NCBI GenBank assembly: GCA_035765535.1
Contig: DASTXE010000006.1
Location: 496,001-560,000, forward strand
Source of the DNA: Rickettsiales bacterium
GTDB taxonomy: Bacteria > Pseudomonadota > Alphaproteobacteria > Rickettsiales > JABCZZ01
Direction of reading: 5' to 3'
DNA: 64,000 nt
The notes under the pieces were generated by a model. That model worked only from the letters and a program-made list of their open reading frames with translations. It did not search any database and was not told the origin of the DNA. Positions 1 through 64,000 of this stretch are shown here, piece by piece (positions within the stretch are counted from its first letter, which is position 1; each line of letters begins with the position of its first letter). The position numbers and the translations under genes were made by a program.

Positions 1-597
1 ATGCTGAATATGGTTGGCGAATTCCAGGTCATGAACGCGCTTGCGGCACTCGGGCTGTTCGTCAGCTGCGGAGGCGCGCTGGAAGACGGGCTGAAACATT
101 TGCCTCACTTGCACAATGTCAAAGGCAGGCTTGAGCGCGTGGCCACACACCCAAGCGGCGCGCCGATCTTTATCGACTATGCACATACTCCGGCGGCACT
201 TGCCAATGTGCTCAAAACAGTACGCAAACATGTGGAAGGTAAGCTCGTAGTCGTATTCGGCTGCGGTGGTGACCGCGACAAGGGCAAACGCCCGGAGATG
301 GGCAAGGCAGCTACGGAACTGGCCGATATAGTGATCGTAACGGACGATAATCCGCGCAGTGAAGATCCGGATGCGATCCGCGCCGAGATCATGAAGGAAG
401 CGCCGAACGCTAAAAATATCGGCGACCGCGCGGAAGCCATTGCCACGGCGATCAAATCGCTGAACAGCGGTGACTTCCTGCTCATCGCCGGAAAAGGACA
501 CGAGAATACGCAGATTATCGGCAGCAAGGTAACGCCGTTTAACGATGCAGAAGTTGCGCGTTATGCGGTAAAACTATGCGAACAAAGGTTTGGATAG
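1..597 (+). CDS. murE: UDP-N-acetylmuramoyl-tripeptide synthetase, 3' part
   Basis: This is the C-terminal part of MurE, the cytoplasmic ligase that adds meso-diaminopimelate to UDP-MurNAc-L-Ala-D-Glu during peptidoglycan synthesis. The first residues (VGEFQVMNALAALG) match the internal NALAA block of Mur ligases, so the ATG at position 1 is not the real start and the gene begins upstream of the window. The DNPR motif (VTDDNPRSEDP) is the known signature for meso-DAP selection, and GKGHE near the end is typical of the ligase C-terminal domain. murF follows after 3 bases and mraY overlaps murF, as in a dcw-type operon. Function is certain; only the 5' end is missing. Confidence 0.95.
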   Translation: MLNMVGEFQVMNALAALGLFVSCGGALEDGLKHLPHLHNVKGRLERVATHPSGAPIFIDYAHTPAALANVLKTVRKHVEGKLVVVFGCGGDRDKGKRPEMGKAATELADIVIVTDDNPRSEDPDAIRAEIMKEAPNAKNIGDRAEAIATAIKSLNSGDFLLIAGKGHENTQIIGSKVTPFNDAEVARYAVKLCEQRFG

Positions 598-600
598 ACG

Positions 601-2043
601 ATGTGGACTGTAGATGAAATCCTGAAAGCGACCGGAGGAACTTCTTCCCTCGCTGGTTCGCTTACACTTTCCAATGTTTCCATCGATAGCCGCAAACTTG
701 CCCCGGGCAGTCTGTTTCTCGCATTCAAAGGTGAACGTCTGGACGGGCACGAATATATCAAAAGCGCACTTGAATCCGGTGCAAGCGCCGCATTAGTGCA
801 TCGCATCCCCGAAGGCTTACCGAAAGATGCTCCGCTCATTGTGGTGGAAGATACGTATAAAGCACTGGTCGACATGGCCAAAGCCTCCCGCAGGCGCACC
901 AAGGGAAAAATCATTGCCGTCACCGGCAGCGTCGGCAAGACGAGCACCAAGGAAGCTATCCGCACCGTGCTTGCAAGCAGCGGCAGTGTCTACGCAACAC
1001 TCGGTAACCTGAACAACCATATTGGCCTGCCGCTCTCGCTGTGCAATTTGTCTGCGGATATGGATTTCGGCGTGTTCGAACTCGGCATGAATCATGCGGG
1101 TGAAATCTCTTACCTCACGAATATTCTCCATCCCGATATCGCCATCATCACCAACGTGGAAGCCGTGCATCTGGAATTCTTCGCAGGCATAGAAGGCATT
1201 GCGGATGCAAAAGGTGAAATCATGGAAGGCCTGACCAAAGACGGCACCATCATTCTAAACCGCGATAATCCGCATTACGCAAGACTTCTCGCAAAAGCAC
1301 ACGGTCACGGCATTCGCCATATCATGACATTTGGCGAACATCCCGAATCCACCTGCCGCCTCACAAACTATGCACTGACTGATTCCGGCGTGCAGATTGA
1401 CGCAGTGATCAACAACACTCCCCTGACCTTCCATCTGGGCGCAACAGGCCGTCACTGGGCACATACGGCGCTGGCAGCACTGGCAGCAAGCACCGCTGCC
1501 GGAGTCGTTCTCAAAACCGCAGCCGCAGCGCTCGCCGGTTTCCACGAACCGGAGGGTCGCGGCAAAGTGATCAACGCTTCCCTTCCGCAAGGCGATGTAA
1601 GCATCATCGACGATTGCTATAACGCAAGCCCCGTCTCCATGAATGCTGCCATTGCAAAGCTGGCCGAGCTGCAGGCGCACGGAAAAGCGCATGCACGTAA
1701 GATTGCCGTGCTGGGCGATATGCTGGAACTGGGGCCGACCACAGCGGAGCTGCATAAAAGCCTGCTATCCGCACTGGAACGCCATAAAATCGATAAAGTC
1801 TATGCCTCCGGCGCGACGATGAAACATCTGTACGACACCCTGCCCTTACCCATGCGCGGCGCTTATGCGGAAAATGCAACAGCGCTCTCGCCGCTCGTGA
1901 CAGAAGCACTGCAGGCCAATGACATTATTCTGATTAAAGGATCGCACGGCAGCCGCATGGATATCGTCCGCGATGCCATCGTGAAACAAGCCGCAGATTC
2001 TTCAATCACTTCTCCCAAAGCCTTACTCAAAGGAACCCATTAA
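601..2043 (+). CDS. murF: UDP-MurNAc-tripeptide--D-Ala-D-Ala ligase
   Basis: MurF joins D-alanyl-D-alanine to UDP-MurNAc-tripeptide in the cytoplasm, the last ligase step before the lipid stage. The 480-residue length is close to the usual family length. The N-terminal domain has the SIDSRK uridine-binding block (about residues 28-33). The central ATPase has the P-loop [10 protein letters not shown] (about 109-118) followed by [13 protein letters not shown] and [19 protein letters not shown] lies near residue 340 and opens the C-terminal region. It starts 3 bases after murE, and its TAA shares one base with the mraY ATG (TAATG), which implies translational coupling. Confidence 0.97.
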
Positions 2044-3131
2044 TGCTCTATAACCTCCTGTTCCCGCTCGCTCATGATTACGCCCTCTTCAATCTCTTCA
2101 AGTATTTAACTTTCCGCAGCGGCGGCGCGGTGCTGACATCGCTGATCATGACGTTCTGGACGGGACCGCACATCATACGCTGGCTGAAAGCCAAACAGCG
2201 TGAAGGCCAGCCTATTCGTGAGGATGGCCCGGAATCTCATCTGCTCACGAAAAAGGGCACGCCGACCATGGGCGGCATTATGATCCTGCTGTCTGTATTC
2301 ACCTCTACTATATTATGGGCCGACATCACGAACCATTACGTTTGGGTCGTGCTGTTCGTGACGCTGGGCTTCGGCGCTGTGGGCTTTGTGGATGATTACC
2401 GCAAGCTGACCAAGCGCAACAGCAAGGGGCTCCCTGGCAAAATGAAGTTGCTACTGCAATTCTCGATCAGCCTCATTGCTGCAGTATGGATTCACAAAGT
2501 CGCCCCGGCGAATCTCTCAACCCATCTCGCGGTGCCGTTCTTCAAGGACGTCCTGATTAATCTAGGCGTATTCTATTTCATCTTTGCAATGATCGTCATG
2601 GTCGGCGCATCCAACGCCGTGAACCTGACAGACGGGCTGGACGGTCTCGCGATCGTCCCCATCGTCATCGCTTCCGGCTGCTTCGTGCTGATTTCTTACC
2701 TCGTAGGCAACCTGAAATTCGCGGACTATCTTCAGGTGCATCACATTCCCAACTGCGGTGAACTGGCTGTGTTCTGCTCGGCGCTGATCGGCGCGGGCCT
2801 CGGCTTCCTGTGGTTCAACGCTCCGCCTGCGCAGGTCTTCATGGGCGATACGGGCAGCCTCGCTTTCGGCGGTTCACTCGGCGTGGTGAGCGTGATCGTG
2901 AAGCATGAACTCGTGCTTGCCATCATCGGCGGCCTGTTCGTCGCGGAAGCGGTTTCGGTAATCCTGCAGGTCGGCTCATTCAAACTGACAGGCAAACGCA
3001 TCTTTAAGATGGCTCCGCTGCACCATCACTTCGAGAAGCTTGGCTGGAAGGAACCCACCATCGTCGTGCGCTTCTGGATCGTCGCCTGCATCCTGGCACT
3101 TATTGGGCTATCGACGCTGAAGATAAGGTAG
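2043..3131 (+). CDS. mraY: Phospho-MurNAc-pentapeptide transferase
   Basis: MraY is the integral inner-membrane enzyme that transfers phospho-MurNAc-pentapeptide to undecaprenyl phosphate and makes lipid I. The 362-residue polytopic protein carries the family signatures: an aspartate-rich loop DDYRKL, the block [25 protein letters not shown], and a C-terminal [10 protein letters not shown] histidine motif. All catalytic aspartates known for the family appear to be present. The start overlaps the murF stop by one base. The 3' end overlaps, tail to tail, the end of the leftward gene at 3100-4167 by 32 bases. Confidence 0.97.
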
Positions 3132-4167
3132 AAAGAGCATCCTGATATCGCTGCACGAACGATTCGGAGCGGTGTGAAAACATGTCTTTCGGTTCCTGCT
3201 GCTTTGCCAGACTGGAAAACTTTCTTGACTGTGGAACTTCTTCACGCAATGGTCCTGCTTGTTCCTGTGCCGGTATCTGCTCTGCCATATCTGGCGTCGA
3301 TTGATCAGTTATCTTGTAGTTGCTTCTGAACACGCGCCGGAATACAGAGATACCATATGCCCCGGAAATAGCCATACCGATGGCAGCACTCGATAATATA
3401 TGCTTAGCCTCTTCCTTGCTCTTACCCGATTTTTTCCATCCTTCTATTCCATTCAGCAATGGAGATATGACATCCAGTATTCCACCGATGATTAACTCGC
3501 GCTCGTATTTCAATGCCAGCTTCATCTTTCCCTTGCTATCTATTTCATGTTCACTCGCAATTTCCTGTGGCCGTTCCTTAAAATGCCCGTAACCGTAAAA
3601 TGCTTTCATGCCAACAGTTACCAGGGCCGAATACAGCCTTATCCTTTCTTCAGGGTAAGCACGCTCGCCTTCCGCCAGGCCAATGCCATGGGCTTTCAAT
3701 CCTTTACGCGTATTATTGTAAACAGTTAAAGCCTGTGCCGGTAGAATGGCAAGATATTCAAATTGCGAAGAAGAACGGCTCGGATGTCTTAGCACATTTC
3801 CCACGCGCTGGAATACGGTATTCCCTTCCGGGATCTGTGCTCCTCTTCCGGCCCAAAATGCCCATGATTTTTCTCCCATGGCCATAAGACTGGACGTTAC
3901 ACGAAGCTTATCCACTTCCCGAACGCCATGCACCTGCCGTACCAGAGCGCTGCGCGCATTCTGGTAATACGCGTAGATACAGGCAAGCATGCTGAAACTA
4001 TCAAATCTGTGCTCTTTATCGAAACGCGACTTCAGGTAAATCCATGCTTTATTTGTATTATCATATCTGGAAATAGGCCGTGCATCGCCTTGCGCCATGT
4101 CAATAGACCCCGCATACACAGGCGCTTTCTTTTTATTCTCTTGTGCTGTTTCCGGAAAAACAGGCAT
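3100..4167 (-). CDS. Hypothetical protein, 355 aa
   Basis: I do not recognise this protein. It has no signal peptide, and the N-terminus is polar and lysine-rich. The central part is mostly helical-looking, with a hydrophobic stretch near residues 260-275 ([15 protein letters not shown]) that could be one membrane segment. The last 70 residues are polar, rich in Gln, Ser and Glu, and look disordered. It lies alone between mraY and the amidase gene, transcribed leftward, and its last 32 bases overlap the mraY end on the other strand. The long intact frame on the strand opposite to its neighbours supports a real gene; its role cannot be inferred. Confidence 0.6.
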
Positions 4168-4390
4168 ACAAACAGCTCCTGATGGAACATCAAGCCGTTA
4201 TATTAACATAACTTTTAATGAATATCCTGCCTGTCAAAAAAAATTCATATCTTATCATAATGCTAGCGTGTAATTGCACCTCTGGACCACCAACTGCATT
4301 TTGTTTCTTAAGCTCAAACAATGGGAATAGTCCCTTGACAGTAATTTATATGACATATAAATTAATTATACCCTTAAAAACGGAGTGTGT

Positions 4391-5176
4391 GTGCAGCTGC
4401 GATCCAATCACAAACTGACAGCTACCCCAAAGGGTATTTTGTTCGATGATAAGCCGCTTAATAAATCCGTTCAGCAAGAATTATCACCCTATGCACTTCG
4501 TTATATTAAACGTGCAGGAGAACTTCTGAAACAGGTGTCGCCTGAAGATTGGGATAAGCATACCCCTCACCATATGAATGATGTGCCCGAACTTGCTAGG
4601 GCACAGATGATGTTGGCACTGGCGAATCCTATTATATTGAATAAATACAGCGCCGACCAACCACGCGACTGGCACGGCAGGTGGACTGATGGGAGTGCAG
4701 ATACATCAACGCCAACATATCAAATCGATCACAGTGAAGAATATCAGGTCGCCAGCAGCGGTACGGTTATGACTGATGCACAAGTGGATAGCGATATCCC
4801 AAAAGCACATATACTGGACAACCCTGCTCAATACGTGCACCAAAGTTTCCCTAACGCAAAAGGCAATACAGAGTGCGTGGCTTTTGCTCAGCAGGTTGGC
4901 GGAGCACCGCTAACTAGTGAATGGGTTGCAGGGGACTATATCTCCCCAGACAATCCTCCCCCTAAAGGCACTTGGGTCGCTACCTTTAATAGAGATGGTA
5001 ATTATCAGGGACACGTCGGAGCATTTAGTCGCTTTGATAACAAAGGTAATTTATATCTATACGATCAGTTTAATAAAAAAGGAAAAGTGACAGAACAATT
5101 CTATCGTCACAAGCCCAAAGACTGGAAAGGTCATATCAGTAACAACCCAACCCAATATAGGATCGTCAAATGGTAA
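4391..5176 (+). CDS. Probable peptidoglycan amidase effector (BPSL0067/NlpC-P60-like)
   Basis: The C-terminal half (about residues 150-261) matches what I know of the BPSL0067 family of papain-like peptidoglycan amidases. NTECVAFAQQ holds the candidate nucleophile Cys, followed by SEWVAGD, GTWVATFNRDG, then GHVGAF with the candidate His and YLYDQF with the third polar residue. The N-terminal third contains QPRDWHGRWTDG, an RxxxGRWT-type linker I recall from phage and effector proteins. There is no signal peptide, so export would need a dedicated system, which is not in this window. GTG at 4391 is chosen because GGAG lies 5 bases upstream; GTG at 4385 is an alternative. It overlaps the next gene by 7 bases. 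Confidence 0.68.
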   Translation: MQLRSNHKLTATPKGILFDDKPLNKSVQQELSPYALRYIKRAGELLKQVSPEDWDKHTPHHMNDVPELARAQMMLALANPIILNKYSADQPRDWHGRWTDGSADTSTPTYQIDHSEEYQVASSGTVMTDAQVDSDIPKAHILDNPAQYVHQSFPNAKGNTECVAFAQQVGGAPLTSEWVAGDYISPDNPPPKGTWVATFNRDGNYQGHVGAFSRFDNKGNLYLYDQFNKKGKVTEQFYRHKPKDWKGHISNNPTQYRIVKW

Positions 5177-5604
5177 GGTACTTTTTCTTCATTCCATTCG
5201 CTGCAACTTTCCTACCTCATGCGGCTCTCGCACAGAGCACACTATGCCCTTTATCACTTTCTACAAAAGGTACATCAATAGAACAGCCTGCGGGTTGGCA
5301 AAGTTATGCACCACCACCGGTAATATTGGAAAAAGACGGTACATCTTATCATTTATATAGCATTAATTTCGTGGAAGATGACGATATCGATTTTCTACCC
5401 CCTTCCAAAACAGGAAATACAAAAGATTCCGTGTCCTATCATTGGCAATTTAATAAAAAATCTGATTACGAAATTGACTGCATATATGATGGAACTTCCA
5501 CACACCTGACACAGAAATTGACTCCGGGCTTAAAAAGCTGCGAAGCTATATATAAAAAAGGCAAGGACGGAAAATTATCGTTCAGCACAGCGCAGTGCAA
5601 CTGA
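5170..5604 (+). CDS. STY0301-family periplasmic protein, probable immunity partner
   Basis: This 144-residue protein starts with a clear signal peptide (YFFFIPFAATFLPHAALA, cleavage near residue 21). The mature part follows the STY0301 pattern: CPLSL, then PAGW, a central acidic region, and YEIDCIYDG...LTPGLKSCEAIY with paired cysteines. Its ATG lies inside the last codons of the amidase gene (7-base overlap), so the two are co-translated. A periplasmic protein coupled to a cell-wall amidase is the arrangement of an effector and its immunity protein; that role is inferred. Its stop abuts the stop of the leftward ubiquinone hydroxylase gene. Confidence 0.7.
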   Translation: MVRYFFFIPFAATFLPHAALAQSTLCPLSLSTKGTSIEQPAGWQSYAPPPVILEKDGTSYHLYSINFVEDDDIDFLPPSKTGNTKDSVSYHWQFNKKSDYEIDCIYDGTSTHLTQKLTPGLKSCEAIYKKGKDGKLSFSTAQCN

Positions 5605-6822
5605 TCACGCCGCGTCCTGCATCATCCTCGGCAGGTCGCCCATAAGCCCCATGGCGTGTCGCATGAAAATGCGCTTGAGCGGCGGCGCATGATTGACGAT
5701 ATCGAGCCCCATATCGCGCGCCAAGCGAAGTGGAGTAATATCATTGGAGAATAGCCTTGTAAGCCCGTCCATGATCGCCCCCATGCTCATCGCATCAAAC
5801 CTGCGCCAGCGCTGGTAATGCGCAAGCAGATCGGCTGAGCCGATATCCAGGCCAAGCCGCAGCGCATCCACGACGAGTTCCGCCAGCACCGCCACATCCC
5901 TGAACCCTACATTCACGCCCTGCCCTGCAATCGGATGGATCGCATGGGCTGAATCACCTATCAGCGCAAAGCGGCTATCCACATAACGCTTAGCCAGTAC
6001 AAGATGCAGCGGATAACAAAAACGTTTACCCACCTGCTTGAAATTTCCCAGATGCGTGCCGAGACGCTTGGCAATTTCGGCATGGAACGCTTCTTCCGGC
6101 AATTTGACAATATCCGGCGCAAGCGTTTCATCTTCGCTCCAGACCAGCGCCGAACGGTTGCCCTGCATCGGCAGCGCCGCAAACGGGCCGACTGGCAGGA
6201 AACGCTGGATCGCGAGCCCCTCATGCGGCAGTTCATGCTCAATCGTGCAAACGATTGCCATCTGTTTGTAACCGCGCTCGATCGTGCCGATTCCCACTTC
6301 GGCGCGCAGCTTGGAGCGCTTGCCATCCGCCGCTACGATTAAGGGAGCACGCCACTGCGAACCGTCCGATAATGTCACGCTGACGCCATAAGCATCCCGT
6401 TCCATGCTCTTAACCTGCATGGGAGCCAACAACTTTAATGAAGGCAACTCTTTCACGCGCTGCATAAGCGCAAGGCGCGTATGGCGGTTTTCCACCATAT
6501 TGCCAACCGGCTCATCCCCCACATCGCGATAATTATAATGCACATGCGCAGTAGAATCCCCGTCCGCCACACGGATATCAAGGATCGGCTGGGCGTAAGG
6601 CTGCATATACTGCCAGATTCCGGCCGCGCGCAGCACACGTTCGGAGCCGAGCGAAATGGCGCTTACACGCCCGTCGAATTCGGGCATAACCTGCGAAGCC
6701 ATATCCTCTTTTTCGATCACTGTGGCTTGCACGCCTTCCTGCGCGAGCGCAATTGCAAGCGTAAGCCCGACCATGCCGCCGCCGACGATCAGAATATCGG
6801 TATGATGAATGGGGTTGTTCAT
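5605..6822 (-). CDS. UbiH/UbiF/COQ6-family FAD-dependent ubiquinone hydroxylase
   Basis: This is a flavoprotein monooxygenase that hydroxylates the benzoquinone ring during ubiquinone synthesis, associated with the inner-membrane face. The N-terminal dinucleotide motif is IVGGGMVGL (about residues 11-19). VAADGKRSKLR gives the DG motif, and RFALIGDSAHAIHPIAGQG gives the FAD-ribityl GD motif characteristic of the UbiH group. The 405-residue length fits. I chose ATG 6822, which has a purine-rich AGAGAAAAGGGAAA just upstream, over the longer frame starting at 6912. Which ring position it modifies (UbiH, UbiF, UbiI or UbiL type) cannot be told from sequence alone. Confidence 0.9.
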   Translation of the reverse strand: MNNPIHHTDILIVGGGMVGLTLAIALAQEGVQATVIEKEDMASQVMPEFDGRVSAISLGSERVLRAAGIWQYMQPYAQPILDIRVADGDSTAHVHYNYRDVGDEPVGNMVENRHTRLALMQRVKELPSLKLLAPMQVKSMERDAYGVSVTLSDGSQWRAPLIVAADGKRSKLRAEVGIGTIERGYKQMAIVCTIEHELPHEGLAIQRFLPVGPFAALPMQGNRSALVWSEDETLAPDIVKLPEEAFHAEIAKRLGTHLGNFKQVGKRFCYPLHLVLAKRYVDSRFALIGDSAHAIHPIAGQGVNVGFRDVAVLAELVVDALRLGLDIGSADLLAHYQRWRRFDAMSMGAIMDGLTRLFSNDITPLRLARDMGLDIVNHAPPLKRIFMRHAMGLMGDLPRMMQDAA

Positions 6823-6977
6823 AAATTTCCCTTTTCTCTCGCCAGATATATTGAAAATCCTTCGTTTCTGCAATATATCCCTTACAGGAGTTATGGTATA
6901 CTCCCTTATCACTTATTATGTTACATTGTTACGAAACACTGCATATCAGTTTGTAATTCAGTCGGATAGCAAAGAAA

Positions 6978-7922
6978 ATGCCCACCCTCGAACAGAATAT
7001 CGATGCCTTGCGCAAAAGCATGAACGCCGTCATTCTCGCCCATTATTACCAGGAAGATGATATCCAGGACATCGCCGACTTCGTAGGCGACTCGCTCGAC
7101 CTCGCCCGCAAAGCCGCCGCGACGGACGCCGACGTCATTGTCTTCTGCGGCGTAAAATTTATGGCCGAAGGCGCAAAAATCCTCAACCCGAAGAAAACCG
7201 TCCTGCTGCCGGACCTGAAAGCAGGCTGCTCGCTGGAAGATTCCTGCCCGGCCCCTGCATTCGCCAAATTCAAGCAGCAGCACCCGGATCATATTGTAGT
7301 GAGTTATATCAACTGCTCCGCAGAGGTTAAGGCGCTGTCGGATATCATCGTCACCTCCACAAACGCCGAACATATCATCCGCCAGATCCCGGAAGACCAG
7401 AAGATCATTTTCGCACCGGACCGGTTTCTGGGCAGCTACCTGATCGGCAAGACCGGCCGTGACATGGTACTGTGGAACGGCAGCTGCATGGTGCATGAGC
7501 GCTTTTCTGAGAAAGAACTCGTTAAACTCAAGACCCGTCATCCGGACGCCTTTATCATCGCCCACCCCGAATGCCCGCAGGACCTGCTGAAATACGCCCA
7601 TCATATCGGCTCGACCTCCTCTCTGCTTCGCTTCACCGAAGCCAATCCGGGCAAGGAATTCATTGTCCTGACGGAACCGGGCATCATTCACCAGATGCGC
7701 AAGCTCTCACCCGGCAGCATATTCCATGAATCGCCCGGCATTGTTGAGGGCGCCTGTGTCTCCTGCAACACCTGCCCTTACATGAAGCTCAACACGATGG
7801 AAAAGCTTTACGAGTGCATGAAGAACCGCTCGCCGGAACTGCTGCTGTCACCGGAAATGATCGCCTCCGCGCGCAGGCCGCTGGAACGTATGCTGGAAAT
7901 GTCACAGAAGTTAAAAAACTAA
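6978..7922 (+). CDS. nadA: Quinolinate synthase
   Basis: NadA condenses iminoaspartate with dihydroxyacetone phosphate to quinolinate in de novo NAD synthesis, using an oxygen-sensitive [4Fe-4S] cluster. Diagnostic segments are [21 protein letters not shown] near the N-terminus, [29 protein letters not shown], and [12 protein letters not shown] near the end. The three expected cluster cysteines are all represented. Length is 314 residues, within the family range. nadB and nadC are not next to it. It is divergent from the ubiquinone hydroxylase gene with 155 bases between the starts, which contain a possible extended -10 (TGGTATACT, 6894-6902). Confidence 0.96.
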
Positions 7923-7939
7923 TTTTATACTTTCCACTT

Positions 7940-7969
7940 TTGATTATTTATGCCATTTTCCAATATAAT
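7940..7969 (+). promoter_or_regulatory. Candidate sigma-70 promoter
   Basis: TTGATT at 7940-7945 and TATAAT at 7964-7969 are separated by 18 bases, directly upstream of the exported-protein gene at 7995. It would give that gene its own transcript after nadA. Confidence 0.5.
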
Positions 7970-7994
7970 GCTTATGACGAAGGACAAACGGCCT

Positions 7995-8402
7995 ATGAAG
8001 AAAAAGATCGCTATCAGCGCACTGGCTTGCCTGTTAACCCTGTCCGGCACCGCCATCGCGGCTCCCCAGGCAGCTTACCAGCCCGCACCACGGGAAACCA
8101 AAGGCCAACTGCCGCTGATGATTATCCGCTTCAACGAGCCGCATGTCGATTTCGCCAAAGCCCTGTATGAAACCATGAATCAGGCTTTCAAAATCAAACC
8201 GGGTGCGCATTTTGATGTCGTATCCGTGAGCCAGCATTCCAACGATGGCAGCGAACAGCAGATTTATGACGATATTGCCGCCCGCAATACCGCCCGCGTC
8301 ATGAAAACGTTCGACGAAATGGGCATGCCGCAAAGCCGCCTGACGCTGACACACACTTCCGAGCACGTGCTCTCCAGCGAAGTTAGAATCTACGTACACT
8401 GA
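7995..8402 (+). CDS. Small exported protein of unknown function, 135 aa
   Basis: The protein begins with a clear signal peptide (MKKKIAISALACLLTLSGTAIA, cleavage near residue 22). The mature part of about 112 residues alternates short helices and strands and ends in SSEVRIYVH. I do not recognise a named family; the overall look is of a small alpha/beta periplasmic domain. ATG 7995 is preferred over the upstream ATGs at 7950 and 7968 region because the signal peptide starts there, AGGA lies 10 bases upstream, and a good promoter sits 25 bases upstream. It stands alone between nadA and argD. Confidence 0.7.
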   Translation: MKKKIAISALACLLTLSGTAIAAPQAAYQPAPRETKGQLPLMIIRFNEPHVDFAKALYETMNQAFKIKPGAHFDVVSVSQHSNDGSEQQIYDDIAARNTARVMKTFDEMGMPQSRLTLTHTSEHVLSSEVRIYVH

Positions 8403-8427
8403 TAGCCTGAATTTACTTTAATTATAT

Positions 8428-8456
8428 TTGACAAGCATCTGACTAGTGCAGATAAT
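8428..8456 (+). promoter_or_regulatory. Candidate promoter of argD-argF
   Basis: TTGACA at 8428-8433 is followed, after exactly 17 bases, by GATAAT at 8451-8456. This is close to a perfect sigma-70 promoter and lies just upstream of argD (GTG at 8478), leaving only a very short leader. No ARG box was identified. Confidence 0.65.
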
Positions 8457-8477
8457 GTCCGCTTTTTCGGATATACC

Positions 8478-9659
8478 GTGGTAAATCAGGAACAAATTGC
8501 TTCTTTGCTGCCGGTCTACAACCGTACCGATATTGTAATGGTGCGGGGCAATGGCGCTTACCTGTTTGACGAGGCAGGGAAACAATATCTTGATTTTGCA
8601 TCCGGAATCGCCGTCAACTCCCTCGGTCACTGCCATCCCCATCTGGTCGAAAGTCTTACCAAACAGGCGCAGGAACTCTGGCACTGCTCCAATCTTTACC
8701 GCACGCCGGGCTTGGAAAAGTTTGCAGAACGCATCACAAACCATACTTTCGCCGATAAAGTCTTCATGACGAATTCCGGCACGGAAGCCGTCGAATGCGG
8801 TATAAAAATGATCCGCCGCTTTCATTACGCAAACGGCACGCCGCGCCCGCGCATTATCACCGTCACCGGCTCATTCCATGGCCGTACTCTGGCCTGTATC
8901 TCTGCCGGACGCAGCCCCAAAGCCGTTGAAGGCTATGAACCGCTGCTTGAAGGCTTCGACCAGGTGCCGTTCGGCGATCTCGAAGCCGCACGCGCAGCCG
9001 TAACACCGCAGACTGGCGGCATCATGCTTGAAACTATTCAGGGCGAAGGCGGCATCCGCCCCCAAGGTATGGAATACCTGCAAGGCTTACGCAAACTTGC
9101 GGACGAGCACGGCCTGCTGCTGTTCCTGGACGAAGTGCAATGCGGCATCGGCCGCACGGGCCGCATGTTCGCTTTCGAGCATTACGGCATCACGCCGGAT
9201 ATCTGCTCCATCGCCAAAGGCATCGGCGGCGGCTTCCCCGTGGGCGGATGTCTTGCCACCGCCCATGCCGCCAAAGGCATGACCCCCGGCTCTCACGGCG
9301 GCACTTACGGCGGCAATCCACTGGCAACCTCCGTAGCCAACGCCGTGCTGGATGTCATGCTCAAAGATGGTTTCATGGAATGCGTGCAGAAAGTGGGTGA
9401 TCAGTTGAAAGACGCGCTGCAGAGAACCATGAATGATTTTCCGCATGTTATCGAAGAAATTCGCGGAATGGGCCTGATGCTCGGCGTTAAAACCAAACCG
9501 CGCGCGACCGAAATTGTCGCCCGCCTGCGCGAGCGCGGACTGCTGACAGTGGCCTTGGCAAGCGATAATATCATCCGCTTCCTGCCCCCCCTTATCATCA
9601 CGCAATCCCATGTGGAAGAAGCCGTCCGCATCCTGCGTGACGTCATTGCCAACAGCTAA
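8478..9659 (+). CDS. argD: Acetylornithine aminotransferase
   Basis: ArgD is a class III PLP enzyme that converts N-acetylglutamate semialdehyde to N-acetylornithine in arginine synthesis; it may also serve lysine synthesis. Family blocks include [44 protein letters not shown] and the PLP-lysine region [14 protein letters not shown]. Length is 393 residues. The start is GTG ([17 protein letters not shown]), which fits the usual ArgD N-terminus and the strong upstream promoter; there is only a weak ribosome-binding site. argF follows 26 bases downstream, an arrangement common in Alphaproteobacteria. A second ArgD-type enzyme is encoded at 17212. Confidence 0.94.
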
Positions 9660-9685
9660 ACCAACCTCAACAGCGAACATACACC

Positions 9686-10594
9686 ATGAAACATTTTCTG
9701 GATTTATCGGATATTGCTCCCCGCGATTTACGCGCCATTCTCGACATGGCGGTGAAGCTTAAGAAAGCGCGCGCAGCGGGCGAAGAAAACCGGACGCTGG
9801 CCGGCAAAAAGCTTGCGATGATCTTCGAGAAAAACTCCACCCGCACACGCGTCTCTTTCGAAGTGGGGATGCTGGAACTGGGCGGCCAGGCCATTTATCT
9901 CAGCGGCAAGGATACCCAGATCGGCCGCGGCGAAACCATTTCCGATACCGCCAAGGTGCTCTCGCGCTATATCGACATCATCATGCTGCGTTGCCACAAA
10001 CACGAAATGCTGACCGAACTGGCGCAGCATTCCGCCGTCCCCGTCGTGAACGGGCTGACAGGCTACAGCCATCCCTGCCAGATTATGGCCGACATCCTGA
10101 CCTATGAAGAACATCGCGGTCCTATCACCGGCAAAAAAGTCGCCTGGTTCGGAGACGGCAATAACGTCTGCCATTCTTTTATCCACGCCGCTGCAAAGTT
10201 CGGTTTTACACTGGCTGTCGCCTGCCCTCAGGAACTGATGCCTGACCCGCTGCTGGTTGCCTGGGCACAGACACAGGGCGCAACCATAGAAATCAGCGCA
10301 AACCCTCAGGAAGCTGCAAAGGGCGCGCATCTGCTCGTGACCGATACATGGGTCTCCATGGGCGACTCGGACAGCGAAAACCGCATGCGCCTGCTGCAGC
10401 CCTACCAGGTAGACGAGGCATTGATGCAGCAGGGCGAAAAGGATGCCTTGTTCATGCACTGCTTGCCCGCCCATCGCGGTGAGGAAGTGACGGCCGAAGT
10501 ATTGGACGGCGCGCGCTCCGTCGTCTGGGACGAGGCCGAAAACCGCCTGCATGTTCAGAAAGCCATCATGCTGTGGTGCCTGGAAAAATTCTAG
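9686..10594 (+). CDS. argF: Ornithine carbamoyltransferase
   Basis: ArgF makes citrulline from ornithine and carbamoyl phosphate in the arginine pathway. Signature motifs are complete: the carbamoyl-phosphate loop [10 protein letters not shown], the HPCQIMAD block, the ornithine-binding [11 protein letters not shown] segment, and [13 protein letters not shown] with the catalytic cysteine. Length (302 residues) matches short bacterial enzymes. It is the second gene of the argD-argF operon and reads toward the DsbA-like gene, which begins 79 bases later. Confidence 0.96.
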
Positions 10595-10673
10595 GCGCGC
10601 CTATCCGCTGTTGAATTTGCCTGCCGAAACAGCTACCCTGAAATCACATACCACCCTTCATACAGGAATATTT

Positions 10674-11429
10674 ATGCATACTTCCCTGGCCAAATTCGCT
10701 TTATCCGCCCTTGCTTCCGGCGCGTTATTGCTGTCCTCTACCGCCTCCCTCGCACAGGAAAAATCTTTAAGCAAAGCGGAAGTGGAAGCCATTGTAAAAC
10801 AGGTCATCCGTGACAATCCCGAGATGATTCTGCAGTCCGTTACCGACTACCAGAAAAAGAAGCAGGCAGAAGCTGCGGCAGATGTCACGAAAAACCTGCC
10901 CGCGCTGAAAGGGCAGCTGCAGGAGGATCCTCTCTCTCCGTTTGTCGGAAACCCGAAGGGGGATGTAACTGTCGTCGAATTCTTTGATTATCACTGCGGT
11001 TACTGTAAACGCTTTCTTCCCGTCATAGCCCAGCTGCTGGAAAGCGATAAGAAGGTTAAGATGGTATTCAAGGAATTCCCGATCCTGAGTGATGATTCCA
11101 CACTGGCTGCCAAAGCGGCACTTGCCGTCAACAAAATTGATAAAAGCAAGTACCTGGCCTTCCATTCGAGCCTCATGGAAATGACGACCGCTTTCACCAT
11201 GGAAAACCTGACCCAGAAAGCACAGGAACTCGGTATCGACCCCGCAGTGCTTAAGAAAACCATGGAAAGCCCCGATATAGAAAAAGAGATCGCACAGACA
11301 AGGGAACTGGCGCTGAATCTGGATATTCACGGCACTCCTGCGTTGGTCATCGGCACCCATATTATCCCGGGAGTGGTGCCGCTGAGCGATCTGCAATCGA
11401 CCATCGACTCCGTGCGTAAGGGCAAGTAA
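10674..11429 (+). CDS. DsbA-family thioredoxin-fold exported protein
   Basis: The 251-residue protein has a signal peptide (KFALSALASGALLLSSTASLAQ), a helical spacer (about residues 28-85), and a thioredoxin-like domain opening with VVEFFDYHCGYCKRFLP, where CGYC is the redox active site. The cis-proline loop is HGTPALVIG near residue 220. This pattern is that of DsbA/Com1-type oxidoreductases that form or isomerise disulfides in the periplasm. I start at ATG 10674, where the signal peptide begins, not at 10551, which would overlap argF. A stem-loop follows at 11445. Confidence 0.88.
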   Translation: MHTSLAKFALSALASGALLLSSTASLAQEKSLSKAEVEAIVKQVIRDNPEMILQSVTDYQKKKQAEAAADVTKNLPALKGQLQEDPLSPFVGNPKGDVTVVEFFDYHCGYCKRFLPVIAQLLESDKKVKMVFKEFPILSDDSTLAAKAALAVNKIDKSKYLAFHSSLMEMTTAFTMENLTQKAQELGIDPAVLKKTMESPDIEKEIAQTRELALNLDIHGTPALVIGTHIIPGVVPLSDLQSTIDSVRKGK

Positions 11430-11444
11430 TTTAAAGACTGTTCA

Positions 11445-11473
11445 GGGCGCAGTGAGGATAGCTTACTGCGCCC
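11445..11473 (+). terminator. Stem-loop after DsbA-like gene
   Basis: GGGCGCAGT and ACTGCGCCC form a perfect 9-bp stem around an 11-base loop, 15 bases after the stop. The T-rich stretch that follows is weak, so termination may be partial. Confidence 0.55.
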
Positions 11474-11647
11474 ATATTGTATTTGGCTAAAATACGCTAT
11501 AAAGCAGCGCAATAACCCTCTCATAAAAAAGCAATTTCCCTATTTAAAAACCACGCGCATTGGGGTATGATAAGGAAAGCGGGAGTAAGCCTGCAAGCCT
11601 TGCGTTTGGCCTGCGAATGGCCGTGCTTCCGGACCGCTGGGGATAAT

Positions 11648-12253
11648 ATGCAGTTTCTGTATCAAAGGTTCCGCAAATCCGAGCAAGGCGCCACTGCCGT
11701 GGAATACGCTATCGTCGCGCCGATATTACTGTTGCTTCTGCTCGGTACTATCGAATACGGGCTGGTCATGTATGCCTCAGCCGTGCTGGAAGGCTCAACG
11801 AATGCTGCTGCGAGACTCGCCAAAACCGGCTATAACAACACTTCCACCAGCGGCACTTGCGCTTCACCGACCCAGACCCGTCAGCAATATATTACCTGCG
11901 TCATTCAGACACGCGTGAGCGGACTCCTCAAAGCCAATCTCCTAACCGTCAGCTCGAAATCCTACTCAGATTATGGCAATATCGGCGAACCCGAACCCTA
12001 TACGGATATTAACGGTGTCGGCCATTATGTTGTGGGCGACCCTTATACGGATATAAACGGCAACGGCCAGTGGGATTCCGACATGGGCGCGGCAGGCCTT
12101 GGCGGTCCGGGCGATATCGTGGTTTATACCGCATCCTACCCCTGGCCGATATTTACTCCCATGATCCAGCAGTTCTTCGGCAATAACGGCACCTACACCA
12201 TCACCTCCAGCGCCGTGGTGAAGAACGAGCCTTATCCTTCAACCTCAAGGTAG
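11648..12253 (+). CDS. TadE-like pseudopilin with calcium-type loops
   Basis: The N-terminus QGATAVEYAIVAPILLLLLLGTIEYGLVMY is the TadE/TadG-type class III-like segment: a short polar leader, a Glu at the fifth position after the processing region, then one membrane helix. Such proteins are minor pilus or surface components of Tad (Flp) systems. Residues about 115-145 hold two DINGxG units (PYTDINGVGHY and PYTDINGNGQWD) that resemble EF-hand or dockerin calcium loops, which is unusual for TadE. ATG 11648 is chosen because it directly precedes the leader. It is the first of three clustered Tad-type genes, with no Tad secretion ATPase in the window. Confidence 0.8.
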   Translation: MQFLYQRFRKSEQGATAVEYAIVAPILLLLLLGTIEYGLVMYASAVLEGSTNAAARLAKTGYNNTSTSGTCASPTQTRQQYITCVIQTRVSGLLKANLLTVSSKSYSDYGNIGEPEPYTDINGVGHYVVGDPYTDINGNGQWDSDMGAAGLGGPGDIVVYTASYPWPIFTPMIQQFFGNNGTYTITSSAVVKNEPYPSTSR

Positions 12254-12256
12254 TCC

Positions 12257-12853
12257 ATGGCATCCCTCAGGCAACATTTCCGGGATTTACTGGTACGCGA
12301 AGAAGGGCTCGCCTATCTCGAGTTCGCGCTCTCGATTTCACTGATGCTGATGATGTTCATGGGATCGGTGGAAATATCACGTTGCCTGCTCATCACACAG
12401 AAACTGGAGAAAGTAGCGGCCAGCGTCGCCGACGTTACCACACAGACCGACCCCAACACCGGGCCCGTCACCACCAGCCAGATGTCTCAATTGATGAGCG
12501 CTGTCACGGACATGATGAGCCCCTACACGACCGGCGTAAGCGATCCGAAGATCAAGGTCATCGTGACTGACATCACCAAAACCGGCTCTAATTCCCCCGT
12601 CATCAACTGGCAGTATTGCGGCGGTGGCGCGTTATCCGTAAACAGCAGTCTCGGCACTACGGTGGGCAGCAACGCAACGCTTCCCAGCGGCTTTACCATG
12701 AGCGCAGGAGAAGAAGTCGTGATCGGAGAAGTGTATTACAGCTTCACTCCCATCATCAGCAATAACAGGATACTGGGTTCGTTCCGTATCTACAGATATT
12801 CGATTTACGTACCGCGCCTCGGCGCACTGACAGGGTTCTCATCGCACTGCTAG
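12257..12853 (+). CDS. TadE-like pseudopilin
   Basis: This 198-residue protein starts with a polar leader and then EEGLAYLEFALSISLMLMMFMGSVEISRCLL, the TadE N-terminal helix with its conserved glutamate. The rest is a Ser/Thr-rich periplasmic domain (for example AASVADVTTQTDP) with two cysteines, one being the final residue. It begins 3 bases after the previous TadE-like gene and is followed by the TadG-like gene, so all three form an operon. Role: a minor component of a Tad-type pilus or a surface assembly; inferred from family and context. Confidence 0.8.
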   Translation: MASLRQHFRDLLVREEGLAYLEFALSISLMLMMFMGSVEISRCLLITQKLEKVAASVADVTTQTDPNTGPVTTSQMSQLMSAVTDMMSPYTTGVSDPKIKVIVTDITKTGSNSPVINWQYCGGGALSVNSSLGTTVGSNATLPSGFTMSAGEEVVIGEVYYSFTPIISNNRILGSFRIYRYSIYVPRLGALTGFSSHC

Positions 12854-13005
12854 GAAAGAAATGTGCGGGAGGCGTGGAGGAGTTCTATACGACGACCTCG
12901 CGTAAGCAAGGGGGTAGCGTAAGCGAAGGGGGAGCATCCCCCTTAGGCAAAATAAAGAGCGGTTTAGGAATATTCTGGACTGCTGTAAGGAAACGGGAGA
13001 TTTAT

Positions 13006-14505
13006 ATGCCCAATATCTTCAAACAATTCTGCGCTGATGAAAAAGGCAGCGTTTTCGTACTGGTGGCATTGTCGTCACTGTTGATGATCATGGCAGGCGG
13101 TGCAGCAATCGATATGGCGCGCGCCCAGACCCTGCAGGCGAAAATCTCTTCTTCGCTGGACGCAGCAGGACTCGCCGCAGGCGCTACCGCAAGCAGCGTC
13201 GATCCGACAACGCAAGCCACACGTTATTTCAATGCCAATTTTCCGACCGGATATCTGAACTCCGGCGCTGTGACACTGAATATCACCTGCGCAGATATGA
13301 ACGGCAATACTGTCACCTGTTCAAGCGCCAGCACCTATACGATCAATCTCTCTGCCAGCACAAGGGAGCCGACTACTTTCATGAAAGTCGTGGGCATTAA
13401 TTCAATCCCGGTTTCGGCCAACTCCCAGATCACGCGTCAGACATCCGGGCTCGAACTTGCGCTCGTACTCGATAATACGGGATCGATGGGCAACGCCGTC
13501 AATGGCGGTTCCGTCACCACCTCCAACCCGGCAAAGATTGATGCGCTGAAATGCGCATTGGCGGGCGATGCCGCATTTGGCACCACGAGTACGAGATGTG
13601 AAAATGAAGGTCTTGTCACCAGTGGATTACTGGATATCTTATACGGTAATAACAATACCCTGTCCGATCTGTTTATCGGTGTAGTGCCCTTCTCAGATAT
13701 GGTGAATTTGAATATCACCGCAGCCCCCGGTTCGAGCTTTGTCAATAACGTAACAGCCAGTAACAAGACAAGTATGGGCGGTTGTGTCGATTCACGCAGT
13801 TACTCGATCAACAGCACAACCGATTCCGGGATATCCGTACCTGTAGGCGAAGGCCCCATTACACTGGATATCTCAGATGACCCTCCCTCTTCCTCTTCGT
13901 CAAACACTTACTTTCAGGCCTTAATTAAAAGCGGAAATAGCACATGTCCTAAAGCTGACGTCCAACCGATGTCGCTTTATAAAAGTGATGCTGTTGCTAC
14001 CATTAAGAGCATGACCGCCAATGGCAGCACGATGATCCAGCTTGGATTTGCCTGGGGCTGGCGTATGTTATCGCCAAACTGGACAGGCTTATGGGGCAGC
14101 ACGCCAACCTTCACCTACCCAGACACGACCACGACCGTGCAGCTTCCTTTGCCCTATAACACAGAAAAAATGTTAAAAGTAATTGTACTAATGACAGACG
14201 GTGTGAATACTACCGCACACTCCGATAGCGCTTACGAGAATTTCTCTACCTATCCGGACACCACCACCAAACTTGATAAACTAACTTACACCGTATGCGA
14301 TGCGATTAAGAGCAAGGGTATCATCGTTTATACGATCGGTTTCGGCAGTTCCAGCGACATTGATACAACATTGCTGAAACACTGCGCCACACAGAACTAC
14401 ACCGGCGATACGAGCCATTACTTCCTTGCACCGAGCAACGCGGACTTGGAAGCCGCGTTCCAGCAGATCGGCGACCAACTGGCAAACCTACGCGTGAGCC
14501 AGTAA
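13006..14505 (+). CDS. TadG-like protein with von Willebrand factor A domain
   Basis: The protein (499 aa) begins with a TadE/TadG-type membrane helix (GSVFVLVALSSLLMIMAGGAAIDMAR), then a vWA domain whose MIDAS site is ALVLDNTGSMGNAV (about residues 155-168). VIVLMTDGVN near residue 395 supplies the second metal-ligand region. TadG proteins with vWA domains are periplasmic or surface parts of Tad pili and adhesion. ATG 13006 has GGGAGA 6 bases upstream and places the helix at the N-terminus; the longer frame from 12874 is not supported. It ends the TadE-TadE-TadG cluster and is followed by two hairpins. Confidence 0.85.
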   Translation: MPNIFKQFCADEKGSVFVLVALSSLLMIMAGGAAIDMARAQTLQAKISSSLDAAGLAAGATASSVDPTTQATRYFNANFPTGYLNSGAVTLNITCADMNGNTVTCSSASTYTINLSASTREPTTFMKVVGINSIPVSANSQITRQTSGLELALVLDNTGSMGNAVNGGSVTTSNPAKIDALKCALAGDAAFGTTSTRCENEGLVTSGLLDILYGNNNTLSDLFIGVVPFSDMVNLNITAAPGSSFVNNVTASNKTSMGGCVDSRSYSINSTTDSGISVPVGEGPITLDISDDPPSSSSSNTYFQALIKSGNSTCPKADVQPMSLYKSDAVATIKSMTANGSTMIQLGFAWGWRMLSPNWTGLWGSTPTFTYPDTTTTVQLPLPYNTEKMLKVIVLMTDGVNTTAHSDSAYENFSTYPDTTTKLDKLTYTVCDAIKSKGIIVYTIGFGSSSDIDTTLLKHCATQNYTGDTSHYFLAPSNADLEAAFQQIGDQLANLRVSQ

Positions 14506-14525
14506 AGAGCATAGCTTTAGACGTC

Positions 14526-14589
14526 ATCCCGCTGCTTGACAGCGGGATCTCTATCATCCGCACGGGATACCGCGATTAAATCGCGGTAT
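14526..14589. repeat. Double palindrome between convergent genes
   Basis: Two hairpins lie between tadG-like and lolD, whose transcripts converge. The first is ATCCCGCT/AGCGGGAT with a 7-base loop (14526-14548). The second is ATACCGCGAT/ATCGCGGTAT with a 3-base loop (14567-14589). The first carries the CGTCATCCCGC...GCGGGATCTCT pattern typical of dispersed palindromic repeats in some Alphaproteobacteria. It could also act as a bidirectional terminator. Confidence 0.6.
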
Positions 14590-14620
14590 GATGAATGAAC
14601 AAGGTTTTCTTAGAACGAGG

Positions 14621-15295
14621 TTATTCTATTTTGCCGTCGTGCAAACTCACTACCCGATCCATACGCCGCGCCAGTTCAAGGTTGTGCGTCGCAACAATTG
14701 CAGAGAGTCCGCGCGACCTCGCCAGATCGATAAACAGTTTGAATACCGACTCCGAGGTATGCGGGTCGAGATTGCCCGTAGGCTCATCCGCCAGAATCAG
14801 CGCCGGATTATTGGCAAGCGCACGTGCAATCGCCACACGCTGCTGCTCCCCGCCGGAAAGCTCCGCTGGCCGGTGATCGCCCCGACGTGCGAGTCCAAGC
14901 CCTTCCAGCAGCGTTGCCGCACGCGCAGCCGCTTCACGATAAGGCACGCCCGCGACCATTTGCGGCAGTGCAATATTTTCCGTCGCCGAGAATTCCGGCA
15001 GCAGATGATGGAACTGATAGACGAAACCCAGATGGTTGCGCCGCAGCATCGTGCGCTGATTATCGTCTGCTGTTTCCGCATGCTGGCCTTCAATAATGAT
15101 CTCGCCGCTGCTCGGCGTGTCCAGCAATCCTGCAATCTGCAGCAAGGTGCTTTTGCCGGAACCGGAGGCTCCGACCAGCGCAATAATTTCACCGCGTTTC
15201 ACCTGCAGATCGATACCGCGCAACACTTCCAGCACCTGTCCGCCCTGCGCAAAGGAACGCTTTACCCCTTTAAGCTCGAATACGATATCACTCAT
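14621..15295 (-). CDS. lolD: Lipoprotein-releasing ABC transporter ATPase
   Basis: LolD is the cytoplasmic ATPase of LolCDE, which extracts outer-membrane lipoproteins from the inner membrane and hands them to LolA. All ABC motifs are visible in the 224-residue protein: Walker A GASGSGKST, Q-loop YQFHHLLPEFSA (its wording is typical of LolD), signature LSGGEQQR, Walker B LILADEPTGNLD, and the switch His in VATHN. ATG 15295 (MSDIVFEL) is chosen; the longer frame reads into lolC. It overlaps the 3' end of lolC by 8 bases, so the two are translationally coupled. Confidence 0.93.
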   Translation of the reverse strand: MSDIVFELKGVKRSFAQGGQVLEVLRGIDLQVKRGEIIALVGASGSGKSTLLQIAGLLDTPSSGEIIIEGQHAETADDNQRTMLRRNHLGFVYQFHHLLPEFSATENIALPQMVAGVPYREAAARAATLLEGLGLARRGDHRPAELSGGEQQRVAIARALANNPALILADEPTGNLDPHTSESVFKLFIDLARSRGLSAIVATHNLELARRMDRVVSLHDGKIE

Positions 15296-16541
15296 AACGC
15301 AATGCCTCCGCCGGATCGAGTCTCGCCGCACGCCTTGCCGGATAGAGCGTCGCAAGGAAGGAAAGCCCGAGCGCCATGACAACCACCAGCGCTACTTCCA
15401 GCGGATCGATCTCCGCCGGCAGCGTAGATAGGAAGTAAAGCTGCTCGGCCAGAATTCTTCCACCGCTCACGCGTTCAATGAATACGCGGATATTATCGAC
15501 ATTGACCGCCAGCACGAGCCCCAGCACCACGCCAATGGCCGTTCCCGCAATACCGATAAGCGAACCGCAGGCAAAAAAGATGCGCATGACCGAACCGCGC
15601 GTCGTCCCCATAGTGCGCAAGATTGCAATATCATGCCCCTTATCTTTGACCAGCATGATAAGACTGGAGATGATGTTGAACGCAGCCACCAGAATAATCA
15701 GCGTCAGGATAATAAACATCACATTACGTTGCACCGTCAGGGCCTGGAATATGGAGCGGTTGCTTTCCTGCCAATCATAAATACGGAAACCGTTGCCCAG
15801 CTTATCTTGCAACTCTTGTGCGATACGCTGTGCGTCATAAGGATTGTTCACATTGACCTGAATAGCCGTCACACGGTCAGAGCCCCCGTCGCCGAGTTTG
15901 AAATAAACCTGCGCTTCCTTGAACGGCATGAGAATCATACCGGAGTCGTAAGCGTTCATGCCGAGTTTGAAGGTTGCCGCAAGCGGATAGGCTTTCAGGC
16001 GCGGCACGAGCCCTGCAATCGTCTGCCTGCCTTCCGGCGAAATCAGTGTCACGGAATCGCCCACGCTGGCACCGAGATTTTCTGCCAGCCGCTGCCCCAG
16101 GACAATACCGTCTCCCGTTTTAAAATCCGCAAGATTGCCGGAAGTGATCTTGTCCACAATATGACGCTTCTGCTCCAGATCGTCATAACGCAACGCCAGC
16201 ACCTGCGCACCGTAAGCACGGCCATTGGCGGAGACCATCACCTGCCCCTCCACACTGGCAATCGCGCTCGTTACACCCGGAATCTGTAACTGCTTGATCA
16301 CATCGTCATAATGGTCGATCGAACCGCCCGCACCATACACGCTGATATGTCCGCTCCAGCCGATGAAATCCTTGAGCATCTCGGTCTTCACGCCGTTCAT
16401 GACCGATGTGATAACGATAAGCGCCGCCACCCCAAGCGCAATGCCTGCAAGTGAAAAGGCTGTGATGAGGGAAACAAAGCCTTCCTTGCGCCGCGCCCGC
16501 AGATAACGCCAGGCCATCATCATCTCAAACGAGGAGAACAT
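15288..16541 (-). CDS. LolC/LolE-family lipoprotein-releasing permease
   Basis: This 417-residue inner-membrane protein has the MacB/FtsX layout of LolC/E: one N-terminal helix (SLAGIALGVAALIVITSVMNG), a large periplasmic domain (about residues 45-270), and three C-terminal helices. The start MFSSFEMMMAWRYLRARR is typical of the family. With LolD it would release lipoproteins from the inner membrane. Only one permease gene is present, as in bacteria that use a homodimeric (LolF-type) transporter; whether a second permease exists elsewhere cannot be seen. The lolD gene overlaps its end by 8 bases. Confidence 0.91.
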   Translation of the reverse strand: MFSSFEMMMAWRYLRARRKEGFVSLITAFSLAGIALGVAALIVITSVMNGVKTEMLKDFIGWSGHISVYGAGGSIDHYDDVIKQLQIPGVTSAIASVEGQVMVSANGRAYGAQVLALRYDDLEQKRHIVDKITSGNLADFKTGDGIVLGQRLAENLGASVGDSVTLISPEGRQTIAGLVPRLKAYPLAATFKLGMNAYDSGMILMPFKEAQVYFKLGDGGSDRVTAIQVNVNNPYDAQRIAQELQDKLGNGFRIYDWQESNRSIFQALTVQRNVMFIILTLIILVAAFNIISSLIMLVKDKGHDIAILRTMGTTRGSVMRIFFACGSLIGIAGTAIGVVLGLVLAVNVDNIRVFIERVSGGRILAEQLYFLSTLPAEIDPLEVALVVVMALGLSFLATLYPARRAARLDPAEALRYE

Positions 16542-16650
16542 ACACGCACCTATCGCAAATCAATATGAAGTAATGACCAGAGATTATTTCAAAAGTGGCA
16601 AGACCGCCAATGACAGCAATGCATAGCAGACTTTTCAAATAATCACCCAT

Positions 16651-16685
16651 AAAAAAAGCAGCCTGTAGAGTCTACAGGCTGCTTT
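16651..16685 (-). terminator. Intrinsic terminator of the His-rich gene
   Basis: Read leftward, a perfect 15-bp inverted repeat (AAAGCAGCCTGTAGA/TCTACAGGCTGCTTT, 16655-16685) is followed by a run of T (the A-run at 16651-16657 on the plus strand). It lies 20 bases after the stop of the gene at 16705. Confidence 0.85.
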
Positions 16686-16704
16686 CCGTGTTCAGTCCCC
16701 AATA

Positions 16705-17046
16705 TTACTTGGAGGTCTTTTCTGCAGCCGGAGCGGCAGCTTTTTTGCCATGGTGGTGTTTGTGGCCATGGTGCTTTTTGCCATGGTGCTGTTCAGCAGC
16801 ATGTTCTTTTTTGCCGTGGTGCTTCTTGCCTTTTTTGGCATGCTTTTCGGGGCACGGCTTGTGGCCAGCTTCCTGGTGGTAGATCACGAATTCGGAAGGA
16901 GCGGCTGCCTGAGCGCGGCTCTTGTTAGCAATTTCCAGAATATGAGAAAAGCTGTTCATTTCGCGAACGACAGGCGTATCAGCGAATGCAGCGGTCGAAG
17001 ACAGCACAACAACTGCCGATACCAGGCTGGCGGTAAGTTTTTTCAT
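16705..17046 (-). CDS. His/Lys-rich exported protein, 113 aa
   Basis: A signal peptide (LTASLVSAVVVLSSTAAFA) is followed by a short helical region and then a tail of about 50 residues made almost entirely of His, Lys, Gly, Glu and Ala (HHGKK and HGHKHHH units). One cysteine (KPCPEKH) precedes the tail. Such tails bind transition metals such as nickel, zinc or copper, so a periplasmic metal buffer is a reasonable inference; no named family was recognised. The gene has AAAGGGG upstream of its ATG and a strong terminator after it, so it is monocistronic. It may compare functionally with the His-rich N-terminus of the CDF exporter at 43412. Confidence 0.75.
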   Translation of the reverse strand: MKKLTASLVSAVVVLSSTAAFADTPVVREMNSFSHILEIANKSRAQAAAPSEFVIYHQEAGHKPCPEKHAKKGKKHHGKKEHAAEQHHGKKHHGHKHHHGKKAAAPAAEKTSK

Positions 17047-17211
17047 TTTGTAGCCCCTTTGTTTAGATTAGAAAAGTTATAAATAAAATATAAATTTTGC
17101 GTTGCGTTTAATATCGCATCTGGACAAGAATAGCAAATCAATATTTGCCAATTCAGGCTTTACGATTAATATAGTTGCATAAAATACACTAACCTTAAGG
17201 TGTTCTTTCCC

Positions 17212-18453
17212 ATGATCAAACCCGCTTCCAAACAGACCAAGCAGCTTATATCTAAAGGAAAAAAATACTTTCTTCCCACCTATAAGCAGCGTGAAATGAT
17301 CATCAGCCACGGCAAGGGCGCACGTATCTGGGATATCGATGGAAATGAGTATATTGACTTCGGTTCCGGTATTGCCGTAAACGGGCTGGGCCATTGCGAT
17401 CCAACTCTCGTGAAAGCGCTCACCGTACAGGCCAAAAAACTCTGGCATACCAGCAACATATTCTATACCGAGCCGGGTATCCTGCTGGCAGAAACGCTGG
17501 TCAAAATGTCCGGCTTCGCCAAACATGTATTTTTCAGCAATTCCGGTGCGGAAGCCAATGAAGCCGCAATCAAGCTCGCCCGTAAATACGCTACTAACAA
17601 TGGCAGGCCGCCGGAAAAGCGCGAAATCATCACCTTTATCGGCTCCTTCCATGGCCGCACGCTGACAACCGTCACGGCCACAGCACAACCCAAATATCAG
17701 GCTGGTTTTGAGCCACTGCCGCAAGGCTTCGTTTATTGCCCGTTCAATGACGAAAAAGCGCTGGAAAAGCTCGTTACCGACAATACCTGCGCCATCATGC
17801 TGGAACCCATTCAGGGCGAAGGCGGAATCACACCTGCCAAGCCGGGATTCCTCAAATTTATTCGCGAGTTATGCGACAAGCACGGCCTGCTCATGATTCT
17901 GGATGAAGTGCAGAGCGGCATGTCGCGCACCGGCAAGTTCTTCGCATACCAGCACGAGGCCGGGGTAAAGCCGGATATCGTAACGGTTGCCAAAGGCTTG
18001 GGCGGCGGTTTCCCGATCGGCGGCATGCTGGTCGGCGATAAAGCGGCCGAAACCTTCCAGTTCGGCTCGCACGGCAGCACGTTCGGCGGCAATCCGCTGG
18101 CTACCGCTGTCGCTGGTGCGGTACTGAAGAAACTGCAGTCCAAGCCGCTGGTGCAGAATGTCAAAACCCGTAGTGCAGAACTCTTTGCCGAGCTGAAAGT
18201 AATCAATAAGGAACTCGGGCTGTTCAAGGAAATCCGAGGCAAAGGCCTGATCGTGGGCGCCGAACTTAATGACCAGTGGCGCGGCAAAGCCGGGGATATC
18301 ACGGAAGTCGCTCGCAGGCATAATGTGCTGATCCTGCAAGCCGGGCCGGACGTGCTGCGCATCATGCCCCCCCTCACCGTCAATAAGACGGAAATGAAGG
18401 AAGGCCTGAAACGCCTGCACAAGGCATTAGCGGATTTCGTTTCTCACGCCTAG
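17212..18453 (+). CDS. Class III aminotransferase, ArgD/AstC type
   Basis: This is a second acetylornithine/succinylornithine-type PLP aminotransferase of 413 residues. It has the same blocks as Arg[48 protein letters not shown] and VAKGLGGGFPIGG with the PLP lysine. It differs from the 8478 gene through much of its length, so it is a paralogue and not a recent duplicate. It may serve arginine breakdown or lysine (DAP) synthesis; this cannot be decided here. ATG 17212 has TAAGG 11 bases upstream; a GTG at 17200 is possible. A strong terminator follows. Confidence 0.88.
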   Translation: MIKPASKQTKQLISKGKKYFLPTYKQREMIISHGKGARIWDIDGNEYIDFGSGIAVNGLGHCDPTLVKALTVQAKKLWHTSNIFYTEPGILLAETLVKMSGFAKHVFFSNSGAEANEAAIKLARKYATNNGRPPEKREIITFIGSFHGRTLTTVTATAQPKYQAGFEPLPQGFVYCPFNDEKALEKLVTDNTCAIMLEPIQGEGGITPAKPGFLKFIRELCDKHGLLMILDEVQSGMSRTGKFFAYQHEAGVKPDIVTVAKGLGGGFPIGGMLVGDKAAETFQFGSHGSTFGGNPLATAVAGAVLKKLQSKPLVQNVKTRSAELFAELKVINKELGLFKEIRGKGLIVGAELNDQWRGKAGDITEVARRHNVLILQAGPDVLRIMPPLTVNKTEMKEGLKRLHKALADFVSHA

Positions 18454-18473
18454 CAGCTAAAAGCCCAAAAAAT

Positions 18474-18502
18474 AAAGGCGCTGTGAGTTTCACAGCGCCT
18501 TT
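18474..18502. terminator. Bidirectional terminator between aminotransferase and ilvD
   Basis: AAAGGCGCTGTGA and TCACAGCGCCTTT form a perfect 13-bp stem with a 3-base loop, flanked by A-runs on the left and T-runs on the right. It can end the rightward aminotransferase transcript and the leftward ilvD transcript. Confidence 0.9.
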
Positions 18503-18522
18503 TTTATCTATCTGCACCTTGA

Positions 18523-20250
18523 TTAGATATCAGCGTACATTTTCTTTTCAGCCTTACCGCCCGGATGCGTCACCGCTCCTTTGGCAGCCGGACCTACGAT
18601 CTGCGCGTATTTCCAGAGCGTGCCGGAGGCATAATCCGTCTCACGCGGCTTCCATGCGGCTTTGCGCTTGGCCAGTTCCTCATTTGAAAGTTCAACATCA
18701 ATCGTACCTTTTTCAGCATCGATGTTGATGATATCGCCGTCTTTAAGCAGCGCAATCGGCCCGCCAACTGCCGCTTCCGGCCCCACATGGCCGATGCAGA
18801 GCCCGCGCGTACCGCCGGAGAAACGCCCGTCCGTAATGAGCGCGACCTTGTCGCCAGCGCCCTGACCGTACAAAGCCGCTGTCGTGGAAAGCATTTCGCG
18901 CATGCCGGGACCGCCACGCGGCCCTTCATAGCGAATGATGATGACATCGCCGTCCTTGTAAGCACGTTTTTCCACCGCCGCAAACGCTTCCTCTTCGGAA
19001 TCGAAGCACAGCGCCGTACCCTTAAATTTCTGCTGCTGCGGCTTCATGCCTGCAACCTTTACAATCGCCCCTTCCGGCGCCAAATTGCCCGAAAGCGTTA
19101 CTACGCCACCAGTCGGCGAAAGCGGTTGTTTGACCGGCAGAACGACTTTCTGATCCTGCGGGAACTTGATCTTCGCCAGATTTTCCGCCTGCGTCTTGCC
19201 GCTGACTGTAATGCAATCACCATGGAACAGTCCGATATCCAGCAGTTCCTTCATTACAATCGCAATACCGCCAACATCATACAGATCCTTCGCTACAAAA
19301 CGCCCACCCGGACGCAGATCCGCGAAATACGGCGTACGCTTAAACACTTCGCCCACCGCGTGAATGTCGAAATCGATCCCCGCCTCATGCGCAATCGCAG
19401 GCAGATGCAGCGCAGCGTTCGTTGAGCCGCCCGTAGCCGCCACCACCATCGCCGCGTTTTCGAGCGATTTGCGTGTTACGATATCGCGCGGGCGCAGTTT
19501 GTTCTTCAGCAGTTCCATCACTGCTCCGCCTGCCGCAAATCCATATGCATCGCGCGATTCATACGGCGCAGGCGCACCCGCAGAGCCGAGCAATGCAAGT
19601 CCGATCGCCTCAGAGACACAAGCCATTGTATTAGCAGTAAATTGACCGCCGCACGAGCCGGCAGAAGGACATGCTACCTGCTCCAATTCATCTACATAAG
19701 CTTCATCCACCGTTCCGGCAGCATACTGGCCAACCGCCTCGAACACGTTGACCACGTCCACATCCTTACCCTTGAAACGCCCCGGCATGATCGAACCGCC
19801 GTAAATGAATACGGAAGGAATATTGAGCCTGACCATCGCCATCATAAGGCCCGGAAGTGACTTGTCACAGCCCGCGAGCCCCACCAGCGCATCATAACAA
19901 TGGCCGCGCACGGTCAGTTCCACGGAATCCGCAATCACTTCACGCGAAACGAGCGAGGATTTCATGCCCTGATGGCCCATCGCAATACCGTCGGTCACGG
20001 TGATGCTGGTGAATTCGCGCGGCGTGCCGCCTGCAGCCGCAACACCTTTTTTCACCACCTGTGCCTGGCGCGCAAGGGTAATATTGCAGGGAGCCGCTTC
20101 GTTCCAGGTCGTCACCACGCCCACAAACGGCTGCGCGATCTGCTTCTTGTCCATCCCCATGGCATAGTAATAAGAGCGGTGCGGCGCACGTTCCACCCCT
20201 TCGGTGACATGGCGGCTCGGCAGCACGGATTTTCCATAAGTTTTCGTCAT
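18523..20250 (-). CDS. ilvD: Dihydroxy-acid dehydratase
   Basis: IlvD dehydrates dihydroxy-isovalerate and dihydroxy-methylvalerate, the third step of valine and isoleucine synthesis. The 575-residue protein has the cluster-ligand cysteines in [17 protein letters not shown] and [16 protein letters not shown], plus [20 protein letters not shown] near the C-terminus. These match the [2Fe-2S]/[4Fe-4S] IlvD/Edd family, and the whole-protein wording is IlvD. ATG 20250 ([13 protein letters not shown]) is the normal N-terminus; the longer frame from 20295 is not needed. It is not clustered with other ilv genes. Confidence 0.96.
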
Positions 20251-20449
20251 AATGGCGCCTCTGATATTTCTTGTGTGTGACCCTCTTGCAACCACCGTTT
20301 CACATCGAAAACTTACGTGGCCAAAGAGTAAATTCGTATACGCATAAAAGGTTAGCAGGACTCGCGCAATAAGTTTTCCGTTGCCTTTGCATGAATTTTA
20401 CTGCTATGAAGGTTGGCCTGTTATTAGGGTATCTACGAGGTTTTGAAGA

Positions 20450-22165
20450 ATGTTTCCGCCAAAAACGACACATAAAAACTTAAGAAAGCTTGCCTTTTCA
20501 GGTTTCGCCATCGCATGTCTTACCTCGTCCGCCTACGCCGACAGCACCTATATATTGCAGCTTGGCACTGCTGATACGAAAGAAAAAGCCGAGCAGAAAT
20601 GGGAAGAGCTTAAGAGCAAGAACCCGGATATTCTCGGCTCGCTGAAAGTACATATTTCCGAAGTCGCCATGGGTCAGAGCGACAAAGTCACCTACCGCAC
20701 GCAGGCAGGCCCTATCGACTCTCAGGCTTCCGCCGATCAATTATGCAGCAAACTGCTGGATAAAGGAAACGAGTGCTACGTCATTGAGACGGCGATGTTC
20801 GCAAGCGACGAAGTCTCGGGAGACACCGCTGCAAACACATCCGGCAAAACCCGCCAGCCGGAAATCATAGCCCTGCCGACACATGACCTTGCGGAATCCG
20901 CTCCTTCTTCTGAAAAAACGGCCTCTGCAACTCCGCACAGGCTGATCGTTCCCGCACGCGCGCCGCGCTTCCTGGATGAAGGCGATGCCGACGCGCTGAA
21001 CGCCGCCACCCAGCCGAGCGAAGCGATGGTTGCATCGGCATCCGCTCCGACTCCCGCCGCAGAGCCGTTCGCCAGCGCCAATACGGATGAAGAAAACGAA
21101 AAACCCGCCCCCCGCAAAGCACGCCGTGCAGCCAAGGCTGGACGTAAAGTGGTGGCGGATAACGACAATAAGACAACCAAGAAATCCGGCATAATTGTTC
21201 CTGACCGCGCGCCGCGCTATCTGGATGACGATGAAAGCGGTGAACAGCAGGTAGCTGCAAAAGCAGCACCGGCCGAAGCGGAAGCCACTCCGCTTGCTGT
21301 AGCTACCCCCGTCGCGCTTCCGGATGAGGCTGCCGCAACACCGACTGTCAAGGTCGCCGAAAACAAGCCGGGCTTCTTTGCCCGCCTCTTTGGCGCTTCC
21401 TCTGAAGAAAAGAAACTCCCGCCCGCTCCGCCAACGCCTGAAGCCGCAGCAGCCGAGCCTGAATCCGCTCCTGCAGCCGCTCCGGCTAAGGAGGTTGTGG
21501 GTAACGTAAGCGTAGCCGAAGCGATCCGTGTACCGCTGACCAAAGGCGACCCCTCCTCTGCCTCCGCCGCACCTATGCGTAAGCAGCTGGCGGAAGCAGG
21601 CGCTCAAGACAATAAGAACTACTGGGTGCAGATCACCTATTTCGCGGACGAACATCAGGCTCATTATTTCTATGAAAGCTTCCGCAACACCTACCCGGAT
21701 ATTTCCGACGATGTGCGCATGCGCATCACCCGCTCCAAAGGCGAGGAATCCGGCCAGGTAACACTGAAACTCGGCACATTCAGCAATCCGGCTTATATCA
21801 ATGCCGTCTGCTCGCTGGCCGCCAAACATAGCCTGCATTGCGCAAAGATCGCAGACCGCACCCCTACTCCGAATATCTTCAATAGCGGAGCGGATGACTT
21901 CCCGGCACAGAATACGTTCTGGGTTCAGCTTGGCGCGTATACGACCTCGGAAGAAGCATGGAGCAAGTGGCAGTCCATCAAGAGCAAAAATGAAGATCTG
22001 GTCTCCGGCTCCAGCGCTATCATCACCACCCCGGCGCTTAGCAACGGCGAAGAGAAGCATTACCATCTGCGCGCTGGCCCCTTCTCCAACCAGAGCTCGG
22101 CAAATGATCTCTGCGCGAAGCTGACGCAGGCCGGTGAAAGCTGCTCGGTCGCAGGCGAACAATAA
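20450..22165 (+). CDS. Exported protein with three SPOR domains
   Basis: After a signal peptide (LAFSGFAIACLTSSAYA) the 571-residue protein has a SPOR-like domain at about residues 33-113 (STYILQLGTADTKEKAEQKW). A long Ala/Pro/Glu-rich linker follows (about 115-385), then two more SPOR-like domains at about 388-470 (YWVQITYFADEHQA) and 489-571 (FWVQLGAYTTSEEAW). SPOR domains bind denuded glycan at division sites, so a periplasmic division or cell-wall role is likely. The linker holds two copies of a PxRAPRxLD motif. It has no transmembrane anchor, unlike FtsN. The usual arrangement is a single C-terminal SPOR domain, so three is notable. Confidence 0.82.
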   Translation: MFPPKTTHKNLRKLAFSGFAIACLTSSAYADSTYILQLGTADTKEKAEQKWEELKSKNPDILGSLKVHISEVAMGQSDKVTYRTQAGPIDSQASADQLCSKLLDKGNECYVIETAMFASDEVSGDTAANTSGKTRQPEIIALPTHDLAESAPSSEKTASATPHRLIVPARAPRFLDEGDADALNAATQPSEAMVASASAPTPAAEPFASANTDEENEKPAPRKARRAAKAGRKVVADNDNKTTKKSGIIVPDRAPRYLDDDESGEQQVAAKAAPAEAEATPLAVATPVALPDEAAATPTVKVAENKPGFFARLFGASSEEKKLPPAPPTPEAAAAEPESAPAAAPAKEVVGNVSVAEAIRVPLTKGDPSSASAAPMRKQLAEAGAQDNKNYWVQITYFADEHQAHYFYESFRNTYPDISDDVRMRITRSKGEESGQVTLKLGTFSNPAYINAVCSLAAKHSLHCAKIADRTPTPNIFNSGADDFPAQNTFWVQLGAYTTSEEAWSKWQSIKSKNEDLVSGSSAIITTPALSNGEEKHYHLRAGPFSNQSSANDLCAKLTQAGESCSVAGEQ

Positions 22166-22293
22166 TCGGCAGACGAACAGCAACGGATTTTTTGCCTGCG
22201 CTTGCAAAAATAAGCTGTACATCCAAAATCCGTTTGCTATATAAGGCATCTGCTTTAAGCAAGCAGGGCAATTTCCACAAATCGCCCTCCCGT

Positions 22294-22368
22294 TCCGCGG
22301 TAGCTCAGTGGTAGAGCAATCGGCTGTTAACCGATCGGTCGTAGGTTCGAATCCTACCCGCGGAGCCA
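22294..22368 (+). tRNA. tRNA-Asn (anticodon GTT)
   Basis: TCCGCGG at the 5' end pairs with CCGCGGA at the 3' end, followed by G and an encoded CCA. The D-arm is AGCTCAGTGGTAGAGC. The anticodon GTT (22326-22328) sits in CTGTTAA, and the T-arm has GGTTCGAATCC. The 3' end is the integration site of the island that follows. Confidence 0.96.
22351..22362 (+). repeat. attL core in tRNA-Asn
   Basis: ATCCTACCCGCG lies in the T-arm and acceptor end of tRNA-Asn and recurs at 39387-39398. The match resumes with GCCA after a 3-base gap, as expected for an attachment core that restores the tRNA. Confidence 0.75.
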
Positions 22369-22483
22369 GTTACTGGTTCCAGAACGTCCAAAGAAATCCA
22401 CAAAAACCTAGAAAAACAGCCAACTCTGTGCTAAATACTGTCCAGAGATGTCCGATTTATACCCACAAAATCCGGCACCATTT

Positions 22484-22533
22484 GGGGGTATAAGTGGGGG
22501 TATCTTGAAACCCCATAACAAAAAATACCCCCA
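22484..22533 (+). promoter_or_regulatory. GGGGGTA iterons at the integrase start
   Basis: GGGGGTA occurs at 22484 and 22496 (12-base period), and the inverted form TACCCCC lies at 22526-22532, touching the integrase ATG. The same 12-base spacing recurs at 39308/39320 and, imperfectly, at 39443/39455. These are candidate arm-type sites for integrase or its directionality factor, placed where binding could repress int. Confidence 0.5.
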
Positions 22534-23720
22534 TGCCCCTTACCGATATAGCAATACGCACGGCAAAACCTCAGGATAAACCCTATAAGATGGCAGACGG
22601 TGAAGGGATGTTTCTCTATATCCTCCCCTCTGGCAGTAAATACTGGCGGCTGAAATACCGTTATCTGGGCAAGGAAAAGCTTTTGTCATTTGGCACCTAT
22701 CCGGAAGTCAGTCTTGCCGATGCCAGAGAACACCGTATGCAGGCTCGCAAGATCTTAGCCGCTGGCAATGATCCGGGTGAAGTTAAGAAAGAAGTAAAAC
22801 GGCTGGGGCTAATAGAGAGCCAAAACACGTTTGAGACCATTGCCCGTGAATGGCATGAGAAATCCAAGCATGAATGGAAAGACCACTACGCTAACGATGT
22901 TCTCAAACGTCTTGAAACGCACATCTTCCCCAAATTGGGCAAACGCCCTATCGGTAATATCGATGCCCAGGAATATCTTTCCACCCTGCGCGTGATTGAA
23001 AAGGCTGGCGCTTTAGATATGGCACAACGCATGATGCAGACCTGCAGCCAGGTGGTCAAATACGCCATTGCCACCGGAAAGGCTAAATACAATCCCCTCA
23101 CCGATCTGCGCGGTGCATTGAAATCCCCTATCCGCCAGCATCATGCTTATTTAAGGGAAGATGAACTCCCGGAATACCTGCATAAGCTGGAAACTTATGA
23201 CGGGGCATTGCAAACCAAACTGGCATTGAAGCTTCTTTTGTTAACCTTTGTCCGCACAACCGAGCTACGTGCTGCAGAATGGACGGAAATCGACTGGGAG
23301 AAAGCCGAGTGGCGCATCCCTGCCCTTCGCATGAAAATGAAGGAACAGCATATTGTTCCATTATCACATCAAGCCATAGCCATATTAAAGGAGCTGCAAC
23401 GGCATACAGGCAACAGACAGCACCTATTTCCGAACGAACGCAGACCGACTACCTTTATGAGTGAAAACGCCATGCTCTACGCTCTCTACCGCATGGGCTA
23501 TCATTCCCGCACGACCGGACACGGTTTCCGCGCCTGCGCCAGTACTATCTTGAATGAAAACGGTTTCAAGCCGGATGTAATTGAACGCCAGCTTGCCCAC
23601 GGCGAACGCAATAAAGTCCGCGCTGCTTATAACCACGCGCAATATTTGCAAGAACGCCGCAAGATGATGCAATGGTGGGCTGACTATTTAGAGACTGTTG
23701 CAAAAAATCCTCTCCTTTAA
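22533..23720 (+). CDS. int: P4-type tyrosine integrase
   Basis: The 395-residue protein starts with the DUF4102-type N-terminal domain (MPLTDIAIRTAKPQDKPYKMADGEGMFLYI). It continues with a SAM-like core-binding domain (about residues 100-180) and the tyrosine recombinase domain. Catalytic residues are visible: Arg in TFVRTTELRAAEW, HxxR-type TGHGFRACAST, then QLAHGERNKVRAAYNHAQ with His and the Tyr nucleophile. This group integrates into tRNA 3' ends, and here it sits next to tRNA-Asn. It would catalyse integration and excision of the island. Confidence 0.95.
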   Translation: MPLTDIAIRTAKPQDKPYKMADGEGMFLYILPSGSKYWRLKYRYLGKEKLLSFGTYPEVSLADAREHRMQARKILAAGNDPGEVKKEVKRLGLIESQNTFETIAREWHEKSKHEWKDHYANDVLKRLETHIFPKLGKRPIGNIDAQEYLSTLRVIEKAGALDMAQRMMQTCSQVVKYAIATGKAKYNPLTDLRGALKSPIRQHHAYLREDELPEYLHKLETYDGALQTKLALKLLLLTFVRTTELRAAEWTEIDWEKAEWRIPALRMKMKEQHIVPLSHQAIAILKELQRHTGNRQHLFPNERRPTTFMSENAMLYALYRMGYHSRTTGHGFRACASTILNENGFKPDVIERQLAHGERNKVRAAYNHAQYLQERRKMMQWWADYLETVAKNPLL

Positions 23721-23788
23721 ATATCATTTCTTAACCAGAATTAATATTTATTGAACATAGTTGGCAATCTGCATTATGTTGATTGCCT

Positions 23789-24808
23789 ATGTCCCTGAAT
23801 GTTCTGGAAACTGATTGGGTTTTATATCTTGTCCGTCGGAAATACCGAGGGTTTCCCTATGACGAAGATATTTTTGAAGAGGATGAATATTTTCCTGCTG
23901 CCACTCAGCAAAAAGTAAGAGGGATGAAAGAACGAGCGGATGCCTACTATAAAGAATTGGCACTGAAACCGTTAGAAGAAGTCGCAAAATTATACAAAGA
24001 AGAAAAAGAACGAGAACATCAGGAACATCTGGACCAATATATAGCAGAAGAAAAACAACGGTTCTTCAACAGGCCAGATGCTCAGACAGATTATAATCAT
24101 TGGTCTAAAACTCCATATTGGAAATTGGAAGAAGCGGTAGCCCTATCTTTTGATCGGGACCCCCACATTGTTAGCTGGGATAAACTTTGTGCAGCCGAAT
24201 ACGACCCGCCCCCTCCATTCATAGAACGATACAGAAAAGTACGTGATCTTACCTTTAGAGCTTATGACAGCGGCCACTTAAGTAATCCAACTGCTCCAAG
24301 GTTCTATATTGCATGGGCAAAGCGCCATGATATTCCTTTTCCTGAAGCTCTTGAAGCACAAGTCATATTGTATGCTGGAAACATAGGTGATTGGAAAACG
24401 GCTCACGATAATATTCAGCAACTTCAGACAAAGACACAACAAGAATACGAAGAATATATTGCTGAAACTCAAAGAATAATTAATGAAAAAGACGCGCTAT
24501 TAATAGCAGCTAATAATATGCGGGATGCTGCTCTTAAAATTTCTGAAGAATTGCAACTCAAGTTCGAAGAGCAAGCCTTACAAAACGAGAAGCCTTTAAA
24601 AACAAGAGAACGGGATACATTGTTAAAACTCATTATTGGAATGGCCGTAAAAGGATATAGATATAATCCGGGCGCATCACGAAACAGTGCTATAGCGGAA
24701 ATTGAAGATGATTTAATGATACTTGGCATTCCGGTAACAGACGACACAATCCGCACCTGGCTTGGTAAAGCAGGAGAACTTTTGCCCCAAGACGCAGAGG
24801 TTGCCTAA
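23789..24808 (+). CDS. Coiled-coil island protein of unknown function, 339 aa
   Basis: I have no name for this family. The protein is highly charged with a predicted long helix or coiled coil at about residues 60-95 and another at 195-270. The last 70 residues (RDTLLKLIIGMAVKGYRYNP...VTDDTIRTWLGKA) look like a compact helical domain that I recall at the C-terminus of several proteins encoded beside phage and island integrases. ATG 23789 is preferred; a TTG at 23783 would add two residues. Its place directly after int suggests a role in island maintenance, but that is only positional. Confidence 0.65.
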   Translation: MSLNVLETDWVLYLVRRKYRGFPYDEDIFEEDEYFPAATQQKVRGMKERADAYYKELALKPLEEVAKLYKEEKEREHQEHLDQYIAEEKQRFFNRPDAQTDYNHWSKTPYWKLEEAVALSFDRDPHIVSWDKLCAAEYDPPPPFIERYRKVRDLTFRAYDSGHLSNPTAPRFYIAWAKRHDIPFPEALEAQVILYAGNIGDWKTAHDNIQQLQTKTQQEYEEYIAETQRIINEKDALLIAANNMRDAALKISEELQLKFEEQALQNEKPLKTRERDTLLKLIIGMAVKGYRYNPGASRNSAIAEIEDDLMILGIPVTDDTIRTWLGKAGELLPQDAEVA

Positions 24809-24906
24809 ATTATAACCGAATTCGGGAACCGCTAAACCGAATTCGGTCACAAGCATTAGCAAACTTCCTAGGTTAGCACCGTTTTTAACCAAACGGAGTT
24901 AACCTT

Positions 24907-25119
24907 ATGCATACCTCAACATACAATACCAGCCGTATATTACGTTTACCGGAAGTCATAAAACGTACTGGCTGGAAACGTTCTAGCATCTACGCACATG
25001 AAAAAGCAGGCCAGTTTCCCAAACGAGTCAAACTTGGCTTAAGAAGCGTCGGCTGGCTGGAATCCGAAATAGACGCATGGATAGAGAACCGGATTAAGAC
25101 AAGCCGGGGCAACCAGTAA
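24907..25119 (+). CDS. AlpA-family DNA-binding protein (excisionase-like)
   Basis: This 70-residue protein has the AlpA layout: RILRLPEVIKRTGWKRSSIYAHEKAGQFPKRVKLG, a winged helix-turn-helix, ending in VGWLESEIDAWIENR. AlpA-type proteins act as transcriptional regulators and excision factors of P4-like islands. The ATG lies 7 bases after CGGAGTTAA. It is the first of three closely spaced genes (AlpA, HTH-zinc ribbon, second recombinase). Confidence 0.9.
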   Translation: MHTSTYNTSRILRLPEVIKRTGWKRSSIYAHEKAGQFPKRVKLGLRSVGWLESEIDAWIENRIKTSRGNQ

Positions 25120-25131
25120 ACGGAGTGCCCC

Positions 25132-25599
25132 ATGAAGCGGATCAATACACGGCGCATTAAAGCAAAAGCGTCTTATTATCTTCAACCATTAGCGGACATG
25201 CTTGGCGTTCATGTGAACACCATTCACCGCTGGATCGAAGAAGGCTTGCCACGGATAGACGACGCTTATCCTTACATGGTATACGGGGAAGAGCTGATCG
25301 ATTTTCTGAATGCACGCCAGCAAAGCAAGAAAATCCCCCTGCAACCAGATGAGTTTTTCTGTTGCCGCTGCCAGAAAGCAAGACGGGCTTGGGGAGGACT
25401 TGCTGATCTAATCCCATGTACATCCAAAACCGGAAACCTGAGAGCATTATGCCCCGAATGCGGAGGAACTTTGCATAAGCTGATCTCGCTACAAAAACAG
25501 CCGGAATTAGCAAAATATCTCGAAATTCATCCGCTGCCATACCCGGTATTAATACAATCCACCCATAACAGCGTAAATATTGAAACTAAGAAGGGATAA
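25132..25599 (+). CDS. Helix-turn-helix protein with zinc ribbon
   Basis: Residues about 15-60 form an excisionase or MerR-like helix-turn-helix (LQPLADMLGVHVNTIHRWIEEGLP). Residues about 78-125 hold a CxxC...CPEC pattern (FCCRCQKARRAW and LRALCPECGG) that suggests a zinc ribbon. The 155-residue protein begins 12 bases after AlpA, and its end comes just before the start of the recombinase at 25604. It may bind the island ends or regulate the second recombinase. I do not know a named family for the fusion. Confidence 0.75.
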   Translation: MKRINTRRIKAKASYYLQPLADMLGVHVNTIHRWIEEGLPRIDDAYPYMVYGEELIDFLNARQQSKKIPLQPDEFFCCRCQKARRAWGGLADLIPCTSKTGNLRALCPECGGTLHKLISLQKQPELAKYLEIHPLPYPVLIQSTHNSVNIETKKG

Positions 25600-25603
25600 A
25601 AAC

Positions 25604-26695
25604 ATGACACGCTACAACGCAGAAAATGAGCGCATTAAAGAGAAGTATTTTACCTATGAATTGGAGGCCAACGGCAAGAGTAAAAAGACCGTGGAAAACA
25701 TCCGCAAAGCTTTAACCCGATATGAGGAATTTACGGGGCATGCAAGCTTCAAACTGTTTAACGACACCTGCGCCGTGGAATTTAAAGCCCATCTCCTGAA
25801 AGCCCAAAACAAACACGGTAAGCCCTTAAGCGCTTCCACCATTGCCCATACCCTGCTTCCGCTAATGGATTTCCTGAAATGGCTAGCCGTGCAGCCCAGT
25901 TATAAATCCCGTATACAATATGCAGATATTAATTACCTAAAGCTGAAAGATAAAGACCGTCGCAGCCTGCAACCCGTTACCCTGAAGCAATACCCCAGCT
26001 CTGCACAGATAAAAGCCGTGCTTGCTGCCATGCCAAACAATACAGACATAGAAAAGCGCAATAAAGCCATTATTGCATTTGTGTTCGCTACTGGTGTCCG
26101 GGATGGTGCGTTAATTACCCTAAAGCTGAAACACTTAAACATAGTTAAAAAGCAACTGGTGCAGAATCCTAAGGAAGTAGACACCAAGTTCGGCAAACAC
26201 ATCTATACCCGCTTTTATCCTGTGGGAGAGGATATCCACCAGATCATTACTGACTGGGTTTCATACATACGGGAGGTAAAACTATTTACCGATAATGACC
26301 CGCTCTTCCCCAAGGAAGAACTGATCCATGATGAAGAAATGGGATTTAAAGGCGGCACGCTCTCGCATGAACACTGGAAAAGCGCCAGCACTGTACGAGG
26401 CATTTTTAAGCAAGCATTTGCTAAAGCCACCCTACCCTATTACTCACCACACCGTTTCCGGGACACGCTTTCCGCCATTGGCCGGGAAGTCTGCACTACC
26501 ACAGAAGAGCAAATGGCCTGGGCACGTAACATGGGACATGAAAACCCAGGCACGACTTTTATAACATATGGTGGTTTCACCCCTGAACAGCAGTTTGCGG
26601 CAATTGAACGGATTGGAAACAACGCCGGACAAGTTGAGAGGCTCATTGATGCTAATGCAATTGCAGAGGCTGTGGCAAAAAGGCTAGGAAAATAG
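25604..26695 (+). CDS. Second tyrosine recombinase (XerC/D-like)
   Basis: The protein (363 aa) has an N-terminal SAM-like domain (KTVENIRKALTRYEEFTG) and a C-terminal catalytic domain. Active-site residues are visible: Arg in FATGVRDGALITLKL, HxxR in SPHRFRDTLSAIG, His in NMGHENPGTTF and the Tyr nucleophile in ITYGG. ATG 25604 follows AAGGGA by 7 bases. It belongs to a three-gene set with AlpA and the HTH-zinc ribbon protein. It is unrelated in length and wording to the P4-type integrase, so the island may be a composite, or this enzyme may act on an internal site. Confidence 0.88.
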   Translation: MTRYNAENERIKEKYFTYELEANGKSKKTVENIRKALTRYEEFTGHASFKLFNDTCAVEFKAHLLKAQNKHGKPLSASTIAHTLLPLMDFLKWLAVQPSYKSRIQYADINYLKLKDKDRRSLQPVTLKQYPSSAQIKAVLAAMPNNTDIEKRNKAIIAFVFATGVRDGALITLKLKHLNIVKKQLVQNPKEVDTKFGKHIYTRFYPVGEDIHQIITDWVSYIREVKLFTDNDPLFPKEELIHDEEMGFKGGTLSHEHWKSASTVRGIFKQAFAKATLPYYSPHRFRDTLSAIGREVCTTTEEQMAWARNMGHENPGTTFITYGGFTPEQQFAAIERIGNNAGQVERLIDANAIAEAVAKRLGK

Positions 26696-26794
26696 AATCG
26701 ATACAATTACTGGTTGATATGCTTTTTGTTTACCTATAGCGTGCTAATTCAAACACTACACTTAAAACACCATCTGAGCAAGCATAGGGATACC

Positions 26795-27679
26795 TTGAAG
26801 AAAACAAAAATATCTTCTATTGGCGAATTACTCGATCATGTGGACTTTCTGAGAAAAGAATGGGCTCCAGTAAATGAGGATGAACTCTGGTTCCGTGGAG
26901 AGAGTCAAGAATATCCTGATACTTTTCTACGCCCAGAGTTGTATCGTCCACAACGGGATAACCAAGGTAAGAACCTACCATTGAAAAAGATTAATGAGCT
27001 TCTCAATATAGAGAATGACTTATACAAAGAGTTTCAGCGATGCTCGCTTCAATTGCTAACTGAAGGCAACTTGACAGATGATTGGGACTGGAATGCATAT
27101 TTCTTGATGCAGCATCATTCTGCTCCAACTCGTTTGTTAGATTGGTCAGATGGTGCATTAATGGCTTTGCACTTCGCGGTACGTAATCGAAATGATGATG
27201 ATAAAGATGCCGTTGTATATGTACTTGCATCAGACAAGTTATTTGGAGAAATAGATAAAACAGCAGAGGTAAGGAAGGCTGAAGAGCGATGCAAGAAATA
27301 TGTAAAGAAGCACCCTGAAGTAACTACTGCTGCAGATGATTATGCTGTTTTTTACTTACCTGAAGAGGATGGCAGTGATGAACGACGCTATCTTCCTAAA
27401 GCTCCTTGTGTCCTAATCTTTGATCATATTACCCGTCGCGTTGCTGCACAACGCAGTCAATTTATAGTTTTTGGAAAAAATCCAAATTGGCTGGCAGATA
27501 AATCTCAAAAACCCAATTCCTACATTAAGCCAATTATTATCGATAAAAAAGCAAGGCCTAAGATAAGACGTCAACTGCGTGATGCTGGGGTGACCGAATC
27601 CGTTATCTTTCCTGATCTAGATGGCTTAGGAAGAGAACTCAGGCAATTATGGGAAGACAAAAAGACCCCTTCCAAATAA
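26795..27679 (+). CDS. FRG-domain protein
   Basis: The FRG domain is named after its conserved Phe-Arg-Gly motif, here DELWFRGESQEYPDTFLRPELYRP. The second hallmark, FLMQHHSAPTRLLDWSDGALMALHFAV, is also present. FRG proteins are frequent in defence islands and prophages; their biochemical activity is not established to my knowledge. The protein is about 294 residues if it starts at TTG 26795, which has AGGGAT just upstream; an earlier TTG (26714) or GTG (26741) is possible. No ATG is usefully placed, so the start is uncertain. Confidence 0.82.
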   Translation: MKKTKISSIGELLDHVDFLRKEWAPVNEDELWFRGESQEYPDTFLRPELYRPQRDNQGKNLPLKKINELLNIENDLYKEFQRCSLQLLTEGNLTDDWDWNAYFLMQHHSAPTRLLDWSDGALMALHFAVRNRNDDDKDAVVYVLASDKLFGEIDKTAEVRKAEERCKKYVKKHPEVTTAADDYAVFYLPEEDGSDERRYLPKAPCVLIFDHITRRVAAQRSQFIVFGKNPNWLADKSQKPNSYIKPIIIDKKARPKIRRQLRDAGVTESVIFPDLDGLGRELRQLWEDKKTPSK

Positions 27680-27733
27680 TCCCCAGATAGACACTGCACT
27701 CGCAGAAGAATAGTGACTAAGAATAAGAAAAAA

Positions 27734-27841
27734 CTACCCCCAAATAACCCAGCCGATTCCAATCCCCATCACCAGATTCCACACCCCTACAAAAAAGTAG
27801 ACTAAAATCACATCCGTCTTGGTATCTTCTTCTTGTTCCAT
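27734..27841 (-). CDS. Small single-helix membrane peptide, 35 aa, copy A
   Basis: The peptide has a charged N-terminus (MEQEEDTKTD) and then one hydrophobic helix ending in the tryptophan-rich GIGIGWVIWG. A GGGGAG box lies 3 bases before the ATG. Copy B at 46938-47051 matches it at 24 of 35 positions, with mostly conservative changes, which indicates selection on the protein. The size and shape are those of type I toxins or small membrane regulators. It lies inside the island between the FRG gene and hsdM, is transcribed leftward, and has a long leader with further small frames. Function is not known. Confidence 0.65.
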   Translation of the reverse strand: MEQEEDTKTDVILVYFFVGVWNLVMGIGIGWVIWG

Positions 27842-27929
27842 ATGCTCCCCTATAAAAATGGTGGCCGGGGAGCCGATACTTATTTCTAATTCTACCGCAG
27901 CCTTTAAGGGTAAACCCTCTGAACATACG

Positions 27930-28052
27930 CTACGATCTCCCCAGCCATAGAAAAATACCACCAGAACCGTTTGGAACTGATGGCCGGGGAGTTAGTAAAC
28001 CTTCCATAGGAAAAGTCGCACATGCCTTTAGCTTGCGCCTGAACATACGCAT
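27930..28052 (-). CDS. Possible 40-aa leader ORF upstream of small peptide
   Basis: ATG 28052 follows GGGGAG and opens a 40-codon frame (MRMFRRKLK...FLWLGRS) that stops at 27930. The stop lies 4 bases before another ATG (27926), which starts a 69-codon frame overlapping the 35-aa peptide in a different phase. The arrangement could couple translation through the leader, like mok and hok. The protein sequence itself has no recognised features, and it may be only a regulatory frame. Confidence 0.3.
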   Translation of the reverse strand: MRMFRRKLKACATFPMEGLLTPRPSVPNGSGGIFLWLGRS

Positions 28053-28156
28053 ATGCCTCCCCGACCGAAAGCCGAGGAGTGAGAATAACGGTCACACAAA
28101 CCGCCTATGGAAGAGGTTACTACGCCCCAGAACGCTTACATTGCGTTCATGGGTAA

Positions 28157-28185
28157 ATAATGGATTACCTTGGGTAGAGTGTCAA
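28157..28185 (-). promoter_or_regulatory. Promoter of small-peptide copy A
   Basis: Read leftward: TTGACA (28185-28180), a 17-base spacer, CATTAT (28162-28157). Copy B has exactly the same -35, spacing and -10 although the spacer sequence differs, which supports a real promoter. Confidence 0.65.
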
Positions 28186-28326
28186 GAAAGGAGTATAAAT
28201 TAACGTCGTAAAGCAGAAACGACTGAATAAACAGCAATTTACAACCTTAACGCTTAATTTTAGTATCTTTATTCGCAGAAACAATTTATGAATACTTTAC
28301 GCACAAGAAATAGGACTGAATAAGAG

Positions 28327-29889
28327 ATGGTTAGCCAGGAAACAAAGAAAAGATTATGGGCGGTAGCAGATAAACTCCGTTCCAATATGGATGCTGCTGA
28401 ATATAAACATATCGTGCTTGGACTTATCTTCCTGAAATATGTCTCAGATACTTTTTCTGAGCACCGTAACGAATTGCAGCGTAAATTCACCAATCCGAAT
28501 GATGAATATTATCTTTCCAATCAGGGCAATCTGGCGCGAGAGTTGGAAGACCGGGATTATTATACAGAAGCAAACGTATTTTGGGTTCCCGAAAATGCAC
28601 GTTGGGACAGTATTCGTAACAATGCCAAGCAACCCAATTTGGGAAAATTGATTGATGAAGCTCTGCTTGCGATTGAAGCAGAAAACCCGCGCTTAAAGAA
28701 TATCCTGGATAAGCGCTTTGCCCGCACCGAGTTAGAGCCGGGGAAGTTGGGGGAGTTGGTTGACGAGATTTCCAAAATCGGATTTGAAGGCAAAGAAAAA
28801 GCAAAGGATGTGTTGGGAGAAGTATATGAATATTTCCTAGGCCAGTTTGCTAATGCCGAAGGCAAGAAGGGCGGACAGTTCTATACGCCCGCTTCGGTCG
28901 TGAAAATCATTGTGGAGATCATCGCACCGCATAAGGGCAAGGTCTATGACCCGTGCTGCGGTTCTGGCGGGATGTTCGTCCAGTCCGAGAAATTCCTTGA
29001 ATCGCACGGCGGTAAATTCGGCGATATCAGTATTTATGGACAAGAAGCCAACCCCACCACTTGGCGGCTGGTGGCGATGAATCTAGCGATTCGGGGAATG
29101 GACTTCAATCTGGGCAAGGAACCTGCCGACAGCTTCACCCGCAACCAGCATCCGGATTTACGGGCGGACTATATTATGGCTAACCCGCCGTTCAATATTT
29201 CCGACTGGTGGAATGAGAAACTCGCTGAGGATGTTCGCTGGGCTTACGGCACGCCGCCTGCCGGAAATGCCAACTATGCGTGGCTCTCCCATATCCTGTA
29301 TCATTTGAAGCCTTCGGGTCTTGCAGGGGTGGTGCTGGCCAACGGGTCCATGTCATCAAGCCAGAATAATGAAGGCGCGATCCGCAAGGAAATGATCGAA
29401 AAGGACGTGGTAGATTGCATGATCGCGCTGCCGCCACAGCTTTTCTTCAATACCCAGATTCCGGCCTGCCTGTGGTTTCTGACGAAGGATAAAAAGGCCA
29501 ACGGGCGCGACCGGCGCGGTGAAATCTTGTTCATTGACGCCCGCAAGCTGGGACGAATGGAAACCCGCGTGAACCGCGTGCTGGATGAGGCGGATATCGC
29601 AAAAATCGCCACCGCCTATCATGCCTGGCGCACGGACGGCGAAACCACGGCAAAATACGAAAACGTGCCGGGGTTTGTCTATGCCGCGAAGAAAGCGGAA
29701 GTGGCCGCCAATGATTATGTGCTGACGCCGGGCCGCTATGTCGGCGCGGAGGCGATAGAGGAAGATGACGAAGCCTTCGCCGAAAAAATGACCCGCTTGA
29801 CCAGTCACCTTAAAACCCTAATGGAAGAAGGCGCAACGCTGGATAATGAAATCCGCAGACAGCTTGAGAAGGTCGGGTATGGTTTCTAA
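28327..29889 (+). CDS. hsdM: Type I restriction-modification methyltransferase subunit
   Basis: HsdM methylates adenine and is needed for both modification and restriction. The 520-residue protein has the N-terminal HsdM helical domain (ETKKRLWAVADKLRSNMDAAEYKHIVLGLIFL), the AdoMet motif YDPCCGSGGMF (about residues 206-216) and the catalytic NPPF (about 286). GQFYTPASVV before the AdoMet motif is typical. The gene begins the cluster hsdM-hsdS-DUF3800-unknown-hsdR. Its end overlaps hsdS by 11 bases. Confidence 0.96.
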   Translation: MVSQETKKRLWAVADKLRSNMDAAEYKHIVLGLIFLKYVSDTFSEHRNELQRKFTNPNDEYYLSNQGNLARELEDRDYYTEANVFWVPENARWDSIRNNAKQPNLGKLIDEALLAIEAENPRLKNILDKRFARTELEPGKLGELVDEISKIGFEGKEKAKDVLGEVYEYFLGQFANAEGKKGGQFYTPASVVKIIVEIIAPHKGKVYDPCCGSGGMFVQSEKFLESHGGKFGDISIYGQEANPTTWRLVAMNLAIRGMDFNLGKEPADSFTRNQHPDLRADYIMANPPFNISDWWNEKLAEDVRWAYGTPPAGNANYAWLSHILYHLKPSGLAGVVLANGSMSSSQNNEGAIRKEMIEKDVVDCMIALPPQLFFNTQIPACLWFLTKDKKANGRDRRGEILFIDARKLGRMETRVNRVLDEADIAKIATAYHAWRTDGETTAKYENVPGFVYAAKKAEVAANDYVLTPGRYVGAEAIEEDDEAFAEKMTRLTSHLKTLMEEGATLDNEIRRQLEKVGYGF

Positions 29890-31192
29890 GCAAGCTTGGC
29901 GAAAGGTTTTTATTAAGAATGTGGCTCAGGTATTCGATGGGCCACATGCTACCCCCAAGACTGTTTCTGAAGGTCCGGTCTTTCTTGGGATTAACTCTCT
30001 AGATAATGGTCGACTCAATCTTGCCAACACTCGGCATGTTACAGAAGAGGATTATCTTTTATGGACACGCCGAGTCACGCCGCAAGCTAATGATATTGTA
30101 TTCTCCTATGAAACTAGGATCGGTGAAGCAGCAATAATTCCTGAAGGGTTGAAATGCTGTTTAGGGCGTCGTATGGGGCTAGTGAGAGTCGATTCTAATC
30201 AGCTTGATCCAAGATTTTTTCTCTATTCTTATTTATCACCTCAATACCAAGAGTTTTTACGATCAAAAAAAATTCATGGCAGTACTGTTGAACGCCTGGC
30301 ATTAACGGAATTTCCTAATTTTCCACTCGCTATTCCTGACATATCTGAGCAAAGAGAAATCATTAATATTCTAAGCTGCCTAGATAATAAAATTGAACTC
30401 AACCAGCAAATGAACAAAACGCTGGAAGCAATAGCGCGGACGTTATTCAAATCATGGTTCATAGATTTTGACCCCGTAAAAGCCAGGGCCGAAGGCCGCA
30501 AGCCTAACGGCATGGACGACGCCACCGCCACCCTGTTTCCATCCCGCTTTGTTGAATCTGAATTAGGAATGATTCCCGAGGGATGGAGCACAGCTCCTTT
30601 TGCTAGTCTTATACAGTTAATCGGTGGTGGAACCCCCAAAACAACTATAGCAGAGTATTGGAATGGTACTGTTCCTTGGTTTTCTGTGGTTGATGCGCCT
30701 GTTGAGGGTGATGTTTTTGTTATTGCAACAGAAAAAAATATTACAGAGACTGGACTAAAAAATTCATCTGCTCGTCTTTTACCTATAGGTACAACTATTA
30801 TTTCTGCGCGCGGAACAGTCGGACGTATTGCACTTGTTGGTGTCCCTATGGCAATGAATCAGTCATGTTACGGAATTAGAGGATTAGATGGAATTGGCGA
30901 TGCTTTTACATATTTTGCAACAAAATCTATATTATCAGAACTCAAAATACGAGCACATGGCTCTGTCTTTGATACAATCACTCGGGAAACATTTGGCAGT
31001 GTGCTTGCTATAAAGCCGTCGTTAGATAGTATTAATATTTTCGAACAACAGGTAGCGTCTCTATTCAAGCGCATCCTATCCAACTTACAGGCAACCAGAA
31101 ATCTAATGGCAATCCGCGACCTCCTGCTTCCCCGACTTATCTCCGGCAAATTGCGCATTGAAACTCAGAACGATATAGAGAGCGTGGCATGA
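29879..31192 (+). CDS. hsdS: Type I restriction-modification specificity subunit
   Basis: HsdS sets the DNA target through two target-recognition domains. Here TRD1 spans about residues 1-150 and TRD2 about 230-390. The conserved helical spacers follow each: LDNKIELNQQMNKTLEAIARTLFKSWFIDFDPVKARAEG after TRD1, and RNLMAIRDLLLPRLISGKLR at the end. The TRDs look AT-rich compared with the spacers, as is common where TRDs are exchanged. ATG 29879 lies inside the last codons of hsdM. The last bases overlap the DUF3800 gene start (ATGA). Confidence 0.93.
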   Translation: MVSKQAWRKVFIKNVAQVFDGPHATPKTVSEGPVFLGINSLDNGRLNLANTRHVTEEDYLLWTRRVTPQANDIVFSYETRIGEAAIIPEGLKCCLGRRMGLVRVDSNQLDPRFFLYSYLSPQYQEFLRSKKIHGSTVERLALTEFPNFPLAIPDISEQREIINILSCLDNKIELNQQMNKTLEAIARTLFKSWFIDFDPVKARAEGRKPNGMDDATATLFPSRFVESELGMIPEGWSTAPFASLIQLIGGGTPKTTIAEYWNGTVPWFSVVDAPVEGDVFVIATEKNITETGLKNSSARLLPIGTTIISARGTVGRIALVGVPMAMNQSCYGIRGLDGIGDAFTYFATKSILSELKIRAHGSVFDTITRETFGSVLAIKPSLDSINIFEQQVASLFKRILSNLQATRNLMAIRDLLLPRLISGKLRIETQNDIESVA

Positions 31193-31896
31193 CCAGTGTA
31201 ATCAATGTCTATTGCGATGAATCGTGCCACCTCCAGAAGGATGACGGCAAGGCAATGGTACTCGGTGCGCTGTATTGCAATGCAGAAGAAGTAAGGATAA
31301 TTGCAGATAAAGTGCGGGCGATTAAAAAGAAATATAACCTGCCGCGGTTGTTTGAAACAAAATGGACAAAAATATCCCCTTCAAAGAAAGACTATTACCT
31401 GGCTTTGGTGGATTATTTTTTTCATGAATCACCAGCGCGATTTCGTTGTGTTCTTATCCCGGATAAAACCAAACTTGATCATGCGCAGTATTACCAAACA
31501 CATGATGATTGGTACTACAAAATGTATTATGTCATGTTGCAATGGCTTATTCGGCCACCAAAAAAATATCATGTTTATATTGATATAAAGGATACGAAAA
31601 GTACCCAACGGGTAAAAACACTACAGGATTATTTAGCAAATCGTATATACGATTACTCTCGCGAGTGTATCGCCCGTGTCCAGCAAGTAAGATCGCATGA
31701 AGTCGAGCTTCTTCAATTGGCTGATCTTCTGATTGGAGCTGTTGCTTACGCAAGCCGCCATCCTCATAAAACGGGTGCAAAAGCTGAAATTGTCGAACGC
31801 ATATGCAAGTATTTGCCACAACAAAGCCTCTCAAAAAGCACGGCTTACAGTTATACCAAATTTAATCTGTTTGTTTGGGATGCAGGCATACAATGA
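31189..31896 (+). CDS. DUF3800 protein
   Basis: The start NVYCDESCHLQ and the later VYIDIKDTKS, then VELLQLADLLIGAVAYASR, match the DUF3800 pattern, a predicted RNase H-like fold with acidic residues at these places. DUF3800 proteins are common in mobile and defence loci; no activity is established that I know of. The 235-residue protein is coupled by an ATGA overlap both to hsdS before it and to the next gene after it, so it is expressed with the restriction system. Insertion between hsdS and hsdR is unusual. Confidence 0.82.
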   Translation: MTSVINVYCDESCHLQKDDGKAMVLGALYCNAEEVRIIADKVRAIKKKYNLPRLFETKWTKISPSKKDYYLALVDYFFHESPARFRCVLIPDKTKLDHAQYYQTHDDWYYKMYYVMLQWLIRPPKKYHVYIDIKDTKSTQRVKTLQDYLANRIYDYSRECIARVQQVRSHEVELLQLADLLIGAVAYASRHPHKTGAKAEIVERICKYLPQQSLSKSTAYSYTKFNLFVWDAGIQ

Positions 31897-32408
31897 CGTT
31901 ACCACCTCTTATCTTACTGGAAGAATATGGTGGCGATTGGCAGTGCTATCTAGAAACGGCTTATGCAATATTTTTAGAGACTGTAGTAAAAGGTGGATTA
32001 ACGTTTCTTGACAAACCAATTCGTTGTGCATGGAATCCCTCACATGATAACAAGCATTTCAGTTTCTGGCATGTCATTTCCGAACGGGCAGCCTCTGGTA
32101 AAGAAGAGGATAGAATTCCCGATATGCGCAGATGCGAGCGTATTACATGGATAGCGCATATTCTTAATAATATTGCCAACAGTCAGGAAGCTTTATGTTG
32201 GGAGAATCAGCGTACCAGCAAGCGAGGAGAACAAACACATACAGTTTTGTACTTGCAGAAAGAACGATATGTTATTGTTCTACGGAATAAAGAGGATTGT
32301 TATCAACTAATTACGACGTACTGTGTACAAAGGGAGCATAAACATAAAAAGCTTATACAAGAATATGAGGAGTCTGTTGATCCCAGAAATGACAAGGGGC
32401 GCCCATAA
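31893..32408 (+). CDS. Unknown protein coupled to DUF3800, possible nuclease
   Basis: ATG 31893 overlaps the DUF3800 stop (ATGA). The 171-residue protein has a conserved-looking core (RCAWNPSHDNKHFSFWHVISE and RCERITWIAHILNNI). Its end, RYVIVLRNKEDCYQLITTYCVQREHKHKKLIQEYEE, reads like the last strands of BECR-fold (barnase/EndoU/RelE-like) nucleases, where a short VxLxxxxxxYxLxTxY pattern is seen. This likeness is from memory and needs a profile search. It appears to form a two-gene unit with DUF3800. A weak hairpin (GGGGCG...CGCCCC) overlaps its end at 32396. Confidence 0.6.
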   Translation: MTLPPLILLEEYGGDWQCYLETAYAIFLETVVKGGLTFLDKPIRCAWNPSHDNKHFSFWHVISERAASGKEEDRIPDMRRCERITWIAHILNNIANSQEALCWENQRTSKRGEQTHTVLYLQKERYVIVLRNKEDCYQLITTYCVQREHKHKKLIQEYEESVDPRNDKGRP

Positions 32409-32590
32409 GGACGCCCCCAGATACTCCTTCCACACTAACACCATGTTACAGGATGGTGGGTGAGCTAGACCTATATTCTCAAACTCAGAACAAAAAGTCA
32501 ATAATTTTAAAACAGAAGAGAACAAATAAATGGGAAAAGTCAAGAAAAATATTGTATATTCAATAATTCTTGGTTGTTCTTAGTAGTATT

Positions 32591-35500
32591 ATGGCGATAA
32601 CTGAAGATAAATTAGAACAAGTGGCCTTGGACTGGTTCCAGGTGCTAGGCTATAAAAAGATTTATGGTCCTGACATTGCACCGCCGCCAGATGGTGAAAC
32701 CCCGGAGCGTGACAATTACCGGCAGGTGATCTTGCTGGAGCGACTCAGGAATCAGTTGCAGGTCATTAATCCTACAATTCCCGTTGTAGCAATTGATGAT
32801 GCCATAGGCCAGATCATGGCTCCGAACTTGCCAACCACAATTCAGATCAACCGGCAATTCCACCGCTGGCTACGTGACGGCGTAAGCGTACAGTACCAGC
32901 GTGACAGCGAAACGGTGGGCGATCTGGTATATCTGGCGGATTTCAATAATCCTGCAAACAACGACTGGCTGGCGGTCAACCAGTTTTCCATTCAGGGGCC
33001 GCACCATACGCGCCGCCCAGATATTGTGGTTTTCTTGAACGGCCTGCCGGTCGCCGTGCTGGAACTGAAAAACCCTGCCGACGAAGACGCGGATATATGG
33101 AAAGCTTTCGACCAACTCCAGACTTATAAAGAACAGATTCCCGATCTGTTCAACACCAATGAAATACTCGTTATCTCTGATGGCGTAACGGCACGTATGG
33201 GATCGCTGACCGCCGATAAGGAGCGTTTTTCCGCCTGGCGCACGATTGACGGCAAAACCAATGACCCGCTGGGGCAGATGCATGAACTGGAGACGCTTAT
33301 CAAGGGCGTTTTCCATAAAGAGTTCATGCTTGATTACCTGAAAAATTACATCCTGTTTGAAGAAGACAAGGCAGAGATCATCAAGAAAATTGCCGGATAC
33401 CACCAGTTCCACGCGATCCGGCTGGCAATGGCGCGGACGCTAGCGGCGTCTGCCGAAGGCGGCGACCATAAGGCCGGGGTTGTCTGGCATACGCAGGGAT
33501 CGGGCAAGAGCATCTCGATGGCCTGCTATGCGGGCAAGGTCATGACGCACCCGGACATGAAGAACCCGACGATTGTTGTTGTGACCGACCGTAACGATCT
33601 GGACGGCCAGCTATTCGGCACGTTCAGCACAGCAAAAGACCTGCTGCGTGAAACGCCAAAGCAGGCGGAAAGTCGTAGCGCTTTACGAACGCTGCTGGAT
33701 AACCGGCCTTCCGGCGGGATTATCTTTACTACTATCCAGAAATTCACTCCCGGCGAAGATGAAGACAGTTTCCCCGTATTGTCCGAGCGGCATAATATCG
33801 TGGTGATCTGCGATGAAGCGCACCGCACCCAATATGGGCTGGACGCTCGCATCAATAAGAAAGGCGAATATGAATATGGCTATGCCAAGCATATGCGCGA
33901 CGGCCTACCCAATGCTACCTTTATTGCCTTCACCGGCACGCCTGTTTCCCAGGCCGACAAAGACACGCGGGCCGTCTTCGGGCCGGATATCCATGTGTAC
34001 GATATGGAACAGGCGGAAAAAGATCAGGCCACCGTCAAAATCTACTATGAAGGCCGTCTGGCAAAGCTGGAACTGAAGGAAGACCAGAAACCCCACATAG
34101 ACGGTGAAGTGGAAGAACTGACCGAAGATGAGGAAGAAAGCGCTGCCGCTAAGATAAAGTCCCGTTGGGCTGCGCTAGAAAAGCTGGTGGGGGCCGAACC
34201 GCGTATTAAACAGGTGGCCGCTGATCTGGTGCAGCATTTTGAAGAGCGGCTTAGGACGATAGACGGTAAGGCAATGATTGTCGGCATGAGCCGGGATATA
34301 TGCGTACATCTTTACAACGCCATTGTTGACCTTCGCCCGGAATGGCATGACGACGATCCGAAAAAAGGCGTCATTAAAATCATCATGACGGGTTCATCCA
34401 GTGATAAGCCTATCCTGCGTCCTCATATATATTCCAAGCAGATTAAAAAAGACCTAGAAAAACGGTTTAAGAGTGTTGATGATCCATTCAAAATCGTCAT
34501 CGTGCGCGATATGTGGCTGACAGGATTCGATGTGCCATGCTTGCATACGATGTATATCGACAAGCCTATGCGTGGCCATAATCTGATGCAGGCTATTGCC
34601 CGTGTGAATCGCGTATTTAAAGACAAACCCGGCGGGTTGGTGGTGGACTATATCGGCATTGCCAATGAATTGCGGGAAGCCTTGAAGGAATACACCGCCA
34701 GCGGCGGCAAGGGCAAACCTACCGAGTTTATTGAGCAAGCGTTTGATCTGTTTATGGAAAAACTCAGCGTTGCACGTGGTATGATGCATGGGTTCGATTA
34801 CGCGGATTTTGAGTCCGAAGCTTTCGAACTTCTGCCCGGTGCAGCTAACCATGTTCTGGAACAGAAGGATGGCAAAAAACGCTTTGCCGATTGCATTACA
34901 GCAATGAGCCAGGCTTTCGCACTGTGCAGCACGTATGAAGATGCGCTTCCATACCGTGAGGAGGTTGCTTTCCTACAGGCGATCAAAGCGGTTATTACTA
35001 AGCACAGCACGGCTTCTAGCAAGCTTGATGATGAGAAACGAGAACATGCATTGCGACAGATCGTCAGCAAAGCTATTGCTGCTGATGGCGTCGTGGACAT
35101 TTTCGCTGCAGCAGGACTCAAGAATCCCAATATAGGGCTTTTGTCGGATGAATTCTTAAATGATGTACGCCTGCTTCCGCATAAGAATTTGGCGGTTGAA
35201 CTTCTGGAGAGGCTGCTGAAAAACGATATTAAGGCACGCTTCAAAAACAACGTGGTGCAAAATAAGAAATTCACCGACCTTTTGCAGCAAGCTCTTAATA
35301 AATACCGCAACCGCGCCATTGAAACTGCGCAGGTAATAGAAGAGTTGATCGCAATGGCTCAGGAATTTAGAGCAGCAGCGGAACGTGGGCAAGATTTAGG
35401 ACTAAGTGCAGATGAAATAGCATTTTACGATGCATTAGAAACCAACCAAGCATCCGTTAAAGAATTAGGGGATGACATTCTCCGGCAAATTGCTGTGGAA

Positions 35501-35683
35501 CTGACCGATCAGCTTCGTAAGAATGTATCAGTCGATTGGTCAGTGCGCGAAACTGTGCGAGCAAAGCTAAGGTTGTTGGTGAAGCGAATTTTGCGGAAAT
35601 ACAAATATCCGCCTGATCTTGAACAAAGAGCTATAGATTTGGTTTTGCAGCAGGCGGAGACGTTATCAGAGGCATGGGTGTAA
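32591..35683 (+). CDS. hsdR: Type I restriction-modification nuclease/translocase subunit
   Basis: HsdR translocates and cleaves unmodified DNA. The 1030-residue protein has the N-terminal PD-(D/E)xK nuclease ([20 protein letters not shown], about residues 140-160). Two RecA-like motor domains follow, with Walker A HTQGSGKS (about 298), DEAHRTQ (about 406) and FTGTP, then [12 protein letters not shown] in the second motor. The C-terminus is a helical HsdM-binding region. ATG 32591 ([10 protein letters not shown]) is the natural start. It is separated from hsdS by two extra genes. Confidence 0.95.
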
Positions 35684-35695
35684 ATAGGTAATATT

Positions 35696-36709
35696 ATGGC
35701 ATTATGGTTGGCACGGGCTGGAAAACATGGTGAATTTGAACAGAAATTCTTAGAGGAAAATCGTATTTATCTTACATGGGAAGAATTAGAAGCAAGCTTA
35801 GCAAATGCTAAATCCTATGAAGATGTACGAGAGATCGTTTCCCGAACCTATACCGAGAGTCCAAAAGGCCAGATCACTAATTGGACCGGACAAATCAGCG
35901 CTTTTTCTGTATATATGCAGATAGGTGATCTTTTCGTGATGCCTCTTAAGCACCAGCCAGCTATTGCTATCGGTGTTATTGAGAGCGGATATCAATATGA
36001 TGCTAAAGCCTCTATGCCATATAGGCATTATCGCAAAGTAAAATGGCTCAATAAAGGTATTCCTCGTAATAAATTCGATCAGGATTTACTATATTCCTTT
36101 GGCGCTTTTCTGACATTTTGTGAGATTAAGCGTAATAATGCCGAATCACGAGTGAAAGCTATTCTTGGCAAAGGGAAAGAAGCTGCAAAGATTGATGCCA
36201 TTCCTGATGAAAATCAGGCTCAAATCAATATCGAGGAGTTAGCGCAAGATCAGCTAGCTAACTTTATTATCCGCAAATTTAAAGGATATGGACTTGAAAG
36301 ACTCGTGGAAGCCATTCTAAAAGCTCAAGGCTATATTACATATCATAGCCCCAAAGGCGCGGATGGTGGTAAAGATATTCTAGCATGCTCTGGCAATCTA
36401 GGCTTTGGCGAACAGAGAATTTGCGTACAGGTAAAGTCTGGTGATGCTCCTGTAGATTCTCCTACACTGGATCAACTTATTGGTGCCATGCAAAAAGTAA
36501 ATGCAACACATGGACTATTAGTGGCATGGGGCGGATTTAAACAAAGCCTGGAAAAAGAGCGCGCACGGCAATTTTTTATTGTACGTTTATGGGATCAAAA
36601 TGATTTAATTCAGCAAATCCAACAGCACTATGATAAACTTGAAGATGAAATTAAGGCTGAACTGCCATTAAAGCGCATTTGGATGATAGCTGATATAGAA
36701 AAAGAATAG
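35696..36709 (+). CDS. Mrr-type restriction endonuclease
   Basis: The C-terminal domain carries the Mrr catalytic signature: GADGGKDILACSG (about residues 220-232) and RICVQVKSGD (about 242-251), the D...QxK nuclease core. Mrr-type enzymes cut methylated or foreign DNA. The N-terminal 150 residues contain GDLFVMPLKHQPAIAIGVIESGYQY, which resembles a PUA/EVE-like wing that may sense modified bases. The 337-residue gene starts 12 bases after hsdR, so it is probably co-transcribed with the type I system. Confidence 0.87.
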   Translation: MALWLARAGKHGEFEQKFLEENRIYLTWEELEASLANAKSYEDVREIVSRTYTESPKGQITNWTGQISAFSVYMQIGDLFVMPLKHQPAIAIGVIESGYQYDAKASMPYRHYRKVKWLNKGIPRNKFDQDLLYSFGAFLTFCEIKRNNAESRVKAILGKGKEAAKIDAIPDENQAQINIEELAQDQLANFIIRKFKGYGLERLVEAILKAQGYITYHSPKGADGGKDILACSGNLGFGEQRICVQVKSGDAPVDSPTLDQLIGAMQKVNATHGLLVAWGGFKQSLEKERARQFFIVRLWDQNDLIQQIQQHYDKLEDEIKAELPLKRIWMIADIEKE

Positions 36710-36776
36710 GAATAATAAGAAAATAATCCTTATTAGCTACTATATTCGCCAGTGCTGCAAGTTTATAGAACATTGC

Positions 36777-38966
36777 TCATTCTTGGTGATTATCCTTATG
36801 AATAATGATCGTCTCTGGACGACCAACCTGCAAGTAGCTAAGAGAAGTTGAATTTACTGTTGCTGCGTATAGTTCTTTGCGAGCTAAATTTTCATCAATG
36901 CTACGCTCAACAATTTTCGAAATTAATACTTCGAAAGGCCAATCTTCACCAGCATTAATAGCTATATTACCATCCAGATGAATTTCTTTATACAAGACTT
37001 CATTGATAATATTTTTATCTTCTAGTCGCGTAAGAAAGTCGGTGACCAACTGCATGCGAATCATGCCGGACATAATTTCCATCCAAGTCAGCGAACGACT
37101 AAATGCCTTATGCGCGCGAGGAATGAAGTCTGTAATTCGATACAATAGTCTAGCTACAAAGACTGCCGCGTCTCTAGCATCGATAGGGAATACAGCCCCC
37201 AGAACAGCGCGAGCACCGCAAGCCAAGAATCCATTGGCGGTTGAAGCATGATTTCTATCCGCCGCGTGAGTATCGCAAGCACTGAGAACAACAATAGGAG
37301 GAACACGGACAACTTTTGATCGCAGTTGCCATATATCGATTTCTTCTTCGAGTAATTGTAGCTTTGCAGGGCGATTACTTTCGTGACCACCGTGACCATC
37401 AAATATAACCATAGCTCCTTCAAAAGAGTTAAGAGCCTTAATTAAATCTTCTTCATTTCGAATGCGCTCAGTTTTTAAAGTTACTTTGCCAGCCAATCGC
37501 GGAGCAAAAGTTTCAATTGCTATCGCAAACCACCGGCTAATTGGATCTGTTTCTTGAAGAGCACTTAGAATCAGAATTTCACTAAAGTCCCTCTGCCTAA
37601 GATGAATGTATGGTTTTGGCGAAATTTGATCTATATACAAATTTCCGGGAGTTACAGGTATCCTAGTAACGTCTTTTTGTATACATAGTGGAAGTCCTTT
37701 AATATTTATCCACTCTAAATGGGCATCTGAAATTATTCTTATACCGTCTTCTGCAGATTCAATGAATTGAAAAAATTGCGAAGGAATTGACGCCGTAATT
37801 TTATTTTGCAGCTCTTTAAATTTCTCGATACGCTTACGCTCTGTTGTTTGCCTTGCACGGTATTGTTGAGCAAATTGACGGACTTGCCCTGACGTTCTAT
37901 TTACTGCATTTGGAAGGCGTAAAACGGCAGAAATTTCTGAAACTGAAAGAGTAGCCATACATTCCGCGGCAAATTTAAGCTCTCGCGCACGTTCTTGCAT
38001 CAAAAAATGCGGTTTGGGTTCCTTGTTAAGCGGACCGCCAAATAATGCTTCAGCCTTGGCCATAGTTTTTGCTTCAAATGCATAGCCCTCTTGCTGCTCC
38101 AATGCAGCACGTGCAGCTAAAAATTTTTTGCGCTCATTTATTGAGAATGGAGCATCTCCAATAGGCAATTCCTTGAAATGCGGATAGATTGCAGGGGCGA
38201 ACAAGTTCAGTCCCGGAGGTCTTCTAAAATAGCGATTTACTTCACGCTCACCTATTCGATCACGCTCCTGAAGAATAGACTGAGTCGTTTTAGTAATTTC
38301 TTCTACGTAAGGCACAATCCCATTATTTATGTTTCTAAAAGGCCCATAAGCAATGTCTTTATAGCCTAACAAATTCAGTGTCAGCATGTTCGGATAATTA
38401 GCGTTATGTCCACCAACTTGGTAACTTAGTTGACGAGGTTGTGGCTCAATCCAACTAGCTAAATGCAGCCGAGCATTTACTAAATCTTCTGCATGAACCT
38501 TACCTTCTAAAGCATCGCATATTTTTAAAAATGAATTTCTTAGCTTCTCTAGGTTAAAGTCCTTGTATGCAATCGTACCTCCTGTCTCAGCTAATACTGT
38601 CAGAGGAAACGGATGCGCATTAATCCAGCTTTGATACTTTTCGATTTTATGTTCTTGCCCCAACATGAATAGAACAAAAGGTGTAAAAACCGGGGTCATC
38701 ATGCTTGCGAGAGCTTTAGGCGATTGTGCATACCAGCTTACAGGTGCTTGGCCAGCCATACGCCTAGGAAGTCTAATTTCCTCCATATCCGGAGCAAGTT
38801 CATCTATTGTACTGGGCAATGTATTCGCTATTCGAACAAGCCAAGAATGATTTAATAAGCTGGGCGCAAAACCTTGAAGAAAGCTGGCTTGATGAGGGTC
38901 TCCATCCTCTACAGGGATTATAGTAATGATGTGATTAAATAAGCGCGGCAAAGTTGTGTTTGTCAT
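36777..38966 (-). CDS. CHAT-domain caspase-like protease
   Basis: The C-terminal part has the CHAT catalytic pair: His in VIFDGHGGHES (about residue 524) and Cys in VVLSACDTHAADR (about 563), followed by GFLACGARAVLGAVFPIDARDA, a typical CHAT block. CHAT proteases act in bacterial defence, often by cleaving a partner effector. The N-terminal 450 residues are not recognised; they contain Arg/Lys-rich helical segments but no obvious repeats or membrane helices. The 729-residue gene is convergent with the Mrr gene and is the last gene before the right border. No gasdermin, Cas7-11 or other known CHAT partner is seen nearby. Its ribosome-binding site is weak. Confidence 0.85.
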   Translation of the reverse strand: MTNTTLPRLFNHIITIIPVEDGDPHQASFLQGFAPSLLNHSWLVRIANTLPSTIDELAPDMEEIRLPRRMAGQAPVSWYAQSPKALASMMTPVFTPFVLFMLGQEHKIEKYQSWINAHPFPLTVLAETGGTIAYKDFNLEKLRNSFLKICDALEGKVHAEDLVNARLHLASWIEPQPRQLSYQVGGHNANYPNMLTLNLLGYKDIAYGPFRNINNGIVPYVEEITKTTQSILQERDRIGEREVNRYFRRPPGLNLFAPAIYPHFKELPIGDAPFSINERKKFLAARAALEQQEGYAFEAKTMAKAEALFGGPLNKEPKPHFLMQERARELKFAAECMATLSVSEISAVLRLPNAVNRTSGQVRQFAQQYRARQTTERKRIEKFKELQNKITASIPSQFFQFIESAEDGIRIISDAHLEWINIKGLPLCIQKDVTRIPVTPGNLYIDQISPKPYIHLRQRDFSEILILSALQETDPISRWFAIAIETFAPRLAGKVTLKTERIRNEEDLIKALNSFEGAMVIFDGHGGHESNRPAKLQLLEEEIDIWQLRSKVVRVPPIVVLSACDTHAADRNHASTANGFLACGARAVLGAVFPIDARDAAVFVARLLYRITDFIPRAHKAFSRSLTWMEIMSGMIRMQLVTDFLTRLEDKNIINEVLYKEIHLDGNIAINAGEDWPFEVLISKIVERSIDENLARKELYAATVNSTSLSYLQVGRPETIIIHKDNHQE

Positions 38967-39386
38967 ACTGGTAGCCGGGTAAAGTACATTTAAGCCGAGA
39001 AACTGAAGCTGCTCTACAAAAAGCCTTAATACATCTCACCATAAACTTTTGAGCAACAGGTTTAGGCTTTCTGTTGTGATTGCTACAAGCATGCAACAGG
39101 ATTCTATGAGCAGACGCTTGTTCCAATCGGAGAATGCGGTAAATATATTCATATAAGGCAAAATTACAAGGTGCTGATATTCTTGCCACCGTCATTCGTT
39201 ACATACCATGCAAGGCTTGATTATATTGACTTTGGGAAATACACTAAAGTGCGAGTAGTTGTAGGAGCAGGTGGACCTGCGACCTCAGGTACTAATAAAA
39301 TTATTCTGGGGGTATTTTTGGGGGTACGCAGAAAACCCACATTAAATAATATAATTATATAACAGAATATTATTTAAATAATGTTG
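38967..39386. other. Right-end noncoding region of the island
   Basis: About 420 AT-rich bases without a convincing gene between the CHAT start and the attachment copy. It should contain the CHAT promoter. It also holds the GGGGGTA pair at 39308/39320 described separately. A leftward frame (38935-39195) overlaps the CHAT start and is not convincing. Confidence 0.5.
39308..39326 (+). repeat. GGGGGTA pair near right end
   Basis: Two GGGGGTA words start 12 bases apart (39308 and 39320), the same spacing as upstream of int at 22484/22496. They are candidate arm-type recombinase sites on the right side of the element. Confidence 0.5.
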
Positions 39387-39398
39387 ATCCTACCCGCG
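39387..39398 (+). repeat. attR core
   Basis: ATCCTACCCGCG repeats the 3' part of tRNA-Asn (22351-22362); GCCA follows after a 3-base deletion relative to the tRNA. It marks the right border of the island. Confidence 0.75.
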
Positions 39399-39440
39399 CC
39401 AATTCTGCACTATATTATACCTCTATAAGCCAGCCCTATC

Positions 39441-39540
39441 TTGGGGGTATAAATGGAGGTATATTTTAAACCCTTGGCCCTAAATACCCCCAAGCCTTAC
39501 AGACATAGCTACATGTACAACAAAACCCCGGGACAAAGTA
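39441..39540 (+). pseudogene. Decayed 5' end of a second P4-type integrase
   Basis: This stretch lines up with the region upstream of, and the first codons of, int at 22481-22590. Shared features are TTGGGGGTATAA, the second iteron (GGAGGTA, one mismatch), AAATACCCCCA at the start codon, then TTAC..A.ATAGC and CAAAACC. The reading frame is broken and only about 55 bases of coding remnant can be followed. Its position right after attR is where the integrase of a second, tandem island would begin. It appears to be the scar of an older insertion. Confidence 0.65.
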
Positions 39541-39554
39541 CGAAGAAAATAACA

Positions 39555-40298
39555 ATGGAATTTGATCCCAATAATAAGGTTGTCAAAACCTGCCTTGATG
39601 CCATGACTCTGGAAGAAAAGGGCCGAACGGAAGAAGCATATGAACAATTTCGCAAGGCCTGGACCGAAGCAACATTCGATTCTGAAAAATTTATCTCAGC
39701 CTACTTTCTGGCTCGCCATCAGAAGAACGTTTCTGACAAACTGGAATGGCTCAAGATTACTCTGCAGATTGCATTGAAAATAGATGACGACACCGTCAGA
39801 AGCGCGTTCCCTGCTCTCTATTCAAACATTGCGAAATGCTACGAGGATCTGGGCAACCCGGAAAAAGCAAGACAGCATTATGAAATAGCTACTTCCTACA
39901 AGTACAACCCTTCCGACAAAGGTCCCTTCTATCATGGGACAAAAGCCGATTTACAGGTTGGAGATTTTCTGACGGCAGGTGGAAGCTCCAATTACAAGCA
40001 AAACCTCACCATGAATCACATCTATTTCACAGCACTTGCAAATGGGGCGGGTCTGGCGGCTGCACTGGCAAAAGGTGATAGAACAGAGCGTGTTTACATT
40101 GTCGAACCAACAGGGCCGTTTGAGAATGATCCCAATGTTACGGATAAAAAATTCCCCGGCAACCCAACGCGTTCATACCGCTCTGAAGCCCCGTTAAAAA
40201 TTATAGGTGAATTAAAAGAATGGAAAAGACTAACACCTGAGGAAACTCAGAAATGGCGTGAGAAGCTGGCAAGCAATAAAGGGGAAATTATTAACTAA
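39555..40298 (+). CDS. TPR-Arr fusion: rifampin ADP-ribosyltransferase-like
   Basis: The C-terminal 125 residues are strongly Arr-like: GPFYHGTKADLQVGDFLT, NHIYFTAL, RVYIVEPTGPFENDPNVTDK and KFPGNPTRSYRS. Arr enzymes ADP-ribosylate rifampin with NAD and confer resistance. The N-terminal 120 residues are helical and tetratricopeptide-like (EEKGRTEEAYEQFRKAW, ALYSNIAKCYEDLGNPEKARQHYEIA), an addition not present in the short Arr proteins of about 140 residues. The longer frame from 39453 reads through the integrase remnant, so ATG 39555 is preferred. Its site beside the scar suggests it is cargo of the older element. Whether it acts on rifampin or another substrate is unknown. Confidence 0.85.
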   Translation: MEFDPNNKVVKTCLDAMTLEEKGRTEEAYEQFRKAWTEATFDSEKFISAYFLARHQKNVSDKLEWLKITLQIALKIDDDTVRSAFPALYSNIAKCYEDLGNPEKARQHYEIATSYKYNPSDKGPFYHGTKADLQVGDFLTAGGSSNYKQNLTMNHIYFTALANGAGLAAALAKGDRTERVYIVEPTGPFENDPNVTDKKFPGNPTRSYRSEAPLKIIGELKEWKRLTPEETQKWREKLASNKGEIIN

Positions 40299-40725
40299 CT
40301 TCATCTAGTATCCCCGCTGAACTGAACTGCGCACAGCTTATAAGAAATCTTCATATTACAGCTATTGGTTTTACAAAAACCATATACGAACGTTTCACCT
40401 GTTCACTCGTGAACCATATAGTCCCCTTATAATTTTTTTATTATAAAGACATGCAATGGAGCATGAAAAAAACCTATGTCACTGGGTAACCTTTAATTAA
40501 TAAATAAAGCCTTCAGCGAGAAAAATGAAAATTCTATAAAAAGTTGAAAAGATACCCCTGGACACACAACTTAAAGTGTCATATAGACCTCCTTGGCTCT
40601 ACCTATTCTTGCATAAAATCCCATCCGGAGCCACCCAAGCGATCAATCAATCTTACGGCAAACCATGCGTATTGAGCGTTGCGGCATGGCGTAGAGCGAT
40701 TGTTCATAACCCATAAGGAGGAACC
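40299..40725. other. Intergenic region before the 692-aa gene
   Basis: AT-rich, no convincing gene. It contains the palindrome GTTCAC-TC-GTGAAC (40401-40414), a possible operator, and ends in a very strong ribosome-binding site (AAGGAGG) 4 bases before ATG 40726. Confidence 0.5.
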
Positions 40726-42804
40726 ATGCCGACAAAAGACTCAACACCCGACCTCACAACCAGGCCGGATGACCGCAAGGTCACTTCCATTCAGGCTCAG
40801 CGGCTTGCTGCATTGTCCGGGGTAGATGCCGCACAGTTGAAAGGAACCATCTCCCAGCTGTCCGATAAACTGAAATGGAAGATCGATCCCAGCCTTTTCC
40901 TTTTCCAGAAAGTCTGCGGCAAGGTCGTCAAGAAAGACCCTGTGACCGGCGTCGAGCGTCCCGTGCCTTTTGCCACCGTCTATGTGGAAGATACCGACTG
41001 CAGCCTGATCAGCTACTTCCCCAAAGGCTGGCCTTGGGGATGGCATTTTCCGTTCAACTGCCACCGCGAGATCATTGCCACCACCAAGACGGATAAATGC
41101 GGAAATTTCTGCGTGTGGGTTCCGCGCTTCGATATTGACTGGGTACTGAGATGGCGTAAAGAACGCATCTGCTTCCCCATCATTTTCAACCGCCCCTCCA
41201 TAGGAGATCTGATTCCGAAACTGCCCGGCCAGGTGGTCGGCCCGTGGCCTCCGATCCCTCAGCCTGATCCGGGTCCGCTGCGCACGCTGGCAACGTTACA
41301 GCCTTCCGTGATTCACGCCATCGCCGGACAGGCGGCTGGTAAGCTTGCGGATAGAGTCTCGAAGCTGCAGACCGTGAAAACGCTGGGCACTTCCGGCATA
41401 GAAGATCGTAACCTTCATGTGCGGGCGTTCGAAGGCGAACTGCCGCCGCCGCTTCCGCCGGAGTTCGGCGATGCGCTTACGGGCCAGAATGTCGTGGCAC
41501 AGAAAGGCGCGTCGCCGCTCGACGGGGTGCGTACCGCCATCGCGCTGAAACTCGGGGTCAACGCGAAGGATATTGCCGATTTCGATCCTTCCCGCTTCGT
41601 CGGCCCGTTCTTCCGCTGCTACGATATCCTCTTGCCGGAATGGCAGCGTATTCTGGACGTGCCGGATATTACGTTCCGCGTAACGCAGGATGTGAATGGA
41701 GACGGTGTCGAAGAAAATATCTACTCGGAAAGCTATTTCGACGTACGCTGGGATGCGACGAACATTCCGGATGTCACGCTCGTGGCCAATTCCATCGCGA
41801 AGGAATCCACCCTGTGCGACGCTCCCGTCGTCCCCTGCGGCAATGTTCCGGCACTGCTCTTCGCCGGATTCATGCCGCTCGACCTGCCTGCTTACTATGA
41901 TGCGACCGCAGGCTACACCGTGCGTCCCAACAGGCCGAAAAACGGTGTGGTCCGCCCTGCGGCACAAACGCCGTTCTGCGGAAACGTGCAGTTCTACGGC
42001 TGTGTGGATGTCAAGCAGGCCAAGTTCTACCGCGTGCTACAAAGCGTGGACGGAGGCACGACCTTCTCTGCGATCACCGGCGTTGCGTGGAACAACTACC
42101 GTAACACGGGCGGGGCTCCCATTGTCATCCATGCGGATGCCAGCGGATGGTATCCGGTCAATCCGGTGGACGGCATGGGCAACACGGTCAACCGCACTGA
42201 TTTGGAGTTCCCGAACCTGCTGCTCGACTGGCCGACGCCGGGACTTGGCAAGAGCATATTGAAGCTGGAAATCGGCAATGCGTCGAAAGCGAATATCGCT
42301 TATTCGAACCCTGTCGCCGTCCAGACCGACAATACAGCTCCTGCGGTTATCTTCACGCAGCTTGCGTGGAAGTTCGTCGGTGAGCCGGACAGCGCACTGC
42401 GGAATCTGCTGGGCATACCCTGTCCGACGATCCACCGCGGCGCAACTCCGAAGGCAATCGAGCTTGTGTTTGAAGTGAGCGTCACCGCCCACCATCTGCG
42501 CGATGCTTCGATCGGAACGAGCGGATGCGGCGGCGGCGTGTTTGCGCCGGTTGCAGATCCGCTGAACAATCCGTCGCATTGGCATACATCCGTGCTGGAT
42601 AATTCCACACTGCTGCACCAGCGCTACCAGCTGGATGCATCGGCGCTGGAAGGAGCCTATTCCTTCGGATGTACGGCCAACAGCAGGGCGATGAATCCGT
42701 CAGGCGCGGACGGTGGCAATAATGTGCCGCCGGATTGGTTCTACGATCCCGTTTACATCCATGTCGACCCGTCTATCGGGGTCGCCGTGGTGGACGTGAA
42801 CTAG
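40726..42804 (+). CDS. Large protein with carboxypeptidase-regulatory-like domain, 692 aa
   Basis: The function is unknown. After a polar N-terminus, residues about 60-145 (VCGKVVKKDP...PVPFATVYVEDTDC...TTKTDKCGNFCVWVPRFDIDW) look like a cysteine-rich carboxypeptidase-regulatory-like beta sandwich. A Pro-rich hinge (about 165-185) and a long C-terminal part with many cysteines follow, including DVNGDGVEEN, a possible calcium loop. There is no signal peptide or membrane helix. The strong AAGGAGG site suggests high expression. It heads a compact rightward group with the DUF1360 gene (60 bases on) and the 82-aa gene. Confidence 0.75.
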   Translation: MPTKDSTPDLTTRPDDRKVTSIQAQRLAALSGVDAAQLKGTISQLSDKLKWKIDPSLFLFQKVCGKVVKKDPVTGVERPVPFATVYVEDTDCSLISYFPKGWPWGWHFPFNCHREIIATTKTDKCGNFCVWVPRFDIDWVLRWRKERICFPIIFNRPSIGDLIPKLPGQVVGPWPPIPQPDPGPLRTLATLQPSVIHAIAGQAAGKLADRVSKLQTVKTLGTSGIEDRNLHVRAFEGELPPPLPPEFGDALTGQNVVAQKGASPLDGVRTAIALKLGVNAKDIADFDPSRFVGPFFRCYDILLPEWQRILDVPDITFRVTQDVNGDGVEENIYSESYFDVRWDATNIPDVTLVANSIAKESTLCDAPVVPCGNVPALLFAGFMPLDLPAYYDATAGYTVRPNRPKNGVVRPAAQTPFCGNVQFYGCVDVKQAKFYRVLQSVDGGTTFSAITGVAWNNYRNTGGAPIVIHADASGWYPVNPVDGMGNTVNRTDLEFPNLLLDWPTPGLGKSILKLEIGNASKANIAYSNPVAVQTDNTAPAVIFTQLAWKFVGEPDSALRNLLGIPCPTIHRGATPKAIELVFEVSVTAHHLRDASIGTSGCGGGVFAPVADPLNNPSHWHTSVLDNSTLLHQRYQLDASALEGAYSFGCTANSRAMNPSGADGGNNVPPDWFYDPVYIHVDPSIGVAVVDVN

Positions 42805-42864
42805 TCGTCAACTTTCAGGCGGGGCAGCTTTACGGCTGCCCCGTTTATAGATATAAGAAAACCT

Positions 42865-43170
42865 ATGCTCAGTGATTATTCTTTCGAGATGCAATTCCTG
42901 CTCTGTGCGCTGGCCGTCTGGCGGCTCTCGCATTTTCTGGTCGCGGAAGACGGCCCGTGGGATATTGTGATCCGACTGCGCGCAAGTTTGGGCAACAGCA
43001 TGATGGGCCAGATCATGGACTGTTTCTATTGCACGAGCATATGGATCGCCATTCCCTTCACCCTGTTAATTGCCAGAAGCTTCATCAGCGGATTTATACT
43101 CTGGCTGGCGCTTTCCGGGGCAGCATGCCTACTGGAACAAATGACGCAAAAAAAGGAATCCAAATCATGA
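42865..43170 (+). CDS. DUF1360 membrane protein
   Basis: The 101-residue protein matches the DUF1360 pattern: AVWRLSHFLVAEDGPWDIVIRLR near the N-terminus, then MDCFYCTSIWIA with two cysteines, and hydrophobic helices at about residues 7-20, 52-68 and 72-88. DUF1360 proteins are small membrane proteins of unknown function. Its stop overlaps the start of the next gene (ATGA). With the 692-aa and 82-aa genes it forms what looks like a conserved module. Confidence 0.82.
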   Translation: MLSDYSFEMQFLLCALAVWRLSHFLVAEDGPWDIVIRLRASLGNSMMGQIMDCFYCTSIWIAIPFTLLIARSFISGFILWLALSGAACLLEQMTQKKESKS

Positions 43171-43415
43171 GCTGCTGCGGACAGAAACGCCAGAACTGGC
43201 AGCATTACTCGCAAGCGCCAGTCCCGCAACCCCAGCCGCCGGAAATCAAGAACCCGAAACTGCTCTATTACATTGGCGAGACTTCCCTTGTCATCAAAGG
43301 CCCTGCCACAGGGCGCTCTTACCTGTTTGCAAGTGGAGAAGAAGGCTTGCTGGTGGATGAAAACGACATCACGCTGTTGCTGGAAATGAAATTGTTCAGC
43401 CTTGAGAAGAATTAA
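43167..43415 (+). CDS. 82-aa protein with Cys-Cys N-terminus
   Basis: The start MSCCGQKRQNWQ carries a CC pair followed by basic residues. A Pro/Gln-rich linker leads to LLYYIGETSLVIKGPATGRSYLFASGEEGLLVDENDITLLL, a short beta domain with a GPxTGRxYxF pattern that I recall from small phage and phage-like proteins. ATG 43167 overlaps the DUF1360 stop and has AAAGGA 9 bases upstream. It overlaps the end of the leftward CDF gene by 4 bases. Function is unknown. Confidence 0.7.
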   Translation: MSCCGQKRQNWQHYSQAPVPQPQPPEIKNPKLLYYIGETSLVIKGPATGRSYLFASGEEGLLVDENDITLLLEMKLFSLEKN

Positions 43416-44353
43416 ATCTTCTCTTCCGGAGCCGAACAATCGCTGCCAACCGCGCAAGGATGATGGCCGTCGCCCAGTTCAATCTGGATCGTGGCATGCC
43501 CGATGCCAAATTTCTCTTTAAGCATCACGGAAATATTTTCCAGGAACTCATCTCCCGGATGCCCTGCAGGCATTAGCAGATGCGTAGAGAGCGCAGATTC
43601 GGTGGTACTCATCCCCCAGACATGTAGATCATGCACTTCACTGACGCCGGGCAAGACCGCAAGCGCTTCCCTGACTTTCTGCGTATCCACATCATCCGGC
43701 GCGGCATGCAGAGCAAGATTGACCGAACTGCGCAGCAACTGCCATGTACTCCAGATAATCAGCACACAGATGATAATACTGGTGAGCGGATCAAGCCATA
43801 CCCAGCCGGTCCGCATAATTATAAAACCAGCAATCACCACTCCGGCGGCAATCGCAGCATCGCCCGCCAGATGTAAAAAAGCGGCTTTGACATTCAGGTC
43901 GCGATGGCCGGAATGAAATAACCACGCCGTCGCACCGTTAACGACAATCCCCAGCGCCGCAACTCCCATGACAATACCGCCGGAAACCGCGGCCTGTTCA
44001 TGCAGACGCCCGGCCGCTTCCCACATCACGCCGCCAATAGCCACCAGCAGCAGGATGGCATTGACCAGCGAAGCCATGATGGAGCTGCTGCCGAATCCGT
44101 AAGTATAGCGATCCGTTGGAGCGCGTCTGGAAAGCCACCACGCACCGCCCGCAAGCAGAAGGCCGACAACATCGCCGAAATTATGTCCTGCATCGGCAAT
44201 GAGTGAGAGCGAATTAGCTTTCCAGCCATAAATCAGCTCGGCAATAATAAATGCCAGATTCGCCACCGCCGCTATGATAAACCGGCGCCCATACCGGTCG
44301 GACGCATGGCCGTCATGGGAATGATGATGATCATGGGAATGTGCGTGCGCCAT
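43412..44353 (-). CDS. CDF-family metal cation exporter
   Basis: A cation diffusion facilitator that exports Zn2+ or a similar metal from the cytoplasm in exchange for protons. The 313-residue protein opens with a His-rich stretch (AHAHSHDHHHSHDGHA), followed by six membrane helices with the metal-site motifs SLIADAGHNFGD in helix II and HLAGDAAIAAG in helix V. The C-terminal cytoplasmic domain has LHVWGMSTTESALSTHLLM. The wording is of the CzcD/ZitB type. ATG 44353 has AGGAGAG 5 bases upstream. It is the last gene of a leftward group from 46832. Confidence 0.93.
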   Translation of the reverse strand: MAHAHSHDHHHSHDGHASDRYGRRFIIAAVANLAFIIAELIYGWKANSLSLIADAGHNFGDVVGLLLAGGAWWLSRRAPTDRYTYGFGSSSIMASLVNAILLLVAIGGVMWEAAGRLHEQAAVSGGIVMGVAALGIVVNGATAWLFHSGHRDLNVKAAFLHLAGDAAIAAGVVIAGFIIMRTGWVWLDPLTSIIICVLIIWSTWQLLRSSVNLALHAAPDDVDTQKVREALAVLPGVSEVHDLHVWGMSTTESALSTHLLMPAGHPGDEFLENISVMLKEKFGIGHATIQIELGDGHHPCAVGSDCSAPEEKI

Positions 44354-44409
44354 CTTACTCTCCTCTGCCCTGCGCACAAGAGTAATTTATTAACGCGAGC
44401 GCCGCAAGC

Positions 44410-44973
44410 CTATTGAAACTGGAAAGAAGCCTGCGCAGGAGGGTAAGTAATCTGCAGCCCGGCAACATGCGCGAAGGAAGTCAACTTATGCATCTGGTGT
44501 TTGGTTTCGGATAGGATTTCCACTACCGGAATCTGCCTTACGCTTAACGCATCCGCCACCAGCGAGCGGTGACACCGCCACGGCACCGCCTCCGCGCACA
44601 TAATGGCCGTGCGTTTCTGATGGCTGATCCGGATAAGCTCCTCCAGACCTTCCTCAAAAGCCTCTGTCTGCATATAGTCGGCATAACCGCGGAAACTGTC
44701 ATTTCGCCAGCCCGCATTGGGAGAATCCTTATGGGCATGCCGCAAACCTCCCAGAGCCTTCATATATACATAATCGATCTGCTCTGCCGGAAGCGTTTTA
44801 GCCAGGCTTTCACCGTTATACTGCGGATTATGACGCGACTTAGGGATGGAGCGTATATCCACCAGACATTCTATCTCATAAGCCTTGAGCAGTACAACAA
44901 AGCGCTCCAGCGGGTGCGTGGAATGGCCTATGGTGAAAATCGCCTCTTTAGGCCAGTGACTAAGTTCCGACAT
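44410..44973 (-). CDS. DUF488 protein
   Basis: The start EAIFTIGHSTHPLERFVVLLKAYEIECLVDIRSIPKSRHNPQY and the later AIMCAEAVPWRCHRSLVADAL match DUF488, a small cytoplasmic family with a conserved Cys and a CHR motif whose activity is not established. The 187-residue gene starts 8 bases after the AsmA-like gene and precedes the CDF gene by 56 bases, so it is part of the same leftward operon. Confidence 0.88.
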   Translation of the reverse strand: MSELSHWPKEAIFTIGHSTHPLERFVVLLKAYEIECLVDIRSIPKSRHNPQYNGESLAKTLPAEQIDYVYMKALGGLRHAHKDSPNAGWRNDSFRGYADYMQTEAFEEGLEELIRISHQKRTAIMCAEAVPWRCHRSLVADALSVRQIPVVEILSETKHQMHKLTSFAHVAGLQITYPPAQASFQFQ

Positions 44974-44981
44974 AACAAACT

Positions 44982-46061
44982 CTACTTACTGTGCGTTGTG
45001 CCTTCGTCATTGGAATAATCGAGCCCCTTCTTAAGAGCCGCGACGAACGCGTTATGGAATATACCGCCGATAGTCGCCCAGCTATCGGTCTGGATATTAT
45101 CCAGATTCCCTTCCAGCGGTATTTTGGTCGCGAACTGGTCGTGCTTCTGGTTGGTAAAGATATCGATGACCGCCGACACCACCGATTCCCAGACAATCTT
45201 AATCGGGTTGGAGGTTTTTCTCAGGTCGATAATAGCAATATGACGCGCCACCGGCTTGACATAACCGGTGACACGCTTGTCCTTCACGATGAATTCTGAA
45301 TAAAGGTCGAAATCGCCATCCTTGAAATCGAATCCGCCATAAGCATCGCTGTAATTGCTGAGTGCCGGAAGGTGAACATTCTCCAACTCCGTCACCAGAT
45401 CCATATCCGGCACTTGCTTGAGAATATTCATTCTTCCTTTAATACGCAAACTGCCGTTACCGATGGAATCCCCTTGGATGTCGAGCGTAGAAGGCAGAGG
45501 ATTGGCCTTATTGACGACATTACGTAAATTGTTCACTTCCCCATGCATGTGATGCATATAGATGTCCACGTTCGGCGTCGAAGAGAAATCCCGGTACGTT
45601 ATTTTACCGTCTGCAAAACGCACATGGTTGATGTCGATCGGCATGAGTTTCCTGATAGGCTTGGTCCAGTCCACATCATCACCTGCTTGTACAGCGGATT
45701 TATTGACCGCGAAATTGATAACGGGACCTGTAAGCACTGCATCCGACACAATCCTCCCATGCAGGAGCGCTCCCCACTGGATGGAAAGATCCGCAGTACG
45801 GATCGCAACGAATGGAACAGGAATCTTGCCTTCCTTTTTATTGATGACCAGCCTGTTCAGCCGATAAGCGCCGCGATACAGATCGATATCAATACTCTGC
45901 ACCGAGCCTTCATAACCTTTGATGTGATGCAACACGTCGTTGACGTAATTAAGCAGCCACCCAGCCAGATAAGTATGAACAATCACGACCACGGCCAGCA
46001 CCAGCGTTAAGAGCCCTCCGAGGATATAATTTCGTGTACGGTGACGGCGCTGCAGAGTCAT
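44982..46061 (-). CDS. AsmA/DUF748-like membrane-anchored protein
   Basis: The 359-residue protein has one N-terminal membrane helix (YILGGLLTLVLAVVVIVHTYL), then a large periplasmic part rich in beta strands with segments typical of AsmA-like lipid-transfer proteins (YRGAYRLNRLVI, LTGPVINFAVN, NHVRFADGKITYRDF, and NGSLRIKGRMNI). Proteins of this class are thought to help move phospholipids or control outer-membrane assembly. Its start lies 18 bases after the lipoprotein gene and its stop 8 bases before DUF488, an operon arrangement. Exact function is uncertain. Confidence 0.78.
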   Translation of the reverse strand: MTLQRRHRTRNYILGGLLTLVLAVVVIVHTYLAGWLLNYVNDVLHHIKGYEGSVQSIDIDLYRGAYRLNRLVINKKEGKIPVPFVAIRTADLSIQWGALLHGRIVSDAVLTGPVINFAVNKSAVQAGDDVDWTKPIRKLMPIDINHVRFADGKITYRDFSSTPNVDIYMHHMHGEVNNLRNVVNKANPLPSTLDIQGDSIGNGSLRIKGRMNILKQVPDMDLVTELENVHLPALSNYSDAYGGFDFKDGDFDLYSEFIVKDKRVTGYVKPVARHIAIIDLRKTSNPIKIVWESVVSAVIDIFTNQKHDQFATKIPLEGNLDNIQTDSWATIGGIFHNAFVAALKKGLDYSNDEGTTHSK

Positions 46062-46079
46062 AATATCTACACGTTGTTG

Positions 46080-46832
46080 TTAGTGCATGATGGAAGGAAA
46101 AGGTGAAGAAGACGGAGCCGAAGGCGCAGCGGGTGCGGAGGGCGCGCTTTCCGGCGTTCCATACCCGTTTCCGTTAATACCGATATAGGCTTTTGTCTTC
46201 TTCGGATCGTTTTCAACACTGTCCTGGTTCTCCGCGTTTTCAGGCAGATAATCGCTATCCCGCCAGGAGACAAAAATAAGAAGCGTCTTCTTGGTGTTAT
46301 GGGAGAAACCGTATTGCGGATCCTGCGCCGACACCAGGGCTCCTTTCTTGGTGTCATATGCGGTAACACCGAACTTCGCGACGGCCTTCTGCTCCTCCGT
46401 GCCATACAGCGCAATCTCCGGGAACGGAAGCGGTGCCGATGCGAAAGGAACCGGTATATTGAATTGCGGAATGCCGACCATAAACGTTCGGCGATTGGTG
46501 GAAAGCGCTCCGGCGCGTGTTTCGACTACAATATCCGCATTCTTTTTATCATCCACTAGCCTCGCGCCAAGCTGCAGGAGGCGGCTGCGAATGCAGGCGA
46601 TGGCATATTTACTGTCCGTTCCTTCAAAATTACTGTTATCGACAAAAACTTTCGCCCCTGGCTGAATTTCAGGCGCCAGTTTTGCCGCAGCACGCTCCGA
46701 TGCCGTTGAAAGCAGCAGTTCTTCAGTGGCCGTCCTTGCAGGATCGGTTTGCACATTGGTGGTACAGGCGCCGAGTGCAAACAGCAGCACAGAACCTAGA
46801 ATCGCTCTTCCTGTCATCATTACCTTCCTCAT
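46080..46832 (-). CDS. Predicted outer-membrane lipoprotein, 250 aa
   Basis: The signal sequence ends in a lipobox (LLFALGAC, Cys at residue 22). The mature region includes GAKVFVDNSNFEGTDSKYAIACIRSRLLQLGARLVDDKKNADIVVETRAGALS, a helix-strand pattern seen in periplasmic lipoproteins of unknown role, and ends in a Pro/Ser/Ala-rich tail. It would be processed by signal peptidase II and, with no Asp after the Cys, moved to the outer membrane by the Lol pathway. It is the first gene of the leftward operon to the AsmA-like gene. Confidence 0.75.
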   Translation of the reverse strand: MRKVMMTGRAILGSVLLFALGACTTNVQTDPARTATEELLLSTASERAAAKLAPEIQPGAKVFVDNSNFEGTDSKYAIACIRSRLLQLGARLVDDKKNADIVVETRAGALSTNRRTFMVGIPQFNIPVPFASAPLPFPEIALYGTEEQKAVAKFGVTAYDTKKGALVSAQDPQYGFSHNTKKTLLIFVSWRDSDYLPENAENQDSVENDPKKTKAYIGINGNGYGTPESAPSAPAAPSAPSSSPFPSIMH

Positions 46833-46937
46833 GAATGCTTGCGCATTAAGGTTAACCCTAAGCCGGTTAAAGACATATGTGAAGAAAGGGGGGATCGCAT
46901 TAACATGTTATAAGTGAACAAGGAATCGCGTAGTATT

Positions 46938-47051
46938 TTATCCCCAGATCATCCACCCTATCCCAAGCCCAAGCAGCAGGTTCCATAACCCTATAAAGAA
47001 ATAGAGCAGGATCATATCCGCCTTGGTATCTTTCTCCCGTTCCATATACAT
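46938..47051 (-). CDS. Small single-helix membrane peptide, 37 aa, copy B
   Basis: Like copy A at 27734, the peptide has a charged start (MYMEREKDTKAD) and a hydrophobic helix ending in GLGIGWMIWG. The ATG at 47051 follows GGGAGA with 5 bases between; ATG 47045 would align with the start of copy A. An in-frame upstream ATG (47126) would extend it to 62 residues, and a related upstream reading frame is recognisable but interrupted in copy A. Being present twice with conserved sequence argues for function; the kind of function (toxin, regulator) is inferred only from shape. Confidence 0.65.
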   Translation of the reverse strand: MYMEREKDTKADMILLYFFIGLWNLLLGLGIGWMIWG

Positions 47052-47196
47052 GGCGATCTCCCATAGAAAAGCATCATCAGGAACACTGATGGCCGGGTTG
47101 ATAAATCGCTTGTAATGGCAGCACATGGTCTGGGCAGACAGCCCAACTGCCTGAAGTGAGGCTCAAAGCCTCGTGAACACGCTTGTTCACTTATGG

Positions 47197-47225
47197 ATAA
47201 TGGAGAAGTAAGATATGGGTGTCAA
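47197..47225 (-). promoter_or_regulatory. Promoter of small-peptide copy B
   Basis: Read leftward: TTGACA (47225-47220), a 17-base spacer, CATTAT (47202-47197). The predicted transcript would start near 47190, exactly at the GTGAACA hairpin. The elements and spacing equal those of copy A. Confidence 0.65.
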
Positions 47226-47240
47226 GAAAGTATCTGGCCT

Positions 47241-47450
47241 TTAATGGCTTTCCGTTCTCTCATACCCTTTATCTTCAAAACTCTTGGCGCATTTTTCCAC
47301 TTCGGCATACGTCTCTTTGGAAGGCGTATCCGTGTCACAGCGTGCAGTATCCTTGCTGTTGGGTTTCTGGAGAATTACAACCTTATGCTCGGGTTCACCG
47401 CCGCAACCCGCAAGCAACGCAACACAAAGCGCCAGCGCTATTATACGCAT
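47241..47450 (-). CDS. Small lipoprotein, 69 aa
   Basis: The signal peptide ends in a lipobox (VALLAGC, Cys at residue 16) followed by GGEPEHKVV. The mature 54 residues are polar with two cysteines (ARCDTD and EKCAKSF) that could form a disulfide. No family is recognised. It lies just upstream of the copy B promoter, on the same strand, and is probably a separate small unit. Confidence 0.65.
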   Translation of the reverse strand: MRIIALALCVALLAGCGGEPEHKVVILQKPNSKDTARCDTDTPSKETYAEVEKCAKSFEDKGYERTESH

Positions 47451-47609
47451 ACGAAAAATACCTTCTAAAGTTATAAAATGAGGAGCGCCACTATAACCTC
47501 AAGCGTTTCGCGGTGAAAGCAAAATGATCAGTATAATATTTCAATTGTGGCGCGTTGGCGGTTGCGCTAAACTTTAAGATGAATCGCACTGAAAAACACC
47601 AGCATCATT

Positions 47610-48449
47610 ATGAAACAAACGCCACCTATCCACCCGCAAGGCTTCACACTGATCGAATTATCGATCGTGTTGGTTATTGTCGGGCTGATCGTAGGCGGTA
47701 TTCTGGTCGGACAGGATCTGATCACTTCCGCATCGGTGCGCGCTCAGGTGGCGCAGATTGAGAAACTGAATACGGCCGTGCATGCCTTCCAATATAAATA
47801 CGGCGGTATTCCGGGGGATTTGGAACTGAGCCAGGCCAGCAAATTCGGTTTCATCACCAATGCATGCGACGGCCGTAACGGCGGGCGGGATGGCAATGGC
47901 AAGCTGGAAGGCTATTACGGCACCCCTTATTATCTGGACCAATTCTTAGGGGAAACGGAATTATTCTGGGAAGATCTGAGCACGGCCCAGCTGGTGAGCG
48001 GCACCTATCCCGGCGGCAGCACGACGCGTGACTGCGATTACAACAATTCTAATATCCTGACACTGACGCCAGGACCGGACTATATCGGCAACTTCATTCC
48101 AGCCGGAAAAATAGGCTTCGGCAATTTCGTGCATGTCTATACGGATCTTTCCTTTAACTGGTACGGCCTTGCACAGATTACACCCAACCCCACTTACGGC
48201 TACGTTCTTGCGGCAGCACCAAGCATTCCGGTAATCTCCGCATACAACATTGACGCAAAGGCGGATGACGGCATGCCCAACACGGGTACGATTCAGGCAC
48301 AATACCTGACCGGCTACGCCATTACGCTGGCCCCCAACAACACCGCTCCTAACTATGCTACCTGTTACGACACGACGTCGAAAAAATATTCTGTCGGCTA
48401 CAATAACGGCACCGGCCCTAACTGTGCCCTCTCCTTCCGGTTCCAGTGA
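47610..48449 (+). CDS. Type IV pilin-like (pseudopilin) protein, paralogue 1
   Basis: The N-terminus HPQGFTLIELSIVLVIVGLIVGGILVGQDLI is a class III signal: cleavage after Gly, methylated Phe, Glu at +5 and a membrane helix. The rest is a secreted domain of about 240 residues with four cysteines, ending in CALSFRFQ. The gene at 51141 has the same plan (AVHAFQYKYGGIPGDL here, AVHAFQLKYRYLPGDI there; CALSFEFQ at its end), so the two are paralogues. They need a type IV pilus or type II secretion machine, which is not in the window. Confidence 0.88.
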   Translation: MKQTPPIHPQGFTLIELSIVLVIVGLIVGGILVGQDLITSASVRAQVAQIEKLNTAVHAFQYKYGGIPGDLELSQASKFGFITNACDGRNGGRDGNGKLEGYYGTPYYLDQFLGETELFWEDLSTAQLVSGTYPGGSTTRDCDYNNSNILTLTPGPDYIGNFIPAGKIGFGNFVHVYTDLSFNWYGLAQITPNPTYGYVLAAAPSIPVISAYNIDAKADDGMPNTGTIQAQYLTGYAITLAPNNTAPNYATCYDTTSKKYSVGYNNGTGPNCALSFRFQ

Positions 48450-48543
48450 CCGCAGACATTTGCCTCGCGGGTCGTAGAATCCTTATTGATCTCTTATTAT
48501 TTATGTTATGAATATTGCACTGTAATCAGGCAAATTGAATATT

Positions 48544-50427
48544 ATGCAGAAAATAGCACCTACACTTAACTGGAAAAAAATCCGCAAACATACCGGTGCC
48601 GCGTTGCTGGCGGCATGCCTTTGCGCTTCTGCGGCCAATGCAGCGAAAGACACCGCGCACCCCGCTGCCATGGAGGGCAAGGACGTACTGGCCTACCTTC
48701 AGCAGGTGATCAGCTGGCGGCATGCCATTGTGGACAGCGATCTCCCCTCCGAGGACGCACGCGTTTCCCTGCTGAAAGACGCGCTGAGAAACAACTCCCA
48801 GAAAGTGCTGAAAGACAGTTTCGATTTCGCCAATATTGAAAGTTCTTTTCTTGAGGAAGCACCTTCTGTCAATAATAACAACGAGACCCGCCACCTGACG
48901 CTGGAAAAGAAAATCGAGGAAGCGCAGCAGCGCATCGATAATCTCAACAGCCAGTTGGATGAACTTGCCAATAACGGTTCCACCGCCGCCCAGCGCGAAA
49001 AGATCAGGGGCAACCTGAAGGTGGAAGAAGCACGCCTTGAACTTCTTAATCGCTTCATGGCCGTCTTTAACACAAACGATATTGATGATACCGGACTGAC
49101 CGGTAATATTCATAAACTATCCCGATCCGTGCTGGGCGACCTGACGGAACAGGTTCCGGTAACCGCAAAGCCTGCGACACAGGATGCCGTGCAGGACAGG
49201 GATGGTGGCCTTCTCACGATGATGTCCGGCCTTCTATCGCTTTCACGCAAGAAAAGCGAACTCAATGCGCTTATCTCGCAGACGAAAGAGCTTAATACGA
49301 ATAACACCGCTGTCATCAATTCCATGCGCGGTTCCCTGCAGGACGTGATCAAACAGGGCTACGAGCTGGCGGATACTCCTGTCGGCAAGGACAGGAAAAG
49401 CCAGGAAGACCACAAGCGCGCGCTGGATGCCTGGACGCAGAAATATAAGAAAATGTCCGAAGCTGTTATTCCGCTGGCCGAAATCCGCAGCCTTCTGGAT
49501 GCCAGCACCAACAACCTGAAAGAATGGTCGCTGATTCTGGATCAGGGATGGCTCAGCATCTTCCATCGCTTTATTATTCGCCTGGCGATTCTCGCCGTTT
49601 CGCTGGTGATTCCGTTTATCCTGATGGAGCTGGCAAACCGGGCGATCCGCCGATATGTTAAAGACTCTACCCGCCTGCGCCAGGTAAATGTCGCCAAGCA
49701 GGTGGTGTTTGTGGCACTGCTGGTGCTCATTTTCTTTCTTAATTTCTTTACGGAATTCGGATCGCTTGCAACTTATGCGGGTTTCCTCACGGCAGGTCTG
49801 GCGGTGGCGTTACAAACAGTGCTCGTCTCATTGACCGCACATTTCTTTTTCTTCGGCCGCTTTGGTGTGCGTGCCGGCGATCGCGTTACGATCTCGGGCG
49901 TTACGGGTGATGTCATCCAGGTAGGCATGCTCAGGATTTACCTGATGGAGCTTATCGGTGATAAAAGCGCGTTGCGCCCTTCCGGTAAGATCGTAGCCTT
50001 CCCCAACTCCGTCCTGTTCAGCACCACGGCATTCTCCAAACAGGTGAGCGGCACGAACTATGCGTGGAACGACTTAACCTTCATCCTGGACCCCAAAAGC
50101 GACTTCATGGCATTGAACAAAAAGATTCTTGATGTGGTTAATAGTGTGTATGGGGAATATAAGAAGACGATTGAGCGGCAGCATATCGCCCTCGAACAAT
50201 CCACGCATCTATCGGTCAGCGTCCCTGCACCTCGCAGTGAAATTCGCGTAAAAGATTCAGGTCTGCTCTGCGAAGTACATTACCCCGTCATGCTCGAAAA
50301 TGCGTCTACAGTATATGGACAGATGCTGGAAAAGCTGATGAAGGCTTTCGCAAACGATCCTGCATTCAAACTCGTGCTGTCAAATCCGATGAAGATCGTT
50401 CCTGTTTCGACGGAAGAATCTGCCTGA
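48544..50427 (+). CDS. MscS-family mechanosensitive channel with periplasmic domain
   Basis: After a signal peptide (AALLAACLCASAANA) comes a helical, partly coiled-coil periplasmic region (about residues 25-335). Three or more membrane helices follow (about 345-440) and the MscS domain: FLTAGLAVALQTVLVSLTAHFFFFGRFGVRAGDRVTI, then GKIVAFPNSVLF. The 627-residue length is between short MscS and large MscK-like channels. Such channels release solutes upon hypo-osmotic shock. ATG 48544 is chosen over an upstream TTG. It lies between the two pilin-like genes. Confidence 0.87.
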   Translation: MQKIAPTLNWKKIRKHTGAALLAACLCASAANAAKDTAHPAAMEGKDVLAYLQQVISWRHAIVDSDLPSEDARVSLLKDALRNNSQKVLKDSFDFANIESSFLEEAPSVNNNNETRHLTLEKKIEEAQQRIDNLNSQLDELANNGSTAAQREKIRGNLKVEEARLELLNRFMAVFNTNDIDDTGLTGNIHKLSRSVLGDLTEQVPVTAKPATQDAVQDRDGGLLTMMSGLLSLSRKKSELNALISQTKELNTNNTAVINSMRGSLQDVIKQGYELADTPVGKDRKSQEDHKRALDAWTQKYKKMSEAVIPLAEIRSLLDASTNNLKEWSLILDQGWLSIFHRFIIRLAILAVSLVIPFILMELANRAIRRYVKDSTRLRQVNVAKQVVFVALLVLIFFLNFFTEFGSLATYAGFLTAGLAVALQTVLVSLTAHFFFFGRFGVRAGDRVTISGVTGDVIQVGMLRIYLMELIGDKSALRPSGKIVAFPNSVLFSTTAFSKQVSGTNYAWNDLTFILDPKSDFMALNKKILDVVNSVYGEYKKTIERQHIALEQSTHLSVSVPAPRSEIRVKDSGLLCEVHYPVMLENASTVYGQMLEKLMKAFANDPAFKLVLSNPMKIVPVSTEESA

Positions 50428-50437
50428 AGGTAGCAGT

Positions 50438-50845
50438 CTAAAGTTCTTTCAGCGACATGGTGCGCAACAGGTCGGCAACGCGCTTGCGCAGCGCATGATC
50501 CTTAATGCGGCGGAAAGACTTCATGGCCTCTATTGCCTCACGGTCGGATGCTGTTTTGCCTTCCTCGAAATCCGCACTGTTTTCCATCGCGCCGGAAGTT
50601 TTACCCTTCGTGCGTATTCCCGGCTGTTCAATACCTTCAAAGAAATAAGCGACGGGAACTTTAAGGAATTCGGCAAATTCGCACAATCTGGCCGCATTCA
50701 TGGCATTGGTGCCTTTTTCATATTTCTGCACCTGCTGTGAAGCAACGCCAATACCGTTACCCACGGCCTCCTGGCTTAACCCCAGCATGGTGCGGCGTGT
50801 CCTTAATTGCTTTCCTACATGCCTGTTAATATCCTCATGCGCCAT
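50438..50845 (-). CDS. XRE-family transcriptional regulator
   Basis: The N-terminal 70 residues are a Cro/CI-type helix-turn-helix (LRTRRTMLGLSQEAVGNGIGVASQQVQKYEKGTNAM followed by RLCEFAEFLKVPVAYFF). The C-terminal 60 residues are charged and helical. The 135-residue layout is a common one in Alphaproteobacteria. It converges on the MscS gene with 10 bases between the stops. Targets are unknown. Confidence 0.9.
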   Translation of the reverse strand: MAHEDINRHVGKQLRTRRTMLGLSQEAVGNGIGVASQQVQKYEKGTNAMNAARLCEFAEFLKVPVAYFFEGIEQPGIRTKGKTSGAMENSADFEEGKTASDREAIEAMKSFRRIKDHALRKRVADLLRTMSLKEL

Positions 50846-51140
50846 ATCTAAACTTTCTCTGTATCAAAATTGGATAGTCTCAAGTTATAAAATATTCATT
50901 CCATCAGCAAGCAATAATTGAATATTTACTTTCTATACTCGCAAAAAGCTCACTACCGCCGATTTTAAATTATAAAAAAGAAACAAAGAATACGCTTTGA
51001 TTTAGGTCAAATACAGCCTAACACCTTGTAAGACATTGATTACGTTAAAATAAAAGAATTTATTAAGACCAATAATATTATATACAAAGATTAGTTTTAC
51101 ACAAACATAGGACCACCGGACAGGCATTCCGTAATAGTAC
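50846..51140. other. AT-rich intergenic region
   Basis: About 295 bases between the XRE start and the stop of the second pilin-like gene. It should hold the XRE promoter, but no clear -35/-10 pair, hairpin or gene was seen. Confidence 0.4.
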
Positions 51141-52073
51141 TTATTGAAATTCAAAGGAAAGGGCACAATTCAGGATCGCGCCATTCTTACTTGTGGAATA
51201 TTGCTGCGTTCCACCCCCCACATTATTATTGTCAAAACAATTGGTTGTTGCATAAGGGGTTGCTGCCGTTGTGGGATTGCAGCGTTGGAAATTTACATCC
51301 CACCCCGCATCTGCACCGGCCAGATTCTTCCCTGCTGCAAAGGCAGCCTCACCGCTATACACAAAGGAGTTTTGATAACAGGCTGTTACCGCACCCGTCA
51401 TAGGCAGACCGTCATCAATCTTGCTGTCGATGGAAGCGGCCTGTTGCACGCTGATGCCGGGATCAGAGGCGGAAGCAACATATGTTCTGAGTTTAGTAAC
51501 AGTGGAGACACCAAAATAATTGGTGGAATTATGGCTGTGCACATAGACAAACGTGTTATTGCCGATCTTCCCTGTCGGCAGCCAGTCAGAAATGCTTGGA
51601 CTGGAAGTGAGTGTAATCTGTGGCGGGATTTGGGTAGTGGAAGGATATCCGGCACCTTTCTGGTCATAACTGTAAATCGTTGCATCAATGAGCCCCGCAA
51701 CCGTCAGATCCGCCCAGAATATAGGTATTTCGCCTGTTCCCATGAACGTGCCCTGATCATTCGCCCAGGTTCCCGTGTAATCGCCCTCTATCAGGCCGTT
51801 TCCATCCCCTTGCCCTGTGGCTGAGCCTCGGGCCGCAAATCCGTTCATGCTTGCAGGTGTACTGGGAATATCCCCTGGAAGATAACGGTATTTCAGTTGA
51901 AATGCATGCACTGCTGTCTGATATTTGTTAATCTGGGTGATCTGCGCTCTCTCGCCTGCGCTGTCAATCAGGCTGCGGCCCGCTACGACTGCGCCCACCA
52001 GCAGACCTATCACGACCAGCACAATGCTTACTTCAATCAGGGTGAAACCATGCTGCCGTTCTTTAATAAGCAT
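51141..52073 (-). CDS. Type IV pilin-like (pseudopilin) protein, paralogue 2
   Basis: The leader is RQHGFTLIEVSIVLVVIGLLVGAVVAGRSLI, with Gly/Phe cleavage, Glu at +5 and a membrane helix. The 310-residue protein shares its plan with the gene at 47610, including AQITQINKYQTAVHAFQLKYRYLPGD and a CALSFEFQ end, and has several Cys and Asn/Gly/Thr-rich loops. Such large pseudopilins may be pilus tips or adhesins. A TATAAT box (52125-52120, read leftward) upstream could be its promoter. Confidence 0.88.
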   Translation of the reverse strand: MLIKERQHGFTLIEVSIVLVVIGLLVGAVVAGRSLIDSAGERAQITQINKYQTAVHAFQLKYRYLPGDIPSTPASMNGFAARGSATGQGDGNGLIEGDYTGTWANDQGTFMGTGEIPIFWADLTVAGLIDATIYSYDQKGAGYPSTTQIPPQITLTSSPSISDWLPTGKIGNNTFVYVHSHNSTNYFGVSTVTKLRTYVASASDPGISVQQAASIDSKIDDGLPMTGAVTACYQNSFVYSGEAAFAAGKNLAGADAGWDVNFQRCNPTTAATPYATTNCFDNNNVGGGTQQYSTSKNGAILNCALSFEFQ

Positions 52074-52419
52074 AAGGGCGTCCGCTATAATGGCTTAAAA
52101 ATTCCTTTTAGGTGAATATATTATACGCGCATCGCCTATCCGAAGGCAAGTAGCCGCTTAAACTCTATTGTCGATATATGACCTTAAGCATTAATCCATT
52201 TATAAAGAATTAAATTATTAATAAGCACTTACGATCAGCAAAGCACTGAATTTAGTGGCAAATTATAATTTGCTTCTGCAAAATATATTAACAATAATTA
52301 ATTTTCTATGGCGCGAGCGGGTAAAATAGTTTATACAACCTGCGCTTTGCCGCCGGGGCTGTAATCCGCCAGGACAGGGCAATAGCAGAACCTGATATGA
52401 TTTGCCAGAAGGATTTTAC
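52074..52419. other. Divergent intergenic region with perfect palindrome
   Basis: AT-rich region between the leftward pilin-like gene and the rightward sugar transferase. It contains a TATAAT box for the leftward gene (52120-52125) and a perfect 16-base palindrome, GCAAATTATAATTTGC (52258-52273), a candidate operator. No gene is seen. Confidence 0.5.
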
Positions 52420-53928
52420 ATGTCGCCCGCCAATACCGCATTAGATGTCATAAGCCAAACCGGTAAGGCAAAACCTATATTTTCCCAGAATTATACCACA
52501 GATAATACTGCGCATGGTGGCATTGCTCTGGACAATCCCAATCGCCGCCTGGCATGGTATGCAGTTGGCGATGCGCTGGCACTTCTCACCGGCTTCCTGC
52601 TTGCCATGGCGCTGGCAGGTGCCGTGAACCACCTTCTGTTTGACCGTGCACTGGATGCAGGACAGACCACCAGTATTTTTGAAAGACTTCTGCAGCCTGT
52701 CTTTCTTGCAGGCGGCATATTATTGTGGTTCCTGCATACCGGCCATTACCGTATGCGGATGCCCTTCTGGATGGAAAGCCGCAAAATCATTGCAGCACTC
52801 GGTTTCGCCATGATGGCGGACGGGTTCTTCCAGTTCGCCAATAAGCAGGATGCCTCCCGCCTGTGGCTTGTAGCGGGATGGGCGATGGCAGCTTTTCTTA
52901 TCATGGCATTTCGTGCCGCTATACGCACCGCGCTGAGCAATCAGGGCCTGTTCCATGTGCGCACGCTGCTGGTCGGCGGCGGGGAAACGGCTGAGCATAT
53001 ACGCAGCGTCCTGCACTCGGAACGCGGATTCGGCTACAATGTCACCGCCCACATCAAACACCTGCCGGAAGCCTTCCTGCAGGCAGGCGCCTCATGGAAG
53101 AAACTCTGCGCTCTGCACGGGGCCGATCATATTATCATAGCACTTGACGGCTTTGAGCTGGCAAGCGCAGAACGCCCGCTCGCACAGCTGGCCCGTGAAC
53201 ATGTACCCTTCTCCATAACGCCGCCGCTGCGCCATCTGCCAGTAGCAGGCATGGAGCCGCAATATTTCTTCAGCCACGATGCCATGCTGATGACGCGCAG
53301 CAGCGGCCTTGACCAGCCGATCCCGCGCACGCTGAAACGCTTGCTCGATATCTGTGCCGCTGGCGGTGCATTGCTGATACTGAGCCCCCTGATGCTGATC
53401 CTTATCGCACTCGTCAAGCGTGACGGCGGCCCAGCTTTCTTCGGACATTCACGTGTAGGTAAAGACGGAAAAAGCTTCTCATGCTTGAAATTCCGCTCCA
53501 TGGTCATGAACGGAGATGCTGTCCTGAAACGCTATCTTGAGCGTAATCCGCAGGCCAATAAGGAATGGCAGGAAACGCGTAAGCTGCAGAACGACCCGCG
53601 CGTGACAAAGCTCGGAAGCTTTATCCGCAAGACGAGCCTGGACGAACTGCCGCAGCTCATTAATGTGCTGCGCGGCGATATGAGCCTCGTCGGCCCCCGC
53701 CCTGTCGTCACCGCAGAATTGCCTCACTACGAAAGCGATATATCTTACTATTATCGCGTGCGCCCGGGCATCACCGGCCTGTGGCAGGTGAGCGGCCGTA
53801 ATGACGTCACCTACGCCCAGCGCGTGCAGTTGGACGGCTGGTATGTGCGTAACTGGTCCCTGTGGCATGATATTGCCATTATCTGCAAGACCTTCCCCGC
53901 AATCTTCCAAAAGCGCGGCGCATACTAA
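52420..53928 (+). CDS. Polyprenyl-phosphate sugar-1-phosphate transferase (WcaJ/WbaP type)
   Basis: This inner-membrane enzyme loads the first sugar phosphate onto undecaprenyl phosphate to start exopolysaccharide repeat synthesis. The 502-residue protein has four N-terminal membrane helices (about residues 45-175), a CoA-binding-like domain ([14 protein letters not shown]), one more helix ([19 protein letters not shown]), and the bacterial sugar-transferase domain with [33 protein letters not shown] and [16 protein letters not shown] 52420 has AAGGA 7 bases upstream. It is about 3 kb from the leftward exopolysaccharide operon and would work with it. Confidence 0.93.
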
Positions 53929-53942
53929 GAAGCTCTAAGGAC

Positions 53943-53977
53943 AAAGGCGTCAGACCAGAAATAGGCTTGACGCCTTT
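53943..53977 (+). terminator. Intrinsic terminator after the sugar transferase
   Basis: AAAGGCGTCA (53943-53952) pairs with TGACGCCTTT (53968-53977) around a 15-base loop, followed by TTATTTAAT. Confidence 0.75.
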
Positions 53978-54027
53978 TATTTAATCCTATATATAACCAT
54001 ATAGATATATAACTGATTGGATATGTT

Positions 54028-54375
54028 ATGCAGGATATGCTGAGCGCCACCTTCTCCGCCCTTGCCGACCCTACCCGTCGCGCGATGCTTGCACGGCTTG
54101 CCCAGGGCGAAAAATCGGTCAAGGAGCTGGCGGAACCGTTTAATCTAAGCCAGCCGGCTATCTCCAAACATCTCAAAGTGCTGGAGAAAGCCGGATTGGT
54201 TACAACAGGCCACCATGCCCAGCTGCGCCCGCGCAAACTGGATACAAAGCCCCTGAAACAGCTTTCCGACTGGCTGGAACATTACAAACGCTACTGGGAC
54301 GAGAGTTTTGACCGTCTTGATACCTATCTGACCACATTACAACAACAGGAGAAAGACCATGACGGCAACCAATAA
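54028..54375 (+). CDS. ArsR-family transcriptional regulator
   Basis: A 115-residue winged-helix repressor: FSALADPTRRAMLARLAQGEKSVKELAEPFNLSQPAISKHLKVLEKAGLV is the ArsR helix-turn-helix, followed by a C-terminal helix. The metal-binding cysteines of classic ArsR are absent, and this subtype is normally paired with AHSA1 proteins. Its last 17 bases overlap the AHSA1 gene, so it most likely autoregulates the ArsR-AHSA1-GST operon. Confidence 0.93.
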   Translation: MQDMLSATFSALADPTRRAMLARLAQGEKSVKELAEPFNLSQPAISKHLKVLEKAGLVTTGHHAQLRPRKLDTKPLKQLSDWLEHYKRYWDESFDRLDTYLTTLQQQEKDHDGNQ

Positions 54376-54826
54376 CACAAGCGTCATCGCAGATCGCGAG
54401 CTTGTCATCACACGCATTTTCAATGCTCCCCGCACATTGGTGTTCAAAGCATGGTCAGACCCGGAACATAAAAAACACTGGCATGGGCCGGAAGGTTTCA
54501 CTGTGACGGATGCTACTGCCAATTTCAAACCCGGCGGCTCCTATCGCGCCTGCCTGAACGCGCCCGACGGCACGAAGCATTTTGTATGCGGCACCTATAA
54601 GGTGATAAAAGCACCGGAGAAACTTGTCTTCACTCATGGATGGGAAGATGAAAACGGCGAGTGCCCATACGAGACGCTCGTAACGATTACATTTACCGAT
54701 CTGGGTGAAAAAACGCGGATGGATTTCCATCAGGCCATCTTCCAATCGACCGAATCACGGGACGGACATAGCATGGGATGGAACAGCACGTTCGACCGTC
54801 TCGGCACTTACCTCGAAACTCTTTAA
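54359..54826 (+). CDS. SRPBCC/AHSA1-domain protein
   Basis: The 155-residue protein has the START-like AHSA1 pattern: LVITRIFNAPRTLVFKAWSDPEHKKHWHGPEGFT at the start, then GGSYRACLNAPDG and FTHGWEDENG, a hydrophobic ligand-binding fold. Such proteins co-occur with ArsR regulators and probably bind or modify small hydrophobic molecules. It overlaps the regulator by 17 bases, and the GST gene follows 19 bases later. Confidence 0.92.
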   Translation: MTATNNTSVIADRELVITRIFNAPRTLVFKAWSDPEHKKHWHGPEGFTVTDATANFKPGGSYRACLNAPDGTKHFVCGTYKVIKAPEKLVFTHGWEDENGECPYETLVTITFTDLGEKTRMDFHQAIFQSTESRDGHSMGWNSTFDRLGTYLETL

Positions 54827-54845
54827 TATTTAAAGGACTACACAC

Positions 54846-55469
54846 ATGAAGCTCTATTACTTCGAAGTACTGAATCCACGCAAAGCCTGCGCTGCCGCTA
54901 AATACCTGAATTCACCTGTTGAGTTCGTGCATGTCAATCTGGGCAAAGGCGAGCACAGGACGCCGGAATTTCTTGCCATGAATCCCAACGCTAAAGTGCC
55001 GGTATTGCAGGATGGGGATTACACACTATGGGAATCCAACGCTATCATATGCTATCTGTCGAATAAGGCTAAATCGGATCTGTGGCCGCAAGATGCACAG
55101 CGTCAGATCGAAGTGATAAAATGGCTGAACTGGGATAGCCAGCATTTTACCCGCGCTGCAGGAGCTCTGTATTTTGAATATTACATCAAGTCGATGTTCA
55201 ATCTCGGCCCGGTGGATGAAGCACTGGCAGCCGAATCGCAAAAAGAATTCGCCTATTTTGCCGCTGTGCTGGAGCAGCATCTAAAAGATCATAAATACCT
55301 GGTGGCGGACACATTGAGTGTGGCGGATTTCGCCGTCGGCATCACCCTGCCCTACGCAGATAAGATCCACTTACCGCTGGCAGACTTCCCGGCTATTCAG
55401 CGCTGGCACGACCGGCTTAACTCGCTGCCGGCATGGCGGGAACCGTTTCCGGAGCACTCGCAAAAATAA
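54846..55469 (+). CDS. Glutathione S-transferase
   Basis: The N-terminal thioredoxin-like domain has FEVLNPRKACAAAKYL, NPNAKVPVLQDGDYTLWESNAIICYLS, the usual glutathione-binding cis-Pro and ESNAI motif. The C-terminal helical domain contains VADTLSVADFAVGITLPYA. The 207-residue enzyme would conjugate or reduce with glutathione in the cytoplasm. It ends the ArsR-AHSA1-GST operon, suggesting response to a xenobiotic or internal electrophile. Confidence 0.93.
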   Translation: MKLYYFEVLNPRKACAAAKYLNSPVEFVHVNLGKGEHRTPEFLAMNPNAKVPVLQDGDYTLWESNAIICYLSNKAKSDLWPQDAQRQIEVIKWLNWDSQHFTRAAGALYFEYYIKSMFNLGPVDEALAAESQKEFAYFAAVLEQHLKDHKYLVADTLSVADFAVGITLPYADKIHLPLADFPAIQRWHDRLNSLPAWREPFPEHSQK

Positions 55470-55584
55470 CGGCTACAACCACTTATGTACTAGCAGACTA
55501 TACGACGAGGGGTAGAAAAACACTTCACAAATACCCGTAAACCATTATAGCTAATCGCTCTTTTAACGATGTAATGGATGTATA

Positions 55585-56937
55585 GTGGCCACCACATTGC
55601 AAGATAGCCTGTCTTCCTTTGGAATAACGCAAACAGAGCAGCAGATCGCCCTTCTCGATAATATGCTTCTTGATGGTTTGCTGCAACAAAGGGAAGTATG
55701 GGATAGCCTGCAGCGCATAAACCACCTTACCCCGATTAAACCCGGCGGTGCGGCGCAAGCGTACGACGTGCTCGCATCCGCCTTACAGGACGCCAGGGCA
55801 TATAATGTCGACCATTTTGACGCACGGAAGTTATTGAGCGCCGATCTTTCGGACGGTTTCTCAAAACAGGATTTGCAGGACTGGCTGACCTACAGTCGGC
55901 AGACTGCGTTTGGCCGCAGTAACGATATGGACTACAGGCACTTACCTGAAGATACAAGGCCGGAAGAAATACAAACGCGTTACTACGCAAATTCGCGTAT
56001 TCTTGGACGTGTTGACACGGTGAACGCACCGGCAGGCAAGCAATACGATGAAAGCTGGCTGCAATGCGCTTCCCGTATCCGTATTGCCAGCAGGCTGGAA
56101 AGCCTGCTCGAAGTAGATGGGGGAACAGACCAGGCAGCAGGCGACATACGTATTGCAACCGGAAAAGCGCGGGATGCGATGGTGCCCTTTGACGGTATCA
56201 CGATAAAAGATGGCGACAAGGTTGTCCAAACCGCCGTTGAAGAAGGAAAGACATATCTGACCGGACTCGCCCAAAGGCTTGGCCGGCCGATGGGAAATCC
56301 GCCATTTACTCCAGTCGATCCTGCTCGACCTGACGGCCAGCAGAAAGCAAATGTGGAACCCCCTCTAACCGAAACAGATATCGCATATGACATTATCAGC
56401 GAGCGAATACCCCCTGCCCGGATCATCCAGACCGGAAACGCAAACAACATCGGCTATTCCGGCAGAATAGACACATATTACTCGACTACGCCGCTTGCGG
56501 AACAACTGGTCAAAAGAATTGTCAGCGGCCAGTTTGATGATGGGCGCACACCTGACGCGGCAGGCAAAAAGCACATCGTGATCTTAAACGTTGCAGACCA
56601 GCCATTTATTCCACGTATGGATGCACAGGTGAAGCTTCTGGTCGCCAATGCACTCAAAAACGCAGGCCTGCAGGATCAGTGGCAGGTTGACATAGATACA
56701 ATCGGCAAAGGATGCAGTATAAACTCCATGCCCTTCATTCGCTCGGATGCTGCAGCATGGGCACAACAACAGCACGAAGTCATGCAAACGGGAGAGGATC
56801 GCAAACGTCCGCTGGAAGAACTCTTATTCCGAAACAAAAGCCTGCGCAATGAATGGGCACCGCCTCCATTTCCAAGCCTTGCAGAAAGAATACAATCACG
56901 TGGGCCAGGGCAAACTACCCGTGGCATAATCCGGTAG
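55585..56937 (+). CDS. Hypothetical protein, 450 aa
   Basis: I do not recognise this protein. It is soluble, with no signal peptide or membrane helix. Notable parts are a helical N-terminus (QDSLSSFGITQTEQQIALLDNMLL), a central stretch with Pro-rich linker (about residues 230-260), and KKHIVILNVADQPFIPRMDAQVKLLVANALKNAG, an alpha/beta-looking segment. The start is GTG 55585 with GGATG 6 bases upstream. It stands alone between the GST operon and the leftward acyltransferase, with which it is convergent. It could be an effector or cytoplasmic enzyme, but nothing points clearly. Confidence 0.6.
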   Translation: MATTLQDSLSSFGITQTEQQIALLDNMLLDGLLQQREVWDSLQRINHLTPIKPGGAAQAYDVLASALQDARAYNVDHFDARKLLSADLSDGFSKQDLQDWLTYSRQTAFGRSNDMDYRHLPEDTRPEEIQTRYYANSRILGRVDTVNAPAGKQYDESWLQCASRIRIASRLESLLEVDGGTDQAAGDIRIATGKARDAMVPFDGITIKDGDKVVQTAVEEGKTYLTGLAQRLGRPMGNPPFTPVDPARPDGQQKANVEPPLTETDIAYDIISERIPPARIIQTGNANNIGYSGRIDTYYSTTPLAEQLVKRIVSGQFDDGRTPDAAGKKHIVILNVADQPFIPRMDAQVKLLVANALKNAGLQDQWQVDIDTIGKGCSINSMPFIRSDAAAWAQQQHEVMQTGEDRKRPLEELLFRNKSLRNEWAPPPFPSLAERIQSRGPGQTTRGIIR

Positions 56938-56948
56938 TAATAAATACC

Positions 56949-58169
56949 TTACACGGCTGCTGGCATGGCAGGAGCCGTTTCCGGTACGCTCACAGCAGTA
57001 GCAGTCTGAGGTTCCGCATTACGGGTCTGGCCGAGCAGCCTGCCACCGTTCATGAGCGCAAAGCAGCGTGGAGCGAATTTCGCAAGCGCAAGCCCGCCGC
57101 CCGCGCCGATGAATACGGTGATGCTGACGCTGATGAAATAATGCACCATCATCCATGCATCACTGTCACCCGGCATGAATTTCCACACAACGCTTTTGAT
57201 AATGCCAAGCAGCGGCCAGTGCGCTGAATGCAGGAAGAACGCAACGCCCCCCAGGTTTGCAAGCGTTGCGCCGCGCTTCGTCTGTGCCAGGCGGTAAATA
57301 ATACCCCAGCAGCCTACAACGCCCAACAGACGCATGAGGCGTGTCGCAGCGTTAAGCCAGAACGGATAGACATGCTGGCTGAAATCAACAACATACGGTG
57401 CAAGCGCGCGCAGACCAGCAAGCATGATGAAAATAACCGCAGCCGATATCGCCACTTTAAGCGGCACAGTCAAAGGCAGACGTTTCTGGTGAATGAGCGC
57501 GCCGAGATAAAAGAAGAACGGCACGTCGCTGCGCACGAAGATTACCATGTCCCAGCCGCTGATCCAGATCGCACACAGCGCAGCTGCACCAAGCCACGGT
57601 GCGCGGCTGAGCAGTATCCAGTATAACGGACTGATAAGCGCCGTCAGGAATAAATCGCGCACAAACCAGAACTGAAACGCGATCGGGCTGTTGTCGCTGA
57701 TGGCGAAAATTGAATCCGCATAATTCTTCCAGTCCGCAGTGAAGAAATCGATATTGAAACGGTTTGCATGGCTGAACACAGAAGCATGCGGATTAAAATG
57801 AAATGCTGTGTAAATCAGCGCGAGGTAACCAAGATTCCATACTACCAGCGGCAGATACAAAGAGGTAAAACGGCGGCGCATCCTGCGGAAAATCGAAGGC
57901 CACGCATCTTCCGCCATAAAAGAAAAGAATAGCCAGCCGGAAACCATGCTGAGCAGCGGCACGGCGCTGAAGAAGAAAAACAGAATCGTGCTGTTGAGCC
58001 AGGTGACGAAACGATGTTCATGCACATCCAGTCCTTCGAACGGTATGGCAAGCGAATTCGGGAACAGATCGTAATGCAGGAACACCAGCCCCACAATCAG
58101 CACAATGCGCGAAAGGCCGATGGCACGCGAAATCTGCGTCATCGAAAGCCCGTGCGGTGTATCAGTCAT
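56949..58169 (-). CDS. Acyltransferase-3 family membrane protein
   Basis: A polytopic inner-membrane protein of 406 residues with about ten helices. The N-terminal GLSRIVLIVGLVFLHYDLFP with a His in the first helix, and the following large hydrophobic pattern, fit the acyltransferase 3 (OafA-like) family that O-acetylates or succinylates surface polysaccharides. FWFVRDLFLTALISPL is a typical internal block. It is the last gene of the leftward exopolysaccharide operon and probably decorates that polymer. Confidence 0.85.
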   Translation of the reverse strand: MTDTPHGLSMTQISRAIGLSRIVLIVGLVFLHYDLFPNSLAIPFEGLDVHEHRFVTWLNSTILFFFFSAVPLLSMVSGWLFFSFMAEDAWPSIFRRMRRRFTSLYLPLVVWNLGYLALIYTAFHFNPHASVFSHANRFNIDFFTADWKNYADSIFAISDNSPIAFQFWFVRDLFLTALISPLYWILLSRAPWLGAAALCAIWISGWDMVIFVRSDVPFFFYLGALIHQKRLPLTVPLKVAISAAVIFIMLAGLRALAPYVVDFSQHVYPFWLNAATRLMRLLGVVGCWGIIYRLAQTKRGATLANLGGVAFFLHSAHWPLLGIIKSVVWKFMPGDSDAWMMVHYFISVSITVFIGAGGGLALAKFAPRCFALMNGGRLLGQTRNAEPQTATAVSVPETAPAMPAAV

Positions 58170-58273
58170 ACCATACCCAATCTTTTATAACCTAAATGTC
58201 TGCCCCCGGAGGAGCAAAGCGACGACTGGCGACCAAGCGGGAGCGCAGGCTGCGTGCCGCTTAAACGCCATTA

Positions 58274-59275
58274 TTAATAAAAATACCGATTCTCACGGCC
58301 TCGATCTCTCCAAGCCCTCGCCAGTCCGCCCGCCAGCGTTTCGCGTGTAACGATATAACGCGGGCTGATCGTTCCGCCGAAATCGGTGAAGAACAATACG
58401 GCATTGGCATGATTAATTCCGTCGAAATCGAAGACGAGACCGCGCGAAGCGGCATCCTTGAGCGCTTCCCATACAATCAGGCTGATGGCGCCATTATGCG
58501 CCGTCATGGTGCGTGAAGACATAAAGTAGAAATACGATTTCGCATCCCAGATAAAGAACACGGCTGCTGTAAGATCGCCGTTCTGGTCCTTGGTGGCGTA
58601 AATACGTCCCTGCTTGCGGTTGATGCTGGTCTGGATCAGGTCGCAGCATAACTGCTGCTCACAGACATTTTCCGTACCGCGCTTCTGAAGGTTGCTGTCA
58701 TAGAAACGCCAGAATTCCTGTGCATCCTCAATCTCGCATACCGTATGCAGCTTCTGCGCCTGGCGGATCTTCTGGCGCTTGCTGGTGCGCAACTGCTTCC
58801 ACAATGCGTCTTCCGGCTGCGGAAGAATTTCATGCGTGAACTGCACATTCGTCATGAATTTTTCCTGCTGGAACGCAATCGTATCTGTAATGTCGCGGTG
58901 GCATTTATACTGGTAAAGCGAAGCCTTCGGTAATTGCGTAATCAGTTCACGCGTAATCGTAGCCTTGCGCAGGAAACGCGTAGCATAGCTTCCATCACCT
59001 TCCACAATCGCAGGACCCACAAAATGCGTCATCGGCGGCATGATGCTGTAATTCATGCCAAGGCGTTTGCGCGGAAAGTAAGGCAACCTGCCAACCACTT
59101 CGCCATGCTCGCTCGTTTCGACATAATTGAAATTACCTTTAGTCGCGATCTCAAGCCACCAGGGCTGGTGAAACACCGTCGGAGCGAGCGGATCGAAAGC
59201 AGGCACGCGCTGCTGCGGCTCTTCCTGCTGCTGCGTTGTAGGAAAGGCGATAACATTTTCAGGTTTGTTGCTCAT
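58274..59275 (-). CDS. FemAB/GNAT-like acyltransferase
   Basis: The 333-residue protein has two GNAT-like halves, the second with LWKQLRTSKRQKIRQAQK, then AVFFIWDAKSYFYFMSSRTMTAHNGAISLIVWEALKDAASRGLVFDFDGI, the block typical of FemAB-like enzymes of exopolysaccharide loci. Such enzymes transfer aminoacyl or acyl groups. Its ATG overlaps the galE stop (4 bases), so it is part of the leftward operon and may modify the polymer's sugars. Confidence 0.82.
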   Translation of the reverse strand: MSNKPENVIAFPTTQQQEEPQQRVPAFDPLAPTVFHQPWWLEIATKGNFNYVETSEHGEVVGRLPYFPRKRLGMNYSIMPPMTHFVGPAIVEGDGSYATRFLRKATITRELITQLPKASLYQYKCHRDITDTIAFQQEKFMTNVQFTHEILPQPEDALWKQLRTSKRQKIRQAQKLHTVCEIEDAQEFWRFYDSNLQKRGTENVCEQQLCCDLIQTSINRKQGRIYATKDQNGDLTAAVFFIWDAKSYFYFMSSRTMTAHNGAISLIVWEALKDAASRGLVFDFDGINHANAVLFFTDFGGTISPRYIVTRETLAGGLARAWRDRGRENRYFY

Positions 59276-60258
59276 GCGCTCCTCTGCAATTGAACGTGGT
59301 GCCAGCGATAGGCGGAACTGACGATCGTATTGATATCGGCATAGCGGGGATTCCAGCCGAGTTGCGCCTTGGCGCTTGCGCTGTCGGCCACAAGCCGCGT
59401 GGGATCTCCGGCACGACGCGGCGCAAAGCGATGCGGCACGGGCCAGCCATTATTCGCAAAGCACGCCAGCACTTCGCCAATGGAAGTCCCCACCCCATTA
59501 CCGAGATTATAAGCCGCAGGCGCAGCACCTTCGAGCAACGCGCGTATAGCCAGCACATGCGCGGATGCAAGATCCTGCACATGAATATAGTCACGTAGCG
59601 CCGTGCCATCCGGCGTCGGATAATCATTGCCGAAAATTTCCAGCATCGGCCCGCGTCCGAGTGAAGCCATGCAGGCACGCGGAATCAGATGGCTTTCCGG
59701 CTCGTGCGCTTCGCCGATATCGCCGTCCAGTGACGCTCCGGCCGCATTGAAATAGCGCAACGCCATCCAGGCCGGACCGCCTGCATGGTGAAAATCCTGC
59801 AGCATGCGCTCGAATGCGCGCTTTGACCAGCCATACGGATTCTTTGGCTCCAGCGGATGGGTTTCCGCAATCGGCACCATGACGGGTTCGCCGTAAACCG
59901 CTGCTGTAGAAGAAAACACAAATGCCTTCACACCGCAGGCACGTAGCGTATGCAGGAACGGGATCTTGCGCGCGAAATTATTGTCGTAGTATTTGAGGGG
60001 ATCAGCAACCGACTCCGCCACCTCGATCGAACCGGCCAGATCGATCACGGCACGAATATTATACTGGCTGACCGCCTGTTCCACCGCCTGCACATTGGAA
60101 ACGCAAGCCTCGACCAGCGGCCCCCAGCGCACGAAATCGCGATAGCCGGTGCACAAATTATCCAGCACCACAGGCTTATAACCGTTAGCCGCTAGCTCCT
60201 TGCATACATGCGCGCCGATATACCCCGCACCGCCTGCAACCAGAACTGACTCAGACAT
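59272..60258 (-). CDS. galE: UDP-glucose 4-epimerase
   Basis: GalE interconverts UDP-glucose and UDP-galactose to supply sugar donors. The 328-residue protein is an extended SDR: VAGGAGYIGAHV NAD-binding motif near the N-terminus, FSSTAAVYG with the catalytic Ser, and the catalytic pair in PYGWSKRAFE (Tyr-x3-Lys; here YGWSK). The substrate blocks RYFNAAGA and DGTALRDYIHVQDLA are present. ATG 60258 has AAAGGGTGAAG upstream. The end overlaps the FemAB-like gene. Confidence 0.93.
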   Translation of the reverse strand: MSESVLVAGGAGYIGAHVCKELAANGYKPVVLDNLCTGYRDFVRWGPLVEACVSNVQAVEQAVSQYNIRAVIDLAGSIEVAESVADPLKYYDNNFARKIPFLHTLRACGVKAFVFSSTAAVYGEPVMVPIAETHPLEPKNPYGWSKRAFERMLQDFHHAGGPAWMALRYFNAAGASLDGDIGEAHEPESHLIPRACMASLGRGPMLEIFGNDYPTPDGTALRDYIHVQDLASAHVLAIRALLEGAAPAAYNLGNGVGTSIGEVLACFANNGWPVPHRFAPRRAGDPTRLVADSASAKAQLGWNPRYADINTIVSSAYRWHHVQLQRSA

Positions 60259-60283
60259 GTCTTCACCCTTTCTTTTATCGTTC

Positions 60284-60369
60284 CTGCTCCGGCCTCCTGG
60301 CCTTCGCAATGAACCTAACGCCTTCGGCGACTGAAGAAATGCGGCCTTCTGGCCGCAATTCCTGTCCCC
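60284..60369. repeat. Cluster of small hairpins between galE and glycosyltransferase
   Basis: Short inverted repeats are clustered here: TGCGGCC-TTCT-GGCCGCA (60340-60357), CGCC-TTC-GGCG (60319-60329 area) and GGCC-TCCT-GGCC. They may stabilise or attenuate the leftward transcript. No gene is present. Confidence 0.5.
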
Positions 60370-61605
60370 TTATTCTTTCTTGTTACCAGCAATGACCTTG
60401 CGGTATTGTTTCAGATAACCTTCTACCATCTGTTCAACACTCGAACGCTCCACCAGCTGTTGCGCATTCTGCGCAAATGTAGCAGGCAGCGCGTCATCAT
60501 CAATGAAGCGGCGCATCGCCTGCGCCAGCGATGCAGGATTGCCCGGTTCGAATAGCAGACCCGTCTTTTCATGCGCCACGAATTCCGGTATCGCGCCGAT
60601 ATTGCTGCCGATCACACCGATACCGTAAGCCGCCGCTTCCACAATCACCACCGGAGCATTTTCATACCACAGCGACGGCAAGATTAAACAGTCCGCAGCA
60701 CGGAAAGTCGCTGTTTTTTCTTCCCCCTGGATATACCCCAAAAGACGAATGCGCGAATCGGAAGCAGCCGCTTCGTGGAACGCAGGCTCAAGCTCACCTT
60801 TACCCGCAACGCACAGCTCAAATTTTACTTCCGGCGGCAGCAGCTTCACGGCATCCAGCAGCACCTGGCAGCCTTTTTCCGGCGTCATGCGTGCCGCAAA
60901 CAAGAAACGGCGTACCGCTCCTGCTTCGCGCTGCCGCACCACCGGCGCCGGCAGAGGTATGCCGTTCGGAACAACCGCGGTCTGTGCCACAGCTAGCCCA
61001 GATTCTTTGTGCTTCTCCAGCAAAAACTGCGACGGACTGCAAAACAGATTTACATCGCGCGCCGTGCTCAAATGCCAGCTGCGAAACACGCGGCATCCTG
61101 CTTTCGGCTTCGTGCAGATCTTCAATGAGCGATCCAGCAGGACCGAGCGCGGACACAGCAGATGATAATCATGCGCCGTATGCACCACAGGAATGTTATG
61201 CTCACGCGCACGCCGCCAGATGGCAGCCGACAGCCCGTCAATCAGATGGGAATGCACCACATCCGGTTTGCGTTCCTGCAGGATGGCATTAAAACGCTTT
61301 CCCGCATCAAGATTCCATGCGTCACGTAAATGCCATAACGCTTTTTGCCAGCCGGGGCGCTTTCCACGCGTCCAGTGCCAGTAGAGATTCTTCGGAAAGA
61401 AACGGATAACTTCCACCCCATTGCGCGTCTCCACCGGATAAGGCTCCATCTCCGGCCCACAGGTAGAAACCACAGTGACTCTGTTTCCCCGCTTCGCCAG
61501 TCCTTCCGCCAGATACTGCACGATCAGCTCCGCCCCACCTGCCATGATCGGCGGGTAGATATTATTCGCGATCAGGATATGGAGTCCGCTGTCCTGCTGC
61601 ATCAT
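60370..61605 (-). CDS. Family 4-type glycosyltransferase
   Basis: A GT-B enzyme of 411 residues that adds a sugar from a nucleotide donor to the growing lipid-linked repeat. The N-terminal domain has ILIANNIYPPIMAGGAELIVQYLAEGLAKRG, then VVHSHLIDGLSAA and HDYHLLCPRSVLLDR. The C-terminal domain has RFLFAARMTPEKGCQVLLDAVKLLP and NAPVVIVEAAAYGIGVIGSNIGAIPEFV, the EX7E-like donor-binding block. Its start overlaps the stop of the BY-kinase-like gene by 4 bases. Confidence 0.93.
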   Translation of the reverse strand: MMQQDSGLHILIANNIYPPIMAGGAELIVQYLAEGLAKRGNRVTVVSTCGPEMEPYPVETRNGVEVIRFFPKNLYWHWTRGKRPGWQKALWHLRDAWNLDAGKRFNAILQERKPDVVHSHLIDGLSAAIWRRAREHNIPVVHTAHDYHLLCPRSVLLDRSLKICTKPKAGCRVFRSWHLSTARDVNLFCSPSQFLLEKHKESGLAVAQTAVVPNGIPLPAPVVRQREAGAVRRFLFAARMTPEKGCQVLLDAVKLLPPEVKFELCVAGKGELEPAFHEAAASDSRIRLLGYIQGEEKTATFRAADCLILPSLWYENAPVVIVEAAAYGIGVIGSNIGAIPEFVAHEKTGLLFEPGNPASLAQAMRRFIDDDALPATFAQNAQQLVERSSVEQMVEGYLKQYRKVIAGNKKE

Positions 61606-62357
61606 ACTTCGTCATGCGGATACAGAATGCGGTAAAGGAACTTGGGAATATAGAAACGACGTTTGCTAAGCACCGAACCGATCACATTGCCGCCACCCGA
61701 TTCCAGCATACGTTTGGTTTCCAGTACCACCGGTGCGCGCGTGCGCTCGGCTTCAACCACGAGAATCGAACCATCAGCAAGTTTCGCAAATGCGATGCCG
61801 AACGCGTCTTTCAGCACACCCTGCGAATCAATCACAATAAAATCGAACATCGGCTTCATATGCTCGATCGCTTCTTCCATCACATTCAGCGACGCGGGCG
61901 GCAGTTCATTCTCGCCGCGCTCATGCAGCCTTGCGAGATAAAGCTCCGTGCCATTCGCCTGCGCCAGCGCCTCATAAGGCGGGCGACCGCTGAGCAGCAT
62001 CGTTTCCAGCGGAATACCTACATCTTCCGGAAGTATAGCCGATGTGCTGGCCTGGCTCGCGCTGGTGTCGATAAATAATACGCGTTTGCCCATCATGCGC
62101 GCGGCAATCACAGCCATCTCAAACGCAACGGTGCTTGCACCTTCACCTTTATAAGCGCTTACAAACTGAATTACACGGCATTGACGGTCCGGCAGAGCCG
62201 TTTCGATATTGCGGTAAAGCTTGGCCAGCTCACCATATGGCAGGCTGAGCCCAAGGTCGATAATAGTGGAATTGACATTATGCGGAACGATCGAATTGCC
62301 CGGCATGTGATCCTGATCATTATTGTTAGCAACTGTCATTCGGATAGGCATCGGCAT
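61602..62357 (-). CDS. BY-kinase-like (CpsD/ExoP-type) P-loop protein with altered Walker A
   Basis: The 251-residue protein has the layout of CpsD-type tyrosine-kinase ATPases that work with Wzz proteins: an N-terminal helix (YGELAKLYRNIETAL), the loop QFVSAYKGEGASTVAFEMA, the Walker A' VLFIDTSAS, and MFDFIVIDSQG. The usual GEGKST lysine is replaced by alanine (GEGAST), so catalytic activity is doubtful. The C-terminus RRFYIPKFLYRILYP has three tyrosines. ATG 62357 follows AAGGAAGGA; the longer frame from 62390 is not needed. It is next to the Wzz gene (1 base between). Confidence 0.82.
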   Translation of the reverse strand: MPMPIRMTVANNNDQDHMPGNSIVPHNVNSTIIDLGLSLPYGELAKLYRNIETALPDRQCRVIQFVSAYKGEGASTVAFEMAVIAARMMGKRVLFIDTSASQASTSAILPEDVGIPLETMLLSGRPPYEALAQANGTELYLARLHERGENELPPASLNVMEEAIEHMKPMFDFIVIDSQGVLKDAFGIAFAKLADGSILVVEAERTRAPVVLETKRMLESGGGNVIGSVLSKRRFYIPKFLYRILYPHDEV

Positions 62358-62358
62358 A

Positions 62359-63621
62359 TTACATCCTTCCTTTACGATTGCGGCGAGCATTGAAGGTCGC
62401 CATCACTGGCACACCAACGGCCTGCGCAAGCTGTTCCGGCGTTGTAAAGCGTGCATCATAAGCTTCGAGCGTCAGTGCAATGCCGATGCTTGCTACAATT
62501 CCCGTAAGCAGACTGAGAATTAGCACAAGACCTTTGCGCGGATAAGCGGGCTTCAGCGGAACCACCGGCTCATCCACCACCGATACCGAAGTAATGTTCT
62601 TGCGGCTGAGCTTGTCGTTAATACGCGCTTCTTCGCTATGGGCTTCATAGTTCTTATAGTTTCTTTCATCGATCTCTACCTGGCGGGTCAGATCGTCATA
62701 TTGTTTGCGCTGGCTCTCCAGCTGGGTGATACGCTTATCGAGTGCGCCTGTAGCTCTCGCAGACTTGGCATGAATCTCTGCCTGACGCATGTGCAGCTGC
62801 TGTTGTGCCAATTCCACTGCCGCATGCGCTTTCAGCACCTGCGGGCTGTCGGGGCGGTACACCATGCGCAGCCTTTTTTCTTCCGACTGCAGATCGGACA
62901 ATTTGTCCCATGCGTCGTCGGTAGGTTCAAGCGCCACGGTGCCTGCATCGCTGCGCTGGCGCAGCAGCTCTTCAAGCTCACCGTTCATGGAAGAAATACC
63001 CTTCTGGGCTTTAAATGTTTCAAGCGCGCGCTGCGATGCTTCCAGCTTCACACGCGCCTGCTTGGTTTGTTCTTCCAGGAATACAGTCTGCGGATTGTTA
63101 TAGATTCCCGACTGTTTTGCGATAAAAGCTTCCATGAGCTTATGCACGAACTGCGCCGCCACTTCCGGGTTACGGTTGTCGAGCTTAATATCGATCACGT
63201 TGCTCATCTGGCCGGATTTGATAATCAGGTCACCCTTGGCAAGCTTGCGCACGGCAACTTCCACAGGCAAATCCTTCCCCATCACCTGCGCGGTAATGCC
63301 GGGATAAAGATTTTCTGCTCCAACATCCTTCACCACGGAAGCAATCAGGTCGTGACTTTGCAGAATATCCATATCCGACTGCATGATCTCGCGCCGGTCG
63401 TCCTGCGAAATCACACCGCCATCATTGTCGGTGCTGCTGATCTGCGAAGACATGCTGCGACCGAATTTCACCAGTACGCTGCCGCCAACTTCATAAACCG
63501 GTTTGGCAAGAAAAGCGTAAGTAGCACCGCCCAGCACAATCGTCAGGAACAGCACGCTGCACTTTCCGCCCTGCCGGAAGAAATTGCTCAGCAGGCCGCG
63601 TGTGGTGAATTCTATCTGCAT
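62359..63621 (-). CDS. Wzz/GumC-family polysaccharide chain-length protein
   Basis: A 420-residue inner-membrane protein with two helices (CSVLFLTIVLGGATYAFL near residue 20-38 and VLILSLLTGIVASIGIALTL near 370-390). Between them is a periplasmic coiled coil (about residues 175-330). VYEVGGSVLVKFGR and PLKPAYPRKG are Wzz blocks, the latter the proline-rich segment before the second helix. It controls polymer length and links polymerisation to Wza-type export. It precedes the BY-kinase-like gene by 1 base and follows the Wza-like gene by 19. Confidence 0.92.
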   Translation of the reverse strand: MQIEFTTRGLLSNFFRQGGKCSVLFLTIVLGGATYAFLAKPVYEVGGSVLVKFGRSMSSQISSTDNDGGVISQDDRREIMQSDMDILQSHDLIASVVKDVGAENLYPGITAQVMGKDLPVEVAVRKLAKGDLIIKSGQMSNVIDIKLDNRNPEVAAQFVHKLMEAFIAKQSGIYNNPQTVFLEEQTKQARVKLEASQRALETFKAQKGISSMNGELEELLRQRSDAGTVALEPTDDAWDKLSDLQSEEKRLRMVYRPDSPQVLKAHAAVELAQQQLHMRQAEIHAKSARATGALDKRITQLESQRKQYDDLTRQVEIDERNYKNYEAHSEEARINDKLSRKNITSVSVVDEPVVPLKPAYPRKGLVLILSLLTGIVASIGIALTLEAYDARFTTPEQLAQAVGVPVMATFNARRNRKGRM

Positions 63622-63640
63622 AGCAAACCTATGTTAAGAA

Positions 63641-64000
63641 TTAATGGTTGACGGTCGTGGTCGGATTAATCTGGTAATTCAGGCCGAACGAAACCGGAAC
63701 AAACTGCTGTACATACTGCTGGAAGTACAGGTAAGCATTGCCGACGCCGCTGCGCGGAACATACACCACGTCAAACGGAGCAAGGCGTACGTCGCTTGCC
63801 GGGTCCTTACCCGAAACCGCTGCCAGATAGTTAGCAGCGTATGCAATCGGTTTGTCGCCCTGGCCACGGCGCAGGATGATAAGATCCGTGCTTGCGTCAT
63901 TCTTTACGCCACCCGCACGCGCAATTGCCTGCAGAAGTGTGAGTTCGGGACCGACAGTCACAAATTCGCCCGGTGTATTCACTTCGCCCGTCACATAAAT
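63641..64000 (-). CDS. Wza/GumB-like polysaccharide export protein, C-terminal part
   Basis: The fragment opens with IYVTGEVNTPGEF, a SLBB-domain start, followed by TLLQAIARAGGVKNDASTDLIILRRGQG and PFDVVYVPRSG, the common end of periplasmic/outer-membrane polysaccharide exporters. The frame is open to the window edge (the residue at 63994 is an internal GTG), so the N-terminal part with signal peptide and lipobox lies beyond. It is the first visible gene of the leftward exopolysaccharide operon. Confidence 0.9.
   Translation of the reverse strand: MYVTGEVNTPGEFVTVGPELTLLQAIARAGGVKNDASTDLIILRRGQGDKPIAYAANYLAAVSGKDPASDVRLAPFDVVYVPRSGVGNAYLYFQQYVQQFVPVSFGLNYQINPTTTVNH

Follow-up and report, generated by a model that had tools for sequence, protein, structure and literature searches.

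A probable C4/sRNA-Xcc1-type leader switch upstream of a small membrane peptide gene in a Rickettsiales defence island

Type I toxin peptides controlled through their leaders, as in tisB/istR, are small single-helix membrane peptides encoded behind a long inhibitory leader. In phages, the C4 RNA is a leader RNA processed by RNase P, in which segment b′ covers the ribosome-binding site and segment a′ binds upstream (PMC5320573; PMC12197685). A further RNA, sRNA-Xcc1, was characterised in Xanthomonas by Northern blotting and end mapping as a stable RNA of 88 nt (PMC2996969); it lies upstream of symE, a described toxin gene, in the most widespread Xanthomonas integron cassette (PMC12444791). The literature searched contained no description of the full-length element presented here, or of a cis-acting anti-Shine-Dalgarno (anti-SD) role for it, although an earlier description is possible. 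The comparisons below make it probable that the locus termed unit A is a chromosomal leader switch of the C4/sRNA-Xcc1 type that gates a small membrane peptide.

The window analysed, a 64-kb stretch of a 2.6-Mb Rickettsiales genome, contains two related units on the reverse strand, unit A (28185-27734) and unit B (47225-46938). Their genes specify peptide A (27841..27734, 35 aa; MEQEEDTKTDVILVYFFVGVWNLVMGIGIGWVIWG) and peptide B (47051..46938, 37 aa; 35 aa if translation begins at the in-frame ATG at 47045; MYMEREKDTKADMILLYFFIGLWNLLLGLGIGWMIWG), each with a charged start followed by a single hydrophobic helix with GWxIWG at its end. The two are identical at 24 of the 35 aligned columns and no third copy exists in the genome, confirming the two-copy small-peptide family proposed in a first-pass annotation of the window. 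The TTGACA-17-CATTAT promoters that had been predicted for both units were also recovered, each matching the consensus at 10 of 12 positions: that of A at 28157..28185 (-35 TTGACA 28185-28180, a 17-nt spacer, and -10 CATTAT 28162-28157) and that of B at 47197..47225, with the near-identical promoter blocks CTTTCTTGACAC and TCCATTAT equally spaced in the two. Both leaders are long and begin with a hairpin, H1, and its stem differs between the units as had been stated, being GAACGC..GCGTTC in A (GAACGCaatgtaaGCGTTC; 28130..28148) and GTGAAC..GTTCAC in B (GTGAACaagcgtGTTCAC, which together with an H2-like hairpin, GAGGCTTTGAGCCTC, occupies 47158..47190). Further along the leader of B, positions 47075..47096 hold the 12-mer CCGGCCATCAGT, common to A, and then a hairpin CATCAG..CTGATG. 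When leader folding was compared with that of dinucleotide shuffles, z was -4.8 for A and -2.3 for B.

The gene context agrees with the earlier placement of one copy within a defence island and one outside it. Unit A has an FRG-domain gene on one side and, on the other, hsdM of a type I restriction-modification operon. Its island carries tyrosine recombinases, lies beside a tRNA gene (22294-22365, followed by an integrase) and has hsdS, hsdR, Mrr, CHAT and Arr genes downstream, while the neighbours of B are ordinary chromosomal genes. The island as delimited here (22294-43000) contains the recombinases, FRG, hsdM/S/R, DUF3800, Mrr, CHAT and a TPR-Arr fusion next to the tRNA. A search of the rest of the 64-kb window for a second copy of that tRNA's 3′ end, such as might border the island, found none. 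A pilin-like gene at 47610, near B, has no RNA match.

Peptide genes A and B differ by 15 synonymous and 12 non-synonymous nucleotide changes (pS 0.69, pN 0.144; pN/pS 0.21), and their dN/dS of about 0.08 is far from the neutral value of 1. Since the differences fall mostly at codon positions 1 and 3 (11/1/15 for positions 1/2/3), and given the pS and pN values, both frames are under purifying selection, as far as 35 codons can show. Homologues beyond the source genome were found by profile searches of the class and the order. A profile of the two peptides gave a strong match in one genome of the class (E 1e-8) and a weak one in another; in the order, a profile with added members yielded seven accepted peptide genes in four genomes (A and B, one in G244, and two each in G312 and G324), plus one further weak match in G241. 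A few alphaproteobacterial genomes besides this one thus contain GWxIWG relatives, and the family is small and patchy. No match to it was found in Pfam, no significant match in PHROGs, and none by tblastn against phages and plasmids. Several weak tblastn matches (including L003 and L005-L011) were set aside as chance or unrelated sequences, and L163 and L165 are probably not genuine peptides. With its outside relatives and its frame under selection, the pair is what the first-pass annotation had suggested, a regulatory small-peptide family with a structured leader.

The leaders of A and B are not equivalent: that of A is a conserved structured RNA and that of B is not. The first-pass annotation missed this difference: the two units share the promoter and have a 5′ hairpin each, but the RNA domain is absent from B. 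A search of Rfam with both leaders returned nothing, and A gave no match to RF02221 (sRNA-Xcc1) up to an E of 5. The leader of A nevertheless shares a common architecture with those of three other loci (L004, L012 and L024). The peptide leader of L024 gives a weak match to sRNA-Xcc1, and a second L024 copy scores 56.2 bits, above the curated RF02221 cut-off of 53 bits; two further relatives, L035 and L145, reach 59.2 and 69.9 bits. The kinship of A with RF02221 runs through intermediates. Many RF02221 matches occur in a sample of the order (53-63 bits for the canonical loci, which the covariance model described below also finds), and in most of the loci inspected some 65 further conserved nucleotides lie upstream of the part that RF02221 covers. 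The element is a structured RNA of ~150 nt, and RF02221 seems to cover no more than its 3′ 87 nt. Both have a closing stem (s:a2), an apical hairpin with a GNRA-like loop and an A.CC ending; the ~65 nt that the element adds upstream comprise hairpin H2 with its pseudoknot, P2, H3 and segment a1.

A covariance model of the leader, as proposed in the first-pass annotation, made A a member of a widespread structured RNA family. This model, R1, was built from five sequences including A, so that the match of A itself (27979..28129, reverse strand; 153 bits, E 7e-39) is not independent. R1 recovered RF02221-type loci outside the training set with E values down to 1e-11. Within the order, 90 of 301 genomes gave matches, some of them as many as 10; in the phylum, 26 of 329 genomes did. 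The B leader gave no match (best score 4-5 bits), nor was any RNA copy found at B, L025 or L168 by R1 search or inspection. In unit B, a paralogue of A in both peptide and promoter, the RNA domain has been lost, and expression is probably different. In the source genome R1 detected A and one distant copy (L126, G000:C1:334161-334312; 47.5 bits). The L126 RNA precedes a gene for a 248-aa predicted secreted protein with a signal-like start, and an 8-bp pairing, UUUUCAUC:GAUGAAAA, joins the H2 loop of this RNA to its 3′ strand. One opposite-strand match, in L085 (E 0.047), was treated as false.

Within the A domain, read from its 5′ end on the reverse strand, hairpin H2 (GGGG-CGUAGUAA-CCUC, 28113..28128) has a loop that pairs with the 3′ strand UUACUAA. 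Segment a1 (CUCCUCGGC, 28071..28079) is an alternative partner of segment s (GGUCGGGGAG, 28057..28066), which forms the 5′ arm of the closing stem and marks the start of RF02221 in relatives. Segment a2 (CUCCCCGGCC, 27982..27991) is the anti-SD strand and pairs both with s, in a 10-bp closing stem GGUCGGGGAG:CUCCCCGGCC, and with the downstream SD. Behind this domain lies a second, partial tandem domain (27859..27946; weak R1 match of 13.6 bits, E 2.3), made up of s′ (GGCUGGGGAG, 27946-27937), an apical domain, a2′ (CUCCCCGGCC, 27872-27863) and an ACCA tail (27862-27859), whereas the tail of the first domain is AUCA, not CCA. The second domain sits just before the SD of peptide A, GGGGAG (27845..27850), which is complementary to a2 and a2′.

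Covariation was measured over 54 distinct sequences: 92.4% of pair cells were standard, compensatory change was seen in 44 of 47 pairs, and the score was 0.530, compared with 0.153 in shuffles and about 0.09 in slid structures. The 29 matches outside the training set behaved alike (92.4% paired; score 0.515 versus 0.150 in shuffles). As these alignments are fitted to R1, swap tests, which depend less on alignment, were added, each segment being paired with its own partner or with that of another locus. The pairing of the H2 loop with the 3′ strand, a pseudoknot such as UAGUAA:UUACUA, gave z = -15.6 and s:a2 gave z = -14.5, followed by a1:s (z = -7.6) and the H2 arms (z = -5.3), values that the shared ancestry of the loci can inflate. 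The minimum-energy "cloverleaf" closure of the 5′ GGGG with a2, which had been drawn into R1, is not a conserved helix (swap z -1.6).

The segments follow one another along the leader in the order a1-s-a2-SD. Across 74 loci, a2 paired with its own SD at -9.07 kcal, compared with -8.16 kcal for swapped a2 (P < 1e-4) and -1.9 to -4.3 kcal in control windows. A frequent SD sequence is GGGGAGUU, which is complementary to AACUCCCC over a greater length than a normal SD requires. These values are consistent with the idea that the leader of A folds into a pseudoknotted multi-hairpin domain in which the 3′ strand, a2, would act as an anti-SD. As long as s held a2, aided by the H2-loop pseudoknot, the ribosome-binding site would be free; were s to pair with a1 instead, a2 would cover the ribosome-binding site and translation would stop. 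A cut at the 5′ side of the tRNA-like closing stem is probable, as in phage C4 RNA, and once matured the RNA might repress in trans as well. What the computation shows is the RNA family with its covariation, the alternative helices, the complementarity to the SD across loci and the purifying selection on the peptide; we infer which way regulation runs, the processing, whether the RNA acts in cis or in trans, the trigger and what the peptide does. Several observations count against this reading: A is not detected by RF02221, its first domain lacks the CCA end, the loop repeat of phage loci (see below) is not clear in it, the downstream genes are too varied for one signal, and B has the peptide without the RNA, which is therefore not indispensable to the peptide.

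Alternatively, the RNA might be a processed small RNA with no action other than in trans, the downstream gene being incidental cargo. The description of sRNA-Xcc1 as a stable 88-nt RNA (PMC2996969) and the CCA-ended closing stem would suit such a role, but a2 suits the SD at its own locus better than it does those elsewhere and the gene is kept within about 10-160 nt of the RNA, and we regard this explanation as improbable.

Six GWxIWG genes, from five genomes, have the RNA immediately before them (A, L004, L012, L024, L088/L161 and L167), and a further one, in L164, lies at a greater distance downstream of a copy. Most of the genes behind the RNA do not encode peptides, and include those for lipoproteins, pilins, XRE regulators and phage antirepressors. 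The exact 21-nt apical-loop pattern GTYCAAGGCGCAAGCCYAAAG was found at 26 genome loci, nearly all of them in Alphaproteobacteria (Rhizobium, Microvirga, Bradyrhizobium, Xanthobacter and others), and at 6 viral loci, while near-identity DNA searches returned few relatives because the RNA diverges fast. Such strong conservation of the apical loop at 26 loci would be expected if its internal loop, GUCCAAGGC-GCAA-GCCUAAAG, bound a small molecule or second messenger and thereby chose between s:a2 and a2:SD, as in a metabolite-binding riboswitch. The leader has what is looked for in a riboswitch, namely a conserved aptamer and mutually exclusive helices (a1:s versus s:a2, and a2:SD), in a riboswitch-like 1-2-3-4 arrangement of segments, and many dispersed copies per genome precede genes for envelope proteins, pilins and regulators, as they would in a second-messenger regulon. 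The downstream genes, however, have no metabolic theme, and the phage members, with their target-loop repeat and antirepressor genes, behave as C4 RNA, for which no ligand is needed. A riboswitch is thus unlikely, though the most plausible of the alternatives weighed here.

Several of the genes behind the RNA form recognisable groups. A second family of small membrane proteins, with the pattern YSxWADLLxKF...IQALWLV, occurs at ten loci (L068, L069, L089, L070, L076, L078, L085, L087, L056 and L062), with three copies in Rhizobium skierniewicense; two of its members gave no match in Pfam. Pilin-like GFTLIELS genes stand directly behind the RNA at L061/L104, L107 and L108. XRE-type regulators are among the commonest genes in this position (L035, L037, L041, L054, L130, L132, L133 and L135), and several of their leaders have a local hairpin, CCUCGU..ACGAGG, over the SD. 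In L024, a canonical sRNA-Xcc1-like RNA (2041-2125, 56 bits) precedes a restriction-endonuclease-like gene (2155 onward) that is divergent from the peptide unit, which has its own RNA copy.

Phage copies link the RNA to C4. Outside the order, the RNA precedes antirepressor-type genes with P22_AR_N, Rha or Bro-N domains (Pfam), and RF02221-like sequences lie before ant in phages Aaphi23 and Pmp3 and before a KilA-N gene in Acinetobacter phage 4316. The C4 RNA of phages P1/P7 (RF01695) and c4-2 (RF02944) likewise precede antirepressor genes, and they have in common with the element a closing stem with a CCACC end, probably an origin as a processed leader and, as seen in phage-type loci, a 3′ strand complementary both to upstream sequence and to the ribosome-binding site. 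In phage-type loci the H2 loop is repeated 5-25 nt downstream, near the start codon (all 9 nt in L138, L141 and L142), so that the 3′ strand can bind either the 5′ half of its own RNA or the target; in Aaphi23 its pairing partner is the region about the ribosome-binding site of ant. Matches to downstream sequence were found in phage loci for both a′ (P = 0.002) and a2 (P = 0.001), and in chromosomal loci for a2 (P = 0.0003), with that of a′ being weak (P = 0.025). Unlike phage C4, chromosomal copies such as A precede other genes and lack the loop repeat; in A 5 of 9 nt agree, a fit that does not exceed that of swapped loops. Of 100 elements, 58 have a CCA 0-1 nt from their closing stem (41 tails begin CCA and 17 NCCA), against a chance expectation of about 3%. 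This CCA resembles the end of a tRNA acceptor and may point indirectly to 5′ processing by RNase P at the closing stem. The C4 (RF01695) and c4-2 (RF02944) models matched the element in none of the loci scanned, and it is therefore called C4-like here, not a member of C4. Two further pairings were rejected: the H2 loop as antisense to the downstream sequence (z -0.7; the loop is repeated there instead), and the P2 3′ arm as a general anti-SD, which fits in Aaphi23 but is unsupported across loci.

Unit A resembles tisB/istR-type systems in having a single-helix membrane peptide behind a long leader, and the first-pass annotation had proposed a type I toxin-antitoxin locus. In its classical form this would be a membrane toxin peptide held in check by an antisense RNA that is transcribed from the other strand. 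Besides the short hydrophobic peptide and its long leader, such a reading can draw on a weak promoter-like site on the opposite strand of either locus (28238-28266 for A and 47174-47201 for B) and on the position of the related sRNA-Xcc1 upstream of the toxin gene symE in Xanthomonas integron cassettes (PMC12444791). The promoter-like sites are, however, few, weak and near the chance level (3 versus a shuffle mean of 1.5, and 2 versus 0.8), and the one by A is positioned upstream of the leader and not within it, so that transcription from this site would run away from the leader. The conserved regulatory strand is that of the peptide itself, and most genes behind the leader RNA, among them the lipoprotein, pilin, XRE-regulator and phage-antirepressor genes, are not toxin-like. 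Unlike tisB/istR, unit A has no established opposite-strand RNA, and its leader family is predicted to control many other genes. The toxin-antitoxin proposal is thus unproven and its standard form disfavoured; we consider the latter very improbable.

A leader switch of the C4/sRNA-Xcc1 type would make a poorly understood Rfam "sRNA" one portion of a longer leader whose switching can be tested, and would link sRNA-Xcc1 to the C4-type phage immunity RNAs. An unannotated family of membrane peptides, one of them in a defence island, would gain a known control point, and the many natural copies, including those in annotated phages, could be used to study structure, processing and translation control. 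More tentatively, phage RNAs of this type may have been domesticated repeatedly as alphaproteobacterial leader switches (up to ~10 per genome) gating membrane peptides, pilins, lipoproteins and regulators, including peptide or SymE modules in which the RNA would serve as a same-strand antitoxin.

Some prophage-like modules seem to contain two RNAs, one C4-type and one sRNA-Xcc1-type: in L142 and L145, C4 or c4-2 and the sRNA-Xcc1-type RNA are ~1.4 kb apart and point the same way. In L139, a series of weak CRISPR-like repeats (2773-3133) was seen near an RNA-preceded gene of the Bro-N antirepressor type.

Follow-up and report, generated by a model that had tools for sequence, protein, structure and literature searches.

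The three-gene locus

Three genes lie close together on the + strand of the window, that is, the whole 64,000-nucleotide stretch of DNA analysed here. The initial annotation had proposed a module of three genes here, and all three open reading frames, of 692, 101 and 82 amino acids (aa), are present on that strand. Gene 1 encodes a large protein rich in cysteine; gene 2, a membrane protein of the DUF1360 family; and gene 3, a small protein called MSCC. The features are:

40715..40721, + strand: AAGGAGG ribosome-binding site of gene 1 (sequence)
40726..42804, + strand: gene 1, large protein of type A, 692 aa, 14 Cys (12 at conserved positions)
41839..42801, + strand: two predicted Ig-like beta-sandwich domains, gene 1 codons 372-692 (AlphaFold, Foldseek/VIA)
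42817..42846, + strand: RNA hairpin of 13 uninterrupted pairs (three G-U) between genes 1 and 2
42865..43170, + strand: gene 2, DUF1360 membrane protein, 101 aa (PF07098, alignments)
43021-43032, + strand: C53-x-x-C56 codons of gene 2 (alignment)
43167..43415, + strand: gene 3, MSCC protein, 82 aa, named for its MSCC start

The AAGGAGG site, which the initial annotation had picked out as strong, stands 4 nt ahead of the gene 1 start codon, an ATG; with an in-frame stop four codons upstream of this codon, the frame cannot begin much earlier. Gene 2 starts 60 nt downstream of gene 1. Gene 3, already described as a CC-starting protein joined to its predecessor by ATGA, does overlap gene 2 in this way (43167-43170). 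The assignment of gene 2 to DUF1360 holds, with 29.7 bits against PF07098 (cut-off 21), and it also matches phrog_781 (E 4.8e-5); the 692-aa protein is Cys-rich, as had been said, with 12 of its 14 Cys at positions conserved in type A. The carboxypeptidase-regulatory-like region once suggested for gene 1 is not supported by any profile, no Pfam family matching at E <= 1. More broadly, searches of Pfam, PHROGs, NCBIfam, PADLOC and PDB sequences gave nothing for genes 1 and 3 at E <= 1, and the family libraries give none of the three genes a known function, in keeping with the first impression.

The neighbours on one side are genes for HsdR, PDC-S02, PDC-M04A, BovA and a TPR-Arr protein; on the other lies a cation-efflux gene. 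An island at 31189-40298 holds PDC-M04A (DUF3800), type I HsdR, PDC-S02 (Mrr_cat) and BovA (CHAT), together with the TPR plus Arr-ms protein, which has no PADLOC match. The Mrr and CHAT genes of the island (35696-38966) differ in make-up from the module: their third-position GC is 30-31%, that of gene 1 69.7%. No phage structural gene was found among 10 window neighbours by Pfam, or among four of them by PHROGs, where the matches were to a cation-efflux moron family, to two families of unknown function, or absent; on these results a prophage remnant was rejected. At other loci the neighbours vary and are mostly metabolic, as judged by eye. An S8 peptidase gene lies directly upstream at L006, and a Nal1-like gene, just under the Pfam cut-off, downstream at L042.

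A constant pair behind a variable large gene

The large upstream genes fall into at least five types (A to E). DUF1360 is the next gene after the large one in 16 of the 19 type A loci, and an ORF starting M-x-C-C follows DUF1360 in 15 of the 15 that can be checked; L004, whose contig stops before gene 3 is visible, is uncounted here, and at L011, L012, L013 and L017 the MSCC gene was assigned by position and its MSCC start, at profile E-values of 0.12 to 0.43. The type A loci without DUF1360 are L010, L015 and L018. Two of their contigs stop shortly past the gene 1 relative (0.77 kb for L010, 0.49 kb for L015) and that of L018 continues; a DUF1360 profile search across the three draft genomes found none. 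Six more genomes carry the DUF1360-MSCC pair behind large proteins of the other types:

Type B: G928, G894 and G1495
Type C: G1253
Type D: G1250
Type E: G1398, with two MSCC-like ORFs

MSCC is next to a module-type DUF1360 in 21 of 21 checkable loci; the pair is the constant, closely linked part of the locus, and the large gene ahead of it is what varies. The initial annotation had not remarked on this division, nor on the hairpin or the phage portal neighbour described below. Linkage of the three genes across genomes had been set beforehand as the refuting test; on examination it is conserved. The three genes are a conserved module, and the early remark that similar combinations exist in other bacteria was correct: the module recurs in distant genomes. 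Used alone, an MSCC profile matched three of 126 Gemmatimonadota genomes; the DUF1360 profile, run on 140, picked out these three as well. One of them, G739, had a sequence in each of the two profiles. Over 15 type A loci, the protein distances are correlated among the three genes (r 0.81, 0.84 and 0.89, with 0/2000 permutations for each correlation); within type A, the divergence of the three runs in parallel.

Homology among the large proteins is demonstrated for types A and B alone (E 2.3e-13 over 395 aligned columns). Comparison of profiles gave 4.1e-5 for A with E (40 columns), 0.0018 for A with B, 0.015 for A with D, 0.77 for A with C, and 0.22 to 0.42 for B with C, D and E, to be read against 18 shuffled controls at 0.049 to 0.89. 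There are also weak matches between the type A profile and type E (E 6.5e-5) and between the type B profile and type D (E 5.8e-4). From the standing of the profile E-values against the shuffled controls, no homology to A is established for C or D, and a relation of E to A is suggestive only. A C-terminal domain common to all large types was rejected.

Some loci are of more complex build. At L063:7538-8342, two consecutive MSCC-like ORFs stand behind one DUF1360, the second beginning MSCA. In the MAG G750 (L016, L019, L051; L019 and L016 are contig-end pieces), a second DUF1360-MSCC pair, left out of the 21-locus count, opens another contig; this represents either two module copies or a split assembly. 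Directly after the type B module of L041, positions 4542-6419 (minus strand) encode two proteins (165 and 434 aa) without Pfam match, and L043:54-851 resembles the larger by eye. Several candidates were excluded: G635 (E 5e-4, lying within a long frame full of repeats); G1087 (internal stop in the frame, which lies opposite other genes); G1352 (a short DUF1360-like frame without C-x-x-C, partner not found); three Chloroflexota DUF1360 genes without the module; and G1252, a prophage.

The distribution is sparse. Gene 1 has relatives in two of 343 genomes of the source order, the window's own included; the second member, G033, has counterparts of all three genes, 70, 52 and 39% identical to those of the window. 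Among 398 genomes drawn from the source phylum, the gene 1 profile found the window's own and one weak match, and the DUF1360 gene of the window is the sole PF07098 match found in its 2.6 Mb genome. A single scan across the genome collection, restricted by a pair of peptide patterns, turned up 16 loci, in records labelled Alphaproteobacteria, Betaproteobacteria, Gemmatimonadaceae, Acidobacteriaceae, Anaerolineae and Armatimonadetes, among others. In narrower surveys, each count including its starting genome, the large-protein profile matched 4/250 genomes of the family to which a Hydrogenophaga genome belongs (two of type A and two of type B), and the DUF1360 profile matched 5/179 (one weak) and 3/140 in the phyla of the Acidobacteriaceae and Gemmatimonadaceae MAGs. 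Hydrogenophaga taeniospiralis NBRC 102512 has the module, as L011.

Related module loci occur in Alpha- and Betaproteobacteria, Gemmatimonadota and Acidobacteriota, and large-protein relationships cross phylum lines: the Caulobacteraceae protein of L007 is 63% identical to that of Acidobacteriaceae L008 and 44% identical to that of Sphingomonas L006. Because these relationships cut across phyla, the module would appear to move horizontally. Carriage by phages or plasmids was rejected: genes 1 and 3 have no match in phage or plasmid collections, and gene 1 has no relative in 50,697 phage records nor in one IMG/VR scan. The module itself is apparently undescribed, no account of it having been found in the literature searched on DUF1360, PF07098, YqbF and YngL.

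The large protein

Twelve Cys columns are common to the 19 type A proteins in the alignment. Nine hold Cys in every covering sequence, column 371 in 18 of 19, and C92 and C112 in 17 of 19. These last two are lost jointly, in the same two proteins (L009 and L015), a pattern to be expected if they pair in a disulfide. By hydropathy, the 19 type A and two type B proteins have no strongly hydrophobic N-terminus, and no signal peptide appears in gene 1, where the maximum 19-residue value in the first 60 residues is 0.72.

The AlphaFold model of gene 1 has a mean pLDDT of 72.7 and a pTM of 0.46. Its most confident part, residues 372-692 (pLDDT mostly >80), is predicted to form two Ig-like sandwiches. 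The best VIA matches of this part include PrgB (Z 9.0, rmsd 6.7, 233 aligned) and antigen I/II (Z 8.2, rmsd 7.9, 232 aligned); with a top Z of 9.0 and four chains at Z >= 8, such matches are generic and may reflect a common arrangement alone. Eleven matches at E <= 0.001 were found in BFVD, some of them named as BACON-, DUF11- or fibronectin-type. Strands are also predicted at residues ~60-135, the stretch considered for a carboxypeptidase regulatory-like or transthyretin-like fold and one that structure comparison barely covers.

DUF1360 and MSCC

DUF1360 is listed in Pfam as a family of unknown function. In the collection searched, the literature naming DUF1360 or PF07098 came to PMC10551460, in the available part of which the family is a table row without function.

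Ten positions are invariant in the 17 aligned DUF1360 rows (L16, W19, R20, E28, G30, P31, C53, C56, W60 and E91), with one invariant Cys pair among them. MSCC has CC near its start in 17 of 18 rows. Its model (pLDDT 82.0, pTM 0.59) predicts a low-confidence CC tail followed by a small domain built from one helix and four strands. Structure comparison gives weak matches: a chain of a CMG helicase entry at Z 5.3, YqbF (PDB 2hjq) at Z 4.9 (rmsd 1.6 A, 44 residues), and the gpFI C-terminal domain at Z 3.8; BFVD gave no match to the domain at E <= 0.001.

A hairpin between gene 1 and the pair

The window hairpin is predicted at -23.8 kcal/mol (z -4.17), 1 of 200 dinucleotide shuffles being equally stable; it has no T-run after the stem, and a terminator scan left it unflagged. 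Among the 11 usable gaps of >=45 nt between genes 1 and 2, eight hold a strong hairpin (z -3.38 to -5.60 against dinucleotide shuffles): those of the window, L003, L004, L005, L007, L008, L050 (type D) and L063 (type E). The three type B gaps hold none (L041, L042 and L066; z -0.20, 0.99 and 0.58). At the remaining loci, the gap is <=26 nt or the genes overlap. Stem sequences differ among hairpin loci. Seven stretches downstream of gene 3 have no strong hairpin, four of them retested with dinucleotide shuffles at z 0.19 to 0.91. The hairpin may serve to raise gene 1 product relative to the pair.

Relatives in phages

A protein search found DUF1360 relatives in 13 of 50,697 phage records, at weak E-values (0.003 to 0.6). 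Four annotated phages were read; the portal gene directly follows DUF1360 in all four, and terminase directly precedes it in two. By PHROGs the order is terminase, DUF1360, portal in prophage L070 and DUF1360, portal in viral contig L026. Portal is next after DUF1360 in 33 of 35 further viral contigs when open frames beginning inside DUF1360 are counted (17/35 by frame start), and terminase precedes DUF1360 in 31 of the 33 with room; these 35 were fetched with two phage DUF1360 queries and, as relatives of the two, are non-independent. Across the phage material (L021-L024, L026, L070, L076-L110), the place directly before portal, often right after terminase, recurs. Six phage DUF1360 proteins retain C-x-x-C. 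The actinophage AWGoat is among the phages with a DUF1360 gene.

The MSCC domain is found in two viral contigs, in frame at the end of an ORF identified by PHROGs as a glycosyltransferase:

L025:2-2353: glycosyltransferase-MSCC ORF
L073:2870-5485: glycosyltransferase-MSCC ORF

A bacterial-only MSCC profile matched these domains at E 1.6e-8 and 6.7e-5 (database size set to 10,000), and at 2.8e-7 and 0.0012 in a scan of nine loci. DUF1360 lies 1.5 to 3.7 kb downstream of the fusion; a tape-measure gene comes after it in L073, and candidate tail genes were picked out by eye in L025, where two such ORFs have no PHROG match. The suggestion that gene 3 is a phage-like small protein draws support from the domain in these two viral contigs and from the weak fold match to YqbF. 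Small CC-start ORFs near phage DUF1360 were considered and rejected, three sense against one antisense being unconvincing.

What the module may do

One way to understand these observations is to suppose that the module belongs to the cell envelope. That is, the large protein would act outside the cytoplasm, either periplasmic or surface-located, and have up to six disulfides; DUF1360 would sit in the inner membrane with MSCC on its cytoplasmic side, as one complex; this complex would anchor, assemble or export the large protein; and the hairpin would let the large protein exceed the membrane pair in amount. Relatives of both small proteins among phage structural genes would fit a role in membrane docking or assembly. 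The best reading, at a probability of roughly 40%, is that of an envelope module that moves horizontally and whose pair anchors or exports a surface-type protein rich in disulfides. Several lines of evidence point towards it: the linkage (16/19 type A loci with DUF1360, 15/15 checkable with MSCC, six genomes of types B-E); the same three Gemmatimonadota genomes found by MSCC alone; co-divergence at 15 type A loci; conserved Cys columns, with C92 and C112 lost together; the lack of an N-terminal hydrophobic stretch in 19 type A and two type B proteins; C-terminal Ig-like sandwiches nearest to adhesin domains; the hairpin in 8/11 gaps; and the phage relatives.

Several points count against the envelope reading. 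Without a Sec-type signal, export is unexplained. L010, L015 and L018 lack DUF1360; either the pair is not always required or the drafts are incomplete. The conserved Cys could instead be cytoplasmic metal ligands. Matches to Ig-like folds are generic and those of the MSCC fold weak (best Z 5.3); the hairpin is missing in type B gaps, and many loci have gaps too short for one.

A second perspective supposes a membrane-linked defence or stress sensor: phage or stress would be detected by the variable large protein, with DUF1360 acting at the membrane. In the window, a defence island (type I HsdR, PDC-S02, PDC-M04A, BovA) lies right beside the module, and an HsdR gene lies 5 kb from the module at L016; the sparse distribution, the variable large partner and a small membrane protein as possible effector would suit such a system. 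However, PADLOC matches neither the three window proteins nor five large proteins of types B-E. Moreover, among 20 flanking proteins from 11 other loci, hand-chosen and mostly the nearest, the L016 HsdR is the sole clear defence gene; three other matches look generic (a subtilase, a Csa3/ArsR-like regulator and a methyltransferase-like protein). A general defence link gained little support, as did the prophage reading, and the sensor is unlikely.

A thiol-redox module, DsbB-like in effect, would use two motifs, C-x-x-C in DUF1360 and the CC tail in MSCC, to form or pass disulfides for the large protein. Both Cys of the motif are invariant in 17 DUF1360 rows, CC opens MSCC in 17 of 18, and gene 1 offers 12 conserved Cys positions. 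DsbB and VKOR, however, rely on more than one Cys pair, and DUF1360 has one invariant pair only; in addition, six phage DUF1360 proteins keep the motif where no such large partner was found. This role is distinctly improbable.

More doubtful again is a domesticated phage structural device, the large protein being fibre- or decoration-like and DUF1360-MSCC its assembly factors. The position of DUF1360 directly before portal (33/35 viral contigs, 4/4 annotated phages read) and the MSCC domain in two viral contigs would accord with such an origin; against it, neither 50,697 phage records nor one IMG/VR scan yielded a relative of gene 1, and the window neighbours include no phage structural gene (10 by Pfam, four of those by PHROGs). 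Finally, that the three are unlinked neighbours by chance, as the 60-nt gap and hairpin separating genes 1 and 2 might suggest, has almost no probability, given a gene order conserved over several phyla and three proteins that co-diverge.

A bolder form of the envelope reading, and an unlikely one, would make DUF1360 and MSCC a portable membrane docking device common to phages and bacteria. In phages, the device would nucleate the portal, or other components of the particle's structure, at the inner membrane. In bacteria, it would be coupled to a diversifying set of Ig-like proteins, rich in disulfides and without signal, and would bring them to the cell surface by a route not described before. 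Whatever its role, the module supplies DUF1360 with two defined partners, and the phage side adds a recurrent place for it, directly before the portal gene. If the pair does dock large proteins, this would point to a new placement route for signal-less envelope proteins and to a membrane step in the head assembly of some phages.

Comparison with known systems

The module fits no known kind among those compared, and the likenesses are partial. The Ig-like domains of the adhesins PrgB, antigen I/II and RbmA resemble the predicted sandwiches of gene 1 residues 372-692; gene 1 differs in its N-terminal half and in having no signal peptide or anchor that could be seen, and the fold is generic. YqbF (PDB 2hjq), a prophage-element protein, weakly resembles the modelled MSCC domain in its small sheet-plus-helix fold; compared by fold alone, the match is below Z 8 and level with unrelated chains. 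Factors of the T4 gp40 type assist the portal in assembling at the membrane, and the common point is that phages encode a small membrane protein next to the portal; the likeness is one of gene position alone, and no portal gene was seen beside the window module.

The closest relation is to the DUF1360 family itself (PF07098; a B. subtilis member, phrog_781), with which gene 2 shares the profile match, the C-x-x-C-x-x-x-W core and the hydrophobic segments. Three weakly matching Chloroflexota genes of the family are unlike module members in having neither MSCC nor a large gene. Module-type DUF1360 can escape PF07098, which missed those of G745 and G742 and found those of G000, G1250 and G1253.
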